The notes under the pieces are model-generated. The model did not search any database, had not been told where the DNA came from, and saw only the letters and a list, made by a program, of their open reading frames with translations. Source: Clostridiaceae bacterium BL-3 (GTDB lineage: Bacteria > Bacillota > Clostridia > Clostridiales > Clostridiaceae). From it: a DNA stretch of 64,000 nucleotides. The stretch is taken from positions 1,178,001 through 1,242,000 of the forward strand of contig CADDXC010000001.1 in assembly GCA_902809985.1 (NCBI GenBank), given 5' to 3'. Below, one piece after another: positions 1 to 64,000 of this stretch (position 1 is its first letter; every line of letters begins with the position of its first letter). Both the position numbers and the translations under genes were made by a program.

Positions 1-132
1 TATATGCCGCATGGCTTTGAAAAAAGTTTCCTGTGTAACTTCTTCAGCAATATCCTCATTACGACACAGAGCCAGAACGTATTTATATACACCGGAAAAG
101 TTTTCTGCATATATTTCTCCAAAGTCTGTCAT
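1..132 (-). CDS. ECF-type RNA polymerase sigma factor, N-terminal part (cut by window edge)
   Basis: Reading leftward from an ATG at 132 gives 44 residues before the window ends. They match the start of sigma-70 region 2 of ECF sigma factors: an initial MTDFGEIYAENF, then YKYVLALCRNEDIAEEVTQE, the core-binding helix signature. A GGGAGG ribosome site lies about 10 bases upstream of the ATG. The gene follows the MutS-like gene on the same strand after about 40 bases. Regulon and partner anti-sigma factor lie outside the window. Family sure, function within the cell unknown. Confidence 0.8.
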   Translation of the reverse strand, partial: MTDFGEIYAENFSGVYKYVLALCRNEDIAEEVTQETFFKAMRHI

Positions 133-175
133 TTCACACCTCCCATGTATAAGACTCAGCTCCTGTAAAAGTGTT

Positions 176-2092
176 TCAAAGTTTTTGATTTTTTTCTATT
201 TCAATACCAGCTAATTTCATTAAATATACAGCATTTCTCGTATCTGAAATTCCCTCTTTCAATTTATAGTCAAAATAAATCTTGTTATTCCTGTAATACT
301 CGGAAAAATGATAATTTCTAATTTTTGATTTTCTATAATCGGCCATTTCACCTAACTCCAAGTCATGAGTGGATATAAATCCCAAATTACCTATTTTACT
401 CAATTGTTTTACTAAAATCGTTGCTCCGGTATGCCTGTCTCTCGAATTGGTTCCTTTAAAAATTTCATCTAATAAAAATAGTATTCTTTTTCCTTTTTTT
501 GAAGCTTCAACAATATTCTTAATCCTCAATATCTCTGCATAAAAAGAAGATATATTTTGTCCCAGGTTATCATTTACTCTCATACAGCTGTAAAGATCCA
601 TAATAGTACAGAAAAACTCCTCGGCACATACAGGAGCCCCGGCATATGCCAACACAATATTAATTCCTACAGTTCGCAAAAATGTACTCTTTCCAGACAT
701 ATTAGACCCTGTTACAAGCATAACCGAATATGATTTTCCTATCTTCAAGTCATTACATATGCGGTTTTTTTCTTCCAGAAGAGGATGTCCCATATTCTTT
801 GCTGTAATTATCGATGATCCAGCTGCAATCCCGGGCATACACCAATGTGGATTATCGTATTTAATAACTGCAATACTGCATAAGGCCTCTAATTCTCCTA
901 TTACATCAATCCACTCATGAAAATTGTTTCCCGACTTTATTTTCCATTTTTCAACAGAAATATTCCAGTAATATTCTATCATGAGTATTGGATTCAAAAT
1001 GGAATACAATATATTACGTCTACTGGCTATGGACCCGCATATTTTAGAAAAGGCCTCTATTTGCCCATATGCACTTGTTCCATCATTACTGTAAAGCTTT
1101 TTACATAAGTTCACAATATACTTTGATTTAAATTCATGTTTCTCTATAAGTCCAATCATACTTTTATACATTTTTATGTCAGAATTATATTTTTCGGCAA
1201 TAATTAAGTTTTTAATCCTGTCTTTTCTATTTATTTTTAGAATAATGCACTGAACTAAAATTAAACTGACAGGAACATAAGAAGGAACCAAATAAAATAT
1301 TTTTGGTACAGTTTTGTAAACATCAAACAAAGCTGCTAAAATAAAATAGACTATTTTAACCATCAAAGTCAAAGTAGTTGCTGCTGTTACAGTTGAGAGA
1401 ATTCTCAAAGCCCAAATCAGCTGTTTTTTTAATATATAATCTTTCCCCTCTTTTAGCCATGAAAAAAGTTCCTTTGAATTTTGTTTATTATTTGGAATCA
1501 TTTTTCCTTCTGCTTCAAATTGCTGTCTAAAATAGATTTTATGTGCAAGCTCTACAACTGTGGACTGTCTGTCATATATATTTTGTTTATCCTGAGGCTT
1601 TTCTGTCAGCAATTTTTTTAACTTCTGTCTTCCAATACAAGTGTGGGCTGTATTTATCAATTGAAATAGAGAACCTTTGCCAAAAATATCGAGATCATAT
1701 GAATAATTATGATTCTTATCTATAAAATCCCCGCCAATATCCTCAAAATTCCTCCATTCTCCATTTAATCGTTTTATTGAAGCTTGATTTACTTTAACCA
1801 GTGCAGCCGAGTGCATTATTTTAGTTTTCATATTTGTCTGTAAATAAGCTAGATAAAACAGCAAGCTGAGCATAATTAAAACTGTAAAATTAAATATAAA
1901 AGATTCTCTTAATATATACATTTCTATTAAAGCTATAAATCCTATTATAAAAATAATAAGTCTTAAATTACTTATACCAGCCATATATTTTTGCTGCCTT
2001 TTAATTAATAAATTGTACCTGTGTTTTCTTTTTTTATATTCTTCCAGTGCCGATAGCATTTTTAAATCCTCCCAATTTAAATCATATTTCAT
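176..2092 (-). CDS. membrane-anchored MutS-family ATPase
   Basis: The 638-residue protein has two hydrophobic segments near residues 45-85 and another pair near 225-280, then a MutS-type ATPase domain in the C-terminal third: Walker A GSNMSGKST, Walker B FLLDEIFKGTNS and the conserved STHD motif. It lacks the mismatch-recognition domain of MutS1 and the Smr nuclease tail of MutS2. Such stand-alone membrane MutS-like proteins are common in clostridia; their role is not established and mismatch repair should not be assumed. It is followed by the ECF sigma gene on the same strand. Confidence 0.8.
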   Translation of the reverse strand: MKYDLNWEDLKMLSALEEYKKRKHRYNLLIKRQQKYMAGISNLRLIIFIIGFIALIEMYILRESFIFNFTVLIMLSLLFYLAYLQTNMKTKIMHSAALVKVNQASIKRLNGEWRNFEDIGGDFIDKNHNYSYDLDIFGKGSLFQLINTAHTCIGRQKLKKLLTEKPQDKQNIYDRQSTVVELAHKIYFRQQFEAEGKMIPNNKQNSKELFSWLKEGKDYILKKQLIWALRILSTVTAATTLTLMVKIVYFILAALFDVYKTVPKIFYLVPSYVPVSLILVQCIILKINRKDRIKNLIIAEKYNSDIKMYKSMIGLIEKHEFKSKYIVNLCKKLYSNDGTSAYGQIEAFSKICGSIASRRNILYSILNPILMIEYYWNISVEKWKIKSGNNFHEWIDVIGELEALCSIAVIKYDNPHWCMPGIAAGSSIITAKNMGHPLLEEKNRICNDLKIGKSYSVMLVTGSNMSGKSTFLRTVGINIVLAYAGAPVCAEEFFCTIMDLYSCMRVNDNLGQNISSFYAEILRIKNIVEASKKGKRILFLLDEIFKGTNSRDRHTGATILVKQLSKIGNLGFISTHDLELGEMADYRKSKIRNYHFSEYYRNNKIYFDYKLKEGISDTRNAVYLMKLAGIEIEKNQKL

Positions 2093-2269
2093 CTGCTTTT
2101 TTAAAGGGCTATAAAAACTTTTTTATCTAAATTCTTGAATATATTATAGTACTACCATTAGTTACTTTCATTTCAACTGTTTCCCTTAAATGGATTTACA
2201 GTTGATTTTATAATTAAAACCTTTTTAAATTGAGCAAATTCGCATATTGATATATTATTACAATTAGGT

Positions 2270-2297
2270 TATAATAAAACGTGTATTAAACATGTTT
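2270..2297 (+). promoter_or_regulatory. TetR-gene promoter -10 box with overlapping inverted repeat
   Basis: TATAAT at 2270-2275 is a good -10 box. An imperfect inverted repeat, AAACGTGT (2277-2284) and ACATGTTT (2290-2297), sits at the expected transcription start just upstream of the TetR-family gene. That is where an autorepressing TetR protein usually binds. Operator assignment is inferred from position and symmetry. Confidence 0.5.
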
Positions 2298-2314
2298 GAA
2301 AGTGAGGTATCAAA

Positions 2315-2878
2315 TTGAACAATCCAAATAGTACAAAAGAGCTATTGATAAAAACGGTAGTAGAATTATTGCAGGAGTGTAGCGATATTTCAGAAATAAC
2401 CTCGAGAAAAATAACAAAAAGAGCCAATGTGAATTTATCAACAATAAATTACTATTTTAATTCCAAAGATGAATTGGTAAACATTGCTGTAAATAAATTA
2501 ATAGGAGACACTGCAGATATATATTTTCAAAATATGACAAGCAGCAGCAGTTCACCAAAAGATAAGCTTAGAAATTTCTTAATTAGTATTAGTGATATGG
2601 TCGTCAATTATAAAAAATATACAAAACAGATAATTCCCTATATCTTATTAAAGGAGAAATTCATTCAAACTATGGAAATACTGCCCTTAATCAGAGATTG
2701 TTTTGAAGAAAGCAAAAGTGATAAAGAATGCAAAGTTATTTCATATCAATTGATTTCATTTATGCAGCTGGTATTCTACAGAGCGGATGAATTTAAATCC
2801 TTCAGTAAAATTGACATCATGAATAAAAAGGAAAGAGATGAACTCATTGATATGGAACTGAATTTATTGATCAAATAA
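2315..2878 (+). CDS. TetR/AcrR family transcriptional regulator
   Basis: This 187-residue protein begins with a TetR-type helix-turn-helix at about residues 8-50; ITKRANVNLSTINYYFNSKD matches the family recognition helix. The rest is a helical ligand/dimerisation domain of unknown specificity. The start is TTG at 2315, chosen because GTGAGG lies 7-8 bases upstream. The gene ends 16 bases before a radical SAM gene on the same strand, so the two probably form an operon and the regulator likely controls it and itself through the inverted repeat at 2277-2297. Confidence 0.85.
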   Translation: MNNPNSTKELLIKTVVELLQECSDISEITSRKITKRANVNLSTINYYFNSKDELVNIAVNKLIGDTADIYFQNMTSSSSSPKDKLRNFLISISDMVVNYKKYTKQIIPYILLKEKFIQTMEILPLIRDCFEESKSDKECKVISYQLISFMQLVFYRADEFKSFSKIDIMNKKERDELIDMELNLLIK

Positions 2879-2894
2879 AAGTTGGAGGTTAATA

Positions 2895-3986
2895 ATGAAA
2901 AAAACATTTGATTTATCTGAATATATGAGCAGGGGTATTGAAATTATAGTGAAGAATGTTTTGAAGTCATCTATAAAAAATCCAAAAGAAACTCAATTTT
3001 TAATAAAATATATGCTGTTGATAGCAGCTGCAAATAATAGAAGAAATATACTGGAAAGTGAGGGAGAACATATTCCTCCATTTTTAATGGCAAGCATTTC
3101 CTCCAGCTGCAATTTATATTGTAAGGGGTGCTATGCAAGGGCCAGCAGCTCCTGTGGAGATAACTTAAAGGATACTGAAATATCAGAAGAAAGGTGGGAA
3201 CAGCTATTTAATGAAGCAAGAGAACTTGGAATCTCATTTATATTACTCTTAGGCGGGGAACCCTTGATGAGAAGAGGTATTATTGAAAAGGCTTCTTCTG
3301 TTAAAGAAATAGTTTTTCCGATCTTCACAAACGGAATCCTGTTGGATGAGGATTATATAAATTTAATTGATAAAAATAGAAACCTGGTGCCGATAATAAG
3401 CATTGAAGGCAATGAGTATCAAACTGACTCCAGGCGTGGGAAAAATACCTATAATTTAATAATGACTGCAGTGGATAATTTAAATAAAAGAAAAATTTTA
3501 TTCGGATGTTCTATAACTGTAACAACTGAAAATATAAAAACTGTTACAAATGAAGGATTTATACAGGATCTTTATAATAAAGGAACAAGAGTACTGGTAT
3601 TTGTAGAGTATACTGCGGTAATCAAATCCACTGAAAAGCTTGCACCCACAAAAAAAGAGCGCCTTTTGCTGGAAAAAAAGCTGGAGGAATTAAGACAGGC
3701 ATTTGAAAGCATGGTATTTTTATCATTTCCAGGTGATGAGAAATACATGGGAGGATGCCTGGCAGCCGGGAGAGGATTTTTTCACATAAATGCCAATGGC
3801 AGCGCAGAGCCATGTCCCCTCTCTCCCTATTCAGATGTAAATTTAAAAGACTCCAGCCTTAGAGAGGCTTTAAAATCACCATTATTCAAAAAACTTAAAG
3901 ATAACGAGATGCTGGTTGGAGAACATAAAGGAGGATGTACATTATTTAAAAAAGAAGATGATGTTAAAAAATTTTTAAGTACCTGA
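2895..3986 (+). CDS. radical SAM protein with SPASM-like C-terminus
   Basis: The 363-residue protein carries the radical SAM cluster motif CNLYCKGC (Cys72, Cys76, Cys79) followed by the GGEPL SAM-binding motif near residue 120. Near the C-terminus, GGCLAAGRGFFHINANG and EPCPLSPYSD resemble the SPASM/twitch region that holds an auxiliary iron-sulfur cluster, and another Cys is near the end. A GGAGG site precedes the ATG. It is paired with a TetR regulator and no peptide precursor gene is visible beside it, so the substrate is unknown. Confidence 0.85.
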   Translation: MKKTFDLSEYMSRGIEIIVKNVLKSSIKNPKETQFLIKYMLLIAAANNRRNILESEGEHIPPFLMASISSSCNLYCKGCYARASSSCGDNLKDTEISEERWEQLFNEARELGISFILLLGGEPLMRRGIIEKASSVKEIVFPIFTNGILLDEDYINLIDKNRNLVPIISIEGNEYQTDSRRGKNTYNLIMTAVDNLNKRKILFGCSITVTTENIKTVTNEGFIQDLYNKGTRVLVFVEYTAVIKSTEKLAPTKKERLLLEKKLEELRQAFESMVFLSFPGDEKYMGGCLAAGRGFFHINANGSAEPCPLSPYSDVNLKDSSLREALKSPLFKKLKDNEMLVGEHKGGCTLFKKEDDVKKFLST

Positions 3987-4069
3987 TTGCAAGTATTATA
4001 TACAATATTTGCTAAATATCGTTATTGTATTTGTAGACATCAGGAAAACAGATACTATAGATAATTTAC

Positions 4070-4903
4070 CTATATGCTATAATTTCTAATCAACACTTCT
4101 TCGACTTCCCCTCTTTTAGAGGCAACACTGTTAATTGATCTGTTAGCATTGACTATTTCAATACTATAACCACTATAGAGCTTCCTGATAAATTCGGTAT
4201 TACTGTTTGATAAGAGAAATCTTATCTTCTTTTTTTTTAATTCATCACAAACTTCCTTTAATTCAATTTGTTGCTCCCTTCTAAATCCTCCTGTGGTATA
4301 TCCTGTAAAATTGGAACTGTGACTTATAGGATCATATGGAGGGTCAAAATATACAAATGAATTTTTTTTAATTCCTTTTAAAACTTCTTTATAATCACCA
4401 GATTTTATTACAATATCATTCTCATTTAAAAATTTGCTCACTGCCCTCAAAATTACATCATTAACGATATTAGGATTTTTGTACCGTCCAAAAGGAGTAT
4501 TAAAATATCCTGCTTGATTTACTCTATATAGCCCATTATAACATGTCTTATTCAAGTATATAAACCTGCTGGCCTTTCTTACTTCTGACCAATTTTTATA
4601 CTCCTTCTTTCTGTCAAATTCTCTCATTTTATAATAAAATTCTTCATCATTGGGATAAGTTTTTAAATATTGAATCAATTCCTCTACTTTATTTTTTATA
4701 ACATTATACGTATTTATTAATTCAAAATTGTAATCATTTATAACCGCTTTTTTAGGCTGCAAATCGAAGAAAACAGCTCCCCCACCCACAAACGGCTCAT
4801 AATACTTATAATTTCCTTTAGGTATATATTTACCTATTCCTTTAATTAACTGACGTTTTCCCCCAACCCATTTAACAAAAGGTTGAATTGATTTATTCTT
4901 CAT
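4070..4903 (-). CDS. Dam-family DNA adenine N6-methyltransferase
   Basis: The 277-residue protein has the D12/Dam class layout: FVKWVGGKRQ at residues 9-17 and YEPFVGGGAVFF at 35-46 (SAM-binding motif I), then the catalytic DPPY at 187-190. Length is usual for the family. Known Dam-type enzymes methylate adenine in short palindromes such as GATC, but the target here cannot be read from sequence. No restriction endonuclease gene is adjacent, so this looks like an orphan methylase. AAAGGA precedes the ATG. Confidence 0.9.
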   Translation of the reverse strand: MKNKSIQPFVKWVGGKRQLIKGIGKYIPKGNYKYYEPFVGGGAVFFDLQPKKAVINDYNFELINTYNVIKNKVEELIQYLKTYPNDEEFYYKMREFDRKKEYKNWSEVRKASRFIYLNKTCYNGLYRVNQAGYFNTPFGRYKNPNIVNDVILRAVSKFLNENDIVIKSGDYKEVLKGIKKNSFVYFDPPYDPISHSSNFTGYTTGGFRREQQIELKEVCDELKKKKIRFLLSNSNTEFIRKLYSGYSIEIVNANRSINSVASKRGEVEEVLIRNYSI

Positions 4904-4963
4904 AAATATATTTCATTCCTTTAAAGATAGATACTTTTATAAGAAAAAAGAAAGTGATGTATA

Positions 4964-5329
4964 TCATCTGTTTTCAACTATCTGAACCTCCACTCCATTT
5001 GGATCCTCTATAAAAAAGAATTTAACTTTTGGTGATGGTGAAATAGGTCCTCTTTTAATGATTATACCTTTGCTTTTTATATATTTCATAGTTTCATCCA
5101 GCGATTTCACTTCAAATCCGATAGATATTCCCCTGCTTTCAATTTTAGAATTATTACCTTTATCATATATCAATTCAATTTTGGGTTTATCATTTTCTCC
5201 AATCATAGCAATATCCACCCCTGAATTTGGACTAAATCTACTAAAAATTTTAATTCCCAGCAGTTCATTGTAAAATTTCAAAGATTCCTCCATACTTTTT
5301 ACGTTTAATGTTATCCAGCAAAAATTCAT
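4964..5329 (-). CDS. VOC (glyoxalase/bleomycin-resistance fold) family protein
   Basis: This 121-residue protein is one vicinal-oxygen-chelate module: MNFCWITLNVKSMEESLKFY at the start, a central strand with PKIELIYDKG, and the FFIEDPNGVEVQIVE ending typical of glyoxalase-like proteins. GGAGG lies upstream of the ATG. Substrate is unknown; family members include lactoylglutathione lyases and antibiotic-binding proteins. Confidence 0.8.
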   Translation of the reverse strand: MNFCWITLNVKSMEESLKFYNELLGIKIFSRFSPNSGVDIAMIGENDKPKIELIYDKGNNSKIESRGISIGFEVKSLDETMKYIKSKGIIIKRGPISPSPKVKFFFIEDPNGVEVQIVENR

Positions 5330-5407
5330 AATATATCAATCCTCCATATCATATTTTATATTTTCTTTATTTCTAATTATCTCTATAGATAACTTTTCTA
5401 CTTCCTA

Positions 5408-5467
5408 TTAGTTCCGTTTCCAACAAGCACTGTCAGAGCAAAATATATGTATTATCATCTCTGTCAT
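5408..5467 (-). CDS. possible 19-residue peptide gene
   Basis: An ATG at 5467 is preceded 7 bases upstream by an ideal GAGGAGGT ribosome site and opens a 19-codon frame ending in TAA. The peptide (MTEMIIHIFCSDSACWKRN) has two cysteines and a short hydrophobic stretch. I recognise no family. It could be a translated micropeptide, a leader peptide for the VOC gene about 80 bases downstream, or the broken start of a lost gene. Confidence 0.3.
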   Translation of the reverse strand: MTEMIIHIFCSDSACWKRN

Positions 5468-5521
5468 CTAATTGACCTCCTCTACTTTTTTCAATTTAAG
5501 TGATTATGACGGGCTCTTTAA

Positions 5522-6256
5522 TTATTTATATCGAAGAATGCTTTGAAATAATTCCCTGAAATCAAACATGGCATAAAGATATATTCCGCTGACTGCTAAT
5601 GATGTTAGTAGTATACCATAAATTATTATAAATTTTATTTTAATGCTTTTAGTCAGTTTAAAATAGAAGCTGTTTTTATATTTTCTGGTAAAATCATATG
5701 TTTGGTAAATCCCTATTGCAAGAATAATAAGTAATGAAATTTTGCCTTTCAAACCTTTTATAGATATAAGTAAATACAATATAAACGGCAGCCCTATATA
5801 ACATATAACAGGAGATATTGCTTCAGCTATATGACCTCCATCAAGGGGTTTTACAGGAATTAAATTTATTAAGTTAATTACCATGGAAGTGAAGCTCAAC
5901 ACCAAGAATGTAACATCCCCTGTAAAATAATAAATTGCATAGTAGATAAATCCAAATATGCCCCCAAAAAGTGGACCTCCTATTGCAACAATTGCGTTTT
6001 CCCTGCAGTTCTCAATATTTTCATGAACTATATATGCACCAAAAGGCGTAAACCCTCCAAAAGCAACTTTTAAATTCAAAAATTTTGCTGAAACATAATG
6101 CCCGGCTTCATGAATAAGTAAAATAAATAAATATCCCAATGCATAATAAAAATTAATGACAAATCTCAATACCAATATTGTCAGAGAAACTATGAATACA
6201 TTAAATACTATTTTTCCCACACCTGGCTTTTTTATTAAATCCACACTGTCTTTCAC
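5522..6256 (-). CDS. M50-family (site-2-protease-like) membrane metalloprotease
   Basis: The 244-residue integral membrane protein has the zinc-binding HEAGH at residues 49-53 inside a hydrophobic segment and the second metal-ligand motif PVKPLDGGHI near 135-143, the hallmark pair of M50 peptidases. Several more transmembrane segments follow. The start is GTG with GGGAGG upstream. It lies downstream of the two-component genes on the same strand, so it may be co-transcribed with them; such proteases often release membrane-bound regulators, but the substrate is unknown. Confidence 0.8.
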   Translation of the reverse strand: MKDSVDLIKKPGVGKIVFNVFIVSLTILVLRFVINFYYALGYLFILLIHEAGHYVSAKFLNLKVAFGGFTPFGAYIVHENIENCRENAIVAIGGPLFGGIFGFIYYAIYYFTGDVTFLVLSFTSMVINLINLIPVKPLDGGHIAEAISPVICYIGLPFILYLLISIKGLKGKISLLIILAIGIYQTYDFTRKYKNSFYFKLTKSIKIKFIIIYGILLTSLAVSGIYLYAMFDFRELFQSILRYK

Positions 6257-6327
6257 ATTGTAATCCTCCCCATCTCCTCATCAAGTATTTGTCAATTATA
6301 GGCTTAGTTTTCTTTTATAAAAAGTAT

Positions 6328-7341
6328 TTACAAATCATTTCTCAATTTCACATATATTATAAAGGTATTGTCCTTGTTTTTCGCCCATACCTCTCCCTTA
6401 TGCAATTTAACAATATTCTTTACTATTGCAAGCCCTAATCCTGAATTATTTTCATAAGAATTTCTTGACTTATCTCCCATGTAAAGCCTTTCAAATATCT
6501 TTCCAATTTGCTCATCTGATAAATCCTGAATGGGTTTATTTTGAAAACTCACTACTGTGTTTTTTTTATCTGAATTAATATTCACATATACACTGCTGTT
6601 TTCAACACTATATTTTACAGCATTGGACAGTATATTCTGAAAAGCTCTGCTTATGAGGTAGGGATCCACATTCAATTTCAGATCTTCCATATCATACTTT
6701 TTTACAAATTCAATCCCCGATTTCTCTGCCAAAATGGACATCTCCCCTATAATCTGTTCCATAATTTCAACTATGTTCACATTACACAACTCGGTTTTTA
6801 CTTCACCGCTTTCCAGCTTTGAATATTGAAACAGATTGTCTATTAACAGCTTGAGCTTTTCCGCCCTTTCCAGAGACTTTTTACTGTAGATTTCCCTATT
6901 TTTTACGGAAGTGTTTTTGTCGTTTAATAGATACAGATAGCCAATCAAAGAGGTAAGAGGAGTTCTCAAATCATGGGACAGATTTGTCATCAATTCATTT
7001 TTAAACCTTTGAAGAGATTTTTCACGTTCCATCATATTTTTCAGATTGAGTGACATCCTATTTATTTCCTCTGCCAAAATTCCCAGTTCGTCACTGCCTC
7101 TTTTTTCAAGTTTACAGTTCAAGTTTTCCTGGGAAATTTTTACTATACTTCTGCATATATATTTTATATATATGGCTTTTTTGTAGGACCAGAAATAAAT
7201 AATTCCCAGTGAGATCACAATTGGAAATGCTATTATATGCATATGCTTGAATATTTCATATACCGTAAAGCTGAATATAATTATTATAAAAAGCTCTCTG
7301 GATATACTTTTTAGGAAAAATTCTTTCATTTTACTTATCAA
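6328..7341 (-). CDS. sensor histidine kinase, duplicate lacking the sensory domain
   Basis: This 337-residue kinase is a close copy of the 459-residue kinase just upstream (7422-8801) but lacks about 122 residues after residue 25: the end of the first membrane helix and the whole extracytoplasmic loop. It keeps a membrane helix, HAMP-like linker, HisKA domain with phosphoacceptor His123 in NLSHDLRTP, and HATPase motifs (N box near ILSNAVKYS, GLGLAIVKNIV). TTG start overlaps the stop of a decayed response-regulator remnant. It could be a ligand-independent kinase acting on the neighbouring regulator, or a decaying copy. Confidence 0.85.
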   Translation of the reverse strand: MISKMKEFFLKSISRELFIIIIFSFTVYEIFKHMHIIAFPIVISLGIIYFWSYKKAIYIKYICRSIVKISQENLNCKLEKRGSDELGILAEEINRMSLNLKNMMEREKSLQRFKNELMTNLSHDLRTPLTSLIGYLYLLNDKNTSVKNREIYSKKSLERAEKLKLLIDNLFQYSKLESGEVKTELCNVNIVEIMEQIIGEMSILAEKSGIEFVKKYDMEDLKLNVDPYLISRAFQNILSNAVKYSVENSSVYVNINSDKKNTVVSFQNKPIQDLSDEQIGKIFERLYMGDKSRNSYENNSGLGLAIVKNIVKLHKGEVWAKNKDNTFIIYVKLRNDL

Positions 7342-7410
7342 TTTTATAACCTACTCCCCAAACCACTTTTATATATTTGGACTTTTCTGGATTTATCTCT
7401 ATATTTTTCT
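7331..7410 (-). pseudogene. remnant of duplicated response-regulator 3' end
   Basis: Between the two kinase genes, the minus strand reads EINPEKSKYIKVVWGVGYKIDK then stop. This matches the last residues of the intact regulator (EINPGEPKYIKVVWGIGYKIDK). The rest of the copy is gone. The stop codon overlaps the TTG start of the short kinase exactly as in the intact pair, showing that an RR-HK unit was duplicated in tandem and most of the second regulator was then deleted. Confidence 0.8.
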
Positions 7411-7421
7411 ATAAAGAGCAC

Positions 7422-8801
7422 CTATAAACTATTTCTCAATTTTACGCATATTGTAAAAACATTATCTCTGTTTTCCGCCCACACCTCTCCCTTATGCAAT
7501 TTAACAATATTCTTGACTATTGCAAGTCCCAATCCTGAATTATTTTCATGAGAATTTCTTGACTTATCGCCCGTATAGAATTTATCGAATATCTTACCTA
7601 TTTGTTCATCCGACAAATCCCGAACAGGTTTATTTTGAAAACTCACTACCGTGTTTTTTTTATCTGAAGTAATATTCACATATACACTGCTGTTTTTCGC
7701 ACTGTATTTTATGGCATTGGACAATACATTCTGAAAAGCTCTGCTTATGAGGTAGGGATCCACATTCAATTTCAGATCTACCATATCATACTTTTTTACA
7801 AATTCAATCCCCGACTTCTCCGCCAGAATGGACATCTCTCCTATAATCTGTTCCATAATTTCAACTATGTTCACATTACACAACTCAGGTTCTATTTCAC
7901 CGCTTTCCAGCTTTGAATATTGAAACAGATTGTCTATAAATAGCTTGAGTTTTTCCGCTCTTTCCAGAGACTTTTTGCTGTAAATTTTTCTATCTTTTAT
8001 GGAAACATCTATGTTATTCAATAGATACAGATAGCCAATCAAAGAGGTAAGAGGAGTTCTCAAATCATGAAATAGATTTGTTATCAATTGATTTTTAAAT
8101 CTTTGAAGAGATTTTTCACGCTCCATCATATTTTTCAGATTAAGGGACATTTTGTTTATTTCTTCTGCTAAAACTTTCAATTCATCACTGCCCCTTTTTT
8201 GAATCTTATAGTCTAGATTCTTCTGTGAAATTTTTACTATGCCTTTGCATATATACTTTATATACTCAACTTTTTTATAAGACCAGAAATAAATAATTCC
8301 CAGTGAGATCACAATTGGAAATGCTATTATAAATACATGTTTGAATATTTCATGGTATGCCCCTGAGTTTTTCCATGTAACAAGTACATATTTATTTCCT
8401 GAGATATACAAATCATATAATTCATATACTGTTTTCCCAATGTGATCTTTCACCATATGCTCTCTTAAAGAATCCAAATCCATATACCTGTCTTTTATTC
8501 CCTTTGATTTCAAAACTATATTGCCTTTCATATCAGCAAGCGCTATGTTTATATTATTCAACTGTGCAAGATTATCTATATAGTAATTATTTTGGAGGTC
8601 GGTGGATTTAACATACCTGGTAACCTGTACATAAGCATCATTTGATGCATTGACAAAATTCTGGGTGTTATTTTTATCAGAAATTATAATTTGGACAGAA
8701 ATAGCTATTCCAATTACTAATATTATAAAACTGAATATGTTTATTATAAGAAGTTCCCTGGATATACTTTTCAGAAAAAATTTTCCTATTTTATTTATCA
8801 A
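7422..8801 (-). CDS. sensor histidine kinase of a two-component system
   Basis: The 459-residue protein has a membrane helix at about 18-42, an extracytoplasmic sensor region to about 150, a second helix at about 155-173, a HAMP-like linker, HisKA with phosphoacceptor His245 (NLFHDLRTPL) and an HATPase_c domain (NVLSNAIKYS, GLGLAIVKNIV). The residue before the catalytic His is Phe where Ser is usual. It starts with TTG and overlaps the upstream response-regulator gene by 11 bases, indicating translational coupling. Signal unknown. Confidence 0.9.
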   Translation of the reverse strand: MINKIGKFFLKSISRELLIINIFSFIILVIGIAISVQIIISDKNNTQNFVNASNDAYVQVTRYVKSTDLQNNYYIDNLAQLNNINIALADMKGNIVLKSKGIKDRYMDLDSLREHMVKDHIGKTVYELYDLYISGNKYVLVTWKNSGAYHEIFKHVFIIAFPIVISLGIIYFWSYKKVEYIKYICKGIVKISQKNLDYKIQKRGSDELKVLAEEINKMSLNLKNMMEREKSLQRFKNQLITNLFHDLRTPLTSLIGYLYLLNNIDVSIKDRKIYSKKSLERAEKLKLFIDNLFQYSKLESGEIEPELCNVNIVEIMEQIIGEMSILAEKSGIEFVKKYDMVDLKLNVDPYLISRAFQNVLSNAIKYSAKNSSVYVNITSDKKNTVVSFQNKPVRDLSDEQIGKIFDKFYTGDKSRNSHENNSGLGLAIVKNIVKLHKGEVWAENRDNVFTICVKLRNSL

Positions 8802-9486
8802 TTTTATAGCCTATTCCCCATACCACTTTTATGTATTTGGGCTCTCCTGGGTTTATCTCTATCTTTTCTCTTATATTCCTTATATGCACTGCCACCGTAT
8901 TCTTGGAATTGTAAAAAGCTTCATTCCATACATTTTCATATATAGTTTCCGTACTGAGCACCCTTCCCCTGTTTTCCGCAAGTACCTTTAAAATAGAAAA
9001 TTCAATGGGAGTAAGTTCTACTAAATTCTCCCCAACAAATACCTCATGGGATTCAGTATCTATTGTAAGATCATCTATAACAATCTTATCCCTGTTATGA
9101 GGTTTCTCCCCATTGAATTCTGAATATCTTCTGATTTGGGATCTTACCCTGGCCACCAGTTCCAGTGGATTAAAAGGTTTTGTCACATAGTCATCGGCAC
9201 CTATATCAAGGCCCAATATTTTACTGCTGGGATCATCTTTTGCAGAAAGCATTATAATAGGTATTTTTTTCTCCTTTCTAATTTCAAGGCAAGTATGCAG
9301 TCCATCCAGCCCCGGCATCATTATATCCAATATTATCAAATCCACAGCTTGCTTTTTCAACTTTTCTATTGCTGACCCCCCATCACAAGCAGTGATCACC
9401 TCAAATTTGTCATTTTGGAGATAAATCTTTATTATATCCAGAATATCCTCGTCATCGTCTACTACCAATACACTGTATCCCTTCAT
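8791..9486 (-). CDS. OmpR/PhoB-family response regulator
   Basis: The 231-residue protein has a receiver domain with acidic residues near 10-12, phosphoacceptor Asp54 in LIILDIMMPG and a conserved Lys in YVTKPF, followed by a winged-helix domain (ELTPIEFSILKVLAENRGRV ... IRNIREKIE). The ATG at 9486 is chosen over an upstream in-frame start at 9513 because GGGGG lies just ahead of it. It pairs with the overlapping kinase and probably regulates nearby genes, possibly the M50 protease. Confidence 0.9.
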   Translation of the reverse strand: MKGYSVLVVDDDEDILDIIKIYLQNDKFEVITACDGGSAIEKLKKQAVDLIILDIMMPGLDGLHTCLEIRKEKKIPIIMLSAKDDPSSKILGLDIGADDYVTKPFNPLELVARVRSQIRRYSEFNGEKPHNRDKIVIDDLTIDTESHEVFVGENLVELTPIEFSILKVLAENRGRVLSTETIYENVWNEAFYNSKNTVAVHIRNIREKIEINPGEPKYIKVVWGIGYKIDK

Positions 9487-9544
9487 GCAAATGTCCCCCT
9501 TACTGCAATTCACAATTAAAACAATAATTTTATTATAACATGTT

Positions 9545-10777
9545 CTATAATTTTACGCTTTTTGCAGATTTGATAAAATTAAATCTTTCCGCAAAACATG
9601 AGAAGAAGTAAATCATTATAAATGTACAGGGAAATGAATAACGGGGCTGGCCTTCAGAAATAAAATGCACAAGGGCAAACATGTAAAAACAGATAAGATT
9701 GTATATTGAATAGCGATCTACAGACTTTTTACCTGAAAATCCCTTAATTGTTATTACACTGTATACAAGCAGCATGACTACAGCAGGAACAAATACCACA
9801 TATCTTGCAGCATAGGCGTAAAATGAAAATATGAATTTAAAAATTGGGTTTACATTTGCACCATTGAAACTATAGTCTATTTCACTGAAGCCGATATAGG
9901 TAATAAACAGCCGTTTGAACCCAAGCTGAACAAATTCTGCTGGATGTGCTTTTATTCATTTCCGTGCTGCCCTGGAGAGCATTTTGTTTTTATCCGTAGC
10001 ATTGGCATTTATATATTCAGTCTTTTTTACAACAGAATTGCGCACATTTCTGGCATCCATCCACAAGCCATATCTGTTCTGGGAATTATTGTTTACATAA
10101 AGTACTATTCCCCCATTGTTGGATATAAAAGTGAACTGCCCCAGGAGTCTGGTATTTCTATATAACCATGGGGATATGGCTACAGCACTTATTATAAATA
10201 CTATAATTGAATGTTTTAATACTGCCGAAAACTTCATTTTGAAGCACAGTTCCACTATAAAAACCAGAAGAAAAAATCCCAGGAAAAATGGTTTTACCAT
10301 GGCACCCGCAGCTGTCAGTACGCCAATCAGTATGTATTTGTGTTTAACATCATAGAAGTATAAAAACGTTATTAAAAGCAATATGGCAGTAAACAGTATT
10401 TCTCCTGCTAAAATACTGTTGTAGAATATATTGCTGGGGAAAACAACAAATAGACCATATGTAAATTTACGCCTTTTCTCACTCAAATCTGCTTTTTTTA
10501 ATATTTTATAAAAAAGTACGTAGTTTACGAATGTAAGTGTTAAATTAAAAATTTTTGCTGCTGCCAAGCTACTGCCAAAAATTCTATATACAAGCCCCAG
10601 CACAACGGGATACCCCACAGAAGTGTAGGTGTCACCCCAAGGTCCTCCAGCCGCTATCTGTCTGGCTAGTCCATCATAATAGGCAAAATCGGAAAAGGGC
10701 TGTGTATTTACCAAAAGCACCCACAGTATACTCATTAAAATTCCGAACAGAGCAGCTTTCCTATAATATTTCTCCAT
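9545..10777 (-). pseudogene. GT39/ArnT-like membrane glycosyltransferase interrupted by in-frame TGA
   Basis: From the ATG at 10777 (AGGAGG upstream) the frame encodes a multi-pass protein with the PMT/ArnT-like start: a helix, then TQPFSDFAYYDGLARQIAAG and TSVGYPVVLGLVYRIFG. It stops at TGA 9958-9956, codon 274. The same frame continues without a break as IKAHPAEFVQLGFKRLF and further membrane segments to 9545. Since ARKW-IKAHP would be a normal family sequence, the stop looks like a TGG-to-TGA change. Family members transfer sugars from polyprenyl-phosphate donors at the membrane. A working full-length protein is unlikely without readthrough. Confidence 0.75.
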
Positions 10778-10998
10778 AACAATCCTCCTTTTGATTTTCA
10801 TATCAGATTCCATTTTAAAAAAAACTTTTAAAGAATCAGTTATAAAATCTATGAAGATTTTCTGAAGATTATACTGACAAGCTGCAAAGACTTTCCTTTT
10901 GAATAAAAGAAAAATGAGAAATATAATTCCCGAGCCTAAAAGCTCAGGAAAATTGATTATCACTATTCTATAACTTTTTACAATTTTAAATATGTATT

Positions 10999-11523
10999 TT
11001 AACCCTCTACCTTTTCGGGTTCATCATATTTTTCCCCAAAAGTCTCTACAGTTACCTTTTTCATTTTTTGATCCTCATAAGGCCTGTCGTTATAATCCCT
11101 TTTTTGTGATACTATTTCATCTATCTCTTCCATTCCCTCTATAACTTTTCCAAAAGCAGCATACTGGCCGTCAAGATGAGGGGCATCATCCGTCATTATA
11201 AAGAATTGAGAGCCTGCAGAATTTGGTGCCATGGTCCTTGCCATAGAGATCACTCCCCTTGTATGTTTTAAATTATTTTTAAAATTATTCGATGAAAACT
11301 CACCTTTAATGGAATAACCTGGTCCTCCCATTCCACTACCTTCAGGATCTCCTCCCTGAATCATAAATCCGGGTATTACTCTGTGAAAAATTGTATCATC
11401 ATAAAAGCTCCTGTTTATCAAAGATATAAAATTATTCACCGTATTTGGTGCAATATTTGGATAAAGTTCCATCTTTATGGTTCTGTTATTTTCCATTTCA
11501 ATTGTAACTACAGGATTTTTCAT
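10999..11523 (-). CDS. cyclophilin-type peptidyl-prolyl cis-trans isomerase
   Basis: The 174-residue cytoplasmic protein shows the cyclophilin core: FHRVIPGFMIQGGDPEGSGMGGPGY, the GVISMARTMAPNSAGSQFFI block with catalytic Arg/Phe/Gln residues, and HLDGQYAAFGKVIEGM. No signal peptide. GAGGG precedes the ATG. It catalyses proline isomerisation in protein folding. Its 5' leader holds a structured element (11566-11685) that recurs in front of the dacF-like gene at 55.7 kb. Confidence 0.93.
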   Translation of the reverse strand: MKNPVVTIEMENNRTIKMELYPNIAPNTVNNFISLINRSFYDDTIFHRVIPGFMIQGGDPEGSGMGGPGYSIKGEFSSNNFKNNLKHTRGVISMARTMAPNSAGSQFFIMTDDAPHLDGQYAAFGKVIEGMEEIDEIVSQKRDYNDRPYEDQKMKKVTVETFGEKYDEPEKVEG

Positions 11524-11565
11524 TTATTTTCCCTCTTTCTATAATAAGATTTGATTGTGTATATT

Positions 11566-11685
11566 TATCCGATAGCTACCTGCCCTAATACTGCCACTTC
11601 TACAAGTGACAGATAAGGGCAGCTACGCTCCTGGATAACGATTTCTAAACTTCAGGTGATGTCAAAAATCCCACCTGAAGAAAGA
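11566..11685 (-). ncRNA. structured RNA element, copy A, in the leader of the cyclophilin gene
   Basis: Read on the minus strand, this begins with a hairpin (CTTCAGGTG/CACCTGAAG, 11650-11680), continues with an outer TATCC/GGATA pairing, an inner CTGCCC/GGGCAG stem and a CACTT/AAGTG hairpin, and ends 43 bases before the cyclophilin ATG. Copy B at 55557-55693 aligns without gaps over about 94 bases; the paired positions differ but stay paired (CTGCCC/GGGCAG versus CAGTG/CACTG). This covariation points to a conserved RNA fold. I do not recognise the class. It could be a cis-regulator or a dispersed structured repeat. Confidence 0.6.
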
Positions 11686-11717
11686 ACTCTGTTTATACTA
11701 TTGAAGCTTTTATATAA

Positions 11718-11900
11718 TTATATAATATTCACCCTGTTTATTAAAGCCCTGGATCTCTCTAGAGCTTTTCTTTGTATTTTTACCAGCCTATATTCTCCAA
11801 TTTTACCTTTATAAATATATAAATAAAAAATTAAGCAAATAACAATTGAATTGATAAAAATAATAAAAAATATCATAAAAGAGTGTATTTTTTGCTTCAA
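11718..11900 (-). CDS. possible small membrane protein
   Basis: A 60-codon frame begins with TTG at 11900 (in-frame ATG at about 11876) and encodes one strong transmembrane helix (FMIFFIIFINSIVICLIFYLY) followed by a basic tail. No clear ribosome site is visible, and I recognise no family. It lies upstream of structured element copy A on the same strand. Treat as tentative. Confidence 0.35.
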   Translation of the reverse strand: MKQKIHSFMIFFIIFINSIVICLIFYLYIYKGKIGEYRLVKIQRKALERSRALINRVNII

Positions 11901-12013
11901 TTATAATATAATAATAAGGTATGTAGGTGAGTGATTACAGAGAAATTGTAAATTCACAAAATCATGTTATACGAGAAAGAACCTATATATAAGCAAGTAA
12001 CTTCTCCCAAAAG

Positions 12014-12208
12014 TTACTTGTTGTTTTCATTTTTTGGTTCATCTATTTTAACTTTAACATCTGTCAAAATCTTATCTTTCGAAACACCGGTCTTGCTTTC
12101 AAAAAACATTTTAAGTTTATCCTGTTTATAGCAGAAAACTGAAATAATACATAAACTCAATATCTCGGTAATTGAAAGCACTACAATGCACAGGAAGAAA
12201 AAGTTCAT
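12014..12208 (-). CDS. small single-pass membrane protein of unknown function
   Basis: The 64-residue protein has one N-terminal helix (FFFLCIVVLSITEILSLCIISVFCY) and a charged cytoplasmic-looking tail ending in KIDEPKNENNK. A strong GGAAGGGGG ribosome site precedes the ATG, but it lies inside a long potential hairpin (12213-12283), so translation may be controlled. No family recognised. Confidence 0.6.
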   Translation of the reverse strand: MNFFFLCIVVLSITEILSLCIISVFCYKQDKLKMFFESKTGVSKDKILTDVKVKIDEPKNENNK

Positions 12209-12212
12209 TCAC

Positions 12213-12283
12213 ATTACCCCCTTCCATTGTGCCAACCTGTCATCCCTGTAACCACCCATACAGTAATGATAGAAAGGGGTAAT
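12213..12283 (-). promoter_or_regulatory. leader hairpin that could hide the ribosome site of the 64-residue protein gene
   Basis: On the minus strand, ATTACCCCTTTC near 12283-12272 can pair with GGAAGGGGGTAAT at 12225-12213, which contains the Shine-Dalgarno. Between the arms is a second small stem (CTGTA...TTACAG) and a GACAGGTTGGCAC segment. This is the layout of a translational on/off leader. I do not recognise a riboswitch class in it. Confidence 0.4.
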
Positions 12284-12296
12284 TCTATATAACATG

Positions 12297-12341
12297 AATC
12301 ATTACTATTAAATACATTATAGCATAATAATGGTAATGATT
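12297..12341. repeat. inverted repeat upstream of the 64-residue protein leader
   Basis: AATCATTAC at 12297-12305 and GTAATGATT at 12333-12341 are perfect inverted arms around an AT-rich 27-base core that extends the pairing in part. It sits just upstream of the leader, so it may be a split operator or a terminator of the upstream gene on the minus strand. Confidence 0.4.
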
Positions 12342-12424
12342 AAAAGATACCAAGTTTATGTATTTTTTATATTTATGTGAACAAATCAAAAATGAGAGGT
12401 AGATAAGATACAGGTACATTAATA

Positions 12425-13237
12425 TCAGCCATAAATATGAATGATTGTTTTTCCTATATTTTTTATCCTTTTTTCACTCTGTCCCAGCAAAAAATTGACA
12501 TAGTAATTCTGCCACTCCCTTTCCATGTTTCCTCTACAGTTTATCAACTGCTCGTGTGTAAGTTTAAAGGAGCTGCATGCCAGATCATCATAAAATACAG
12601 TTTTCCCCAATAGGGCAAGAAAAGTATCATCAAGAGATTCAAATACCTCACATAGAGTTAAAAAAGCACATTGTTCAATAAGTATTTGAAAAACACTGAT
12701 CGGTGATTGTGAAATATCTATTTTATATTTTTCCCCATAGCCTTTAAGTATTTCTAAAATAGATGATTCCTTAAAAAAATTGCAGAATTCTGTTTCAACT
12801 TTCAATTTTTCAAGATACTGTTTTATGTAAAAAATTCCTTTTATATTCATATCATCAAAAACAAGAGGATAATCCATACTGGAGTATGTATCCTGCGCCC
12901 CAAAAATTATATCATAATTTTTAAAAAAATCCGGCAGTGCAGCATCTATCGTATCATTATACATCTTAACTGGAACCCGAAGTCTATTTTCTTTTATTTC
13001 TTCGTAAAGTTTTTCACATTGGCAGAAAGTTTCTTTTAAAATTTCAATCCCCTTTTTATAAATTTCAAGTATATTTCCTTTTGAAATTAAAAAAGACCTG
13101 CTGGAGTCTTGCTGATTTTGAACACAGGCATTAACTGCATAATAAATCGAACCTAAAATACGAAAAGCAGTATCTTCCTTTATGGAACTGCCCTTTCCCC
13201 TTGTATATTTCACTATTAGGTTTTGAAAAATTGACAT
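12425..13237 (-). CDS. conserved hypothetical protein (possibly DUF6179-like)
   Basis: The product is about 270 residues, mostly helical and charged, with no transmembrane segment, signal peptide or catalytic motif that I recognise. The ATG at 13237 is chosen because GGAAGGAG sits just upstream; an in-frame TTG lies at 13252. It follows the 154-residue gene almost without a gap, so the two are surely one operon. My memory of a paired DUF6179/DUF6323 gene set in clostridia is the only basis for the suggested family and should be tested by profile search. Confidence 0.6.
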   Translation of the reverse strand: MSIFQNLIVKYTRGKGSSIKEDTAFRILGSIYYAVNACVQNQQDSSRSFLISKGNILEIYKKGIEILKETFCQCEKLYEEIKENRLRVPVKMYNDTIDAALPDFFKNYDIIFGAQDTYSSMDYPLVFDDMNIKGIFYIKQYLEKLKVETEFCNFFKESSILEILKGYGEKYKIDISQSPISVFQILIEQCAFLTLCEVFESLDDTFLALLGKTVFYDDLACSSFKLTHEQLINCRGNMEREWQNYYVNFLLGQSEKRIKNIGKTIIHIYG

Positions 13238-13254
13238 TATATCTCCTTCCAATG

Positions 13255-13719
13255 TTACTCCTCCTCTTTCCTACAAGTAAGCTTTTTACCATGCCTGAAA
13301 TTATTTATAATTTTTTCAGTACCTTTTCCCATTACAAGTTCCATGGAACCATTATAGACATTTCCATAAAAAAACATTAAGGCTTCCAATACCTGTTTAT
13401 CAGGTAAAAAGTCTGACGTACAGTTTTTTACATAGTGAAAAATCGCATACATATCATTGATTGTTTCCACTAAATTATCCTGATTTACATAAGGAGATTT
13501 TCCAATTTTTCTTATAATGAATTCAATTATATCCAGATTGAGCTCAATTCTACCCTGACTTTTCAAGGTGCTGTTTTTTGCATTTATTATATCTTTTATA
13601 TCCTCTACACCAAGAACAAGATTGTACTTACTTAACTCGGCATTTAACTTGAAAATTTCATCTATGCTGTTAGATTTTTTAGATTTACTTACTGAGTCAA
13701 ATATTTTGGGCAAATTCAT
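13255..13719 (-). CDS. conserved hypothetical protein (possibly DUF6323-like)
   Basis: This 154-residue helical protein (MNLPKIFDSVSKSKKSNSID...) is the first gene of a two-gene operon with the 270-residue protein. TAGGAGG lies just upstream of its ATG. No membrane segment or enzymatic motif is visible. The tight coupling suggests that the two products act together, perhaps as a complex. Family suggestion is tentative. Confidence 0.6.
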   Translation of the reverse strand: MNLPKIFDSVSKSKKSNSIDEIFKLNAELSKYNLVLGVEDIKDIINAKNSTLKSQGRIELNLDIIEFIIRKIGKSPYVNQDNLVETINDMYAIFHYVKNCTSDFLPDKQVLEALMFFYGNVYNGSMELVMGKGTEKIINNFRHGKKLTCRKEEE

Positions 13720-13993
13720 GACTTTTCCTCCTAAAAATTTAATTTAGTACATTTGACATATAATTTATTTTGTGATAACATATGATATATTGGGTTTTTG
13801 TATGTATTTTTAATTTATTATATCATACCAATATATAAAAACAAGCCATTTCTATTTTTTTCTACCTCAAATTATCTCATCTCATTATTAATATTCTTTA
13901 ATAATCTTATAATATAATCATAATCTACAAGTGGTATATTAAAAATATTGTTGTAATTATTTAAAAATCACTATTATCAGGGGGAAATTTCAA

Positions 13994-15298
13994 ATGGAAA
14001 AGCTTACAAAATATTTATATATAATATCTTTTGACGGACTTGCCACTTTAGATTTTAAATACATCTCTTCTTTACCTAACTTTAAAAAATTTCTTGCCGA
14101 AGCTTCCTATTGTAAAAAAGTATACAGTGTTTACCCCTCCCTAACATATCCTGCCCATGCCAGCATTGTCACGGGAAAGTATCCCAAAAATCACGGAATA
14201 GTAAACAATACCTTATTACAGCCTAATAGAAAATCACCGGACTGGTACTGGGACAGACAATATATAAAAGGAGACACAATTTATGATCTTGCAATAGACA
14301 GGGGAATGACAGTAGCAGCCTTGTTATGGCCTATCACAGCAAAATCCAGAATACAATACAACATGCCGGAGATTTTTCCCAATAGGTCCTGGCAAAATCA
14401 AACTATAGTATCTTTATTGAATGGAAACCCTTTATTTGAATTTCAACTAAATCAGAAATTTGGTTATTTGAGAGATGGTATGAAGGAACCTGAATTAGAT
14501 AATTTTACCCATGAATCACTTCTATATACTATAAAAAACAAGAAATCTGATATAACATTTGTCCACTATTCCGATTTGGATTCTATGCGCCACTGCAGTG
14601 GATTTTATTCTGAAGAAGCAAATGCCGCACTTCTAAGGCATGACAAAAGGTTAGGTGAAATAATTATAACCTTGAAAGAAAATGATATGTATAACGACAG
14701 CACAATTATAATTTTAGGTGATCACAGCAGCATGGATGAGGATAAAATTATAGAACTCAATGTATTATTGAAAAACAATGGATATATTGATGTAGACGAA
14801 AGAGGGAAAATTAAAAACTACAGGGCAATATCAAAAAATTGTGATGGCTGTGCCTATATATATTTAAAGAACAAAGACGATAAATTGTTGATAGACAAAC
14901 TCTATTCTCTTATAGAAAATTTCAATAAAGAAAATCAATGTATCGAAGAAATATACAAAAAAGATATTGTAATGAAATTAGGCGCTGATCCAAATTGTGC
15001 TTTTATGGTTGAAGCAAAAAAGGGATTTTATTTTCTTGATGACACGGTGGGAGACATAATAAAATATATAAAACCGGAAGATGTGAGCAGCTCACATAAT
15101 ATCACAAGAGCCACCCACGGGTACTCGCCATACAGAAAAGACTATACAACCGTCTTTATGGCAAGCGGCAGAGGAGTAAAAAGAGGTGTAGTTGTAGATG
15201 ATATGAATTTGGTTGATGAAGGACCAACTATGGCAAAATTGCTTGGAATTGAGTTAAAAGATGCAGACGGAAGAATTATAAATGAAATATTGGAGTAA
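13994..15298 (+). CDS. alkaline-phosphatase-superfamily phosphodiesterase/nucleotide pyrophosphatase
   Basis: The 434-residue protein fits the type I phosphodiesterase family: SFDGLATLDF supplies the first metal Asp, YPSLTYPAHASIVTGKYPKNHGI holds the catalytic Thr and its signature, and later FVHYSDLDSMRH, GDHSSMDE and ATHGYSP give the remaining Asp/His metal ligands. It would hydrolyse phosphodiester or pyrophosphate bonds with two zinc ions. No signal peptide is obvious, so a cytoplasmic site is likely. GGGGG precedes the ATG. Confidence 0.85.
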   Translation: MEKLTKYLYIISFDGLATLDFKYISSLPNFKKFLAEASYCKKVYSVYPSLTYPAHASIVTGKYPKNHGIVNNTLLQPNRKSPDWYWDRQYIKGDTIYDLAIDRGMTVAALLWPITAKSRIQYNMPEIFPNRSWQNQTIVSLLNGNPLFEFQLNQKFGYLRDGMKEPELDNFTHESLLYTIKNKKSDITFVHYSDLDSMRHCSGFYSEEANAALLRHDKRLGEIIITLKENDMYNDSTIIILGDHSSMDEDKIIELNVLLKNNGYIDVDERGKIKNYRAISKNCDGCAYIYLKNKDDKLLIDKLYSLIENFNKENQCIEEIYKKDIVMKLGADPNCAFMVEAKKGFYFLDDTVGDIIKYIKPEDVSSSHNITRATHGYSPYRKDYTTVFMASGRGVKRGVVVDDMNLVDEGPTMAKLLGIELKDADGRIINEILE

Positions 15299-15313
15299 TA
15301 AGTTGATGTCAAT

Positions 15314-16069
15314 CTACTTATTTATGACATTATCTAACACCCGAAGATAATTTTCACAACCTATTTTCTCAATATCTTTACTGTTGTAACCACGATTTGA
15401 AAGTATTTTTAATACCTTATTTGCTTCTCCATGCCCTTTTATAACATCAAATGATATTCTAGAGTTGCTATATATTTGTCCACTTTCTTCAAAACGATCG
15501 CAGAAATCAAATCCGAAACCAACATGATCTATCCCTGCCAAATTAACAATATAATCAATGTGTTTTGCTAAATATTCAGCATTTGAATCTTCATCATTAT
15601 CGGCTACCATAATACTGGATGCATTAACACATATTATGCCACCTCTGTTTGCAATCGCCTTTATTTGAAAATCTGTAAGGTTTCTTTTTATATTAGATAA
15701 AGCTCTACTATTAGAATGTGATGCGATAAATGGATTTTTTGTAAATTTAAGTACATCATCAAATCCTTCATCATTCAAATGGCTTACGTCTATAAGCATC
15801 CCTAATTTTTCTGCTTTCTTTATAAGGTTAAATCCAAAATCGGTCAAACCTCCTTTACGGCCTTCAGGAACGTCTGTATAGTGACACCCATCTGCTGCAT
15901 AATTTCTTCTACTCCAGGTAAGTCCTAACCCTCTTACGCCGAGTTTGTAGAAAATTTTTAAAAGATCAAAATCATTGTATAAAGGCTCTACCCCCTCAAA
16001 AGATAAAATAATACCTAATTTTTTATCTTTAATTGCACTCATTACATCATTAAAATTTTTACAAAGCAT
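15314..16069 (-). CDS. membrane dipeptidase (peptidase M19), N-terminally truncated
   Basis: The 251 residues match the C-terminal four fifths of renal-dipeptidase-like enzymes: GLGLTWSRRNYAADG, LIDVSHLNDEGFDDV, PFIASHSNSRAL and HVGFGFDFCD carry metal and substrate residues. The first metal motif (HxD near the N-terminus) and roughly 50-60 residues are missing, and no ribosome site precedes the first ATG. The frame upstream does not restore the motif. The divergent regulator gene lies only 82 bases away, so the 5' end was probably lost. It is likely inactive. Confidence 0.65.
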   Translation of the reverse strand: MLCKNFNDVMSAIKDKKLGIILSFEGVEPLYNDFDLLKIFYKLGVRGLGLTWSRRNYAADGCHYTDVPEGRKGGLTDFGFNLIKKAEKLGMLIDVSHLNDEGFDDVLKFTKNPFIASHSNSRALSNIKRNLTDFQIKAIANRGGIICVNASSIMVADNDEDSNAEYLAKHIDYIVNLAGIDHVGFGFDFCDRFEESGQIYSNSRISFDVIKGHGEANKVLKILSNRGYNSKDIEKIGCENYLRVLDNVINK

Positions 16070-16151
16070 AAGTTTATTGATTTTTTTAATAGGAAAGTAT
16101 ACACTTATAAAAGGGCAGCTGTAAAATATTAATTAAAAGGGGAGTTATGCT

Positions 16152-16736
16152 TTGAATCCGGAAATATTTAAAAAGCTTAGATTAAAAAAAGGATATACAC
16201 TAGCTGATATGTGTCAAATGACAGGATATACAGCAAGCTTTCTTTCACAATTAGAAAGAGGATTAAAAAAGCCCTCACTTAATTCTTTAAGGAAAATTGC
16301 TGAATGTCTTGAAGTTCCTATAATATTTTTCTTTATGGAAGATAACAATATACATTCCAGTGAAAATAGCACTGATAATAGATGCGTTGTTATACATAAA
16401 AATAGCAGAGATAAACTAGTATTACCAGGAATCACTGCAGAATATGAATTGTTAACGCCAAATTCAATGGATTCAAAAGTTAAACCTGAAATAATTGGGC
16501 TATATTACAAATTAGATTTAGGTTGCTGGAGTTCTGAAAAAATGATTACTCATAAGGCTGATGAAAGTATTATTGTACTAAAAGGAAAAGTAAAAGTTTA
16601 TGCAGGAGATTCTGTATATGAACTTGAAGAAGGTGACAGTATATTAATAAAGAAAAATACACCTCATAATATTTTAAATTGTGGAGAAGAAATATCTGTT
16701 AATTTAAGTTATACAAAAAATGATTATTTTCTATAA
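16152..16736 (+). CDS. XRE-family regulator with C-terminal cupin domain
   Basis: The 194-residue protein has an XRE helix-turn-helix at about residues 5-60 (LRLKKGYTLADMCQMTGYTASFLSQLERG) and a cupin sensor domain at about 115-190 (ADESIIVLKGKVKVYAGDSVYELEEGDSILI...NTPHNI). This architecture is common in regulators of amino-acid, purine or polyamine catabolism. TTG at 16152 is the start, with GGGGAG upstream. It faces away from the truncated dipeptidase gene and lies next to the hydantoin-type operon, its plausible target. Confidence 0.88.
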   Translation: MNPEIFKKLRLKKGYTLADMCQMTGYTASFLSQLERGLKKPSLNSLRKIAECLEVPIIFFFMEDNNIHSSENSTDNRCVVIHKNSRDKLVLPGITAEYELLTPNSMDSKVKPEIIGLYYKLDLGCWSSEKMITHKADESIIVLKGKVKVYAGDSVYELEEGDSILIKKNTPHNILNCGEEISVNLSYTKNDYFL

Positions 16737-16856
16737 AAAGGCTAAACGATACCAATAATACATAGTATCTCCTGTTGTACTGTCACATACAAAAAATATA
16801 TCAATACAGCAATCTCTCGTCACATTGTCAGGAAATAAAAGGAAATCACGTGGGTA

Positions 16857-16889
16857 AATCCAGTTACAACAATTATACGTAACTGGATT
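16857..16889. repeat. 11-bp inverted repeat between the XRE-cupin gene and the hydantoin-type operon
   Basis: AATCCAGTTAC (16857-16867) and GTAACTGGATT (16879-16889) are perfect inverted arms around an 11-base loop, between two convergent genes. There is no T-run on either side, so it is not a classic terminator, though it may stop or protect either transcript. Confidence 0.5.
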
Positions 16890-16949
16890 GTAGTTGCATA
16901 TAATTGCTGCTGGAAATTAATTTAAATTATTTGCGGAATTCCCCTGTAT

Positions 16950-18500
16950 TTATTTCAGAAGATTTCCTGCTGCTTTTACTCTTATTCTAGTTGCATTTCC
17001 CGGAATATATGCCAGCGGTACGTCATCAATATCTACAATTTCTATAGATTCAGGATCAGCCCCTGCTTTAATTGCCTGTTCAATCGCCATATTTTTGGCT
17101 TCCTTAATAGCCTCTTCACGTCCAATTTTATCCAACATAAATATTTTCTCAACTTGTCCACTTATTTGAGCTATTGCTGCCCCAATGGCGTTCGCCACAT
17201 CAAAATAATAAGGTCTTATAACTTCTGATGCCCCTGATAATTTATCTGGAAGAAGTACACTTCCTCCTCCTACCAATACAACCTTCATATCATTTGCATT
17301 TGTTTTTATCCTATCAATTGCTGATTCTGCCATAATTATCATCCTTTTATATACTTCTTCTGCCATATTTAAGTGAACACCATTTATTTTTTTATCATGA
17401 CCTATTTTAGCCACTCCAAGTAAAGTTGCTATATCCGAAGCAGTAAGTGTATCTCCCCCGAAACACATGGCCTTTTCTGTAAGTTTATATCCAACGCTAT
17501 CAGGTCCAATTGAAACTTTATTACCACTTTTTCGTATAACAGTTCCTCCACCGAGACCTATAGATACAAGATCCGGCATACGGAAATTTGTCCTTACACC
17601 ACCTATTTCAACTGCAGTAGAAGATTCTCTTGGAAATCCATTTACAAGTACGCCAATATCTGTAGTCGTACCTCCTACATCAACAACTAGTGCATTTTTT
17701 TGTTTTGCAAGATAAGAAGCTCCCCTAAGACTATTAGTCGGTCCACAAGCAATAGTAAATATAGGGTATTTCATGGCATAATCTACTGACATAAGTGTAC
17801 CATCATTTTGTCCAATATAAACTTGACAATCTATATTTTCATTTTTAAGTGCTTTTATGAATCCTTTCACTGTAGTTTTTGCCACATCAACTAATGATGC
17901 ATTCAATATATTTGCATTTTCACGTTCTAAAAATCCTATACTGCCTATTTCGGATGACAGTGACACTGGTACATCCGGCATTTCTTCTTTAAAAATTTCT
18001 GCTGCCTTAATTTCATGCTGATTTGACACAGGTGAAAATACAGACGTAATTTCTATAGAATTAACTTTTCCCTTTATTTCACTGGCTATTTTTCTCAAGT
18101 ATTTTTTATCAAGTGTTGAAATTTCATTTCCATTAAATTCAAATCCACCTTTAACTATGTAGCTAAAGTTACCTATCGCTTCTTTAAGCTCCTCAGGCCA
18201 TCCTGTCATTGGTTTTATTGCAGTTGTAGCAGGGTATCCAATTCTTATGATACCAACCTTATTCAATCTTTTGCGTTCGACAATTGCATTGGTACAGTGC
18301 GTAGTTCCAAGCATGGCATATTTTATATCTTCTCTCGGTACACTACTCATTTTCAAAACTTCCAAAAGTGCCTTATATATCCCTGAACTTACATCCAAAG
18401 TAGTTGGGGTTTTTGTTTTTACCACAGGTGTCAGATTTTCATCAAGAATTACTGCATCTGTATTAGTTCCACCAACATCTATACCAATTCTATACTTCAT
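16950..18500 (-). CDS. hydantoinase/oxoprolinase family protein (HyuA-like)
   Basis: About 516 residues, with the N-terminal ASKHA-type phosphate motif IGIDVGGTNTDAVIL, the LGTTHCTNAIVERK segment, a central VVDVGGTTTDIGVLV repeat of the nucleotide-binding fold, and GLGGGTVI. Known relatives hydrolyse cyclic amides such as 5-oxoproline or N-methylhydantoin with ATP. The ATG at 18500 has GGGGGA upstream and is preferred to an upstream in-frame start. It is the last gene of the operon and starts right after the DUF917 stop. No HyuB subunit gene is present, so the partner is probably the DUF917 protein. Confidence 0.88.
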   Translation of the reverse strand: MKYRIGIDVGGTNTDAVILDENLTPVVKTKTPTTLDVSSGIYKALLEVLKMSSVPREDIKYAMLGTTHCTNAIVERKRLNKVGIIRIGYPATTAIKPMTGWPEELKEAIGNFSYIVKGGFEFNGNEISTLDKKYLRKIASEIKGKVNSIEITSVFSPVSNQHEIKAAEIFKEEMPDVPVSLSSEIGSIGFLERENANILNASLVDVAKTTVKGFIKALKNENIDCQVYIGQNDGTLMSVDYAMKYPIFTIACGPTNSLRGASYLAKQKNALVVDVGGTTTDIGVLVNGFPRESSTAVEIGGVRTNFRMPDLVSIGLGGGTVIRKSGNKVSIGPDSVGYKLTEKAMCFGGDTLTASDIATLLGVAKIGHDKKINGVHLNMAEEVYKRMIIMAESAIDRIKTNANDMKVVLVGGGSVLLPDKLSGASEVIRPYYFDVANAIGAAIAQISGQVEKIFMLDKIGREEAIKEAKNMAIEQAIKAGADPESIEIVDIDDVPLAYIPGNATRIRVKAAGNLLK

Positions 18501-18501
18501 T

Positions 18502-19602
18502 TTAAAATTCCCCCATTCTGCTTTTAATTCTCTGCTCAATAGGAACATAGTCTACATCGTAACCAAAATATCTTGGCCCTACAGTCTTAATTCCATCTTT
18601 GGTCCTCCATTTTTCATCGCAAGGTATACAAATTACTATTCCTCTATTTCCATATCTAAGAGTTTCTGTTGTTATAGCATGTCCTGTTTCAATATCAAGT
18701 ACCACAATAAGATCTGGAGCCGTAGCCAGTATTTCTCCCTCATTAGTTTGTACTATTAAATTTTCATTTTGGAACTCTATTTTAATGGATTTCCCCTTAT
18801 ACTCGTCGATGCCCGTCATTTTACTTTCTCCACGTACAAATCCACCGTCTGTTTTTCTCAATATGTCACATACCTTGCCTTTGAATAATTCAAATCCTCC
18901 ACTTACCTTAAGCACTGCATCAACAGGATTTGTATTTTTATTTTTTGCTATTCTTATTGCACGTCCAACTTCTTCAGTTTTAGTTACAATTCCCCTAATT
19001 GAAGTTTTTTTAACTTGAGATCCAGTCATAGTGTAGCTTGCCATCATTGTCGATCCACCCGATGCTACAGTTACAGCCCTAGCTAAAGTTTCACTCCACT
19101 TATTGCTTACAGTATTAAACATTGTGGCATTTCCCTTTTCATCACACACTACCAGAGGAGTTGATTTTACTCCGCCAAGGCTAAAAGTTACCATTTGAAT
19201 TTCCGGAAAAGCCCTTCCCATCCCGTCTCCATCCACAATGGGCATTCCCAATGTTGCTGCTACTGCAAAAGGTATCATAGAATTGAGTCCCCCCGCCTCA
19301 AATGGTATTGTAGCAAAAATTTCTTTGCCAAGATAATCTTTTAAAAGTGAAAAAGCATTTATGGCTTCTTTGCCATTAGGAATTTTCTCAATTAAAATAG
19401 TTGGCGCTCCCATCATATTAGTTGGTACAACAATTGCATCATCTGGCACTTCATCTACATCAAGCATTGTGACTTCTCCATGAGTCTTAATGGCATCGAT
19501 AGCCATAAGTTTACCAACATATGGGTCTCCACCGCCTCCTGTACCATACACTGCAGCTCCTGCCGCTATATCTTCAATTTCCTTGACGCCTATTTTTCTC
19601 AT
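18502..19602 (-). CDS. DUF917 family protein
   Basis: About 366 residues. The start MRKIGVKEIEDIAAGAAVYGTGGGGDP and the central GDGMGRAFPEIQM segment fit the DUF917 family, which is commonly encoded beside HyuA-like proteins and nucleobase/hydantoin permeases. The ATG at 19602 is chosen because GGGAG lies just upstream. The biochemical role is unproven; its repeated pairing with HyuA-like ATPases suggests the two form one enzyme. Its stop codon abuts the next gene. Confidence 0.85.
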   Translation of the reverse strand: MRKIGVKEIEDIAAGAAVYGTGGGGDPYVGKLMAIDAIKTHGEVTMLDVDEVPDDAIVVPTNMMGAPTILIEKIPNGKEAINAFSLLKDYLGKEIFATIPFEAGGLNSMIPFAVAATLGMPIVDGDGMGRAFPEIQMVTFSLGGVKSTPLVVCDEKGNATMFNTVSNKWSETLARAVTVASGGSTMMASYTMTGSQVKKTSIRGIVTKTEEVGRAIRIAKNKNTNPVDAVLKVSGGFELFKGKVCDILRKTDGGFVRGESKMTGIDEYKGKSIKIEFQNENLIVQTNEGEILATAPDLIVVLDIETGHAITTETLRYGNRGIVICIPCDEKWRTKDGIKTVGPRYFGYDVDYVPIEQRIKSRMGEF

Positions 19603-19606
19603 ACCT

Positions 19607-19888
19607 TTACTCCCTTTCATCTATCAATTGAACTAATTTATTTGATACATCATTAAGCATCTGTTCAAATGCTGTATTGTCACTCATACACAACAATTTT
19701 TCTCTATTTATAATGTTGGCTATTTCAACTAATTTTTTATCTTTGACAAGATCCAATTCATCAAATAGTTCAATTATCTTTTGAGCCGTATCAATAAGTC
19801 TAAGTGAGCCATATATTTTAGGTTCATCTATACACCCAACTGCACTTGAAACAATATAAGCAAGTAATTGAATCAGCTTTTCACTCAT
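19607..19888 (-). CDS. small helical protein of the hydantoin-type operon (possibly DUF6092)
   Basis: The product is about 93 residues from ATG 19888 (GGGAGG upstream): MSEKLIQLLAYIVSSAVGCIDEP..., all helix, no membrane anchor. It overlaps the nitroreductase stop by four bases and lies just before the DUF917 gene, so it is translationally coupled into the operon. No enzymatic motif is visible; a helper or subunit role is a guess. Confidence 0.7.
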   Translation of the reverse strand: MSEKLIQLLAYIVSSAVGCIDEPKIYGSLRLIDTAQKIIELFDELDLVKDKKLVEIANIINREKLLCMSDNTAFEQMLNDVSNKLVQLIDERE

Positions 19889-20421
19889 ATTTTTTCCTCC
19901 CACTTGTTATAGAAAACAACATCTTCTAACTTTTTTTTGGGAGGCGATTTAGGCTCATTTTGAGGATATCCAATACTTATTATCAAGTCTGGTGATATAT
20001 AATCAGGAAGTTTTAATATTTTTCTAACCGCCTCACCATTAAAAGACTTGACTGGGCATGTTCCCCATCCTCTCTCTGTGGCTAGAAGAATAATATTTTC
20101 CGATGCCATAGAAACATCCATTATTGCCATCTCATCACTTCCCAATTTTCCTCCCCTATCATATGCTAGCTTTCTATTAGAACAAACTACGATTATACAT
20201 GGTGGTTTTCCAATTAATCCCGGGCTAAAAGGAAAGATCTTATTTAATTGTTTTATATCATCTATAATTCCAAACAGCCATGACTGAATGTTACTGCCAG
20301 AGGGAGCTGTAACAGCCCCTTCAAGCAATTTCATAACTTCAGATCTGGCAATAGCCTTTTTGGAGAATGCTCTGATGCTTCTCCTTTTTTTCATAATATT
20401 TAATAATGTACTATCCGCCAT
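19885..20421 (-). CDS. nitroreductase-family flavoprotein
   Basis: The 178-residue protein has the nitroreductase FMN-binding pattern: KKRRSIRAFSKKAI at the N-terminus, TAPSGSNIQSWLFGII, a central ASENIILLATERGWGTCPVKSF and ISIGYPQNEPKSPPKK at the end. Such enzymes use FMN and NAD(P)H to reduce nitro, quinone, enone or pyrimidine-type rings. In this operon a ring-reducing step before ring opening is plausible but inferred. GGAGGG precedes the ATG. Confidence 0.85.
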   Translation of the reverse strand: MADSTLLNIMKKRRSIRAFSKKAIARSEVMKLLEGAVTAPSGSNIQSWLFGIIDDIKQLNKIFPFSPGLIGKPPCIIVVCSNRKLAYDRGGKLGSDEMAIMDVSMASENIILLATERGWGTCPVKSFNGEAVRKILKLPDYISPDLIISIGYPQNEPKSPPKKKLEDVVFYNKWEEKI

Positions 20422-20455
20422 ATTTTCCCTCCTAGATATTTTTATCCGAATATTG

Positions 20456-21193
20456 CTATTTATTTAGGATATTCCATATACTACGTGATTTTTTTGGAGA
20501 TCTCGGATATGACATTCTGCTATGACTTAAGCCGAGCAATACTAAAGATTCCAGATATCTAACCGACACAGATACTGGATATATTACAGGTACATCATAT
20601 CTTTTATCATGCAATAACCCCATTAACTTTTCACTAACCCCTATCATACCGGTACAGCCCAGTATTAAAAGTTGTGCATTATATTTTTCTACAGCTTCAA
20701 TTGCCAATTTAAATAAAGATTGTATTAGGCGATCTTTCTCACCTAATTCTAAAACTGGAATGTTAACAGCCTTAACTGATGCAAGCTTTGCTGCAACTCC
20801 TGCATCATAAGCTATTCTCTCAATAATGGGAACAACACCATCTGTAACAGTAATTACTGAAAACCTAGTTGAAAGATCTGCAGCACATAACATAGATGTT
20901 CTACATGGACCAACTACAGGAATATCAACCAGCTCACGTAATGCATCCAATCCAGGATCTCCCATACAACTGACAAATATACCATCATACCCTTGTTTAG
21001 CGGCGTCCAATCCAACTTTAATAATACCAGGCGCAGCTAATGCTTCATCAAAAGAGCATTCAATTGACTCTGTTCCATAGGGAACCCTTTCAACATCAAT
21101 TTGTACTTTAGAAGATGCAAAGCCTTGTGCTTCAGCAATAGATTTTTTTTCGAAATCTTCATCTGTAATAGGACTTATATATTTGATTTTCAT
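20456..21193 (-). CDS. Asp/Glu/hydantoin racemase family protein
   Basis: The 245-residue protein has the two catalytic cysteines of the family: Cys76 in FVSCMGDPGLDALRE and Cys180 in LLILGCTGM, with the PVVGPCRTSM segment between. Family members racemise hydantoins, aspartate or glutamate, or isomerise maleate. Its position between the permease and the nitroreductase makes a hydantoin-like substrate likely. Cytoplasmic; normal length. Confidence 0.85.
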   Translation of the reverse strand: MKIKYISPITDEDFEKKSIAEAQGFASSKVQIDVERVPYGTESIECSFDEALAAPGIIKVGLDAAKQGYDGIFVSCMGDPGLDALRELVDIPVVGPCRTSMLCAADLSTRFSVITVTDGVVPIIERIAYDAGVAAKLASVKAVNIPVLELGEKDRLIQSLFKLAIEAVEKYNAQLLILGCTGMIGVSEKLMGLLHDKRYDVPVIYPVSVSVRYLESLVLLGLSHSRMSYPRSPKKSRSIWNILNK

Positions 21194-21266
21194 ATTTGTA
21201 TAATCATTCCTTTCGTTTCACTAATTTCAAACCAGAATTACTGACTTGCGGCATATATTTCAATAT

Positions 21267-22592
21267 TTAACCAATATACTTATCTGTCTGAGCAAATTTA
21301 GCATTAGTCTGGCCTTTGAAAGCAGCATAAATTTTCATTAAAACATAGTATGTTACCACAGCTGTGATGATAGAATTTAAGGATGAAATTCCCTGCTTAA
21401 CAAAATACCCTACCATAAATGCACATAGCCATGATATTATTGTTATTGGATTCCATGATTCACAAGAATCAGGCAAATTTCCATTTTGTCTCGCTTCATC
21501 CAAAACAGTTCTATCCCTTTTTAATATAAAGTAATCCACTACCATAATTCCTGCAATTGGAGGTACAAATACACCTAAAAATGTCAGATAGGCGACAAAA
21601 TAATTCATTATTCCAATGGCAGATAACAAAGTACCAAATATGCCAATTACTACAGTTATAGTACTTCTATTAAATTTTTTCTTAAATATGGTGCTAAGTA
21701 CAGTAGTCAAGCCCAAACTTGAAGAGTATAAATTTATATCATTTATTTTTACAGTTGAGAAAATTACAATTGCAACACCTAACCATCCAGATAAAGAATA
21801 CATTATTGTCATTATGTCACTGGATTTAACAACATGAGCCATTAGAACTGCAATCATGCACATACTAAGTTCTCCAACAAATGTGCTAATTAGTATCATC
21901 CAGAATACTTGTTTACTATTTGAAAGGAATCGACATATATCAGGGGTCATAACTGCTCCAACAATAAAACCACCTGCCACCATAGTAGTTCCAACTGAAA
22001 GTGACATAGAAGGGCCAGGCTGCGTTGAAGTTAAAAGTGTTGATATATTTGTGTTGCTTAACATTTTAACTGTTGCTATTCCTACAGCCAGTAAAAATAA
22101 CGGAAGCGCAATATTAGCAGTATAACTCAACATTTTAAATCCATAAACTACTATGGCAACAATTGAAAGGCCGGTAATAATTGCCCATATTTGAGCATTA
22201 AAAATCTTAGTAGCATTAAACATTCCTTCCGCACATACAGAATTTTGTACTCCAAACCATCCTATACATCCTATAGCTATAATCAATCCAACTATTGTAG
22301 AGCCTAAATTTCCAAAACCTGACCACTTTGACAATAAGCTTGTTGACAATCCTTCTCTAGCAGCTATAATTCCCAATGCAACGCCAACTATTTGTAAAAT
22401 TACACTTCCAAGCAAAACTGACAATAGTGCTTTGTTAAATGTCATGCCATATCCCAATGATGCACCAAGCATTAACTGTGATACACAAGCAAAGCCCCCT
22501 AATCTGACTACAGTTACCTGCCAAAAATTTTGTTTTGCAGTTTTTGGAACACGCTCTAGAGAATAATCATCTTTAGTTTCTCTGTTACTCAT
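21267..22592 (-). CDS. NCS1-family nucleobase/hydantoin permease (CodB-like)
   Basis: The 441-residue integral membrane protein has about 12 hydrophobic segments and typical NCS1 features: the LGGFACVSQLMLGASLGYGM start, GCIGWFGVQNSVCAEGM in helix 3 and GAVMTPDICRFLSNSK in the middle. NCS1 carriers import cytosine, allantoin, hydantoins or purines with H+ or Na+. It is the first gene of the six-gene operon; AGGAGGAGG precedes the ATG. The promoter must lie in the AT-rich stretch 22.6-22.8 kb. Confidence 0.9.
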   Translation of the reverse strand: MSNRETKDDYSLERVPKTAKQNFWQVTVVRLGGFACVSQLMLGASLGYGMTFNKALLSVLLGSVILQIVGVALGIIAAREGLSTSLLSKWSGFGNLGSTIVGLIIAIGCIGWFGVQNSVCAEGMFNATKIFNAQIWAIITGLSIVAIVVYGFKMLSYTANIALPLFLLAVGIATVKMLSNTNISTLLTSTQPGPSMSLSVGTTMVAGGFIVGAVMTPDICRFLSNSKQVFWMILISTFVGELSMCMIAVLMAHVVKSSDIMTIMYSLSGWLGVAIVIFSTVKINDINLYSSSLGLTTVLSTIFKKKFNRSTITVVIGIFGTLLSAIGIMNYFVAYLTFLGVFVPPIAGIMVVDYFILKRDRTVLDEARQNGNLPDSCESWNPITIISWLCAFMVGYFVKQGISSLNSIITAVVTYYVLMKIYAAFKGQTNAKFAQTDKYIG

Positions 22593-23017
22593 ATTTGTCC
22601 TCCTCCTGTTTTAATAATTTCAATATTTGATTACTTATAACATTGTGCCTAAATTAGTTTTTTTGTGGTATTATAATTATAATAATTTAACCTGTAGTTA
22701 ATTAACTCACAGTGAATATGGTATTAATTTATATTATAAAGCTATTTATCAATTTGTCAATAATTTAATCAAATTTGTTATTAAATATCAATTTAATGAT
22801 TATTTTATTATTGAAATCGTTAATAATTAAAATATAAATTATAAAACTGTCTATTTGATAAAGCTATTTCTTATACTAATAAAAACAAATATATCTTTAT
22901 ATATAAAAAAAGTTGAGAATTATTGTTTCTCAACTTTTTTATACATATACCAAGAACTAATGGACCAATTTTTTATTTTGGAAATAATTGATCAGGCATA
23001 TTCAATTATAAAAAATT
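22593..23017. other. intergenic region: operon promoter area and terminator
   Basis: No gene is visible in these 425 bases. 22600-22850 is very AT-rich and should hold the promoter of the permease operon. 22906-22940 is a strong terminator hairpin. I see no clear operator for the XRE-cupin regulator. Confidence 0.5.
22906..22940. terminator. bidirectional intrinsic terminator
   Basis: AAAAAAGTTGAGAA and TTCTCAACTTTTTT form a near-perfect 14-bp stem with a short loop and A/T runs on both sides. It lies downstream of the HAD-Nudix gene on the minus strand. Confidence 0.8.
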
Positions 23018-24262
23018 CTAACGTATATATGAAACTTTTTCTTTCTGCAGGGCATCTTTAAGCCACATTGGGTGCATGGGCAAAAGATTTTTTGGTAAAC
23101 GGTCAAAATCAAAATAATCTACATCCAATGTTTCTTCTCCACTTTTAATTAAATTGCCCCCCACAACTTCACATTCAAAACAGGTTGTAATAAAATGGTC
23201 TATCTTGCCACTTGGATATGAAAAAACTTGTGAAAGGGGGTTTGAATAAACTCCAATTAATCTATTGACCTTAACTTTCAAACCGGTTTCCTCCATAATT
23301 TCTCTGATAATTGCTTCTTCTACGGTTTCTCCAGGTTCAACATGTCCTGAAGGAATACCCCACAATCCATTATCCACACGTTTCATCAGAAGAACTTTTT
23401 TATGCCTGTCAAATATGATGCCTGCAACTCCTGCTTTAACACCATCATTAGGCCAGGGAAAAGAAGGTGAAGCCCACTTTTTCACAGCTAAATTATCATC
23501 AAATAATCCCTTTAAATTTGAAATAACAGCATCGGGATTACGAAAATCCCTGGCAGATGGAAAGCTATTTGTCTTTTTATTCGATACTAGAATGGCTTGT
23601 ATTCCCATCTGATGTGCTCCTAAGATATCGCTATATGAATTGTCACCTATCATTACTGCCCTAGAAGGTACTTTTAAATCCTCAAGAGCTTTCTTAAACA
23701 TATAGGGATAGGGTTTTCCTATAATTACAGGCTTTTTTTCTGATGCTACCTCAACTGCTTTCACAATTGCCCCAACTGCCGGTAAAAGGCCTTCTGTACC
23801 TGGAAAATTTCTATCATTGTTTGTCCCAATAAATTTTGCACCATTATCAATTAATTGCACTGCTTTTTTAATATCACGAAGACGCAATTTATCATCCCAG
23901 CCCACTACAACTGCTTCTGCATTCATCGTATCATCAATTAAAATTCCGGCTTGTTTACACTCCCACTTTGAATTTTCATCTCCAAGGACAAATACAGTCT
24001 TTATATTTTTCTTCTTCAAGTATTGAGCTGTAACCCAACTTGCTGTAATTACTTCTTCACTATGTGCCTCTATGCCAATTTTATTTAAACGTTTCACCAT
24101 TTTTTCCCGCGTTGTGCAGGGGTTATTTGTTAAAAATCTAATCGCTTTTCTATTTCTTCGAAGAAGTTCAAGGCATTCTACTGCCCCTGGAAGAGGATTG
24201 CCTTCTATATAGATAACTCCATCTAGATCAAATAAAAATACATCAAATTCATCAGCTGCCAT
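23018..24262 (-). CDS. HAD-family (NagD-like) phosphatase fused to a Nudix hydrolase
   Basis: Residues 5-255 are a HAD-IIA domain: nucleophile motif FLFDLDGVIY (Asp12, Asp14), FLTNNPCTTR with motif II, and MIGDNSYSDILGAHQMG as the acidic motif. Residues about 275-410 are a Nudix domain with a complete box from Gly306 (GHVEPGETVEEAIIREIMEE). Each half is of normal length, so this is a true two-domain fusion in one frame. A phosphatase plus a nucleoside-diphosphate-X hydrolase suggests two successive steps on a nucleotide or sugar phosphate; substrate unknown. AAAGGAG precedes the ATG. Confidence 0.88.
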   Translation of the reverse strand: MAADEFDVFLFDLDGVIYIEGNPLPGAVECLELLRRNRKAIRFLTNNPCTTREKMVKRLNKIGIEAHSEEVITASWVTAQYLKKKNIKTVFVLGDENSKWECKQAGILIDDTMNAEAVVVGWDDKLRLRDIKKAVQLIDNGAKFIGTNNDRNFPGTEGLLPAVGAIVKAVEVASEKKPVIIGKPYPYMFKKALEDLKVPSRAVMIGDNSYSDILGAHQMGIQAILVSNKKTNSFPSARDFRNPDAVISNLKGLFDDNLAVKKWASPSFPWPNDGVKAGVAGIIFDRHKKVLLMKRVDNGLWGIPSGHVEPGETVEEAIIREIMEETGLKVKVNRLIGVYSNPLSQVFSYPSGKIDHFITTCFECEVVGGNLIKSGEETLDVDYFDFDRLPKNLLPMHPMWLKDALQKEKVSYIR

Positions 24263-24537
24263 GTACTCTCTCTCCTTTAATTTTATTCAGTAACGTTTTC
24301 AACTATATAAAAGTAGCATTTCTATTGTATATACTGTATTTATTTCATATTAGAAAAATATCAACGGGTTTTACCTTTAAATTATATCATAGACATCACA
24401 TGTCATTTTCTTCTTCATCTAATTTTTTTGATATTTTTTTCTACTACTAATTTTTTACACCCTACAGATCATTTCATGAAATTTCGAATAAAAAACTCCC
24501 TTAAGTAAAAGCTATGTTAATGAATGGAGGTGTCTTT

Positions 24538-24702
24538 ATGTCAAAATCAATACATGATAAAACTAAGGATATAAAACAAAAAAAAGGTAAAAATACTCAG
24601 CCTATAGGTAACAGTGACTTTGAATCAAAAACACGCTGGAAAGTTTACAGCAGTAAAAAGGGATATCAGATTTGTGGAAGGGATACTCATTCTGAACAGT
24701 AA
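24538..24702 (+). CDS. small basic protein of unknown function
   Basis: A 54-residue, lysine-rich, hydrophilic protein (MSKSIHDKTKDIKQKKGKN...) with no membrane segment. ATG at 24538 has GGAGGTG nine bases upstream; an earlier in-frame ATG at 24514 has no such site. It lies 59 bases before the secreted repeat-protein gene on the same strand. No family recognised. Confidence 0.55.
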   Translation: MSKSIHDKTKDIKQKKGKNTQPIGNSDFESKTRWKVYSSKKGYQICGRDTHSEQ

Positions 24703-24761
24703 TTTTCATGAGAAAGCTCCACCTAAATCTAACAATCACTTAATTTGAGGAGGTAGATAAA

Positions 24762-25376
24762 ATGCCAAAAAGAACTACTAAAATAATTGCCGGGTTAATT
24801 ACTTTAATTTTGTTAAATATCAGCCCTGTAATGGTTCATGCCCTGTCACCCGACAATGTGCCCATAACAAGTCAGACCGTTTTGAAAAGCAATAAAAATC
24901 ATAAACATCCTGATTATAAATTTCGTCTTGATAAACTAGTAAAAGATGGTATAATAACAAAAGATCAGGAAAACATAGTACTGAATTCAATAAAACATGA
25001 TGATTTCCGAAAATTTATGAAAGAGAAACATAAATGCTCTAAAAATAAATTAGATGTTCTAGTTAAAAATGGTACGATAACCAAGAAGCAAAAATCAGCC
25101 ATACAAAAGTTATTTTCCTCTTCCAGAAAACAGGGAAAAAATTTCAAAAATTATTTTAACAATGGGTTGAATGAATTAGTAACTAAGGGAACTTTAAATA
25201 AAGAGCAAAAAAATGCTGTACAAAATTTATTTATTTCCTGTAGAAAAGAACACATAAAAAATATGACTGAATTTTTCAGGAATAGATTGGATACTTTAGT
25301 AAGCAAAGGTACAATTACTAAAATACAAGAAAAATCCATAATAAAGAGTTTGACAGATTTTAGGCATACTTCATAG
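24762..25376 (+). CDS. secreted protein with four internal helical repeats
   Basis: The 204-residue product begins with a signal peptide (basic MPKRTTK, hydrophobic IIAGLITLILLNISPVMV, then HALS as probable cleavage region). The mature part is four repeats of about 35-45 residues built on the pattern LDxLVxxGTITKxQxxAI: LDKLVKDGIITKDQ, LDVLVKNGTITKKQ, LNELVTKGTLNKEQ and LDTLVSKGTITKIQ. No Cys pairs or catalytic motif. GGAGG precedes the ATG. Function unknown. Confidence 0.75.
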   Translation: MPKRTTKIIAGLITLILLNISPVMVHALSPDNVPITSQTVLKSNKNHKHPDYKFRLDKLVKDGIITKDQENIVLNSIKHDDFRKFMKEKHKCSKNKLDVLVKNGTITKKQKSAIQKLFSSSRKQGKNFKNYFNNGLNELVTKGTLNKEQKNAVQNLFISCRKEHIKNMTEFFRNRLDTLVSKGTITKIQEKSIIKSLTDFRHTS

Positions 25377-25411
25377 CTTTGTCCATAAATATATTTAATT
25401 TAAAATTTCAC

Positions 25412-25445
25412 ATGTTATTGCTGCTCGGCGAGGCAGCAATAACAT
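25412..25445. terminator. stem-loop between convergent genes
   Basis: ATGTTATTGCTGC pairs perfectly with GCAGCAATAACAT around a short GC-rich loop. It lies between the ends of the secreted repeat-protein gene and the sigma/anti-sigma fusion gene, as a shared terminator would, although neither side has a long T-run. Confidence 0.6.
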
Positions 25446-25472
25446 ATGGATACCTCAGAATGCAGACTTAAA

Positions 25473-27263
25473 TCACTCATTTAAATCTATTCTAAATTTT
25501 AGATCTTCTCTGAACTCAAAATTGCTGAGATCAGTCGTTTTTAAAGTATATTTCTTATTGGAATCCAGTGCTGGAAATACTATTGTAAATTCATTGGGAT
25601 GTTTATCATCCAATCTGTCAATATACCTCTTAGGAGCGAGATCTTTTCCAGAATTGTCTTTTACAAAGAGGTTGGTTGCCTGAAAATAGGGAGCCTTTCC
25701 AACGGCTGTAAATCTAATTGTAGTTGAATTGCTTTCAGTTTTAATTTCATTTATTATGAGTTTACCCATCCTGCCCTGGGGAAGTTCTATGGGATATTTT
25801 CCATCTATGACTCTGTATATTTCTTCAGGTTTATTCCCCTTCATCTTATATGAAACTTTTTTACCATTCTTGTCTGTATATGTTCCTCCTGCACCTGTAG
25901 AATAAATATTGCAGGGAATAACAGTCAAATATTTCGGGATACGTTTTACGCTCATATAATTCATCTCGGCAGAGAAAGTCCCTGGAAAATCACCAGTAAT
26001 ACCACCGCCTTTAGGCAGAAGCTGTACTCCATTATCATCAAAAACAATCCAGTAATTGTAGTTGAATACATTGTTATAAGAATTATTGGATGAATCAGAT
26101 ATATATTTTTTTGTTTTAACATTTCCACTTACAAAAATAGAGGTATCTATAGGGGAAAATACTATTTTGTCTATATTTGCAGTGCTGTCTGGCAAATCGA
26201 TTTTCTTATCTGGTTTAAATATACGGCTATTCTTAACCAGTTCATCTTTAGATATACTGAATTCAAAATTCCATTTACCTCTTATATTGGATAGTTCATC
26301 AATATTTAAATCCACATTGAAATTAGAAGAATTCTTGAATAAATCAGTATGAATTTCTTCAGTTCCCACGTAAGTGCAGCTGTTAATATAATTTCCAGAG
26401 GCAGAGCCAGTAGAACCATCTATATATTTTCCATTTATTTTTAAAAACCTAGATAGACTTGAAGATTCCAGGCCTTCAATTTTTTTATTGCTTTTTACAG
26501 TATAACCTATAATCAATTTTGAACCATCGGCCATGGCCTCATTTATGGTAAGAGTTACTCCATTGCTTGTAACACTTTTATTTATGAGCTGAGAATATTT
26601 AGAATAGTTTCCATGAGAACCCAATCTATCATTTAGAGTTTGAATTATAGAATTTAAAATTGGAATATTTTCGGCAAAAGCAGGAGAAACCATGCCTATA
26701 CCTGTAATACTGATTAAACTAATAGCTGCCGCAATTGAAGCACATTTTAGAAATTTAAAATTTCTCTTTCTGTTAATTCTTCTATTTAATCCATAGCTTT
26801 CTGCTATATTTTCTATATTTTCGCATAAAAAATACCTTCTTATAAATATTTGCTTATCCAGATCTTTCATATCATTTATTGCTCTCAAAATCTCTTTTCT
26901 ATTCTCTTTTGATATTATTGTATGTTCCGTATTAATATCACATTGGAAATCGTAGTTATCTACACTATCGTTTGTACTTTCATTGAAAAGTTTTCTTTTA
27001 TAATCTATAGCCTTATACTTTGCTATAGCAGTTATCCAGTATTTAAATTTCCCCTTTTCCGGATCAAAACTCCATATATTGTTCCAAACAGCCCAGAATA
27101 CATCATTAACACATTCTTCTGAGTGTTGAAGCTGAAATTTGGAATTCAGCACTGTCCGCACCACCTTAAAAACCAGATTGCTATATTTGTCCACTGCAAA
27201 TTCCAATGCTTTTGAATTTTTCTCTTTTATTTGTTCCACAAAATTATTTTCATCTATATTCAC
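25473..27263 (-). CDS. ECF sigma factor fused in frame to a DUF4179-type anti-sigma-like membrane protein
   Basis: One 596-codon frame. Residues 1-160 are an ECF sigma factor: region 2 (DKYSNLVFKVVRTVL, EECVNDVFWAVWNNI, GKFKYWITAIAKYKAIDYKR) and the first part of region 4 (LDKQIFIRRYFLCENIENIAESYGLN). At about residue 160, inside the region 4 helix-turn-helix, the sequence switches to RRINRKRNFKFLKC, a membrane helix (about 174-193), and a long extracytoplasmic domain like the DUF4179 anti-sigma proteins usually encoded just downstream of such sigma genes. The join looks like an in-frame deletion that removed the recognition helix and the N-terminal sigma-binding part. It may be nonfunctional as a sigma factor. 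Confidence 0.8.
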   Translation of the reverse strand: MNIDENNFVEQIKEKNSKALEFAVDKYSNLVFKVVRTVLNSKFQLQHSEECVNDVFWAVWNNIWSFDPEKGKFKYWITAIAKYKAIDYKRKLFNESTNDSVDNYDFQCDINTEHTIISKENRKEILRAINDMKDLDKQIFIRRYFLCENIENIAESYGLNRRINRKRNFKFLKCASIAAAISLISITGIGMVSPAFAENIPILNSIIQTLNDRLGSHGNYSKYSQLINKSVTSNGVTLTINEAMADGSKLIIGYTVKSNKKIEGLESSSLSRFLKINGKYIDGSTGSASGNYINSCTYVGTEEIHTDLFKNSSNFNVDLNIDELSNIRGKWNFEFSISKDELVKNSRIFKPDKKIDLPDSTANIDKIVFSPIDTSIFVSGNVKTKKYISDSSNNSYNNVFNYNYWIVFDDNGVQLLPKGGGITGDFPGTFSAEMNYMSVKRIPKYLTVIPCNIYSTGAGGTYTDKNGKKVSYKMKGNKPEEIYRVIDGKYPIELPQGRMGKLIINEIKTESNSTTIRFTAVGKAPYFQATNLFVKDNSGKDLAPKRYIDRLDDKHPNEFTIVFPALDSNKKYTLKTTDLSNFEFREDLKFRIDLNE

Positions 27264-27351
27264 ATTTTTCCTCCTTAAGAAGCTTTCATAATTTAATACG
27301 AAGCCATGATAGATTTTCTGACATCAGATTTTGTACTTTGATTGTAAACAT

Positions 27352-27384
27352 AAAAAACTAGCTTAATCAATGCACTAAGCTAGT
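27352..27384 (-). terminator. intrinsic terminator of the BREX operon
   Basis: On the minus strand ACTAGCTTA and TAAGCTAGT form a 9-bp stem followed at once by TTTTTTA. It lies about 70 bases past the stop of the last pglX gene. Confidence 0.8.
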
Positions 27385-27453
27385 ATCATTCTGAATATAT
27401 ATTCAATATTTTTATCTTCCGGAATCAATATAAAATATTCACTGAAATCAACA

Positions 27454-28620
27454 TTATATTTTGGCCAGCAAATTCATTTCAACTTTTTTCCCGCTGGAAT
27501 CAATGACTTCAACTCCCTGAAATCTGGCATAGTTTGCTTTAACTCCTTCATCTAGATCAATTCGTATTCTCTTATTTGCCAGGTGCGCCGCAGCCCGGTC
27601 ATATTCCCTGCACTCTTCCATCTGCTTCTTTATCCTATATATTTTCTTCTTAGCAGAATTTCTCTCTCTTGATGAATAATCTTCCGAATCAACTATAAGC
27701 CTCTGTCTCTCAATTTCAGTCCCATATTTTCTCTGAAGCACGTGCAGATAATCCATCCTGACTTTAGCTACAGTCTGATCGCTGTACCTGTGTATATAAA
27801 TAAGCGCCTTGAATCCGTTGCTTTTCCCGGAATCGAAGAGCCAGTAAATAGGTCTCTTCTTATAGTTCTTTACATGATCACTGTAAAATTCTCCGACAAA
27901 ATATCTCCTAAGCGACTGCCTTGCCGTTTCAGAAGATTTCCTCCCTATGGAATCGGCTATAAAATCCAGATTTTCCTCCAAAGTGTCTTCCCCGTACACA
28001 ATCTTCACAAATTTGATAAATTTTGAAACTATGTCATCTTCAAAATACTCATCTTCCGTAATGGGAATGAAATTGTCCCTGTCAGGAGCAAAGGTGGCAT
28101 CTGTCCAAAAGTCCGATATGACATTTCCGTCATTGTCTCTCTCTATTTTTCTAACCTGCCAGGTTTCTCCTCCAGGCTGTGAATTGCCCACCCTAAAATG
28201 AGAACTGAACTCACCTCCCGCATATATAAGACCTTCTACATCAACGGAGTACCTGCCGAACATGCATCCTACAGCATAGGATATAAATGATTTTATGTCC
28301 CTCTCTCTGTCCGCCTTTCTGACAGTAACATCCCTATCCTCCTCTTCAGGTACAATCTCCTCCTGAAGCCCATAGATACGGATGAATATCCCGTTAAGCT
28401 CTTCTTCATTATGCTTTAACTGCTGAAACTGCCTGTCTGCAAAGGACTTCCATATATCAAAAGCATCGGATAAGCGGGTGGTTTTAAGCGGATAGTTATT
28501 AGTACTTCTCCTATTCCCATTGCCTGCCGTGAGCTTTCCGCTATCGGCCAGTAAAAGTGGGTGAATTTTAAAATCCCAGGACGTTTCAAAAGAATCCCAG
28601 TCATTCTTTGAAATTTCTAT
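27454..28620 (-). repeat. direct repeat, 3' arm of the two pglX genes
   Basis: These roughly 1167 bases are nearly identical to 33635-34801, with scattered substitutions, and have the same orientation. They encode the shared C-terminal part of PglX. Identity ends abruptly at the codons for IEISKNDWDSF. Confidence 0.88.
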
Positions 28621-31200
28621 ATTGTTTCTGGTTAATTCCATAATGTCTCTTTTGATGTCACTATTGTCATGTAAAATCAATGGTATTTTCTTAATATCTC
28701 CAACCTGAAAATTAATTGTAGGTGCTATTATCTTTAAAACCTCATAGGTAATTTTCGAATTCATCAATGCCAAGACATATTCAAGAAAAGTTTCTTTAGG
28801 AAATATTGAGGAGCCTCCTACATCAAACAAAAAACCTTGCTGACTTAATCTTGCTGCAAAATTAAAAGTACTAACTAGAGACCAGGTTACTCCCTTTTTA
28901 AAATAAAAATCTTCATTTCTTATTACTGATGATTTATAGTTTTTAATTTCATATCCATTGTGCTTCCAGTTGACGACAAATTCATTATTACCATACCACT
29001 TTCTAAAATCTCCTCCCTTATTATATGGGAACCACTTCTTCGAACTCTTTTCTGCAGTACTTGCATTTTTATATCTTATACCCATAGAATCTCTGTTTAC
29101 CTCAAACCATAACCTTGTAAATCTGTTATTGTCTGCTGTTGCCATTCCCTGTTTCGGCTCTGCAATATTACCCAAAGGTACTGCATTCTCAAATAACTTT
29201 TTCATATTATCACTAATCCAATATGCTATTGGACAGCCAGGTAAACATTTGAATACACCTTTACTGCAATCATATATTCCAAGACCACTTTTTATAATAC
29301 TTATCGTTTTTACTTCTTTTTCCCTGGATGACATATTCACTAATCTAATGTATCTACCTTTATATTTGCTGTTGACAAACTTTCTTTGAACAAAAGCAGT
29401 AGATTGTACAACTTCCCCGGCTATTTCATAAAATGTTCTAGCACCTAAATGCAGCATGTTTATCGTAACTTCATTATCCAGCATCTTTTTTCTCAATTTA
29501 TAATAGGATGATAAAAACATCCATGAATGCTGACTGATCACGGCATATATACAATTATCACCTGAGAACGAACTCAATTTTTCCATAAATACAGAGAACA
29601 AATCATATTTTGAATCATTGAATTTGTCTTCCAGGTATATTTTTAGATTGCTATTCATACCTTTTCTTCCTAAATAGGGCGGATTAGTAGCACAGATTTC
29701 ATATTTCCTGCCCATTATCTCAGCCTGCTTCACCAACGCTCCCATCCTGTCTAAAAGTATGCTTTTATAATCTGCAAACATCAGATTATCTTCCCCGGCT
29801 ATCTCCTCAAGTCTCTGCTCTAATAATTCAAAATCAACCTTTTCAACTTCAATTATGGAGCCATACTCCCCGGCATCTTTAAAGGTTTCAATTAAATACT
29901 TAACATCCTCCTTCAGCTGTACACTGTGTCCTGTGGATTGTGAATTGCAGAAGTACTCCACTGCTTCTCTGCCAGTTCCATCTAAAAACTCATTACTTTC
30001 CTGTATGGAGCACAGATTGAGTTCCAGTTCATTTTTCTCTATATCCCTAAACAGCCTCCTGTTGTATTGTCTTGCCTTCATTATAAGTGCAAATGAAGCC
30101 AGCTGTACTGCCCTCTCGTCTATATCCAGCCCGTACAGATTGTTTTCAAGTATAAGCCTTGGTATTTTCCTCTCCAAATACCCTTCCCTCTTGTATATTT
30201 CATAGAATACTTCAAAGGCATAAACCAGTATATGTCCCGAGCCCATACATGGATCCAGCACTTTTATATCCTCAGGTCTGAATTTGCCGTATTGTTCTCT
30301 TATACTCTCCAGTTCTTCCTCAACTTCTGGCTCCTGCCCGGTTTCTTCAATATAATACTTCCATTTTCCCTGCAGTTCTGCATCCGGGTGACCCTCAAGC
30401 CACAGCCTTCCCAATGAATTCTCAACCATGTATTTAACTATCCAGTCAGGAGTAAAAAGCTGTGTTGCGGCAGGTATATTCTCTTTTGTTATTTTTACAT
30501 TTTTCTTAAGTGCTGCAAACACCTTATCCTTCTTCTCGGATATATAGTACTGGTACATCCATCCTATTATTTCCACTCCCTCTTTCCAGTCATCTTCCGG
30601 TATCTCCTCCACCATCTTCCCTATCACGGAACCCTTATCAAGAAGATGACCAGGAAAGAGCAGCTCCGTATAATCACTTATTTTCTCAAACATCTGGGGC
30701 ATTATACTGCCAAGTTCACTGCACTGTTTTATCAATATGTATTTATAAGCTTCTTCTCTATCTTCAGCTTTTCCACTGTCCAGAAGCCCATATACACTGT
30801 CTCCATCAAGTTTTAATTCCTCTATTGTCTCTGAAATTCTAAAAAGTACATCCGGTTCATTTTTTCCCTCTATTGAAGAAAGTATTCTCACACCAAGGGG
30901 AAGATAATTGTTAACTTCCATATACCTAAGTGCCATAAATCTGTTAAACCAGGTATAGGCAGCCTCCTCCATGACTGGCTTGAACCCCCTTCTCCTTACC
31001 TGCCCTACAAGGGCATCTCTCTGATTCTTTGGAAGCTTGAATATGTCTCCACTTTCATTTAATTTGAATCCGCCCTGGATTTCCACTGCAGTGTCTATTT
31101 TCTGCCCGCCTACACCTATCAGGTTGGCTTTTTCACTAACTGCTTCTATTAAATTTTCCCTGGCCCATACGGCAAATGCCTTTATTTTATTTTTATCCAC
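27454..31200 (-). CDS. pglX: BREX adenine-specific DNA methyltransferase PglX, second copy
   Basis: The 1248-residue protein has SAM motif I DPCMGSGHILVYAFE and catalytic NPPY at residues 506-509, as in PglX of type 1 BREX, which methylates adenine in a non-palindromic site to mark host DNA. Residues 1-509 and 861 to the end are almost identical to the other pglX (33635-37336), but residues 510-860 are largely different, as expected if they form the target-recognition part. The start is GTG with AGGAG upstream. It is the last gene of the operon, 44 bases after pglZ. Confidence 0.9.
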   Translation of the reverse strand: MDKNKIKAFAVWARENLIEAVSEKANLIGVGGQKIDTAVEIQGGFKLNESGDIFKLPKNQRDALVGQVRRRGFKPVMEEAAYTWFNRFMALRYMEVNNYLPLGVRILSSIEGKNEPDVLFRISETIEELKLDGDSVYGLLDSGKAEDREEAYKYILIKQCSELGSIMPQMFEKISDYTELLFPGHLLDKGSVIGKMVEEIPEDDWKEGVEIIGWMYQYYISEKKDKVFAALKKNVKITKENIPAATQLFTPDWIVKYMVENSLGRLWLEGHPDAELQGKWKYYIEETGQEPEVEEELESIREQYGKFRPEDIKVLDPCMGSGHILVYAFEVFYEIYKREGYLERKIPRLILENNLYGLDIDERAVQLASFALIMKARQYNRRLFRDIEKNELELNLCSIQESNEFLDGTGREAVEYFCNSQSTGHSVQLKEDVKYLIETFKDAGEYGSIIEVEKVDFELLEQRLEEIAGEDNLMFADYKSILLDRMGALVKQAEIMGRKYEICATNPPYLGRKGMNSNLKIYLEDKFNDSKYDLFSVFMEKLSSFSGDNCIYAVISQHSWMFLSSYYKLRKKMLDNEVTINMLHLGARTFYEIAGEVVQSTAFVQRKFVNSKYKGRYIRLVNMSSREKEVKTISIIKSGLGIYDCSKGVFKCLPGCPIAYWISDNMKKLFENAVPLGNIAEPKQGMATADNNRFTRLWFEVNRDSMGIRYKNASTAEKSSKKWFPYNKGGDFRKWYGNNEFVVNWKHNGYEIKNYKSSVIRNEDFYFKKGVTWSLVSTFNFAARLSQQGFLFDVGGSSIFPKETFLEYVLALMNSKITYEVLKIIAPTINFQVGDIKKIPLILHDNSDIKRDIMELTRNNIEISKNDWDSFETSWDFKIHPLLLADSGKLTAGNGNRRSTNNYPLKTTRLSDAFDIWKSFADRQFQQLKHNEEELNGIFIRIYGLQEEIVPEEEDRDVTVRKADRERDIKSFISYAVGCMFGRYSVDVEGLIYAGGEFSSHFRVGNSQPGGETWQVRKIERDNDGNVISDFWTDATFAPDRDNFIPITEDEYFEDDIVSKFIKFVKIVYGEDTLEENLDFIADSIGRKSSETARQSLRRYFVGEFYSDHVKNYKKRPIYWLFDSGKSNGFKALIYIHRYSDQTVAKVRMDYLHVLQRKYGTEIERQRLIVDSEDYSSRERNSAKKKIYRIKKQMEECREYDRAAAHLANKRIRIDLDEGVKANYARFQGVEVIDSSGKKVEMNLLAKI

Positions 31201-31222
31201 GGCTGCTTTTCTCCTAACTCAT
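29683..31222 (-). repeat. direct repeat, 5' arm of the two pglX genes
   Basis: These roughly 1540 bases are nearly identical to 35819-37358 in the same orientation. They cover codons 1-509 and the ribosome site just upstream of the GTG. Identity ends at the NPPY codons. Confidence 0.88.
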
Positions 31223-31244
31223 CGAAATTCATGTATATCTTCTT

Positions 31245-33620
31245 TCAGAAATCAAACTCATCAGCTGCAGAAACATCAATGGTATATGGTATTTTTTCAT
31301 AAATTTTATTACTTTCATCAGCATCTTGAATTATCAAAAAATACTGCTCTTTTTTGTCATAGTGCATACTTTTTAAAACGAATTTTTCCCTGTACGTTCT
31401 TTCTTTAGGATTTTCCGATACAGAATTTCCAATTATGATATTTTCATTTGATATTCTATTCCCATCTTTATCCTCAAAATAACATTTTATTTTTTGTACA
31501 ATAACTTTATCTTGAATTCTTTCCTCCTGAAAAAATTCAAGATAAATAATAATATTCGTAATCTTTCGGGATATACTTGTAAGTGATATTTTTGCTTTTC
31601 TTATATCATTGACTGAAAATGCACTTCTGTCGTTTTTAAACTTAATGAGTGGAATCACCATTTCCTGGAGCATAGCTCCATCATGAACATAATTGACACA
31701 TGATATTTTATCGCTTTTCTGAATTCCGCTTCTCCTGTACAGATAGCCATGATCTGCCGTTATGATTATACTTGCAGCACTAACTCTATTTACAAGCTTA
31801 TTTACAAGTGAAATTATCTCATCAAAAGCAAGTTCTGTTGCCGAGAATACGTCTCCTTCAGTTTTACAATTGTCTCCCATGGTATCTACTTCATCATGGT
31901 AAATATAAACCACATCCATTCCGACAAAGTTTTTCCTGATTTCAATATCATTCATAACCATGACATCATCATATCTAACTGCCAGGGACTTAGGATCTTT
32001 ATCTTTTAAAATTAAATCCCTATTTTCAGTTCCACTGCTGTTAATTCCGTCTACCAACACATCGTATTTATCATCGATCTCTACTTTTGTATTTGGAAGC
32101 AGAGATGCCATACCAAGTTTTGTACAGGAAGGAATTACTCCCTGCATGTATTCAATTTCAACTTTCCCTTTTCTCCCATTGTTAAGCCTTACAAAAAGTT
32201 CCCTGGCACTTTCGTATCTAAGTCTATCAGAAATTATTACAAATACTCTTTCTTTAGAAGGTTCAACAAATTTTTCATAAAATTTATTCTGCCAGTTTAA
32301 GCCCTCTATTCTCCAGTTCTTATTCCCTTCTAAAGAATTAAACCATTTAATGGACAGTTCCTTCAAATACCAGTTGTTATATAAATTCTCAACTATCTCT
32401 TTTAAATCCTTCAGTTCATCTTTACATTTACAGCTGTCATAGTGATAATAAAATTTTCTATAAGCCTCATCAAAATAATAATATCTATCTACATAGGATT
32501 TAAACATATCGAAGGAGGATTCTTCCTTTATATTTGAATTGAGCTTCTCTTTTTCATTTAACATATTTATAGTCCACTTTAATGTCTTATATTCATTTTC
32601 ATATTTTCTATAAAAATGTGCAGTTCTTCTCCTGCTTATAATACTCAAATATCTGCTGTATTCACCTACTCCATTTTCTAAAAGATTGCTGATTCTCAGT
32701 AATATAATCCTATCAATTTCATCAAAAATATCACAGTCAATAAAAGTATCCAAACTATTTTTATTTAAAAGCATATTTATTTTCAATTTATTTGAAATAA
32801 GCTGCTGCATTTTGTCGTAGTGTTTTTCATCTACACTGCTGTTCATAAAATGATTAACAAATACTATACAGTTTGTTTTTTTAGAAGATATGAGTGTTTT
32901 ATATTGTTTTGGAATCTGAAAGCTGATGGCACTTTCCATATTGGTGATCAGAAGCATTGCCATAAACATGCCCAGGTTCCTCTTTTCAAATCCATACCCG
33001 TAGTACTTTGTTATCAGATCCCAAAGTGAATTCAAATTTCCAAATTTGCCTATGCTCTCATAGATTTTATTTTCGCCATCTAAATAGTCCTTTAATATGG
33101 ACTTTAATATTTCTTCCATATCCATAATTTTAACTTTAGTTAAAACTGCAAGGACTCCAATATCAATCTTTTCTTCAGTATAATCCTCTATACTTAAATT
33201 TTTAAAAGCAGTTATTCTCTCTTTACTCCTAAAAAAAGCATTATAAAATTTAAATTTTTCTTTAAAAGAAGGATCTTTTATATTGAGTTCCCTCATTATC
33301 ACAGCAGCTCTATCTGTAGAAAATTCTTCACTATAACGATAAATATCATAGAGCCAATCTTCCTGAGGCAGTGGCTTTTCCAAATTTGAATATATAAGTA
33401 TATTGTCAGTTGTATTTTCTTTTTCTATATAATATTTAAATTTAAAGGCATTTCTGTCTGTAAGTTTGATTATTTTTACAGATTTAATGTCCAAATCGTC
33501 TATATCTTCGATAAAATCTTTGTTACTGTCATACCAAAATACAATATGACGTCTTTTTCCATATCCCAGCGGCTTTGAAAATAATTGTTTCAAAAAATTT
33601 TTTACTTTCTGTAAGTTCAT
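31245..33620 (-). CDS. pglZ: BREX alkaline-phosphatase-fold protein PglZ
   Basis: The 791-residue protein has a C-terminal PglZ domain with RVFVIISDRLRYESARELF (metal motif), TKLGMASLLPNT and ITADHGYLYRR near residues 450-660, the alkaline-phosphatase superfamily core seen in all BREX systems. The N-terminal half is helical. Length and position next to pglX fit type 1 BREX. GGAGG precedes the ATG. It lies between the two pglX copies. PglZ is known to be essential for BREX methylation and defence, though its reaction is unsettled. Confidence 0.9.
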   Translation of the reverse strand: MNLQKVKNFLKQLFSKPLGYGKRRHIVFWYDSNKDFIEDIDDLDIKSVKIIKLTDRNAFKFKYYIEKENTTDNILIYSNLEKPLPQEDWLYDIYRYSEEFSTDRAAVIMRELNIKDPSFKEKFKFYNAFFRSKERITAFKNLSIEDYTEEKIDIGVLAVLTKVKIMDMEEILKSILKDYLDGENKIYESIGKFGNLNSLWDLITKYYGYGFEKRNLGMFMAMLLITNMESAISFQIPKQYKTLISSKKTNCIVFVNHFMNSSVDEKHYDKMQQLISNKLKINMLLNKNSLDTFIDCDIFDEIDRIILLRISNLLENGVGEYSRYLSIISRRRTAHFYRKYENEYKTLKWTINMLNEKEKLNSNIKEESSFDMFKSYVDRYYYFDEAYRKFYYHYDSCKCKDELKDLKEIVENLYNNWYLKELSIKWFNSLEGNKNWRIEGLNWQNKFYEKFVEPSKERVFVIISDRLRYESARELFVRLNNGRKGKVEIEYMQGVIPSCTKLGMASLLPNTKVEIDDKYDVLVDGINSSGTENRDLILKDKDPKSLAVRYDDVMVMNDIEIRKNFVGMDVVYIYHDEVDTMGDNCKTEGDVFSATELAFDEIISLVNKLVNRVSAASIIITADHGYLYRRSGIQKSDKISCVNYVHDGAMLQEMVIPLIKFKNDRSAFSVNDIRKAKISLTSISRKITNIIIYLEFFQEERIQDKVIVQKIKCYFEDKDGNRISNENIIIGNSVSENPKERTYREKFVLKSMHYDKKEQYFLIIQDADESNKIYEKIPYTIDVSAADEFDF

Positions 33621-33634
33621 TGTTTACCTCCACA

Positions 33635-36600
33635 TTATATTTTAGCCAGCAAATTCATTTCAACTTTTTTCCCGCTGGAATCAATGACTTCAACTCCCTG
33701 AAATCTGGCATAGTTTACTTTAACTCCTTCATCTAGATCAATTTGTATTCTCTTATTTGCCAGGTGCGCCGCAGCCCGGTCATATTCCCTGCACTCTTCC
33801 ATCTGCTTCTTTATCCTATATATTTTCTTCTTAGCAGAATTTCTCTCTCTTGATGAATAATCTTCCGAATCAACTATAAGCCTCTGTCTCTCAATTTCAG
33901 TCCCATATTTTCTCTGAAGCACGTGCAGATAATCCATCCTGACTTTAGCTACAGTCTGATCGCTGTACCTGTGCATATAAATAAGCGCCTTGAATCCGTT
34001 GCTTTTCCCGGAATCGAAGAGCCAGTAAATAGGTCTCTTCTTATAGTTCTTTACATGATCATTGTAAAATTCTCCGACAAAATATCTCCTAATGGACTGT
34101 CTCGCCGTTTCAGAAGATTTCCTCCCTATGGAATCGGCTATAAAATCCAGATTTTCCTCCAAAGTGTCTTCCCCGTACACAATCTTCACAAATTTGATAA
34201 ATTTTGAAACTATGTCATCTTCAAAATACTCATCTTCCGTAATGGGAATGAAATTGTCCCTGTCAGGAGTAAAGGTGGCATCTGTCCAAAAGTCCGATAT
34301 GATGTTCCCGTCATCGTCTCTCTCTATTTTTCTAACCTGCCAGGTTTCTCCTCCAGGCTGTGAATTGTTCACCCTAAAATGAGAACTGAACTCACCTCCC
34401 GCATATATAAGACCTTCTACATCAACGGAGTACCTGCCGAACATGCATCCTACAGCATAGGATATAAATGATTTTATGTCCCTCTCTCTGTCCGCCTTTC
34501 TGACAGTAACATCCCTATCCTCCTCTTCAGGTACAATCTCCTCCTGCAGTCCATAGATACGGATAAATATCCCGTTAAGCTCCTCTTCATTATGCTTTAA
34601 CTGCTGAAACTGCCTGTCCGCAAAGGACTGCCACATATAAAAAGCATCGGATAAGCGGGCAGTTTTAAGTGGATAGTTATTAGTATATCTCATATTCCCG
34701 TTGTCTGCCGTGAGCTTTCTACTATCGGCCAGTAAAAGTGGGTGAATTTTAAAATCCCAGGACGTTTCAAAAGAATCCCAGTCATTCTTTGAAATTTCTA
34801 TACATTTTTTCACTAATAAATTTATGAATCCTATATTAGAATCACTTAATTCAATTACCGGCAATCTTTTTATATCTATATTTTGATAATCCTGGCCATC
34901 ACTGAACATAGATAATATATAATTTGTGACAGAGCTGTTCATAAATCCTATATATAAATAAAATTTTTTATTATCCATAACAAAAAGTGCTGGGCCTTTC
35001 TTGTCAAAAGTACCTGTTTTAGGTAAAATTCGTGCTGAAAATTTGGATGTTGTAGTAGCAGTCCACGTAATTCCCTTTCTAAAAACATACTTTTCATTTA
35101 TCATATTTGACGTCCTATTGGATTTATAAAAATTTTTAGCAGCATCTGACCAGTCGACCAGCATCTCAATATTGCCATACCATTTTCTATAATTTCCTCC
35201 CTTGGCATATGTTATCCATCTCTGTCCTATTGAAAATTTATTAACTTCCCACAGCATTCTCAAATATCTATTATTATCAGCTGTAATGTGTTGGCTTCCT
35301 GTTATATCGATTTTACTTTCAAATTTGCTGCCCTCAATAAATACATTAAGCATGGTCTCATTAGCCCAGTATGCAATAGGACTTCCCAATATATTTTCAA
35401 AATCATTCTGTTTCAGTTTTATATATACATTATTTTTATTAAAAAACTCTATTCTTTTCTTCATTGGATCCATGTATTGAACTAGCCTGATAAAAGTTGG
35501 TTTAAAATTATCAATCCTTTTCTTTCTAAAAATATAAGATGCCACTTTAACTTTTTCACCTTTGATATCACTAAATGCCCCTGCTCCAAATTGAACCAAT
35601 GTTTCTATATTTACATTTTTTATGATATATTTTCTAAGTCGTTCATAACTTGTTAAAAACATCCATGACTGTTGAGTTATCAATGCTGTAAATACACTCG
35701 AAAATCTAATGCACACTTCGATAAATACAGCAAACATATCCAATTTAGACTTCTCGAACTCACTTGATATTCTTTTAGATAAATTATTATTCATCCCTCT
35801 AAATCCCATATAGGGCGGATTAGTAACACAGATTTCATATTTCCTGCCCATTATCTCAGCCTGCTTCACCAACGCTCCCATCCTGTCTAAAAGTATGCTT
35901 TTATAATCTGCAAACATCAGATTATCTTCCCCGGCTATCTCCTCAAGTCTCTGCTCTAATAATTCAAAATCAACCTTTTCAACTTCAATTATGGAACCAT
36001 ACTCCCCGGCATCTTTAAAGGTTTCAATTAAATACTTAACATCCTCCTTTAACTGTACACTGTGTCCTGTGGATTGTGAATTGCAGAAGTACTCCACTGC
36101 TTCTCTGCCAGTTCCATCTAAAAACTCATTACTTTCCTGTATAGAGCACAGATTGAGTTCCAGTCCATTTTTCTCTATATCCCTAAACAGCCTCCTGTTG
36201 TATTGTCTTGCCTTCATTATAAGTGCAAATGAAGCCAGCTGTACTGCCCTCTCGTCTATATCCAGCCCGTACAGATTGTTTTCAAGTATAAGCCTTGGTA
36301 TTTTCCTCTCCAAATACCCTTCCCTCTTGTATATTTCATAGAATACTTCAAAGGCATAAACCAGTATATGTCCCGAGCCCATACATGGATCCAGCACTTT
36401 TATATCCTCAGGTCTGAATTTGCCGTATTGTTCTCTTATACTCTCCAGTTCTTCCTCAACTTCTGGCTCCTGCCCGGTTTCTTCAATATAATACTTCCAT
36501 TTTCCCTGCAGTTCTGCATCCGGGTGACCCTCAAGCCACAGCCTTCCCAATGAATTCTCAACCATGTATTTAACTATCCAGTCAGGAGTAAAAAGCTGTG

Positions 36601-37336
36601 TTGCGGCAGGTATATTCTCTTTTGTTATTTTTACATTTTTCTTAAGTGCTGCAAACACCTTATCCTTCTTCTCGGATATATAGTACTGGTACATCCATCC
36701 TATTATTTCCACTCCCTCTTTCCAGTCATCTTCCGGTATCTCCTCCACCATCTTCCCTATCACGGAACCCTTATCAAGAAGATGACCAGGAAAGAGCAGC
36801 TCCGTATAATCACTTATTTTCTCAAACATCTGGGGCATTATACTGCCAAGTTCACTGCACTGTTTTATCAATATGTATTTATAAGCTTCTTCTCTATCTT
36901 CAGCTTTTCCACTGTCCAGAAGCCCATATACACTGTCTCCATCAAGTTTTAATTCCTCTATTGTCTCTGAAATTCTAAAAAGTACATCCGGTTCATTTTT
37001 TCCCTCTATTGAAGAAAGTATTCTCACACCAAGGGGAAGATAATTGTTAACTTCCATATATCTAAGTGCCATAAATCTGTTAAACCAGGTATAGGCGGCT
37101 TCCTCCATAACTGGCTTAAACCCCCTTTTCCTTACCTGCCCTACAAGGGCATCTCTCTGATTCTTCGGAAGCTTGAATATATCTCCACTTCCATTTAATT
37201 TGAATCCGCCCTGGATTTCCACTGCAGTGTCTATTTTCTGCCCGCCTACACCTATCAGGTTGGCTTTTTCACTAACTGCCTCTATTAAATTCTCTCTGGC
37301 CCATATGGCAAATACCTTTATCTTATTTTTATCCAC
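33635..37336 (-). CDS. pglX: BREX adenine-specific DNA methyltransferase PglX, first copy
   Basis: The 1233-residue copy shares with the second pglX the N-terminal 509 residues (motif I DPCMGSGH, catalytic NPPY at 506-509) and the C-terminal region from residue 846, but has its own segment at 510-845. That segment includes TNPPYMGFRGMNNNLSKRI and HITADNNRYLRMLWEV, related but not equal to the other copy. Start is GTG, as in the duplicate. It follows brxC after 25 bases and precedes pglZ by 14. Both copies look intact, so the cell may make two PglX specificities. Confidence 0.92.
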   Translation of the reverse strand: MDKNKIKVFAIWARENLIEAVSEKANLIGVGGQKIDTAVEIQGGFKLNGSGDIFKLPKNQRDALVGQVRKRGFKPVMEEAAYTWFNRFMALRYMEVNNYLPLGVRILSSIEGKNEPDVLFRISETIEELKLDGDSVYGLLDSGKAEDREEAYKYILIKQCSELGSIMPQMFEKISDYTELLFPGHLLDKGSVIGKMVEEIPEDDWKEGVEIIGWMYQYYISEKKDKVFAALKKNVKITKENIPAATQLFTPDWIVKYMVENSLGRLWLEGHPDAELQGKWKYYIEETGQEPEVEEELESIREQYGKFRPEDIKVLDPCMGSGHILVYAFEVFYEIYKREGYLERKIPRLILENNLYGLDIDERAVQLASFALIMKARQYNRRLFRDIEKNGLELNLCSIQESNEFLDGTGREAVEYFCNSQSTGHSVQLKEDVKYLIETFKDAGEYGSIIEVEKVDFELLEQRLEEIAGEDNLMFADYKSILLDRMGALVKQAEIMGRKYEICVTNPPYMGFRGMNNNLSKRISSEFEKSKLDMFAVFIEVCIRFSSVFTALITQQSWMFLTSYERLRKYIIKNVNIETLVQFGAGAFSDIKGEKVKVASYIFRKKRIDNFKPTFIRLVQYMDPMKKRIEFFNKNNVYIKLKQNDFENILGSPIAYWANETMLNVFIEGSKFESKIDITGSQHITADNNRYLRMLWEVNKFSIGQRWITYAKGGNYRKWYGNIEMLVDWSDAAKNFYKSNRTSNMINEKYVFRKGITWTATTTSKFSARILPKTGTFDKKGPALFVMDNKKFYLYIGFMNSSVTNYILSMFSDGQDYQNIDIKRLPVIELSDSNIGFINLLVKKCIEISKNDWDSFETSWDFKIHPLLLADSRKLTADNGNMRYTNNYPLKTARLSDAFYMWQSFADRQFQQLKHNEEELNGIFIRIYGLQEEIVPEEEDRDVTVRKADRERDIKSFISYAVGCMFGRYSVDVEGLIYAGGEFSSHFRVNNSQPGGETWQVRKIERDDDGNIISDFWTDATFTPDRDNFIPITEDEYFEDDIVSKFIKFVKIVYGEDTLEENLDFIADSIGRKSSETARQSIRRYFVGEFYNDHVKNYKKRPIYWLFDSGKSNGFKALIYMHRYSDQTVAKVRMDYLHVLQRKYGTEIERQRLIVDSEDYSSRERNSAKKKIYRIKKQMEECREYDRAAAHLANKRIQIDLDEGVKVNYARFQGVEVIDSSGKKVEMNLLAKI

Positions 37337-37361
37337 GGCTGCTTTTCCCCTAACTCATCTG

Positions 37362-40300
37362 TTATATCAAATTTATTATGGTATTGTCTTTCAGTTCCTC
37401 CTTCAACTTACCTCTTAGAAACTCCACCACTTCATCTATATCTTGGACATTCTTTATAATTTTCTGACCCTTCACCAGTTCTCTCATGCTCAGAGTCTTT
37501 ATTTTCACAACAATTTCAGGCCCTCTATCATTGTTCCTTTGCATTTTTTGAACTTTTTCTTCAACTATTATCTTCACCCATTTAAGTTTGACCTTCTCTG
37601 CCAAATCGGACATAGAAGCTATCACTGCAAAATTATCCGCACTTTCAACTCTATTGTAAAGATCTTCAAACTCCCCTCTTACCTTGTCTTCAAATATACT
37701 TTTGAAGCTGCATGTTTTCAAGACATCAAAAACTTGATCTCTGCACTTTTCTATGAATTCTTTTATTGGAATGCTCTTTTCTTCCAAAAGTACTACTACT
37801 TTGTCATTGTACTTTTCTATTAGAACAGGCAGTTCATGTATTCGAGAATAAGGTCTTTTCATTTTGAGTATCTCTCTTATTTTCTTCATAATCACATTCA
37901 TGTCATCATCTATTATATATTCCTTATTTACATCATAATTTTTCAGTTTTTCCACAGCTCTGTCAAATATAATTTTCTGTTCACCTGTAGAAGAAAAGTC
38001 AATCACACCATTTTCTTTCTTATAAAAAAATGCTTTTATATCATCCACATCATCTTCATAATCCAGAAAATTCTCTTCAAGATCATATATTCTTTTGAAG
38101 AATTCCACTGTATCCGTGATCTCCATTATTTTCTGAAATAATCTTTTTCCCAATTGCAGAACCTCTTCTCCAGGATAACGCGTTCTAGAAGAAAATTTAA
38201 CAAGCATTTCGTTGATCTTAGAGAGCTCATTTTTACATTCTCCTTTGAATATATCCATTATTCCATCCTCATCAGAGGGAAGGGACAGAAAATTAAACAT
38301 ATCCCTGCTTAAATCTCTTACCGTATCTACATATTTCTGGCTTACTCTCTCTCTGATCTTCAATATTGTCCTTTCAACATATTCCCTTTTGGTAACATAA
38401 TGCACTATTTCCCTATCATTGGGGCTAATTACCTCCCCATTTAATATCACCTTGATACACTGTTTTTTAAACAACTCTATTATAACAGCAGCTATATCTA
38501 AACCCTTCCATCCATAAGGAGGGTTTGAAAATTTAGCCAATACAGTTTTAACTGTAACCTGAAGATTTCTGGATGAACTGATCTGTATATGATTTTGTAT
38601 CTCATCCACCGCTAGTTTATTTGGATTTGTATCTGCAATCTCCATCTGGTTAAATTTTTTATCCACAATATCATAAAGTTCTTTTACACTATTAGTAAAT
38701 TTTTCTACATAATTCAGCTTGTTGTATTTGGAATTCACCAATATTCTCAATCCACTGTTCATTCTGTCTATAGGATTCTTTTCATTTATATCTACTAAAC
38801 TTCCATTTATGTATATAGGTGCTTTTTCCATTGACCCTTCTATTAAGAATTTAGCCCTTTTAGCTCTTTCTCCTCTTTCCCTGCTTTTTTTTACCTTGAT
38901 ATCTTCTACGGCAGCACTGGATTTTATACCGCTTTTAATTCTGAGATACTCATCTATCTTCAACATGTTTTCTATTTCATCAAGATATGAATAATCCTGT
39001 GAAATATCTAAAATAACGTTACCTTCCCTGACAGATAGAAGTTTTAATTCGGCCTCACTGGAATCACGGGGCAGTTCAAAACTTGGAGTTATTACCCTCA
39101 CTCCTATTTCATTTATCTGAGAACCAATTGTTCTGTCATCTACTATTTTATTAAAAGTAAATTGATACCTTCTCGAATAGGAAAATTTAGCGCCATTATA
39201 TATATCATCAAAAATGATTTCAGAAATCTTATGTGTGACTTTTCCAATATCCACGGGCATGTTGTTTATTTCTCTATTTACATCCTGTTCATCATTTGTG
39301 AGAAATACATACTCTTCTCCATTTTTCTGAATGAGTGTCTGCCTCATAAGTTTCTTCAAAGAAATCTGTACATCTTTTTTTATATGCAATTTATCTGCAT
39401 CTATTCTATTTACCAACAGTGTAGATATATTTTCTATATTTGCTTTTATTTCTTTTACATACTTTAAAAGAAATAGCAGTTTCAAAACTTTCACGTCAAA
39501 GGCATCTAATTTTTCATTTTTTTCTGCATAAATTACAACTGATCTAATGGAGGAGTCCAGAAAGATCTCTATAGTTTTGTAAAAGGAGGAAAAAGGGACA
39601 AGCATCCTTGTATCTTCTTCCATATAATCCACCGCAACCTGCTGATATGCCCCCAGCAAACTTCTCTCTCCCCTGGATAGACTCTTACCGGATGCCCCAT
39701 GTTCCCTCACTCCATTGAATACAGATTGAATGAGATTAAACTGATAGGGTATAAAAGGATAGACTTCTGCAAATTCCTTTTCATTCCTGTAAATTTTCAT
39801 TTCTGCAGTATCTGATGTAAAAGTCAGCAGGTTTTTTATTATTGATTCCTTCTGCTCATATAACAATCTCAAATAACTTTCGGCAGTATTTTTTTTCCTA
39901 AGTATACGTTTTTTTATTACCTCGTCAACATTTGCAGAAGACAGTGAAAGCCGGATATTAAATCTTCCCTGAATTTTAGAAAAATCATTTCCCTTTACTT
40001 TTGTAAATTCATCCAGACCCTCCTGTGAAGTGACAACAACCCAGCACTTTCCACCACATTTAGTACCGAGATCTTCCACCAGAGTCTGGAGGTTTAACAT
40101 GAGTTTTGTATTATCTCCAATATATTGTCCCATTTCGTCTACCATAAATATAACATGATGGTTTTTTCCCTTTGATTTAATGTATTCTTTTACCCTAGAT
40201 GTAAATTTATCTATGCTAAGTGAATAATTTTCTTCACATTTATTGTACCAATTCCTTGCAGATTTTTCACTCATCTTTGTAGTTTCAGATAACGACTTTA

Positions 40301-40928
40301 CAATTGAATCCTCCTCATAATAAAAATCCTCTCTTGATTCAAGCCATGACTTTCCGGACATCTCTTTAAAAAATCTTTTAAATTTCTCATATACACCGTC
40401 TTTAACCATCTGCCGTTCCATATTCGCTATCCATGGCATTGATCCACAAAAACCCTGCATTTCACTAAACACTTTATTAAACACATTTACAATGGCATCT
40501 TTATTCGATTTAGAATCCGCCTCTGATTTGGAGTCTATATTAAAAAGAATTACATCGGTCGGGGTATCCCCAGCCAGTTTCATATTCTCAAGAGTAAAAT
40601 TATCCAATCCCTTGTCACTAAAATAATCAATAGCATTTTTACCATCTATAATTTTATTCTCCAAAAGATAGGATAATATTTTCAAAAGGTGGGACTTACC
40701 GCTTCCAAAGAATCCTGAAATCCACACCCCGTTCTTATCCGTATCTTCCAGTATACTGGTTTTATACATTTCAAAAAACTCATCTATGTGTTTCTTTAAC
40801 TCACTGGTTACAACATATTCATCTAGTTCCTGTTTTACATTTTCATCATCTTCCTGCCCAACTTTGATAACACCTTTTATATCCCTGTCTATTTCTTTAT
40901 AAAACATATCCTTCAAAATAAATTTCAT
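37362..40928 (-). CDS. brxC: BREX P-loop ATPase BrxC
   Basis: About 1188 residues from ATG 40928, which has GGGGGAG upstream; an in-frame TTG at 40952 would overlap brxB. It begins MKFILKDMFYKEIDRDIKGVI, typical of BrxC, has Walker A GFFGSGKS at 72-79 and a Walker B-like VIFMVDEMGQYIG near 270, then a long helical body. BrxC is the large AAA-type ATPase of BREX needed for methylation and defence. Length fits type 1. It follows brxB with minimal spacing. Confidence 0.92.
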   Translation of the reverse strand: MKFILKDMFYKEIDRDIKGVIKVGQEDDENVKQELDEYVVTSELKKHIDEFFEMYKTSILEDTDKNGVWISGFFGSGKSHLLKILSYLLENKIIDGKNAIDYFSDKGLDNFTLENMKLAGDTPTDVILFNIDSKSEADSKSNKDAIVNVFNKVFSEMQGFCGSMPWIANMERQMVKDGVYEKFKRFFKEMSGKSWLESREDFYYEEDSIVKSLSETTKMSEKSARNWYNKCEENYSLSIDKFTSRVKEYIKSKGKNHHVIFMVDEMGQYIGDNTKLMLNLQTLVEDLGTKCGGKCWVVVTSQEGLDEFTKVKGNDFSKIQGRFNIRLSLSSANVDEVIKKRILRKKNTAESYLRLLYEQKESIIKNLLTFTSDTAEMKIYRNEKEFAEVYPFIPYQFNLIQSVFNGVREHGASGKSLSRGERSLLGAYQQVAVDYMEEDTRMLVPFSSFYKTIEIFLDSSIRSVVIYAEKNEKLDAFDVKVLKLLFLLKYVKEIKANIENISTLLVNRIDADKLHIKKDVQISLKKLMRQTLIQKNGEEYVFLTNDEQDVNREINNMPVDIGKVTHKISEIIFDDIYNGAKFSYSRRYQFTFNKIVDDRTIGSQINEIGVRVITPSFELPRDSSEAELKLLSVREGNVILDISQDYSYLDEIENMLKIDEYLRIKSGIKSSAAVEDIKVKKSRERGERAKRAKFLIEGSMEKAPIYINGSLVDINEKNPIDRMNSGLRILVNSKYNKLNYVEKFTNSVKELYDIVDKKFNQMEIADTNPNKLAVDEIQNHIQISSSRNLQVTVKTVLAKFSNPPYGWKGLDIAAVIIELFKKQCIKVILNGEVISPNDREIVHYVTKREYVERTILKIRERVSQKYVDTVRDLSRDMFNFLSLPSDEDGIMDIFKGECKNELSKINEMLVKFSSRTRYPGEEVLQLGKRLFQKIMEITDTVEFFKRIYDLEENFLDYEDDVDDIKAFFYKKENGVIDFSSTGEQKIIFDRAVEKLKNYDVNKEYIIDDDMNVIMKKIREILKMKRPYSRIHELPVLIEKYNDKVVVLLEEKSIPIKEFIEKCRDQVFDVLKTCSFKSIFEDKVRGEFEDLYNRVESADNFAVIASMSDLAEKVKLKWVKIIVEEKVQKMQRNNDRGPEIVVKIKTLSMRELVKGQKIIKNVQDIDEVVEFLRGKLKEELKDNTIINLI

Positions 40929-40948
40929 TTTTTTGTCTCCCCCATAAT

Positions 40949-41530
40949 TCAATACTTATCTATTAATTGAAATGCCCTGTAATAGTTGTCATCTTTTAAA
41001 ATATTAAACAGCATTAGGGAGCCTCCATCATAGGTGCCTGGAAAAAACATAACAAGAGGTTGTTTTTCTATAACTCTATGCAGGTTGTTTAACACTCCAT
41101 ATGATCCGATTATAGGCCATGATTTTCCAACTCCAGTTAAAAATATTATATCGCTTCCGCCAATCCTGTCTGCTATATACCCTACCATAAGATCATTTTT
41201 CAATGTAAGTCTAAGAGCTTTCTTGGTTGCATTTAAAACATATTTGCTTCCTTTTTTTTTCTCCATCTCAAAGTTTTTTTCAAGATATCCCTTTGATTTT
41301 AAAATGTTCAAAATAATATCATAAAGGTCAAACTCGATTATATTGAGCCCATAGGCTTTTTTTGCCTTTTCCTCTATAAATTTAACTCTATCCCTAATTA
41401 AAAGCTCATATTTAGGATCATAATCAAAAATATAAAATCCTATTTCATCTCCAAGTCCCTTATTCTGTCTGAAATACGGATCAGCTATCCGTGGTAATAT
41501 TTCATCGATCCTCTTATGTATATCCTTCAT
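40949..41530 (-). CDS. brxB: BREX protein BrxB (DUF1788)
   Basis: The 193-residue protein starts MKDIHKRIDEILPRIADPYF and contains DIIFLTGVGKSWPIIGSYGVLNNLH and PLVMFFPGTYDGGSLMLFNIL, which fit the DUF1788/BrxB family. It is the first gene of the operon here; the usual brxA (DUF1819) before it is absent, since the next upstream gene is a divergent secreted peptidase. BrxB function is unknown beyond being needed for BREX. The ribosome site is rather distant (GGAG about 14 bases before ATG). Confidence 0.88.
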   Translation of the reverse strand: MKDIHKRIDEILPRIADPYFRQNKGLGDEIGFYIFDYDPKYELLIRDRVKFIEEKAKKAYGLNIIEFDLYDIILNILKSKGYLEKNFEMEKKKGSKYVLNATKKALRLTLKNDLMVGYIADRIGGSDIIFLTGVGKSWPIIGSYGVLNNLHRVIEKQPLVMFFPGTYDGGSLMLFNILKDDNYYRAFQLIDKY

Positions 41531-41797
41531 ATTTTATCTCAATCTCCTACGCGGTCCAATTTTATAGTAATTATTATATCACAAATAATAATACCTTCTA
41601 CAGAACCTTGTAAATTCAGAACCTGATTTAACCAACAATGAATTTCTTTCACAATAAATATAATTGAAGGCAAAAAATTTACAATATGGTAATATTATTA
41701 CCACGATTTTGTAATATATTAGCGAGAAACTATTGTATATCAAGTAGTTTTTATATACTCATTTTTTATAAATATAATGGAAGGGGGAAATTAATCA

Positions 41798-42787
41798 ATG
41801 AAAAACATCTTAAAAAAACTTCAAATTTTGCTGCTGGCATTATTTGTGGTATTGGGAAGTGGAGCCGGATCTGCAATTGCAAAGGAACAATTCGGCGATA
41901 CTTACAGAGGCAGCTATATTTTATCAAATTATTTTCCAAAGAGGAATATAACTCATTCAATTTATAACTACCAGCCTCAAAACACCATAAATAGGGTTAA
42001 TCTTCCAGCTAACACTGAAAAATCAGGTAATTGGGCAGGCTATATAGCTGTACCTGTTTCCCAGAACAATACTTATACAAGCGTTTCAGGAAGTTGGACA
42101 GTACCTAATATTACATCCAATCGTCAAAATGCCTCAACCGCACAATGGATAGGCTTGGGAGGAGTAAATTCTGAAGATCTCCTTCAAATGGGAACTATAG
42201 AGGAGATACAAAATGGACAACCTATAGTTGAAGTTTTTTGGGAAAAATTGCCCGATGCTGCCCAGAATATAGTTAGTATCCCAATTGGCTCAACTATCAG
42301 TGTAACTATATCCAAGGCTTCGAATTCCACATGGAATTTAACATTCACTGCAACTACGCCTAAAGGAGAAGCAGTAACAAAAACTATATCCACTACCCTT
42401 GATTCTTCCTATGAGCAGAAAATAGGCACATCCGCAGAATGGATCAGCGAAGATCCGGCTAATCAGAACAATCAGCTTCTACCTCTAGCAAACGCGGATG
42501 AGGTAAAATATCAATCGGCCAAAGTCAATGGAAATTCATTATCTGATTCCAGCAACAAAATCCACCCTGTTGCCATGATATCAAATGGTGGAAATATCGC
42601 AATTTATCCCTCTGAGATCGGAGCAGATGGTGAATCATTTACAACAACTACTAACTCCAGTTACAACAATAACATCAACAGTATTTCCAATTTCAGACAT
42701 AGATCCGATAATTTATCAAAACATATTTCAAGATATCCCGGAGATTATTCTCATTACAGACAACCTGCAGCAGCTGCTGCCTATTAG
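41798..42787 (+). CDS. secreted G1-family (eqolisin-like) peptidase
   Basis: The 329-residue product has a signal peptide (MKNILKKLQILLLALFVVLG...SAIA). Residues 76-82 SGNWAGY, 115-121 AQWIGLG with probable catalytic Gln116, and 213-220 AEWISEDP with probable catalytic Glu214 are the signature of the Gln/Glu peptidase family G1, first known as acid proteases of fungi. The C-terminal tail is Ser/Asn/Ala-rich and low in complexity. GGAAGGGGG precedes the ATG. It diverges from brxB and is not a known BREX part. Confidence 0.82.
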   Translation: MKNILKKLQILLLALFVVLGSGAGSAIAKEQFGDTYRGSYILSNYFPKRNITHSIYNYQPQNTINRVNLPANTEKSGNWAGYIAVPVSQNNTYTSVSGSWTVPNITSNRQNASTAQWIGLGGVNSEDLLQMGTIEEIQNGQPIVEVFWEKLPDAAQNIVSIPIGSTISVTISKASNSTWNLTFTATTPKGEAVTKTISTTLDSSYEQKIGTSAEWISEDPANQNNQLLPLANADEVKYQSAKVNGNSLSDSSNKIHPVAMISNGGNIAIYPSEIGADGESFTTTTNSSYNNNINSISNFRHRSDNLSKHISRYPGDYSHYRQPAAAAAY

Positions 42788-42795
42788 TCAAAAAA

Positions 42796-42830
42796 GAAGC
42801 CGGATAATTTCATAATCGGCTTCCGTTTTG
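42796..42830 (+). terminator. terminator of the G1 peptidase gene
   Basis: GAAGCCG...CGGCTTC forms a stem just past the stop codon, extended by AT/AT pairs in the loop and followed by CGTTTTG. Confidence 0.7.
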
Positions 42831-42866
42831 AAGTGTAAAGCCAAAAAATATTATATTAAATAACAC

Positions 42867-42906
42867 AAAAACAGCATTATCATTCACAAATATAATGCTG
42901 TTTTTA
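42867..42906. terminator. second stem-loop, bidirectional terminator type
   Basis: AAAAACAGCATTAT pairs with ATAATGCTGTTTTT around an 11-base loop, with a T-run on the 3' side. Confidence 0.75.
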
Positions 42907-42962
42907 TATATATTAAATAGTATATAATTAAAATATATCATGTCTCCTGCTTCAAAAAATAC

Positions 42963-43637
42963 TTGATAGAAAAGAGGTGTTTCACAATAGGAAACAAGAA
43001 AAACAACTATGTGCTGTGTTATAAGGATCTATGTAAAAAATTCAGCCGGCGTCCCCTGGAAGAAATTGTCCAAAAAAGTGGAGCAAAATATGACGCTGAA
43101 AAGAATATGTTCACCTTAAAATACTTTAACAGGGAATATTTAATTTCCTATCCGGAAGGCTCTATTACATTAAAGGATTTTAATCACAACGATCTATCTT
43201 ATGAATCCGATACGGTAATGGATAAAATACTGATCATGAGCTATCTCTGCAGATGCACCAAAAGTGGACTGACCAATAAATGGGTACCCTACAGGGAAAT
43301 AGAAGGTGTAGGCTGCACCTATGATTTTTTTGCCGGCCATGGTATAGACAAACTTACCAAATACTTCGGAAACAGAGATGAACTATTTCTAAAGGCCGGG
43401 AAAAAACTTGATGCTAAAAAACTATGCCTGGGAGATATGTCACTTCAGTTTAACATATTTCCAAATGTGCCCGTTGTACTGGTCTTATGGCTGGCAGATG
43501 AAGAATTCGAAGCCCAGGCAAACATCTTTTTTGACTCTTCTGCCTCAAAAGAAATTCACATAGAAGATCTGGCTTCCCTGTGCTCAAAGGCGGTTGACGA
43601 ATTGATTAGATGTGCAAAACAAGTGGAAAATTTTTAA
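42963..43637 (+). CDS. DUF3786 family protein
   Basis: About 216-224 residues with the DUF3786 pattern NYVLCYKDLCKKFSRRPLEEIVQKSGA, a central ILIMSYLCRC and KWVPYREIEGVGCTYDFFAGHG, and VPVVLVLWLADEEF. The family is found in anaerobes, often near corrinoid or methyl-transfer genes; function unknown. The start is uncertain: TTG at 42963 has no ribosome site, whereas GAGGTG at 42974-42979 is well spaced for an ATA codon at 42987 in the same frame, which would be a rare start. Confidence 0.82.
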   Translation: MIEKRCFTIGNKKNNYVLCYKDLCKKFSRRPLEEIVQKSGAKYDAEKNMFTLKYFNREYLISYPEGSITLKDFNHNDLSYESDTVMDKILIMSYLCRCTKSGLTNKWVPYREIEGVGCTYDFFAGHGIDKLTKYFGNRDELFLKAGKKLDAKKLCLGDMSLQFNIFPNVPVVLVLWLADEEFEAQANIFFDSSASKEIHIEDLASLCSKAVDELIRCAKQVENF

Positions 43638-43693
43638 AAATGTTTACATATATATGGATAAGTGCTATTATATATATGTAAAGTAAATAGAAT

Positions 43694-43778
43694 TGTTTGT
43701 GGGGGGACCGTTTCGGTTGAGAAGGTAAAACCTGACCCTTTGAACTTGATGTAGTTAACACTACCGTAGGGAAGCAAA
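43694..43778 (+). promoter_or_regulatory. TPP riboswitch 1 (THI box) of tandem pair
   Basis: The segment has the THI-box layout in slightly divergent form: GGGGGGACC, GGTTGAGA, CCTGACCCTTTGAAC, then TAGTTAACACTACCGTAGGGAAG. It is followed about 20 bases later by an intrinsic terminator, so thiamin pyrophosphate binding should end transcription early. Confidence 0.8.
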
Positions 43779-43797
43779 TATTTAAAATGTGTATTCG

Positions 43798-43827
43798 AGG
43801 AGTGTTTTCATCAGACACTCCTTTTTT
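43798..43827 (+). terminator. terminator of TPP riboswitch 1
   Basis: AGGAGTGT and ACACTCCT form the stem and TTTTTT follows. It lies between the two riboswitches and gives the first one its own expression platform. Confidence 0.85.
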
Positions 43828-43847
43828 ATTTAAAAATACAATGTTAC

Positions 43848-43936
43848 AGGGGAGCCCATGTTGATGGGCTGAGAGTAAGATACTATCTTTTACCCTTATA
43901 ACCTGATTTGGATAATGCCAACGTAGGGAAATTTAC
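43848..43936 (+). promoter_or_regulatory. TPP riboswitch 2 (THI box), canonical
   Basis: A textbook THI box: ACAGGGGAGCCC, GGGCTGAGAGTAAGA, TTACCCTTATAACCTGATTTGGATAATGCCAACGTAGGGAAA. It lies about 90 bases upstream of thiC and has a terminator-like hairpin after it, so it is the second TPP checkpoint for the operon. Confidence 0.93.
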
Positions 43937-43970
43937 GCTGTTTAAAAAACATTCAGAGTTTTTATATCCT

Positions 43971-43999
43971 ATGGGAAGCATTTGCTCCCTATTTTTTTA
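43971..43999 (+). terminator. terminator of TPP riboswitch 2
   Basis: ATGGGAAGCA can pair with TGCTCCCTAT (one bulged A), followed by TTTTTTT. It ends 30 bases before the thiC ATG. Confidence 0.75.
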
Positions 44000-44028
44000 T
44001 CCATAAAATCAAGAAGGAGATTGATAAA

Positions 44029-45342
44029 ATGAATTATACAACCCAGATGGATGCTGCCAGAAAAGGAATAGTCACGGAAGAAATACGTATAGTAGCCAAA
44101 AAGGAAAATATGGATGTCAAGGATCTCATGCACCTTATGTCCAAAGGCAAAGCTGTCATTCCAGCCAATAAAAATCATAAAAATTTAAGTGCAGAAGGCG
44201 TGGGAAAAGGGCTTAAAACAAAGATAAATGTCAATCTTGGCATTTCAAAGGACTGCTGTAATATAGATCTGGAACTTGACAAAGTGAAAAAAGCAATAGA
44301 CATGAAAGCTGAGGCCATTATGGATCTAAGTTGTTTTGGGAAAACAAGAGAATTTAGAAACAAGTTAGTGGCTATGTCTCCTTCCATGATAGGCACTGTA
44401 CCCATATACGATGCAGTTGGTTTTTATGATAAAGAATTAAAGGATATAACTGCCGAGGAACTTTTAAGCGTTATAGAAGCCCACGCAAGAGATGGGGTTG
44501 ACTTTATGACCATCCATGCCGGTATAAACCTGGAAGCAGCACAGATATTCAAGAGAAACCCGAGACTTATGAATTTTGTCTCAAGAGGAGGCAGCTTGAT
44601 GTATGCTTGGATGAACTTGAATAGGAGACAAAATCCTTTCTATGAATACTTCGATAAAATTCTTGACATATGTGAAAAATACGATGTAACCATAAGTCTG
44701 GGAGATGCCTGTAGACCTGGCTGTATAGATGATTCTACAGACGCAAGCCAGATAAAGGAACTCATGACCTTAGGTGAACTGGCAAAAAAAGCCTGGAAAA
44801 GAAATGTACAGGTAATGATAGAAGGGCCCGGTCATATGGCTCTTAATGAAATAGAAACCAACATGAAGCTTGAAAGAAAGCTGTGTCATGATGCTCCATT
44901 TTATGTACTAGGTCCCATAGTAACAGATATAGCACCTGGATATGATCACATAACAAGCGCCATAGGCGGCGCTATTGCTGCAACTTATGGAGCGGATTTT
45001 CTCTGTTATGTAACTCCTGCAGAGCACCTCAGACTGCCTGATTTGCAGGATATGAAGGATGGAATTATAGCCGCCAAAATAGCTGCCCATGCTGCAGACA
45101 TTGCAAAGGAAATCAAAGGTGCAAGAAATTGGGACAACAAAATGGCTGAGGCCAGAAGAGCACTTGACTGGGAAAAAATATTAGATACTGCAATAGACCC
45201 TGAAAAAGCCAGAAAATACAGAAAGAGCTCAACACCTGAAGATAAAAAAACCTGTACCATGTGTGGAAAAATGTGTGCTGTAAGAAACATGAACAAGGTA
45301 ATGGAAGGAAAAAACATAAATATCCTTCGGGATAAAGACTAG
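44029..45342 (+). CDS. thiC: phosphomethylpyrimidine synthase ThiC
   Basis: The 437-residue enzyme converts aminoimidazole ribotide to hydroxymethylpyrimidine phosphate using SAM and a 4Fe-4S cluster. Visible signatures are [19 protein letters not shown] at the start, [50 protein letters not shown] and the C-terminal cluster motif [15 protein letters not shown] precedes the ATG. It heads the operon thiC-thiS-thiG-thiH-thiE under two TPP riboswitches. Confidence 0.97.
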
Positions 45343-45380
45343 AACATCGATTCCAATTGCTTTTGAAAGGAGGTGTAAAA

Positions 45381-45575
45381 ATGACCGTAAATGGAGAAGA
45401 ATTGGATTTTGCCCCCGAAACGACAGTATCACAATTACTAAACAAATTAAATATAGACGAAAACACCGTTGTAATTGAAGTGGATTTAGAGTTAGTAGAC
45501 AGGGAACAGTACAAATCCAAAAAATTATCAAGCACTTCCAAAGTAGAAATAATCCGTTATGTCGGAGGTGGTTAG
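45381..45575 (+). CDS. thiS: sulfur carrier protein ThiS
   Basis: The 64-residue ubiquitin-like protein (MTVNGEELDFAPETTVSQLL...) ends in VGGG, with the C-terminal Gly-Gly that becomes the thiocarboxylate used in thiazole synthesis. ATG at 45381 has AGGAGGTG upstream and is preferred to an earlier in-frame start. No thiF activation gene follows in this operon. Confidence 0.92.
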   Translation: MTVNGEELDFAPETTVSQLLNKLNIDENTVVIEVDLELVDREQYKSKKLSSTSKVEIIRYVGGG

Positions 45576-45624
45576 ATAATTTACATTATATACAATAAAT
45601 CAAAATTAAAGGAGATTTTAATTT

Positions 45625-46395
45625 ATGGATGAACTTATAATAGCAAATAGAAAAATAAAGAGCAGGTTCTTTATTGGGACTGGTAAATTTACATCAAATG
45701 AAATAGTGCCTGATATAATAAAAAGTTCTGAAGCACAAATTATAACCGTAGCACTGAGACGTATGGATATCCACGCTGCAGAACCAAATGACAACATATT
45801 GAATTTTATAGATAAAAGCTGCATACTCGTGGCAAATACATCCGGTGCAAGAAATGCAGAAGAAGCTATAAGGCTCGCACATTTAGCTAAAGCAACAGGA
45901 TGTGGAAATTGGGTTAAAATAGAAGTTATTTCAGATAGCAAATACTTGCTTCCCGACAACTATGAAACCTTAAAGGCTACTAAAGCCCTTGTAAAAGAAG
46001 GATTTGTTGTACTTCCCTATATAAGCCCGGATCTAATGGATGCAAAGAGACTTGTAGATGCCGGTGCCTCTGCAGTAATGCCTCTGGGTGCACCTATCGG
46101 GACAAATAGAGGTCTTAAGACAAAAGAACTATTAAAAATTATAATTGACGAAATAGATATACCAGTTGTAGTGGATGCAGGTATAGGGAAGCCATCTCAC
46201 GCCGCAGAAGCCATGGAGATGGGAGCCGATGCAGTACTTGCAAATACTGCCCTTGCAACAGCAGAAGACCCTGTACTCATAGCCGAAGCTTTCAAGCTTG
46301 CAATACAAGCAGGAAGGAAAGCTTTTCTTTCAAAACCCGGTGTTGAAAAAGAAGTCGCCGTAGCCTCATCTCCTCTTACAGGATTTTTAAGATAG
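45625..46395 (+). CDS. thiG: thiazole synthase ThiG
   Basis: The 256-residue TIM-barrel protein shows [21 protein letters not shown], the [18 protein letters not shown] segment with [16 protein letters not shown] (catalytic Lys), and [23 protein letters not shown](A)NTA. It joins deoxyxylulose phosphate, dehydroglycine and ThiS-thiocarboxylate to form the thiazole ring. GGAG lies upstream of the ATG. Confidence 0.96.
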
Positions 46396-46407
46396 GAAGT
46401 GTTTAAA

Positions 46408-47517
46408 ATGACCTTTTATGATGTAGTGCAAAATTTAAAAGATTTTGATTATGAAAACTTTTTTAAAAAAGTTACAGACAGACAAATTGAAAAAATAATA
46501 GATAAAGAGAAACTGGATAAATGGGATTTTCTGGCGCTTCTCTCTCCTACTGCCGAAAAGCATATGGAAGAGATGGCTCAAAAATCTCACAGACTTTCAC
46601 TTAAATACTTTGGAAGAAACGTTGTCATGTACACTCCCATGTACGTTGCCAATTACTGTTCAAATAGATGCGCTTACTGTGGATATAATTGTACAAATAA
46701 AATAAACAGAAAGGTACTCACTCTCGATGAAGTTGATACAGAAGCAAAAGCTGTACATGACATGGGGTTCAGACATGTAATAATTTTGACAGGAGAATCC
46801 AGAAAATATTCGCCTGTTTCCTATATAAGAGATTGTGTAAAAATAATGAACAAATATTTCAGTTCAATATGTCTGGAAATATACTCTCTTAAAAAGGAAG
46901 AATACAGAGAACTTGTTGAAGCCGGTGCAGATAGTCTTACTATGTACCAGGAGACCTACAACCAGGAAGTATACTCAAAGGTCCACCTTGGAGGTCCAAA
47001 GAAAAATTACAGATACAGACTTGAAACACCAGAAAGGGCCTGCGAAGCTGGTATATATTCCGTAGGTCTCGGCCCGCTTTATGGTCTCTATAACTGGAGA
47101 GAAGAAGCTTTTTTAGGTGGACTGCACGGTGCATATATACAAAAAAAATTTCCTGGCGTAGATGTGAATTTTTCAGTTCCACGGATAAGGCCTCATGCAG
47201 GTTTTTTCAAAGATCTGCATGAAATAAGTGACAAAAACATGGTACAAATACTGCTTGCACTTAAACTCTTTATTCCAAGATCAGGTACCAACATAACCAC
47301 AAGAGAATCCAGGGAAATGAGGGACAATCTCATACCTCTCGGTGTCACCAAAATGTCTGCAGGCGTATCTACGGAAGTTGGAGGACATACTCAGGAGAAT
47401 CCTGGTGAAATGCAATTTGACAACTCCGATAAAAGAAGCTTAACAGAGGTGAAACAGGCAATAATCAAAAAAGGATATTTTCCTGTAATGAAGGATTGGG
47501 AACCTATAGCACTATGA
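46408..47517 (+). CDS. thiH: 2-iminoacetate synthase ThiH (radical SAM)
   Basis: About 369 residues with the radical SAM motif NYCSNRCAYCGYNC near residues 85-97 and LTGESRKYSP. ThiH cleaves tyrosine to dehydroglycine for ThiG; its presence rather than ThiO fits an anaerobe. ATG 46408 has AGGAAG upstream. Its TGA overlaps the thiE ATG in an ATGA arrangement, so translation is coupled. Confidence 0.95.
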   Translation: MTFYDVVQNLKDFDYENFFKKVTDRQIEKIIDKEKLDKWDFLALLSPTAEKHMEEMAQKSHRLSLKYFGRNVVMYTPMYVANYCSNRCAYCGYNCTNKINRKVLTLDEVDTEAKAVHDMGFRHVIILTGESRKYSPVSYIRDCVKIMNKYFSSICLEIYSLKKEEYRELVEAGADSLTMYQETYNQEVYSKVHLGGPKKNYRYRLETPERACEAGIYSVGLGPLYGLYNWREEAFLGGLHGAYIQKKFPGVDVNFSVPRIRPHAGFFKDLHEISDKNMVQILLALKLFIPRSGTNITTRESREMRDNLIPLGVTKMSAGVSTEVGGHTQENPGEMQFDNSDKRSLTEVKQAIIKKGYFPVMKDWEPIAL

Positions 47518-48110
47518 AACAAAAGCTATTTATAGTAACGAACAGAAAACTTGTAAAAAATAACAACATGCTTGATATAATAGAAAGTTCAGTACAAGCA
47601 GGTGCAGATGCCGTAATTCTACGTGAAAAAGATTTGGACTGTAGTAAAATAATTCAGCTTGCTAAAAAAATCAAAAAGATAACGGAACCTCAAAATGTAC
47701 CTCTTATAATAAACGGCAATATGGAAGCTGCTCTAGAAGTAAATTCTGATGGATTTCACACAAATTATGCAGATTATATGAATGAACATTTTAAATTCAA
47801 GGGTATTTTAGGAGTATCTGTTCACAGCACTTTAGAGGCGGCAAATGTGCAAAAAAAGGGTGCAGATTACCTTCTGGCAGGACACATTTTCAAAACAAAT
47901 TGTAAAAAGGGATTAGAACCCAGAGGAATTGCTTTTTTGGAAGATATGCTGAAAAATGTTTCAATTCCAATTATAGCAATAGGCGGTATAAATGAAAGCA
48001 ACATAGATAAATTATTGAAAACTGATATTTATGGTGCTGCTGTAATGTCCCTTGTAATGTGTTCAGATGATCCATATCTTACGACACGAAATTTAAAAGA
48101 ACATTTTTGA
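47514..48110 (+). CDS. thiE: thiamine-phosphate synthase (ThiE/TenI family)
   Basis: The 198-residue barrel protein has DAVILREKDLDCSKI, LIINGNMEAALEVNSDGFHTN, SVHSTLEAANVQKKGADYLLAGHIFKTNCKKG and IPIIAIGGINESNID, the ThiE/TenI pattern. ThiE couples the pyrimidine and thiazole phosphates. Some motif positions (HTNYAD rather than the usual HLGQ-D) are nearer to TenI-type proteins, so a thiazole-tautomerase-like role is possible. It starts at the ATG overlapping the thiH stop. Confidence 0.85.
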   Translation: MKQKLFIVTNRKLVKNNNMLDIIESSVQAGADAVILREKDLDCSKIIQLAKKIKKITEPQNVPLIINGNMEAALEVNSDGFHTNYADYMNEHFKFKGILGVSVHSTLEAANVQKKGADYLLAGHIFKTNCKKGLEPRGIAFLEDMLKNVSIPIIAIGGINESNIDKLLKTDIYGAAVMSLVMCSDDPYLTTRNLKEHF

Positions 48111-48163
48111 AAAATCAACAATTAAATTTTCCTCACCTACCATAATATGATGATTGGTTATCA

Positions 48164-48205
48164 TAGAAACAGCTTAGCAATGTTGAACTGCTAGGCCGTT
48201 TCTAT
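48164..48205 (+). terminator. stem-loop at end of thiamin operon
   Basis: TAGAAACAGCTTAGCA and TGCTAGGCCGTTTCTA form a long imperfect stem about 55 bases past the thiE stop. No long T-run follows. Confidence 0.55.
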
Positions 48206-48233
48206 ACACAATATATGCATTATATTAAATGGA

Positions 48234-48392
48234 TTATTTTTTAGTATAATCAGTTATGCCCAACCTATTTCCGAATGGATCTTCAAATTCTACAGCGCTG
48301 CTTTCCACAGTATTAGAATTTATACTGCTGAAAGAGATTCCAAATGCAGGCACTTTCATCGAAGGCAAATGATTATATATATAGGTCCCAAC
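48234..48392 (-). pseudogene. C-terminal remnant of a VOC/glyoxalase-family gene
   Basis: In one minus-strand frame, 48392-48234 reads YIYNHLPSMKVPAFGISFSS then VESSAVEFEDPFGNRLGITDYTKK and stop, the usual end of a VOC-fold protein. The rest is missing and the upstream frame runs into the MarR-GNAT gene, whose stop at 48373 lies within it. The 5' part was evidently lost, perhaps when the MarR-GNAT gene arrived. Confidence 0.55.
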
Positions 48393-49299
48393 GTTCTTCT
48401 TTAATTAGATGGTCTGTCCACGTAGTATTATCAGCTGATTCAGTTAGCTTAAATCCATAATTTCCATAAAGATAACGGGCTGTTTTGAGTACATCAGCAG
48501 TCCATAAAAAAATATGCTTATAATTCTTCTCTCTACAAAAATTAATTGCCGTGTCTAAAAGTATGTGACCTAATCCATTATTTCTTTCACTTGGATCAAT
48601 TAAAAACCATCTAAGCTGCGCTAAAGAAGAATCTGTTTTATCTGCAGCTATAGCTATTACGCCAACGGATTTATTACTTTCTTCTGCAATCCATATATTT
48701 TCTAAATCCGGATTATGTTTTTTATGAAATTCAATTAAATATTTCTCAACATAATCTCCAAATATATTACCAAACCCAAACTCCTTTTTATATAATTCTC
48801 TATGTTTTTCAATAATGTATTTTATATCACTTTCTCTATATGATCTAATATTGAAAGCTCTTTTACCATAAGACAGTAATTTCATAATACATTCCATTGA
48901 ATTAACTAAACTTTCCTTTTCACTTTCATCTAAGTGATCTATTAGATTAGAAATTTGTTTATCAGATCTTTTTGAAAGATTTGATAGGACATTCCTACCG
49001 TTTTCTGTCAATTCAAGGAAATTCAAACGTCCATCCCCAGAACATTTTTCTTTAGTAATCAATTCATCCGATTTAAAGCGATTTAAGATCCTACTTAAGT
49101 ATCCCTTATCAATATTTAGTTTATCAATCAAAATATTAGCGGTACATTCTTTAGTTTTATTAATCTCAAAAAGTATACGAGCTTCCGTTAATGAATATGC
49201 ACTATCCAGTATACCTTGATTTAAAAGTCCCAAGACATTTGTATAAAATCGACTAAAAATTCTTACCTCTGATATTGTGTTTAAGTTTCTATTTTTCAT
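48373..49299 (-). CDS. MarR-family regulator fused to a GNAT acetyltransferase
   Basis: About 308 residues from ATG 49299 (GGAG upstream). Residues about 5-145 are a MarR winged helix (LTEARILFEINKTKECTANILIDKLNIDKGYLSRILNRF...GRLNFLELTENG). Residues about 155-305 are a GNAT domain (RSYRESDIKYII, IAIAADKTDSSLAQLRWFLIDPSERNNGLGHILLDTAI with the acetyl-CoA loop). Such natural fusions are known; they may sense a substrate and acetylate it. A palindrome upstream suggests autoregulation. Confidence 0.9.
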   Translation of the reverse strand: MKNRNLNTISEVRIFSRFYTNVLGLLNQGILDSAYSLTEARILFEINKTKECTANILIDKLNIDKGYLSRILNRFKSDELITKEKCSGDGRLNFLELTENGRNVLSNLSKRSDKQISNLIDHLDESEKESLVNSMECIMKLLSYGKRAFNIRSYRESDIKYIIEKHRELYKKEFGFGNIFGDYVEKYLIEFHKKHNPDLENIWIAEESNKSVGVIAIAADKTDSSLAQLRWFLIDPSERNNGLGHILLDTAINFCREKNYKHIFLWTADVLKTARYLYGNYGFKLTESADNTTWTDHLIKEERWDLYI

Positions 49300-49349
49300 A
49301 AAATCACTCCAAACTAGTTTATTTATTCTCATAAAAATAATTATAAACA

Positions 49350-49374
49350 AACTAGTTGACTTAGTCAAATAGTT
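49350..49374. promoter_or_regulatory. palindromic operator candidate of the MarR-GNAT gene
   Basis: AACTAGTTGAC and GTCAAATAGTT form a 10-of-11 inverted repeat with a 3-base centre, about 50 bases upstream of the start codon. A shorter AAACTAGTTT palindrome lies at 49311-49320. Size and symmetry fit a MarR dimer site. Confidence 0.6.
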
Positions 49375-49519
49375 TTAACACTCTATCTGTATATTTCTAA
49401 TATCAATTATTTATTTGCATTTCTTATCTATCATACAAACCTTTCTTAAAAGGAATTCCATTATAAAAACAGAAGTTTTTTAAGCTTATAAAGTTTTATC
49501 AATTTATCACAATAAATTC

Positions 49520-49660
49520 TCAACTGCTTGTACTCTTCGTAACCTGATTTATGTATTTATCTAGTTTTTGACTTGCCTCTAATATTTCACTATAATCCGC
49601 CTCTTCCTCAATTAATTTATGTAATCTCTCTCTCAAATCGTTTACTTTATCATTTATCAC
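49520..49660 (-). CDS. Spo0E-family aspartyl-phosphate phosphatase
   Basis: A 46-residue protein from GTG 49660 (AAGGCAGG upstream): LRERLHKLIEEEADYSEILEAS then QKLDKYI. The SxxLD motif and the two-helix size are those of the Spo0E family, which removes phosphate from the sporulation regulator Spo0A. It lies alone in a 450-base gap upstream of the divergent XRE gene. Confidence 0.85.
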   Translation of the reverse strand: MINDKVNDLRERLHKLIEEEADYSEILEASQKLDKYINQVTKSTSS

Positions 49661-49825
49661 GTAAATTTCAACCTGCCTTTCTTATAAATAACAATTAAAG
49701 TTTAACATTTATACAAATTATTGCAAAACACTTTTAAATTATATCACAAAAATCGCTTGTTGTAGATTATAGTATGAAGACAATTTGTAACATTTTTTTA
49801 AAATTAAATCCGAGAGGTGGTTTAC

Positions 49826-50056
49826 ATGACATTAGAAAATGCACTTGCTATAACTTTAAGAAACCGCAGAATAAAATGTGGATTATCTCAGGAGGATCTT
49901 GCACATGAATGTAATGTTGACAGAACCTATATCAGCATGATTGAACGCCAGAAGCGAAATCCAACTTTAAACATCATTTTTAGAATCTGCAAAAGTTTAG
50001 ATATAAAAGCTAGTGACTTTATTTCAAGTATCGAAAAAGCAATGGAAAGCAATTAA
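49826..50056 (+). CDS. small XRE-family DNA-binding protein
   Basis: A 76-residue helix-turn-helix protein (LRNRRIKCGLSQEDLAHECNVDRTYISMIERQKRNPTLNI...), essentially only the DNA-binding domain. ATG 49826 has GAGAGGTGG upstream. Its small size and Cro/C-protein look recall restriction-modification controllers, but no such genes are beside it. Target unknown. Confidence 0.85.
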   Translation: MTLENALAITLRNRRIKCGLSQEDLAHECNVDRTYISMIERQKRNPTLNIIFRICKSLDIKASDFISSIEKAMESN

Positions 50057-50116
50057 AAAGCAATATTATTTTCGCGTTAACTTGATTCATATTTATAGAT
50101 AATTTGAATAGAGTTA

Positions 50117-50147
50117 AAAGACCTCACCTTTTACAGATGAGGCCTTT
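50117..50147. terminator. terminator between the XRE gene and the methyltransferase gene
   Basis: AAAGACCTCA and TGAGGCCTTT form a stem with a short loop between two convergent genes. Confidence 0.7.
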
Positions 50148-50191
50148 GTCATAGAATACAGATAGGCTCTTTTGTAGGACTCTAGAACGTA

Positions 50192-51055
50192 TCACAGCTT
50201 CTCTGTATAAATCATCCGCTCTACTTGAGTTGAAGCCAGTTTCCTACCAGTAGGTACAACATATTTCTCAGCCATTTCATCATAACCTATATCCTCAATC
50301 ACCCGCCATCCATATTCTTTTAGAAAATTAGGCCATTCTACCGGCTCCATTCCAAAAATCCAGATCTTATTTATCACATATTTTTCATATATCTTGTCCC
50401 ATCCATACTTAGATTGACCTTGAATAAAATCCTTACGAACATACGTGAAAACAAGACGACTTCCCGGTGCAGCTTTTGAAAGAAAGTCAAATGTTGATCT
50501 AATACCTTCTTCAGTTAAATATTGTGTAACACCCTCCCATATGAAAAATGTTCGTTTATCTGCCAAATACCCATGAGATTTCAATTTAGTGTTTATATCT
50601 TGATGGTCAAAGTCTATTGGAACAAGCTTTACATGTGATGGAATAGTTTCGAACACTTTGCCAAGTTGAATCTTCTTAGCTTCAATGTTTTTGGGTTGAT
50701 CTAGCTCCCAAACGGGAATATCAGAAAGCTCTTTCAATCTATATGCACGAGTATCAAATCCAGCTCCTAAATTCACTACTGCTCCGATCTTATTGACTGA
50801 ATCTATTAGCTCTTCATCTATATACCGTTTTCTGCACATCATACAGCTCCAGAGACCAGGAAAGTTTTTCTCAGTAATTCGCACCATCCAATTTCTAACT
50901 GAGTTAAGATGCATCATCCATAAAAAACCTCTTCCAGAGGGTAGTATTTGATCTGCCAAGTTATCGTCGATAATACGCTCTGTTTCAGGAAAATATTGTT
51001 CAATAGCTACAAGTGCTGTCGGATCTGCTCCTGTTTTAGTTGCTGATTTTGTCAT
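50192..51055 (-). CDS. class I SAM-dependent methyltransferase (leucine carboxyl methyltransferase-like family)
   Basis: The 287-residue protein has VVNLGAGFDTRAYRL (SAM motif I), VWELDQPKNIEAKK, KLVPIDFDHQDI and FIWEGVTQYLTEEGIRSTFDFL, the pattern of the bacterial PPM1/TIGR00027 group. Substrate unknown; relatives act on carboxylates or hydroxyls of secondary metabolites. AAGGAG precedes the ATG. It is a single-gene unit. Confidence 0.85.
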   Translation of the reverse strand: MTKSATKTGADPTALVAIEQYFPETERIIDDNLADQILPSGRGFLWMMHLNSVRNWMVRITEKNFPGLWSCMMCRKRYIDEELIDSVNKIGAVVNLGAGFDTRAYRLKELSDIPVWELDQPKNIEAKKIQLGKVFETIPSHVKLVPIDFDHQDINTKLKSHGYLADKRTFFIWEGVTQYLTEEGIRSTFDFLSKAAPGSRLVFTYVRKDFIQGQSKYGWDKIYEKYVINKIWIFGMEPVEWPNFLKEYGWRVIEDIGYDEMAEKYVVPTGRKLASTQVERMIYTEKL

Positions 51056-51115
51056 TATATATTTCTCCTTTTAGTTTACATTTTATTTTAATTTACATAA
51101 TATTTATACTGTTTA

Positions 51116-53131
51116 CTACAAAGCTTTTTGTTTTTTCTCTATCAATTGGCTGCTGTAAAGTGCACAGCATTTAAATTCCCTCTCTATATTATTGTAAAAT
51201 AGTATACTTATGGAATTATATTTTTTATCGACTATCTTTCCTTCTCCGTATAATTTGTGAACTACAGCATCTCCTATTTTTAAATGCAACTTTTCAGCAT
51301 AATCATATGTACTAAATATACCGCACTCCTTTATAAATCTGGACACCTGAACTGTTTTTCCCCTTATGGTACTGCTGCAGCACAAACTCAAATTATCTAT
51401 GGCCCTTGTAATTCCCACATAAAATAAGCGCCTTTCTTCCTCGAGATTATTCTCAATGCTGTTCTCATGGGGCAAAAGTCCTTCACTGCAGTTTACTATA
51501 TATACATTTTTAAATTCCATTCCCTTCACACCATGAATTGTACTTAATATGACCCTGTCTTTTTCTTTAGCACTCTGCTCTATAGTGTTTTTCACCTTAG
51601 TTACATGATCTAAAAACTCATCTATTGTGTCAAAATCCTCACAAGAAGCTTTGAATTCGCGTAAGATATGCTGAAATTCTTCCAAATCTCTGTTTGATTT
51701 ACTACAGTAAACTTTTAAGTAATCCAGGTAATTCACCTTATTTAATATGAATTCCACAGCATCCTTTAATTTTATTTTGTTCAGTTTTTTCATCTTTTTC
51801 TGAAGATCATCCAGAACTTTAAGCTGAAAAATGGGAATATCATCTATTTTTCTTAAAATTTCAAAGCAGTTTTCACTTACTTTGTTTCTTCTCACCTTTT
51901 CTATGTTTACCCTTCCTATATATCTAAAAGGTTTATTTATAATAGACATAAAACTTTCTTTATCACACATATCTACAGAAAATTTAAAATACGCTATTAG
52001 ATCCCTGCATATAAAATGATCAAAAAAATTATACTGTACATCCAACAATTTAAATTTTATATTGTATTTCAAAAAGGCATCTATTAGAATTCTTGATTCT
52101 ATGTTGGTTCTATAAAGTACGGCAATATCTTTGTGTCCATATCTACCTTTATCTACAAGCTTCTCTATGGATTTTGCCACATAGTAAGCCTGTTCTTTTT
52201 CTCTTGGAAATATCTTAAAACCAATTTCCCCATTTTCCTGTCTACTACTGCAAATAGATTTCAAATTTCTATTTTTATTATTATATATAACACTTTTGGA
52301 CATTTCAACTATATTCTTTGCACTTCTATAATTTATTTTTAAAAAAAGCTTTTCTCCATCTTGAAAGTATTTTTTAAAATCCACCATGCTGTCAGGCCTG
52401 GAACCTCTAAAGGAATATATACATTGATCTTCATCTCCCACTGCGAACAGATAATTATACCTGCCGATTAATTGTAAAATTTCTATCTGCACTTTGTCAC
52501 AATCCTGAAATTCATCCACCAGTATATATTTGAATTTTTTTCTGTAATAGTCCAAAATGTTTTTATCTTTTCGAAAAATTTTTTTAACTTTCAATTGAAG
52601 ATCGTCAAAATCCATTAAACCATTTACTGCCTTATATTCTTCATATTTATTAAAACATTCCACAAATACAGTCTTGTCTGATTTACTCTTGAAGTCTTTT
52701 ATATTATATCCTGTATTTTTTAAAAGAGATATATCATTTAAAATTTCTTTTACTTTTTCATCACCTATGGAATTCAAATATGATACGAGTACATTTTTGA
52801 CTAATTGACATGCTTTTGACAATGATATCATTTCTATTTTACCTCTGTATTTTTTCAGTATATTATAGTACAGAGAATGAAAAGTTCCAAAGAAAGGTAT
52901 ATTTTCTGTATTTGAAATTGATAAATACCTGTTTCTCATGTCAAAAGCAGAGGATCTTGTAAAAGTTATCACCAATATGTCTTCTGGATCAACCTTTTTA
53001 GTGTTTATTAAATAATTCACCCTATTTATAATAACCGTCGTCTTGCCTGAACCCGGTGGCGCACAGATCATTACATTTTTTAGCTCACTATGTACCGCCC
53101 TTATTTGATTTATATCTAAATTATATTCCAT
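51116..53131 (-). CDS. UvrD/Rep-family ATP-dependent DNA helicase
   Basis: The 671-residue protein has superfamily 1A motifs in order: Walker A APPGSGKTT (24-32), Ia, VDEFQDCDKVQIEIL (motif II), GDEDQCIYSFRGSRPD (III), INYRSAKNIVEM (IV), STIHGVKGMEFKNVYI (V) and YVGITRAIDNL (VI). It is shorter than PcrA/UvrD and ends with a small KIGDAVVHKLYGEGKIV tail like the PcrA C-terminal Tudor-like region. Likely a 3'-5' repair or replication-accessory helicase. Confidence 0.93.
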   Translation of the reverse strand: MEYNLDINQIRAVHSELKNVMICAPPGSGKTTVIINRVNYLINTKKVDPEDILVITFTRSSAFDMRNRYLSISNTENIPFFGTFHSLYYNILKKYRGKIEMISLSKACQLVKNVLVSYLNSIGDEKVKEILNDISLLKNTGYNIKDFKSKSDKTVFVECFNKYEEYKAVNGLMDFDDLQLKVKKIFRKDKNILDYYRKKFKYILVDEFQDCDKVQIEILQLIGRYNYLFAVGDEDQCIYSFRGSRPDSMVDFKKYFQDGEKLFLKINYRSAKNIVEMSKSVIYNNKNRNLKSICSSRQENGEIGFKIFPREKEQAYYVAKSIEKLVDKGRYGHKDIAVLYRTNIESRILIDAFLKYNIKFKLLDVQYNFFDHFICRDLIAYFKFSVDMCDKESFMSIINKPFRYIGRVNIEKVRRNKVSENCFEILRKIDDIPIFQLKVLDDLQKKMKKLNKIKLKDAVEFILNKVNYLDYLKVYCSKSNRDLEEFQHILREFKASCEDFDTIDEFLDHVTKVKNTIEQSAKEKDRVILSTIHGVKGMEFKNVYIVNCSEGLLPHENSIENNLEEERRLFYVGITRAIDNLSLCCSSTIRGKTVQVSRFIKECGIFSTYDYAEKLHLKIGDAVVHKLYGEGKIVDKKYNSISILFYNNIEREFKCCALYSSQLIEKKQKAL

Positions 53132-53179
53132 TGCATCTACTCCTCACATTTGTAATCAACCTATTGAATCCCATAATCC

Positions 53180-53207
53180 TTGTAATATTTTATGTTAAGT
53201 ATTACAA
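53180..53207. promoter_or_regulatory. palindrome between helicase gene and pncB
   Basis: TTGTAATA (53180-53187) and TATTACAA (53200-53207) are perfect inverted arms with a 12-base spacer, 66 bases upstream of pncB. It could be a repressor site for NAD-salvage control, or overlap divergent promoters. The regulator is not identified. Confidence 0.4.
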
Positions 53208-53272
53208 TATGTATATACATAATTTTGTTCACAATTACCCAAATTAAAACATAAATAGAGGAGATTTTTATT

Positions 53273-54754
53273 ATGAAAAGCTCGAAAAATTTTGACATTA
53301 CAAATGGAAGGAATCTTACTATGCTGGTAGATTTCTATGAATTCACCATGGGTAATGGATATTTTGAAAACAATATGGGAAATAAAATAGCTTATTTTGA
53401 CATGTTCTTCAGGCGTATCCCGGACAATGGAGGATATTGCATTATGGCTGGAGTTCAGCAGATTATAGAATACTTATCAAATTTAAAATTTTCCCAGGAA
53501 GACATAGAATATCTAAAGACCAAAAAACAATTTTCAGAAGAATTTTTAAATTATCTTAAAAATTTTAAATTTTCCTGTGATGTGTGGGCTGTACCAGAAG
53601 GAAATCCAGTATTTCCCGGTGAACCTCTTGTAACTGTAAGAGGTCCTGCCATTCAAGCCCAGTTCCTTGAAACCATGATACTTTTGACTATAAACCACCA
53701 GACCTTGATTGCCACAAAGGCAAATAGAATTTGTAAAGCTGCAGGCAAAAGACCTGTAATGGAATTTGGCTCTAGAAGAGCCCAGGGTCCCGATGCAGCA
53801 ATGTATGGTGCCAGAGCTGCAGTTATAGGCGGCTGTAGTTCCACAGCCTGTACTATAGCTGACCAAATGTTTGGAATACCAGCTGTTGGAACTATGGCCC
53901 ACAGTTGGATACAACTATTTCCTTCTGAATACGAGTCTTTTAAAGCCTGGGCAAAAGTATATCCAAATAATTGTATACTTTTAATAGATACTTACAATGT
54001 ACTGAAATCAGGTTTACCCAATGCAATAAAGGTTTTCAAAGAATTTTTGATCCCCAACGGTTACAAACCAAAGGGCATAAGAATTGACAGCGGCGACATA
54101 ACCTATTTGACCAAAAAATGCAGAAAGATATTGGATGAAGCTGGTCTTTCAGAGGTAAAAATAGTTATTTCAAACTCTCTGGATGAATTCATCATAAGAG
54201 ATGTACTTAGCCAGGGTGCCTGTATAGATTCTTTTGGCGTTGGTGAAAGGTTGATAACTGCAAAATCGGAGCCTGTATTTGGAGGAGTATATAAATTATC
54301 CGCTATAGAGGATGAAAATGAAAATATAATACCTAAAATAAAGATAAGTGAAAACGAAGAAAAGATAACCAATCCTGGATTTAAAAAAATATATAGAATT
54401 TACAATAAAGAGGAGAATAAAGCCATTGCAGATTTGGTGGCTTTACATGATGAAAAAATAGATACAGATAAGCCTCTGGAAATATTTGATCCTGTGTTTA
54501 CCTGGAAAAGGAAAAAAATAAAAAATTATTATGTTAAAGAATTGATGGTAAAAATATTTGACAAGGGACACCTTATATATGAAAGTCCAGATGTAAGAGA
54601 TATTAAAGCTCTAGTACAAGAGGAAACTTCTAAACTTTGGCCTGAAACACTGAGGTTTGAAAATCCCCATCATTATTATGTAGATCTATCCAAAAAGCTT
54701 TGGGATTTAAAACATCACTTACTTGGAAAATATTCTGATACCTACGATGAATAG
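53273..54754 (+). CDS. pncB: nicotinate phosphoribosyltransferase
   Basis: The 493-residue enzyme of NAD salvage turns nicotinate and PRPP into nicotinate mononucleotide. Visible family features: MLVDFYEFTMGNGYFEN, the EFGSRRAQGPDAAMYGARAAVIGG block with active-site residues, GTMAHSWIQLFPSE with the phosphorylatable His, and IRIDSGDITYLTKKCR. Length fits the long bacterial form. AGGAGA precedes the ATG. Confidence 0.95.
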   Translation: MKSSKNFDITNGRNLTMLVDFYEFTMGNGYFENNMGNKIAYFDMFFRRIPDNGGYCIMAGVQQIIEYLSNLKFSQEDIEYLKTKKQFSEEFLNYLKNFKFSCDVWAVPEGNPVFPGEPLVTVRGPAIQAQFLETMILLTINHQTLIATKANRICKAAGKRPVMEFGSRRAQGPDAAMYGARAAVIGGCSSTACTIADQMFGIPAVGTMAHSWIQLFPSEYESFKAWAKVYPNNCILLIDTYNVLKSGLPNAIKVFKEFLIPNGYKPKGIRIDSGDITYLTKKCRKILDEAGLSEVKIVISNSLDEFIIRDVLSQGACIDSFGVGERLITAKSEPVFGGVYKLSAIEDENENIIPKIKISENEEKITNPGFKKIYRIYNKEENKAIADLVALHDEKIDTDKPLEIFDPVFTWKRKKIKNYYVKELMVKIFDKGHLIYESPDVRDIKALVQEETSKLWPETLRFENPHHYYVDLSKKLWDLKHHLLGKYSDTYDE

Positions 54755-54776
54755 GTTCAGCTCAATTTATTATTTG

Positions 54777-54812
54777 GAAGATTTTCGGCAAAAGTCGAAA
54801 ATCTTCATTTTT
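54777..54812. terminator. bidirectional terminator after pncB
   Basis: GAAGATTTTCG and CGAAAATCTTC form an 11-bp stem followed by ATTTTT; it serves pncB and the convergent Nudix gene. Confidence 0.85.
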
Positions 54813-54829
54813 CATATCCTCATAGTCCT

Positions 54830-55438
54830 TTAAAAATTGCTTTTTATCATATCTGCAAATTTTTTTACTATATAGGCTGTAAATCCCCAAATTACATATT
54901 CCCTATACTGGTAAAAGTATTCTGTTATTTTTCCACTTCTAAATTTATAGTTTTTCCCGTTTACCACAAGCTTGTATGGAAATTTCTTTCCAGGTTTTGA
55001 AACCACAGGCATTTCATAGACAAGAGGAGTATTTTCCATAAAGAATTCTAAAGGCACCTTGAAGATATGATCCACTTCACTTTTGCTTGGAATTATATTC
55101 TTCTTACTCACCTTGCATACAAAGGGATACATTATAAAATTATAGGGCGTTACAACATAATCCATTTGACCTATAACCTCTACATCTTCTCTTTTTAAAT
55201 TTAATTCTTCCATGGTCTCCCTCACAGCCGTATCCTGAGGAGTTTCACCTTTTTCCATTTTTCCTCCCGGGAAACATATATCCCCCGGCTGATGCTTTAA
55301 ATTTAAGGCCCTTACTTCAAAAATTATATCTAATCTTTTTTCTTCTTCACAAAGGGGAATTGCCACTGCGCTTTTACTAAAATCCCCCATAATTTTTCCT
55401 TTTCTACCTCTAAATATATGCTCAATTCTTTCTATCAA
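54830..55438 (-). CDS. Nudix hydrolase, CoA pyrophosphatase-like
   Basis: About 202 residues. The Nudix box GGKMEKGETPQDTAVRETMEELNL lies at about residues 75-100 and is preceded by LNLKHQPGDICFPGG, the UPF0035-type motif of CoA-diphosphatases (NudL/YeaB). TTG at 55438 is chosen because AGGAGG is just upstream; a longer in-frame start at 55483 lacks a site. It would cleave CoA or related dinucleotides. Confidence 0.88.
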   Translation of the reverse strand: MIERIEHIFRGRKGKIMGDFSKSAVAIPLCEEEKRLDIIFEVRALNLKHQPGDICFPGGKMEKGETPQDTAVRETMEELNLKREDVEVIGQMDYVVTPYNFIMYPFVCKVSKKNIIPSKSEVDHIFKVPLEFFMENTPLVYEMPVVSKPGKKFPYKLVVNGKNYKFRSGKITEYFYQYREYVIWGFTAYIVKKFADMIKSNF

Positions 55439-55556
55439 ATCAATACCTCCTAGAATACAATAGTTCTCAATTGTAAAATACACTTCTTAATGATATACTT
55501 TAAAATGTCATAATTAATTATATAATATGTTTTAGATAAAATATACATATCAAGTG

Positions 55557-55693
55557 ATTCTTAAGTTCAGATAGAGTTTGCTTATAAAGAATACTTACTC
55601 CATCTGAACTTTAGAAGAACTTATCCCGGCGCATAGCAGTGCTTATCGTGAGCTTTAAGAAGTTGAAGTATTAACACTGGTAGCGTTCGGATA
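55557..55693 (+). ncRNA. structured RNA element, copy B, in the leader of the dacF-like gene
   Basis: Begins with a hairpin (AAGTTCAGAT/ATCTGAACTT, 55563-55611), then TTATCC/GGATAA outer pairing, CAGTG/CACTG inner stem and an AGCTT/AAGTT hairpin, ending 27 bases before the TTG of the next gene. It aligns without gaps to copy A (11566-11685, minus strand) over the core, with paired changes in several stems. Both copies are 5' of a gene in the same orientation. Confidence 0.6.
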
Positions 55694-55720
55694 AATTTTG
55701 GACAAGTGGAGTGATGCACT

Positions 55721-56959
55721 TTGAAGCATAGAATAAACATACTATTATATCTCTTCATATTTATATTTTCTTTAAATTACAAAGTATCTGCTGCTGACTT
55801 AACTAAAAATCCAAAACCCGACATTTACGGAAAAGCGGCTATAACAATAGACATGCAAACAAATGAAATAATATATGAAAAAAACCCTGATATAAGAGTG
55901 TATCCAGCCAGTACTACAAAACTTCTCACAGCTATTCTGCTTGAAAAAAACAAAAAGCCAAAGGATATGCTGACCTATACTGAGGATGCCAAAAATCAAC
56001 CCACTTCTTCTTTAAATAAAGACATCCATCCTATTAAGGTAGGAGATTCAATGACTGCAAAGGATGTAATGAGCGGGCTTTTGATGCACTCAGCCAACGA
56101 TCTGGCCTATGTAATTGCAGAAAATATATCCAAAAATGCAAGTGATTTTTCCAAAAAAATGAATGAATATATAAAAAAACTTGATTTGAAAAACACCCAT
56201 TTTGTTACTCCAAATGGCCTGCATAATCCAGATCATTATTCTACGCCCTATGACATGAGCATAATTGCAAGAGAGGCCTTTAAAAGCTCCTGGATAAAAA
56301 ATACCATGGGAACTTACCAGACTACAGTAAAAACTTCCAGTGGACTTACTTTCCCCATTAAAAATACAAACAAGCTATTGGGAAAAGACGGCTGTATTGC
56401 AGGCAAGACCGGATACACAGTACCTGCTGGGAGGTGTCTTGTGGCTATATACAGCCGAAACGGAAGACAGATATTAGGAGTAGTAATGAACTCAATATAC
56501 GATCCTAAAGATACCTATGTATTCAATGATATGGAAAAAATAATAAACTGGAGTTATAATGAGCCAAGAAGTATTTTATATAAAAAGAATTCCATAATTG
56601 AAAAAGAGATTGTAAAATACAGACCTCTGTATTTTACAGGTCCCTATATAAATATAAAAGTTCCTATAAAAATCAAAGAAAATGTAACCTATTATGCTAA
56701 TGACCTCAATAAAAAGGAGCTAAAGAGGAACATAAATCTTTCAAATACCACTTCAAAAGCTTTAAAGGGTGAGGTCCCATTAGGTGATTTGACTATAAAA
56801 GAAAGAAATTTCTCTAAAAGTTATAAAATCTATTCTGATTTATCAAAACAGGAACTTTTCAAGAAAAGTATTCCCATTTACTTGAAAGCTTTACTGTTAT
56901 TTTTCATATGCTGTCTGGTAATAAAAATTATTCAAAAAAGAAATTCTATCATCAGATAG
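55721..56959 (+). CDS. D-alanyl-D-alanine carboxypeptidase (DacF/PBP5 type)
   Basis: The 412-residue serine peptidase has a signal peptide (about 1-24), active-site SxxK at Ser64-Lys67 (PASTTKLLTA), SxN at 124-126 (HSANDLAY) and KTG at 229-231 (AGKTGYTVPAG). A C-terminal beta domain and a membrane helix (LKALLLFFICCLVIKII) anchor it outside the membrane. It trims the fifth D-Ala from peptidoglycan. Start is TTG with GTGGAG upstream. Its leader contains structured element copy B. Confidence 0.92.
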   Translation: MKHRINILLYLFIFIFSLNYKVSAADLTKNPKPDIYGKAAITIDMQTNEIIYEKNPDIRVYPASTTKLLTAILLEKNKKPKDMLTYTEDAKNQPTSSLNKDIHPIKVGDSMTAKDVMSGLLMHSANDLAYVIAENISKNASDFSKKMNEYIKKLDLKNTHFVTPNGLHNPDHYSTPYDMSIIAREAFKSSWIKNTMGTYQTTVKTSSGLTFPIKNTNKLLGKDGCIAGKTGYTVPAGRCLVAIYSRNGRQILGVVMNSIYDPKDTYVFNDMEKIINWSYNEPRSILYKKNSIIEKEIVKYRPLYFTGPYINIKVPIKIKENVTYYANDLNKKELKRNINLSNTTSKALKGEVPLGDLTIKERNFSKSYKIYSDLSKQELFKKSIPIYLKALLLFFICCLVIKIIQKRNSIIR

Positions 56960-56986
56960 AATTCAGCAAACAAATTTTACGGCAAA

Positions 56987-57016
56987 GGGCAGCGGCTAAA
57001 TATATATCCGCTGCTC
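56987..57016. terminator. stem-loop between dacF-like and adh genes
   Basis: GGGCAGCGG and CCGCTGCTC form a GC-rich stem between two convergent genes, serving both as terminator. Confidence 0.7.
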
Positions 57017-57028
57017 TAAAACTGAATA

Positions 57029-58195
57029 TTAAAAATCTACTTTTTTCCCATCATATATATATTGGAAAAGTTTTTTCATTTCATCTTCGGTTACCTTTGC
57101 AGGATTAGCCCCAGTACAGGCATCTTCCATTGCATTGTGAGATATAAAATCAAGATTTTCCTTGAAATCACTCTCACTAATTCCGTAATCCTTCAATGTG
57201 AGAGGAATATTCATATTCCTGTTCATATTTCGAATCATTGCCGTTAATGAATCTATCAGTTCATTGTCATTTTCTCCTTTAAGTTTAAGAACTCTAGCTA
57301 TATCTGCATATCTCTCTGGACAAGCACCCTTATTAAAATCTATTACATAGGGTAAAAATATAGCATTGGCACACCCATGTGGTATATGAAAAACTGCACC
57401 GGTTTTATGCGCCATACTGTGTGTTATTCCCAGAAGTGCATTTGAAAATGCCATTCCTGCCAGACATTGAGCTATGTGCATATGCCCTCTTGCTTCCATA
57501 TTTCCTTTATAGGATTTCAATAAGTATTTGTTAATCATCTCTATAGCATGAAGTGCAAGCGGATCTGAAAAATCAGAATGCAAGCTTGCTACATAAGCTT
57601 CTATTGCATGGGTCAATGCATCCATTCCAGTATATGCCGTAAGTTTTTTAGGCATGGTCTCCGCAAGTTCGGGATCAATTATTGCCACATCCGGGGTTAA
57701 ATTGAAATCAGCCATAGGGTATTTTATTTTGGTCTTATAATCTGTTATAACTGAAAATGAAGTTACTTCAGTTGCTGTTCCGCTGGTAGATGGTATGGCT
57801 ACAAATTTTGCTTTTTGCCTTAATTTAGGAATTCCGAAAGGAACCACTGCTTCTTCAAAGGTAAAATCAGGGTATTCATAAAATATCCACATGGCTTTAG
57901 CAGCATCAATAGGTGATCCTCCACCTACTGCTATTATGCAATCCGGTTTATATTCACTCATGATCCTGGCACCCTTCATGACAGTATCAACGGATGGATC
58001 CGGTTCTACTCCTTCAATAAGCTTAACCTGTATATTTGCTTCCTTTAAATAAGATTCTATCCTGCCTAAAAAACCAAATCTTTTCATAGATCCCCCGCCT
58101 ACAACCACTACAGCTTTTTTAGCATCTAAATCCTTTAAATGCTCTAATGAATTTTTGCCAAAATAAATATCCCTTGGCAGCGTAAATCTTTCCAT
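57029..58195 (-). CDS. iron-containing alcohol dehydrogenase
   Basis: The 388-residue group III dehydrogenase has VVVVGGGSMKRFG and AVGGGSPIDAAKAMW (NAD(P)-binding), PSTSGTATEVTSF, and metal-ligand segments GMDALTHAIEAY and SMAHKTGAVFHIPHGCANAIFLP. Such clostridial enzymes reduce butyraldehyde or acetaldehyde, or oxidise alcohols, with NAD(P)H. No neighbouring pathway genes fix the substrate. GGAGG precedes the ATG. Confidence 0.93.
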   Translation of the reverse strand: MERFTLPRDIYFGKNSLEHLKDLDAKKAVVVVGGGSMKRFGFLGRIESYLKEANIQVKLIEGVEPDPSVDTVMKGARIMSEYKPDCIIAVGGGSPIDAAKAMWIFYEYPDFTFEEAVVPFGIPKLRQKAKFVAIPSTSGTATEVTSFSVITDYKTKIKYPMADFNLTPDVAIIDPELAETMPKKLTAYTGMDALTHAIEAYVASLHSDFSDPLALHAIEMINKYLLKSYKGNMEARGHMHIAQCLAGMAFSNALLGITHSMAHKTGAVFHIPHGCANAIFLPYVIDFNKGACPERYADIARVLKLKGENDNELIDSLTAMIRNMNRNMNIPLTLKDYGISESDFKENLDFISHNAMEDACTGANPAKVTEDEMKKLFQYIYDGKKVDF

Positions 58196-58386
58196 AATTT
58201 TAATTCCTCCAATTTATTAATACTATATGTTTTAAAAAACAATACATACAGTGTATCATACAGCAATATATATGCCAAAAATTAACACCCGGTTTTTCTG
58301 TACATTCCTACCCCTTTAAATTTTGTGTTCATTTTTCTATCATATTACGTCTTAAACGGCGTCTTTTTTTTGAACAGTGTTCGATT

Positions 58387-58926
58387 TTATATCACTTTTA
58401 CATCATTTTCCAATCTACTTCCCCTATAAATAGCCGTAAGTCCTGTACGTACAATTTCCTTAATTCCATATGACTTCATAATATCAATAAAAGCAGATAT
58501 CTTTTTTTCATCACCAGTTGTTTCAATTGTAAGGCTTTTTTCATCCATATCCACTACGTTACTTCGAAAAGCATTTACAATTTCCATAACAATTAATTTA
58601 CTGTTTGAATCCACAGATACCTTCACCAGACACAATTCCCTGTAAACAGCTTGGGTATCCGTCAGATCTATTACTTTTATAACTTCAATCAATTTGTTTA
58701 ATTGCTTGCTTATCTGTTCAAATATATGATCATTCCCCAATGAGACAATAGTCATCCTTGATATTTTAGGGTCTCCTGTAACCCCTACAGTAAGGCTGTG
58801 TATGTTGTACCCTCTTCTGCTGAAGAGTCCAGCTATTTTACTCAAGACCCCAGAATGATTTTCCACTAATACTGACAGTACATATCTTTTTATGCTGCTC
58901 AACTCCCTTCTAAAATGTACTTTCAC
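58387..58926 (-). CDS. ilvN: acetolactate synthase regulatory (small) subunit
   Basis: About 179 residues: an ACT domain (YVLSVLVENHSGVLSKIAGLFSRRGYNIHSLTVG) and a second ACT-like half (LCLVKVSVDSNSKLIVMEIV...), as in IlvN/IlvH, which confer valine feedback inhibition on IlvB. The start is uncertain: GTG 58926 lies inside the ilvB end and has no ribosome site, whereas AGAAGGGAG sits about nine codons in. The overlap of about 17 bases indicates coupling to ilvB. Confidence 0.9.
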   Translation of the reverse strand: MKVHFRRELSSIKRYVLSVLVENHSGVLSKIAGLFSRRGYNIHSLTVGVTGDPKISRMTIVSLGNDHIFEQISKQLNKLIEVIKVIDLTDTQAVYRELCLVKVSVDSNSKLIVMEIVNAFRSNVVDMDEKSLTIETTGDEKKISAFIDIMKSYGIKEIVRTGLTAIYRGSRLENDVKVI

Positions 58927-60523
58927 CTGGATCCACCATACATTCTATTAAAAAAGCCCTGTCTGAATGCAATGCTTCCCGAAAAGCTTCTTTAAATTCA
59001 TCATCATTTCTTACTCTTTTCGCTGGCAATCCATAGGATTCCACCAGTTTAATAAAATCCGGGTTGTATTTAAAATTAACTTCAAACTCTTTAAGGCAGT
59101 TATTCCTTTGAATTTCCCTAACCAATCCAAGCCCTGAATTATTGAAAAGCACTATAATTATATTTATCTTTCTTTCCAAAATAGTACCAAGCTCAAACAT
59201 ACTCATCTGGAAACCACCATCACCAACAAAGGCTACCACTTCTTTATTAGGGCATCCTATTTTTGCCCCAATAGCCGACGGGATAGAGTAGCCCATGGTG
59301 CCAAGGCCTCCAGAAGTGAGAAATTTTCTTTTGCCTATAATTTTAAAATTACGTGCACACCAAATTTGATTCTGTCCTACATCTGCAGTTAAAATTGCAT
59401 CCTTTTCCAATACTTGAGATACATTGTCAAGAACATATCTGGGATTTACCTTCTCCGTGCCCCTCCTTTGGGACTGCATACTTTTTTCCCATCCTCTTAT
59501 TTTGCACATCCACTGTGTTGTATCTAAAGGGCATATTCTTTCAGATAATTTCTCTAAAATATTTTTTATATCTCCTACTACTGGAATGTTTACATTTAAA
59601 TTTTTACCTATTTCAGCAGGATCAATATCTATATGAATTATATCTGCTTTTTTTGCAAATTGACTTATGCCGCAAGTCGTTCTATCTGAGGCTCTAGTTC
59701 CAATGAGTATTAAAACATCTGCATTATCTACGGCCCTATTGGCATAATCAAAACCATGGGTTCCTATCATACCTATATAGTAATCACTTTCCTCATTCAT
59801 CGCGCCCTTTCCCATTAGTGTATGAACAACAGGTATATGGGATTTTTCTATAAATTCTCTCAATTGCCTTTCACCTTCAGAAAGAATAACACCTCCACCC
59901 ACACATATGAGAGGGCTTTTACTGATTTTAATTCTACTCACTATTTTTTTTATCTGTCCAGGATGTCCTTCTATAGTTGGTTTGTACCCCCTTATATTCA
60001 CGGTTTTTGGATATTGAAAATCATCAATATCTTCATCCATTATGTCTACAGGTATGTCTATAAGTACCGGACCATTTCTTCCGGTTTGAGCTATATAAAA
60101 TGACTCTTTTATAATTTTAGGTATATACTCCGACTTTTTCACAAGAAAATTATATTTTGTAAAGGACTCAGTAGCCCCTGTAATATCCAATTCCTGAAAA
60201 ACATCCCTCCCAATCAATGTAGATTTTACCTGTCCTGTAATAATAACCATTGGAATCGAATCCATGTAAGCAGCAGCAATGCCTGTAATAATATTTGAAG
60301 CACCTGGCCCTGACGTTACAATACAAACTCCGATTTTTCCGGTAGCCCTGGCATATCCACTGGCTGCATGACCTGCCGCCTGCTCCTGCCTTACAAGTAC
60401 ATGTTCAATATCTGATTTTCTCAAAGCCTCATACATGGGAATAACCGTAGCACCTGGATACCCAAATACCACCTTCACATTTTCTTTTTTTAAACATTGG
60501 ATGATTGCTTCAGCAACTTTCAT
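58910..60523 (-). CDS. ilvB: acetolactate synthase catalytic subunit
   Basis: About 537 residues from ATG 60523, which has GAGGAG upstream; upstream in-frame starts have none. It is a thiamin-diphosphate enzyme: VVFGYPGATVIPMYEAL with ThDP glutamate in VRQEQAAGHAASGYAR, GPGASNIITGIAAAYMDSIPMV, and the ThDP-Mg motif GDGGFQMSMFELGTILERKINIIIVLFNN. It makes acetolactate or acetohydroxybutyrate for Val, Leu and Ile. Confidence 0.95.
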   Translation of the reverse strand: MKVAEAIIQCLKKENVKVVFGYPGATVIPMYEALRKSDIEHVLVRQEQAAGHAASGYARATGKIGVCIVTSGPGASNIITGIAAAYMDSIPMVIITGQVKSTLIGRDVFQELDITGATESFTKYNFLVKKSEYIPKIIKESFYIAQTGRNGPVLIDIPVDIMDEDIDDFQYPKTVNIRGYKPTIEGHPGQIKKIVSRIKISKSPLICVGGGVILSEGERQLREFIEKSHIPVVHTLMGKGAMNEESDYYIGMIGTHGFDYANRAVDNADVLILIGTRASDRTTCGISQFAKKADIIHIDIDPAEIGKNLNVNIPVVGDIKNILEKLSERICPLDTTQWMCKIRGWEKSMQSQRRGTEKVNPRYVLDNVSQVLEKDAILTADVGQNQIWCARNFKIIGKRKFLTSGGLGTMGYSIPSAIGAKIGCPNKEVVAFVGDGGFQMSMFELGTILERKINIIIVLFNNSGLGLVREIQRNNCLKEFEVNFKYNPDFIKLVESYGLPAKRVRNDDEFKEAFREALHSDRAFLIECMVDPGESTF

Positions 60524-60584
60524 ATCTATATCTCCTCGTATATTTTCTGTTTTCTTCCCTTTATAAGAAAGTTCAATATATTTT

Positions 60585-60624
60585 TTATGCACAATAAGTA
60601 AAAATATTTGCCTATTGTGCATAA
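60585..60624. repeat. long inverted repeat upstream of ilvB
   Basis: TTATGCACAATAAG (60585-60598) and CCTATTGTGCATAA (60611-60624) form a 14-base near-perfect palindromic pair in the gap between the BASS transporter stop and ilvB. No T-run follows on the minus strand, so it is more likely an operator or an mRNA-processing stem than a terminator. Confidence 0.55.
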
Positions 60625-60639
60625 CCAAAATTGCAGAAC

Positions 60640-61572
60640 CTATTTATCCACTTTTTTGAATTTACTGGCCCAGTAACTCGCCAGAGTGGGACCTGAAATA
60701 TTGTGCCATACACTGAATATTGCCGCCGGTATGGCTGACACAGGAGAAAAAAAGTTCATGGCAAGTGAAACACCTAAAGCCGAATTCTGCATTCCAACCT
60801 CGAATGAAACTGCCTTTCTTTTTGCATAATCCATTTTCATTGCCTTGGCAGCCAGATATCCAAACAAGAAACCAAACAAGTTGTGAAGTACAACAGCTCC
60901 TATGGCAATTGCAGCAGTAGTAATAAGCTTTTTGGAATTTGCTCCTACAACTCCGCCAACTATTAAAACTATGGCTATCACCGAGACAATAGGTAATACA
61001 TTTACCACTCTGGAAGCCGTTTTGCCTGCAACCTTATTGAAGACAACTCCAAGAACAATAGGCAGTATCACTATTTTGGAAATATCAACAAACAGTGCCG
61101 CAGCAGGTATGTCAACCCATTTTCCTGCCAATAACAATATAAGAGCCGGTGTAAAAATAGGAGCTAAAATTGTGGATATGGAACTTATACACACCGAAAG
61201 TGCCAAATCACCTTTTGCTATAAAACACATTACATTGGATGCAGTACCGCTTGGGCAGCACCCTACAAGTATTACACCAATTGCAATATCCTTTGGTAAT
61301 TTTAAAAATACACACAATGCATAAGCTACAGCCGGCATTATAATGTAGTGTGCTATGATACCCACCAGTACATCCTTGGGTCTTGTGAAAACTTCTTTAA
61401 AATCTTCTTTCTTTAGAGTCATTCCCATTCCAAACATTATGATTCCAAGCAAGAGTGACACTCTGGGGACCACCCATAAAAATGTATTAGGCCTCATCAA
61501 AGCTATTATGGCAATTATTATAACTAAAAGTGCAAAATATTTATTGCAAATGGTACTTATTTTTTTAATCAA
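60640..61572 (-). CDS. bile acid:sodium symporter (BASS) family transporter
   Basis: The 310-residue protein has about nine to ten hydrophobic helices and BASS motifs: LGIIMFGMGMTLKKEDF, VGCCPSGTASNVMCFIAKGD and FEVGMQNSALGVSLAM. Known members carry organic anions with Na+, including 2-keto acids such as pyruvate or ketopantoate. TTG start with GGAG upstream. It is inserted between ilvD and ilvB, so a keto acid of branched-chain or pantothenate metabolism is a reasonable, unproven substrate. Confidence 0.9.
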   Translation of the reverse strand: MIKKISTICNKYFALLVIIIAIIALMRPNTFLWVVPRVSLLLGIIMFGMGMTLKKEDFKEVFTRPKDVLVGIIAHYIIMPAVAYALCVFLKLPKDIAIGVILVGCCPSGTASNVMCFIAKGDLALSVCISSISTILAPIFTPALILLLAGKWVDIPAAALFVDISKIVILPIVLGVVFNKVAGKTASRVVNVLPIVSVIAIVLIVGGVVGANSKKLITTAAIAIGAVVLHNLFGFLFGYLAAKAMKMDYAKRKAVSFEVGMQNSALGVSLAMNFFSPVSAIPAAIFSVWHNISGPTLASYWASKFKKVDK

Positions 61573-61592
61573 CTAATTTTCTCCTTCCACGT

Positions 61593-63251
61593 CTATTTGA
61601 GTATCGCCCCGGTATTAGCAGAAGTTACTAACTTTGCATATCTGGACAAATATCCTGTTTTTATTTTGGGCTCAGGTTTTACATACTTCTTCTTTCTCTT
61701 CTCAATTTCTGCAGAATTTACTTTCAATTCTATCTTTTTGTTTGTGATATCTATAAATATGGTGTCCCCTTCTTCTACAAGACCTATCAGTCCGCCTTCC
61801 ATGGCCTCTGGAGATATATGTCCGATAGATGCTCCTCTTGTGGCTCCTGAAAATCTTCCATCTGTTATAAGAGCCACATCCTTGTCAAGTCCCATGCCTG
61901 CTATTGCAGAAGTAGGTGAAAGCATTTCCCTCATTCCAGGCCCTCCTTTAGGTCCCTCATACCTTATTACAATTACATCCCCTCTGTTTATTTCATTTCC
62001 GAAAATGGCCTTTACCGCCTCCTCTTCTGAATTGTATACTCTTGCAGGTCCTTCATGTACCAGCATCTCCGGTGCTACTGCAGATTTTTTAACTACTGCC
62101 CCATCAGGTGCAAGATTTCCCCTTAATATTGCTATTCCACCTTCACTGCTGTAAGGCTCATTTATATGTTTTATGACCTCATAATCAAGTACCCTATAAT
62201 TTCTTATATTTTCACCTACGGTTTTTCCCGTGATAGTCAATGCATCTTCATTTATCAGATCTTTTTTTGAAAGTTCATTCATAATGGCTTCTATTCCGCC
62301 TGCCATATGCAGATCCTCCATATGATGCTTCCCGCTTGGACTTAATTTTGTGAGACAGGGAGTTTTTTTACTTATTTCATGGAACAAATCCAAATCAAGT
62401 GTAATACCTGCTTCATGTGCAATTGCCGGAAGATGAAGAACCGTATTGGTTGAACCTGCCATAGCCATATCCACAGTTATGGCATTCTTAAATGCGCTTA
62501 AAGTCATTATGTCTCTTGGCTTTCTGTCATTCTTCACGCAATCCATAACGTACATACCTGCATATTTTGCCAGCTGATTTCTCTCCCCGGTCTGGGCAAG
62601 TGCAGTTCCATTCATAGGAAGCCCCATTCCAAGAACTTCGGTAAGACAATTCATGCTGTTTGCCGTAAATAGTCCGGAACAGCATCCGCACCCTGGACAT
62701 GATCTTTTAACCTCTTCCTCCAGCTGCTCTTCTGTTATTTTACCGTCACTGCAGGCCCCTACCTGCTCTATACATGTACTGAAATCCAGTGTTCTGTCAT
62801 TCAATCTGCCTGCTCTCATAGGTCCTCCGCTTACCACAACAGCCGGTATATTGAGTCTTGCAGCTGCCATCAGCATTCCAGGGACTATCTTGTCACAATT
62901 TGGTATTAAAACAAGTCCGTCAAATTCGTGAGCCAGTGCCATTGCTTCGATTGAATCCGCTATAAGTTCTCTTGACGGAAGTGAATACTTCATACCTATA
63001 TGTCCCATGGCTATTCCATCGCAAACTGCAATTGCAGGAAATTCCATAGATGTTCCACCGGCCATGGCCACCCCCAGCTTAGCTGCTCTCGCTATTTCAT
63101 CCAGGTGCATATGTCCTGCAACAACTTCGTTTTGTGAATTTACTATTCCAATTAAAGGCTTTTCAATTTCCTCCTTTGTAAATCCCATTCCATACATAAG
63201 TGCCCTAGCCGGTGCACCTTTGATTCCCTTTTTTGCTAAATCGCTTCTCAT
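61593..63251 (-). CDS. ilvD: dihydroxy-acid dehydratase
   Basis: The 552-residue Fe-S enzyme dehydrates dihydroxy acids to 2-keto acids in Val/Ile synthesis. Visible: [19 protein letters not shown] (first cluster Cys), [18 protein letters not shown] (second Cys block), [12 protein letters not shown] and [28 protein letters not shown] precedes the ATG. It lies between ilvC and the BASS transporter on the same strand. Confidence 0.96.
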
Positions 63252-63325
63252 TTTGAAAATTCCTCCTCAAACTCATATTACCGAACTATCTCCTATATTA
63301 AAATCCACTATATTATATAAACAGT

Positions 63326-63412
63326 TTGGGCCTGCAGGTTCTCACCTCTGTCCCGCTCTCTGTAAAGCCTTATACTGCTTATTTCTTACCTCACGTACCT
63401 ATATTATTTAAA
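63326..63412 (-). promoter_or_regulatory. T-box stem I-like fragment between ilvC and ilvD
   Basis: On the minus strand the sequence AAGCAGTATAAGGCTTT then ACAGAGAGCGGGACAGAGG and TGAGAACCTGCAGGCCC resembles the stem I landmarks (AGAGAG bulge, GGTGAGAA loop) of T-box leaders that sense uncharged tRNA. The T-box core (GGTGGTACCGCG type) and a terminator are not visible before ilvD, so it is a degenerate or reduced form, or a look-alike. Confidence 0.4.
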
Positions 63413-63435
63413 AGCCCCTTTTTATTTATACGAAA

Positions 63436-63492
63436 GCTGACATCTGTCAAAGCTCCCCAGCTTCTCCAAAATAGAGAATAGACAGTGACAGC
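63436..63492 (-). other. extended imperfect hairpin downstream of ilvC
   Basis: GCTGACATCTGTC (63436-63448) and GACAGTGACAGC (63481-63492) are imperfect inverted arms with a further small stem inside. It follows the ilvC stop by about 25 bases and may act as a processing or attenuation stem. No T-run follows. Confidence 0.4.
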
Positions 63493-63517
63493 CCCCAAAT
63501 ACCATATTTACATCAAA

Positions 63518-64000
<483 letters not shown>

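What the first reader, a model, noticed from the sequence alone, without database searches (positions are those of the whole stretch)
27454..41530. Reduced BREX operon: brxB-brxC-pglX-pglZ-pglX without brxA or brxL
The five genes match BREX core families and run in one direction to a terminator. Type 1 BREX normally also has brxA first and brxL (Lon-like) last, and BrxL has been reported as needed for defence in the E. coli system. Here brxB is first, a divergent peptidase gene follows upstream, and a terminator follows the second pglX. A system keeping both modification and PglZ but lacking the usual effector, with a second PglX in its place, may be a distinct BREX variant or a methylation-only remnant.
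Basis: partly seen in the sequence, partly recalled or inferred. Interest (0 to 1): 0.8.

Follow-up and report, generated by a model that had tools for sequence, protein, structure and literature searches.

The report
BREX locus stripped to DNA marking
A Clostridium bacterium carries a phage-defence (BREX) gene cluster that lacks two of the usual genes and a piece of a third but has a second DNA-marking enzyme, so it may now only mark the cell's own DNA instead of fighting phages.

Summary
The five-gene locus is real: brxB-brxC-pglX1-pglZ-pglX2, 27454-41530, minus strand. BrxA and BrxL profiles find nothing in the whole genome; the same searches find BrxA in 22 of 22 and BrxL in 21 of 22 PglZ-carrying family relatives. 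It is not a conserved five-gene system: of 52 related loci testable for both genes, none lacks both.

(1) PglZ has a 56-residue in-frame deletion beside its metal site, in none of the complete relatives compared; the metal residues remain, but a structure model loses confidence exactly there, and a control model does not. (2) The two PglX share nearly identical ends (98.7% and 96.9% DNA identity) around a middle, with the recognition domain, about 33% identical. (3) A third, orphan PglX sits elsewhere in the genome.

Published E. coli work: BrxB+BrxC+PglX+PglZ suffice for methylation, and nuclease-dead PglZ still supports it. I favour a type-1-derived, methylation-only BREX with two specificities (0.5). 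Rivals: a dead remnant, or a BrxL-independent defence. One genome, no methylation data. New variant of a known kind; interest 0.45.

The parts
40949..41530 (-). brxB, 193 aa; the two residues shown to hold the PglZ:BrxB contact in E. fergusonii (R46, W135) are kept as R46 and W138
   Evidence: PF08747 E 6.9e-40; PDLC02463 225 bits; residue mapping
37362..40952 (-). brxC, AAA+ ATPase, 1196 aa from TTG (an ATG start 8 codons on is likely, by eye); Walker A and Walker B present
   Evidence: NF033441 1231 bits; motifs at residues 83 and 270; single copy in the genome
33635..37336 (-). pglX1, adenine methyltransferase, 1233 aa; SAM motif and NPPY intact
   Evidence: NF033452 1365 bits; NPPY at 506
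31245..33620 (-). pglZ type A, 791 aa, with a 56-residue in-frame deletion after residue 641 (around window 31700) relative to relatives of about 850 aa; T500 and H646 (E. fergusonii T538, H741) kept; VHGG reads VHDG
   Evidence: model confidence
27454..31200 (-). pglX2, 1248 aa; first 500 codons 98.7% and last 362 codons 96.9% identical in DNA to pglX1, middle diverged; NPPY intact
   Evidence: NF033452 1449 bits
27357..27384 (-). possible intrinsic terminator after pglX2 (11 pairs, T-rich tail)
   Evidence: the number of such sites in the region is not above chance
41585..41614 (-). possible promoter upstream of brxB (TTTACA-18-TATTAT, 10 of 12)
   Evidence: consensus match only
24289..41671 (.). 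stretch present here where the congener G127 has only 69 bp: BREX plus the genes 25473-27263 and 24762-25376
   Evidence: alignment of the window with L158

Best explanation
A type 1 BREX locus that has lost its defence output and kept its DNA-marking machine. BrxB, BrxC, PglZ and either of two PglX proteins form the multi-subunit adenine methyltransferase known from E. coli. PglX1 and PglX2 share the parts that dock on the complex but carry different recognition regions, so the cell's DNA is probably marked at two different six-base motifs. BrxL is gone, and PglZ, the other candidate effector, has lost 56 residues of its nuclease domain and probably serves only as a scaffold. Shown: gene content, genome-wide absence of BrxA and BrxL, the PglZ deletion, the mosaic PglX pair. 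Inferred: complex formation, methylation, two motifs, loss of nuclease and of defence.
For: BrxA and BrxL absent, with positive controls. In E. coli BrxB+BrxC+BrxX+BrxZ without BrxA and BrxL are enough for methylation (PMC11842806 section 13 read), and deleting brxL keeps methylation but abolishes defence while deleting brxA changes neither (PMC6326788 passages). Nuclease-dead E. fergusonii PglZ (T538A/H741A) loses about 3 logs of defence and no methylation (PMC12205998 section 34 read). The deletion lies between the DHG motif and that same histidine: spacing 22 residues against 74-82 in the 73 complete relatives. The AlphaFold model falls to block means of 48, 40 and 47 at residues 581-590 and 631-650, where an intact relative has 80, 80 and 81. 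The rest of the machine looks maintained: all five frames open, NPPY and Walker motifs present and BrxB contact residues kept, and the two pglX copies differ mostly silently (dN/dS 0.09 over 500 codons, 0.34 over the last 362).
Against: No methylation data. BrxA is required for methylation in Acinetobacter (PMC9122589 passages) and, as a review states, in Salmonella (PMC12839542 passage). The metal-site residues T500 and H646 are still there, so some nuclease activity cannot be excluded. Outside the deletion PglZ is not evolving faster than its partners: substitutions at otherwise invariant sites are 33 of 336 in PglZ, 39 of 436 in BrxC, 8 of 95 in BrxB, 13 of 232 in PglX, and they are not concentrated in the catalytic domain. 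In Salmonella BrxL is dispensable for defence. Low dN/dS between the pglX copies may date from before the losses or reflect gene conversion. One genome only.
Confidence: 0.5

Rival explanations
1. A dying remnant: a once complete type 1 BREX that lost brxA, brxL and part of pglZ and now does nothing; the second pglX is an accident of duplication.
For: Several independent losses in one locus relative to its close relatives; the window differs from them at otherwise invariant sites more often than 8 of the 9 do for BrxB, BrxC and PglZ, with G201 higher; BrxA is needed for methylation in some systems.
Against: All five frames are open and full of conserved motifs; the two pglX copies differ under purifying selection; the pglX cassettes have near-identical leaders and ends, which points to recent, tidy copying.
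Confidence: 0.27
2. A still defending, BrxL- and BrxA-independent BREX with two specificities, in which PglZ keeps enough activity or another host factor is the effector.
For: Salmonella BREX defends without BrxL, for some phages better (PMC11341690 passages); BrxL is missing from 24% of type 1 loci in a published survey (PMC12839542 passage) and from 15 of 86 testable loci here; metal residues of PglZ kept.
Against: The 15 brxL-less loci include none that also lacks brxA among those testable for both, and no complete PglZ compared has this deletion; no other match to the PADLOC library in the flanking genes tested beyond a weak NUDIX-type hit.
Confidence: 0.18
3. An assembly artefact: the 1.1-1.5 kb near-identical pglX ends misled the assembler, and a pglZ piece or brxL was lost in silico.
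For: Long direct repeats 6.1-6.2 kb apart; no reads were available.
Against: The PglZ deletion lies outside the repeats and is in frame; BrxA and BrxL are absent from the whole assembly, rated 100% complete with 3.1 Mb in one contig; relatives' BrxL finds no remnant better than E 1.5 in the window.
Confidence: 0.05

Closest known systems
Type 1 BREX (brxA-brxB-brxC-pglX-pglZ-brxL), e.g. E. fergusonii pEFER, E. coli HS, Salmonella D23580
   Same: brxB, brxC, pglX and pglZ type A in the same order; the same curated families score best
   Different: no brxA or brxL in the genome, shortened PglZ, a second full pglX after pglZ
brxL-less type 1 loci, e.g. Clostridium sp. KNHs214 (L106), Anaerosalibacter bizertensis (L098), Lentibacillus kapialis (L091)
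   Same: no brxL within 5-10 kb after pglZ
   Different: they keep brxA where testable and have a full-length PglZ; one pglX each
BREX loci with two pglX: L112, L125 and L133 here; pglX duplications are cited from the original BREX survey in PMC11842806 (passage)
   Same: two pglX N-terminal halves in one locus; in L133 one lies after pglZ
   Different: in L112 and L125 both lie before pglZ; the shared-ends, divergent-middle design was not tested there
BrxBCXZ complex of E. coli BREX
   Same: the gene set kept here is the set sufficient for methylation (PMC11842806 section 13)
   Different: there it was made by removing genes; here it is natural and has two PglX and an altered PglZ

Membership tests
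BREX superfamily | PglZ-domain protein | tested here: met
   PF08665 183 bits, TIGR02687 617 bits
BREX superfamily | BrxC/PglY ATPase in the same locus | tested here: met
   NF033441 1231 bits
Type 1 BREX | PglX of the type 1 family | tested here: met
   NF033452 best in both copies; types 2, 5 and 6 models below cut-off
Type 1 BREX | BrxB | tested here: met
   PF08747 136 bits
Type 1 BREX | BrxA (DUF1819) | tested here: not met
   no match in the genome; 22 of 22 relatives match. In print 4% of canonical loci lack it (PMC12839542 passage)
Type 1 BREX | BrxL | tested here: not met
   no match in the genome; 21 of 22 relatives match. In print 24% of type 1 loci lack it
Type 1 BREX | intact PglZ catalytic domain | tested here: inconclusive
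   metal residues kept, 56 residues missing next to them, model uncertain there
Type 1 BREX | PglX-dependent m6A and phage exclusion | not testable with these tools
   needs long reads and phage tests
Type 5 BREX | second BrxC | tested here: not met
   one BrxC in the genome
Type 2, 3 and 6 BREX | PglW, BrxF, BrxD or BrxH genes in the locus | tested here: not met
   none among the five genes or the four flanking genes scanned against PADLOC; not searched genome-wide; the gene lists of these types are partly recalled

The most novel reading that the evidence does not exclude
A natural, stably kept 'modification-only BREX': the multi-subunit PglX methyltransferase has been freed from defence, with PglZ turned from nuclease into scaffold, and carries two interchangeable recognition regions so that one machine writes two m6A marks. 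It would be a whole-genome epigenetic writer built from a defence system, in a genome that also holds an orphan PglX.
Probability: 0.35. Interest if true: 0.72.

Novelty: new variant of a known kind. Interest (0 to 1): 0.45.

Why it matters
How BREX stops phages is unsettled: BrxL is needed in some systems and not in others, and PglZ has only recently been shown to be a nuclease. A natural locus that keeps exactly the genes sufficient for methylation, and has lost BrxL and a piece of PglZ's nuclease domain, is a ready-made separation of marking from exclusion. If the native DNA is methylated, the deleted PglZ segment is shown to be dispensable for methylation, which no published mutant tests as far as searches show. 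The paired PglX with common ends and different middles also suggests a direct test of which PglX parts set the motif.

Tried and rejected
Conserved new BREX subtype: rejected; no second locus with this gene set among 91 compared.

brxA or brxL hidden nearby or as remnants: tblastn of five relatives' BrxA and five BrxL against the whole window gave nothing better than E 0.95; genome-wide profiles negative.

The second PglX as a replacement effector: rejected; it is a near-copy of PglX1 with no added domain.

Peptidase or sigma-factor neighbours as parts of the system: rejected for the peptidase, whose segment is kept next to an empty site in G127; the sigma gene and the 204-aa gene lie inside the 17.4-kb stretch absent from G127 but have no PADLOC match.

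Gene-specific decay of PglZ beyond the deletion: tested, not found.

Phase variation by inversion: the two pglX are direct, not inverted, repeats, so simple recombination would delete pglZ rather than switch genes; gene conversion could still exchange the middles. Not tested further.

Limits. The conservation count used an ORF picker that demanded the HGG motif; it was repeated without that demand (74 of 102 loci given a usable, non-duplicate PglZ, 17 missed; L118 is cut by its contig end). brxL absence in relatives was judged within the stretch held (at least 5 kb after pglZ), not genome-wide, except for the 22. L077 and L079 share a near-identical PglZ and were both counted in the 91. The original BREX survey (EMBO J 2015) is not held and is cited only through another paper.
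Full report
WHAT IS THERE. Five minus-strand ORFs fill 27454-41530. Profiles name them BrxB, BrxC, PglX, PglZ type A and PglX. The genome is 3.86 Mb in 7 contigs, rated 100% complete.

WHAT IS MISSING. BrxA (PF08849) and BrxL (PF13337) find no match in the genome. In the family, 206 genomes were searched with the window's PglZ and 23 match, the window's own included. Over these 23, BrxA matches 22 and BrxL 21; the window's genome is the only one without BrxA, and it and G174 are the only ones without BrxL. No remnant of either gene is visible in the window.

IS THE ARRANGEMENT SHARED? A scan of genome contigs returned 80 loci (the best 80 of 504). With the non-duplicate loci of the family set this makes 91. 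Of 86 testable for brxL, 15 lack it. Of 54 testable for brxA, one (L143) lacks it. Of 52 testable for both, none lacks both. A second pglX N-terminal half occurs in three (L112, L125, L133), and after pglZ only in L133, which has brxA and whose brxL cannot be judged because the contig ends. So lack of brxL is common, as a published survey also says (76% of type 1 have BrxL, 96% of canonical loci BrxA; PMC12839542, passages), but the combination here was not met elsewhere.

THE PglZ DELETION. The window's PglZ is 791 aa; 20 of 20 relatives aligned carry a further stretch of about 56 residues after residue 641, and all 22 relatives match in two pieces around it. In one search the stretch is 59-71 residues in 89 relatives and 9 in the window. 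That call's ORF picker favoured intact motifs, so it was repeated: the spacing between the DHG motif and the next metal histidine is 22 in the window, 74-82 in 73 relatives, and 47 in one (L118) cut by its contig end. Aligned with E. fergusonii PglZ, T538 and H741, the residues whose mutation removes nuclease activity, correspond to T500 and H646 and are both kept. The residue after H646 is D where 73 of 73 relatives with a residue there have G. AlphaFold2 models built from the same 30 sequences: the window's PglZ has mean pLDDT 86.4 but under 50 at 578-586, 632-647 and the C-terminus; the intact PglZ of L106 has mean 88.9 and falls under 50 only at its C-terminus. The fold search finds the BREX PglZ structures first and then PorX. 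So the fold is kept and the metal site is probably disturbed; loss of activity is inferred, not shown.

THE TWO PglX. Codons 1-500 differ at 20 of 1500 bases (15 silent, 5 replacement; dN/dS 0.09) and the last 362 codons at 34 of 1086 (15 silent, 19 replacement; dN/dS 0.34). Between residues 506 and about 830 of PglX1 the proteins are about 33% identical (114 of 342 columns, summed). In Salmonella PglX the recognition domain is residues 662-849 (PMC11341690, passages), and phmmer aligns it to the same part of PglX2. The 25 bp before each start codon and several bases after each stop are also nearly alike. The simplest reading is one cassette copied to the brxL position, with a different recognition region. 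Whether the motifs differ is inferred.

SURROUNDINGS. In the congener G127 the flanks of the window meet with 69 bp between them (homology ends at window 24288 and 41672): the BREX genes, a sigma-factor-like gene and a 204-aa gene lie in a stretch absent there. In G130 homology ends at the same 41672. The BREX genes are closest to loci of other genera (63-70% PglZ identity) and only 45-47% to the same-genus L041 and L042, as expected for horizontal acquisition, though no mobile-element gene was looked for.

HOW IT MOST LIKELY WORKS. In E. coli, cells making only BrxB, BrxC, BrxX and BrxZ methylate phage DNA (PMC11842806 section 13); deletion of brxA changes nothing and deletion of brxL removes defence only (PMC6326788, passages). 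PglZ mutants without nuclease activity methylate normally (PMC12205998 section 34). The locus keeps the methylating set and lacks or has damaged both candidate effectors. I therefore favour a methylation-only complex with two specificities (0.5). Against it: BrxA is required for methylation in Acinetobacter (PMC9122589, passages); PglZ's metal residues remain; and PglZ shows no faster change than BrxB and BrxC outside the deletion (33 of 336, 8 of 95 and 39 of 436 private changes at invariant sites; PglX 13 of 232).

NOVELTY. Loss of brxL, rarer loss of brxA, and pglX duplication are each in print. The combination with a shortened PglZ was not found in the searches made, which cover only open-licence papers. 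It is filed as a new variant of a known kind: a BREX-superfamily locus derived from type 1 that fails two type 1 features.

Noticed in passing
L166:8396-11974 (own genome C1:1644898-1648473): An orphan PglX (1192 aa, 42% to PglX2, PADLOC PglX 1250 bits) between aspartase/HydF and YibE/TerC genes, with no hit above 70 bits to BrxA, BrxB, BrxC, PglZ or BrxL within the 19.5 kb held. Close matches (60-75%) exist in 8 of the 12 other genomes of the genus; 7 of the 8 have the same YibE neighbour, and five of the 8 genomes have no PglZ match. A vertically kept solitary BREX-type methyltransferase.
   Followed up: partly
L106, L089, L091, L098, L099, L115, L116, L136 and others: brxL-less type 1 loci recur in Firmicutes; many run straight from pglZ into unrelated-looking genes with no obvious replacement helicase (judged from ORF starts by eye).
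   Followed up: partly
window 25473-27263 (-): One ORF joins a sigma-70 region 2 domain to DUF4179 and DUF5643, which looks like a sigma factor fused to its membrane-side regulator.
   Followed up: no
L032 14395-17607 region, L036 1946-5140 region, L096 12955-17411: ORFs of about 1070, 300 and 107 aa beside BREX look by eye like cas9, cas1 and cas2; not tested with profiles.
   Followed up: no
L154, L155 (G130): The close congener G130 has its own BREX with BrxA and BrxL, with PglZ only 37% identical to the window's, on other contigs.
   Followed up: partly
window 24482-24709: A 228-bp stretch 88% identical to a place in G130, and similar short matches across the genus; may be a small repeat element.
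   Followed up: no
E. fergusonii pEFER and other relatives: Cargo genes between brxC and pglX or between pglX and pglZ are common (DUF262 gene in pEFER, several in L031-L036, L039); the window has none.
   Followed up: no
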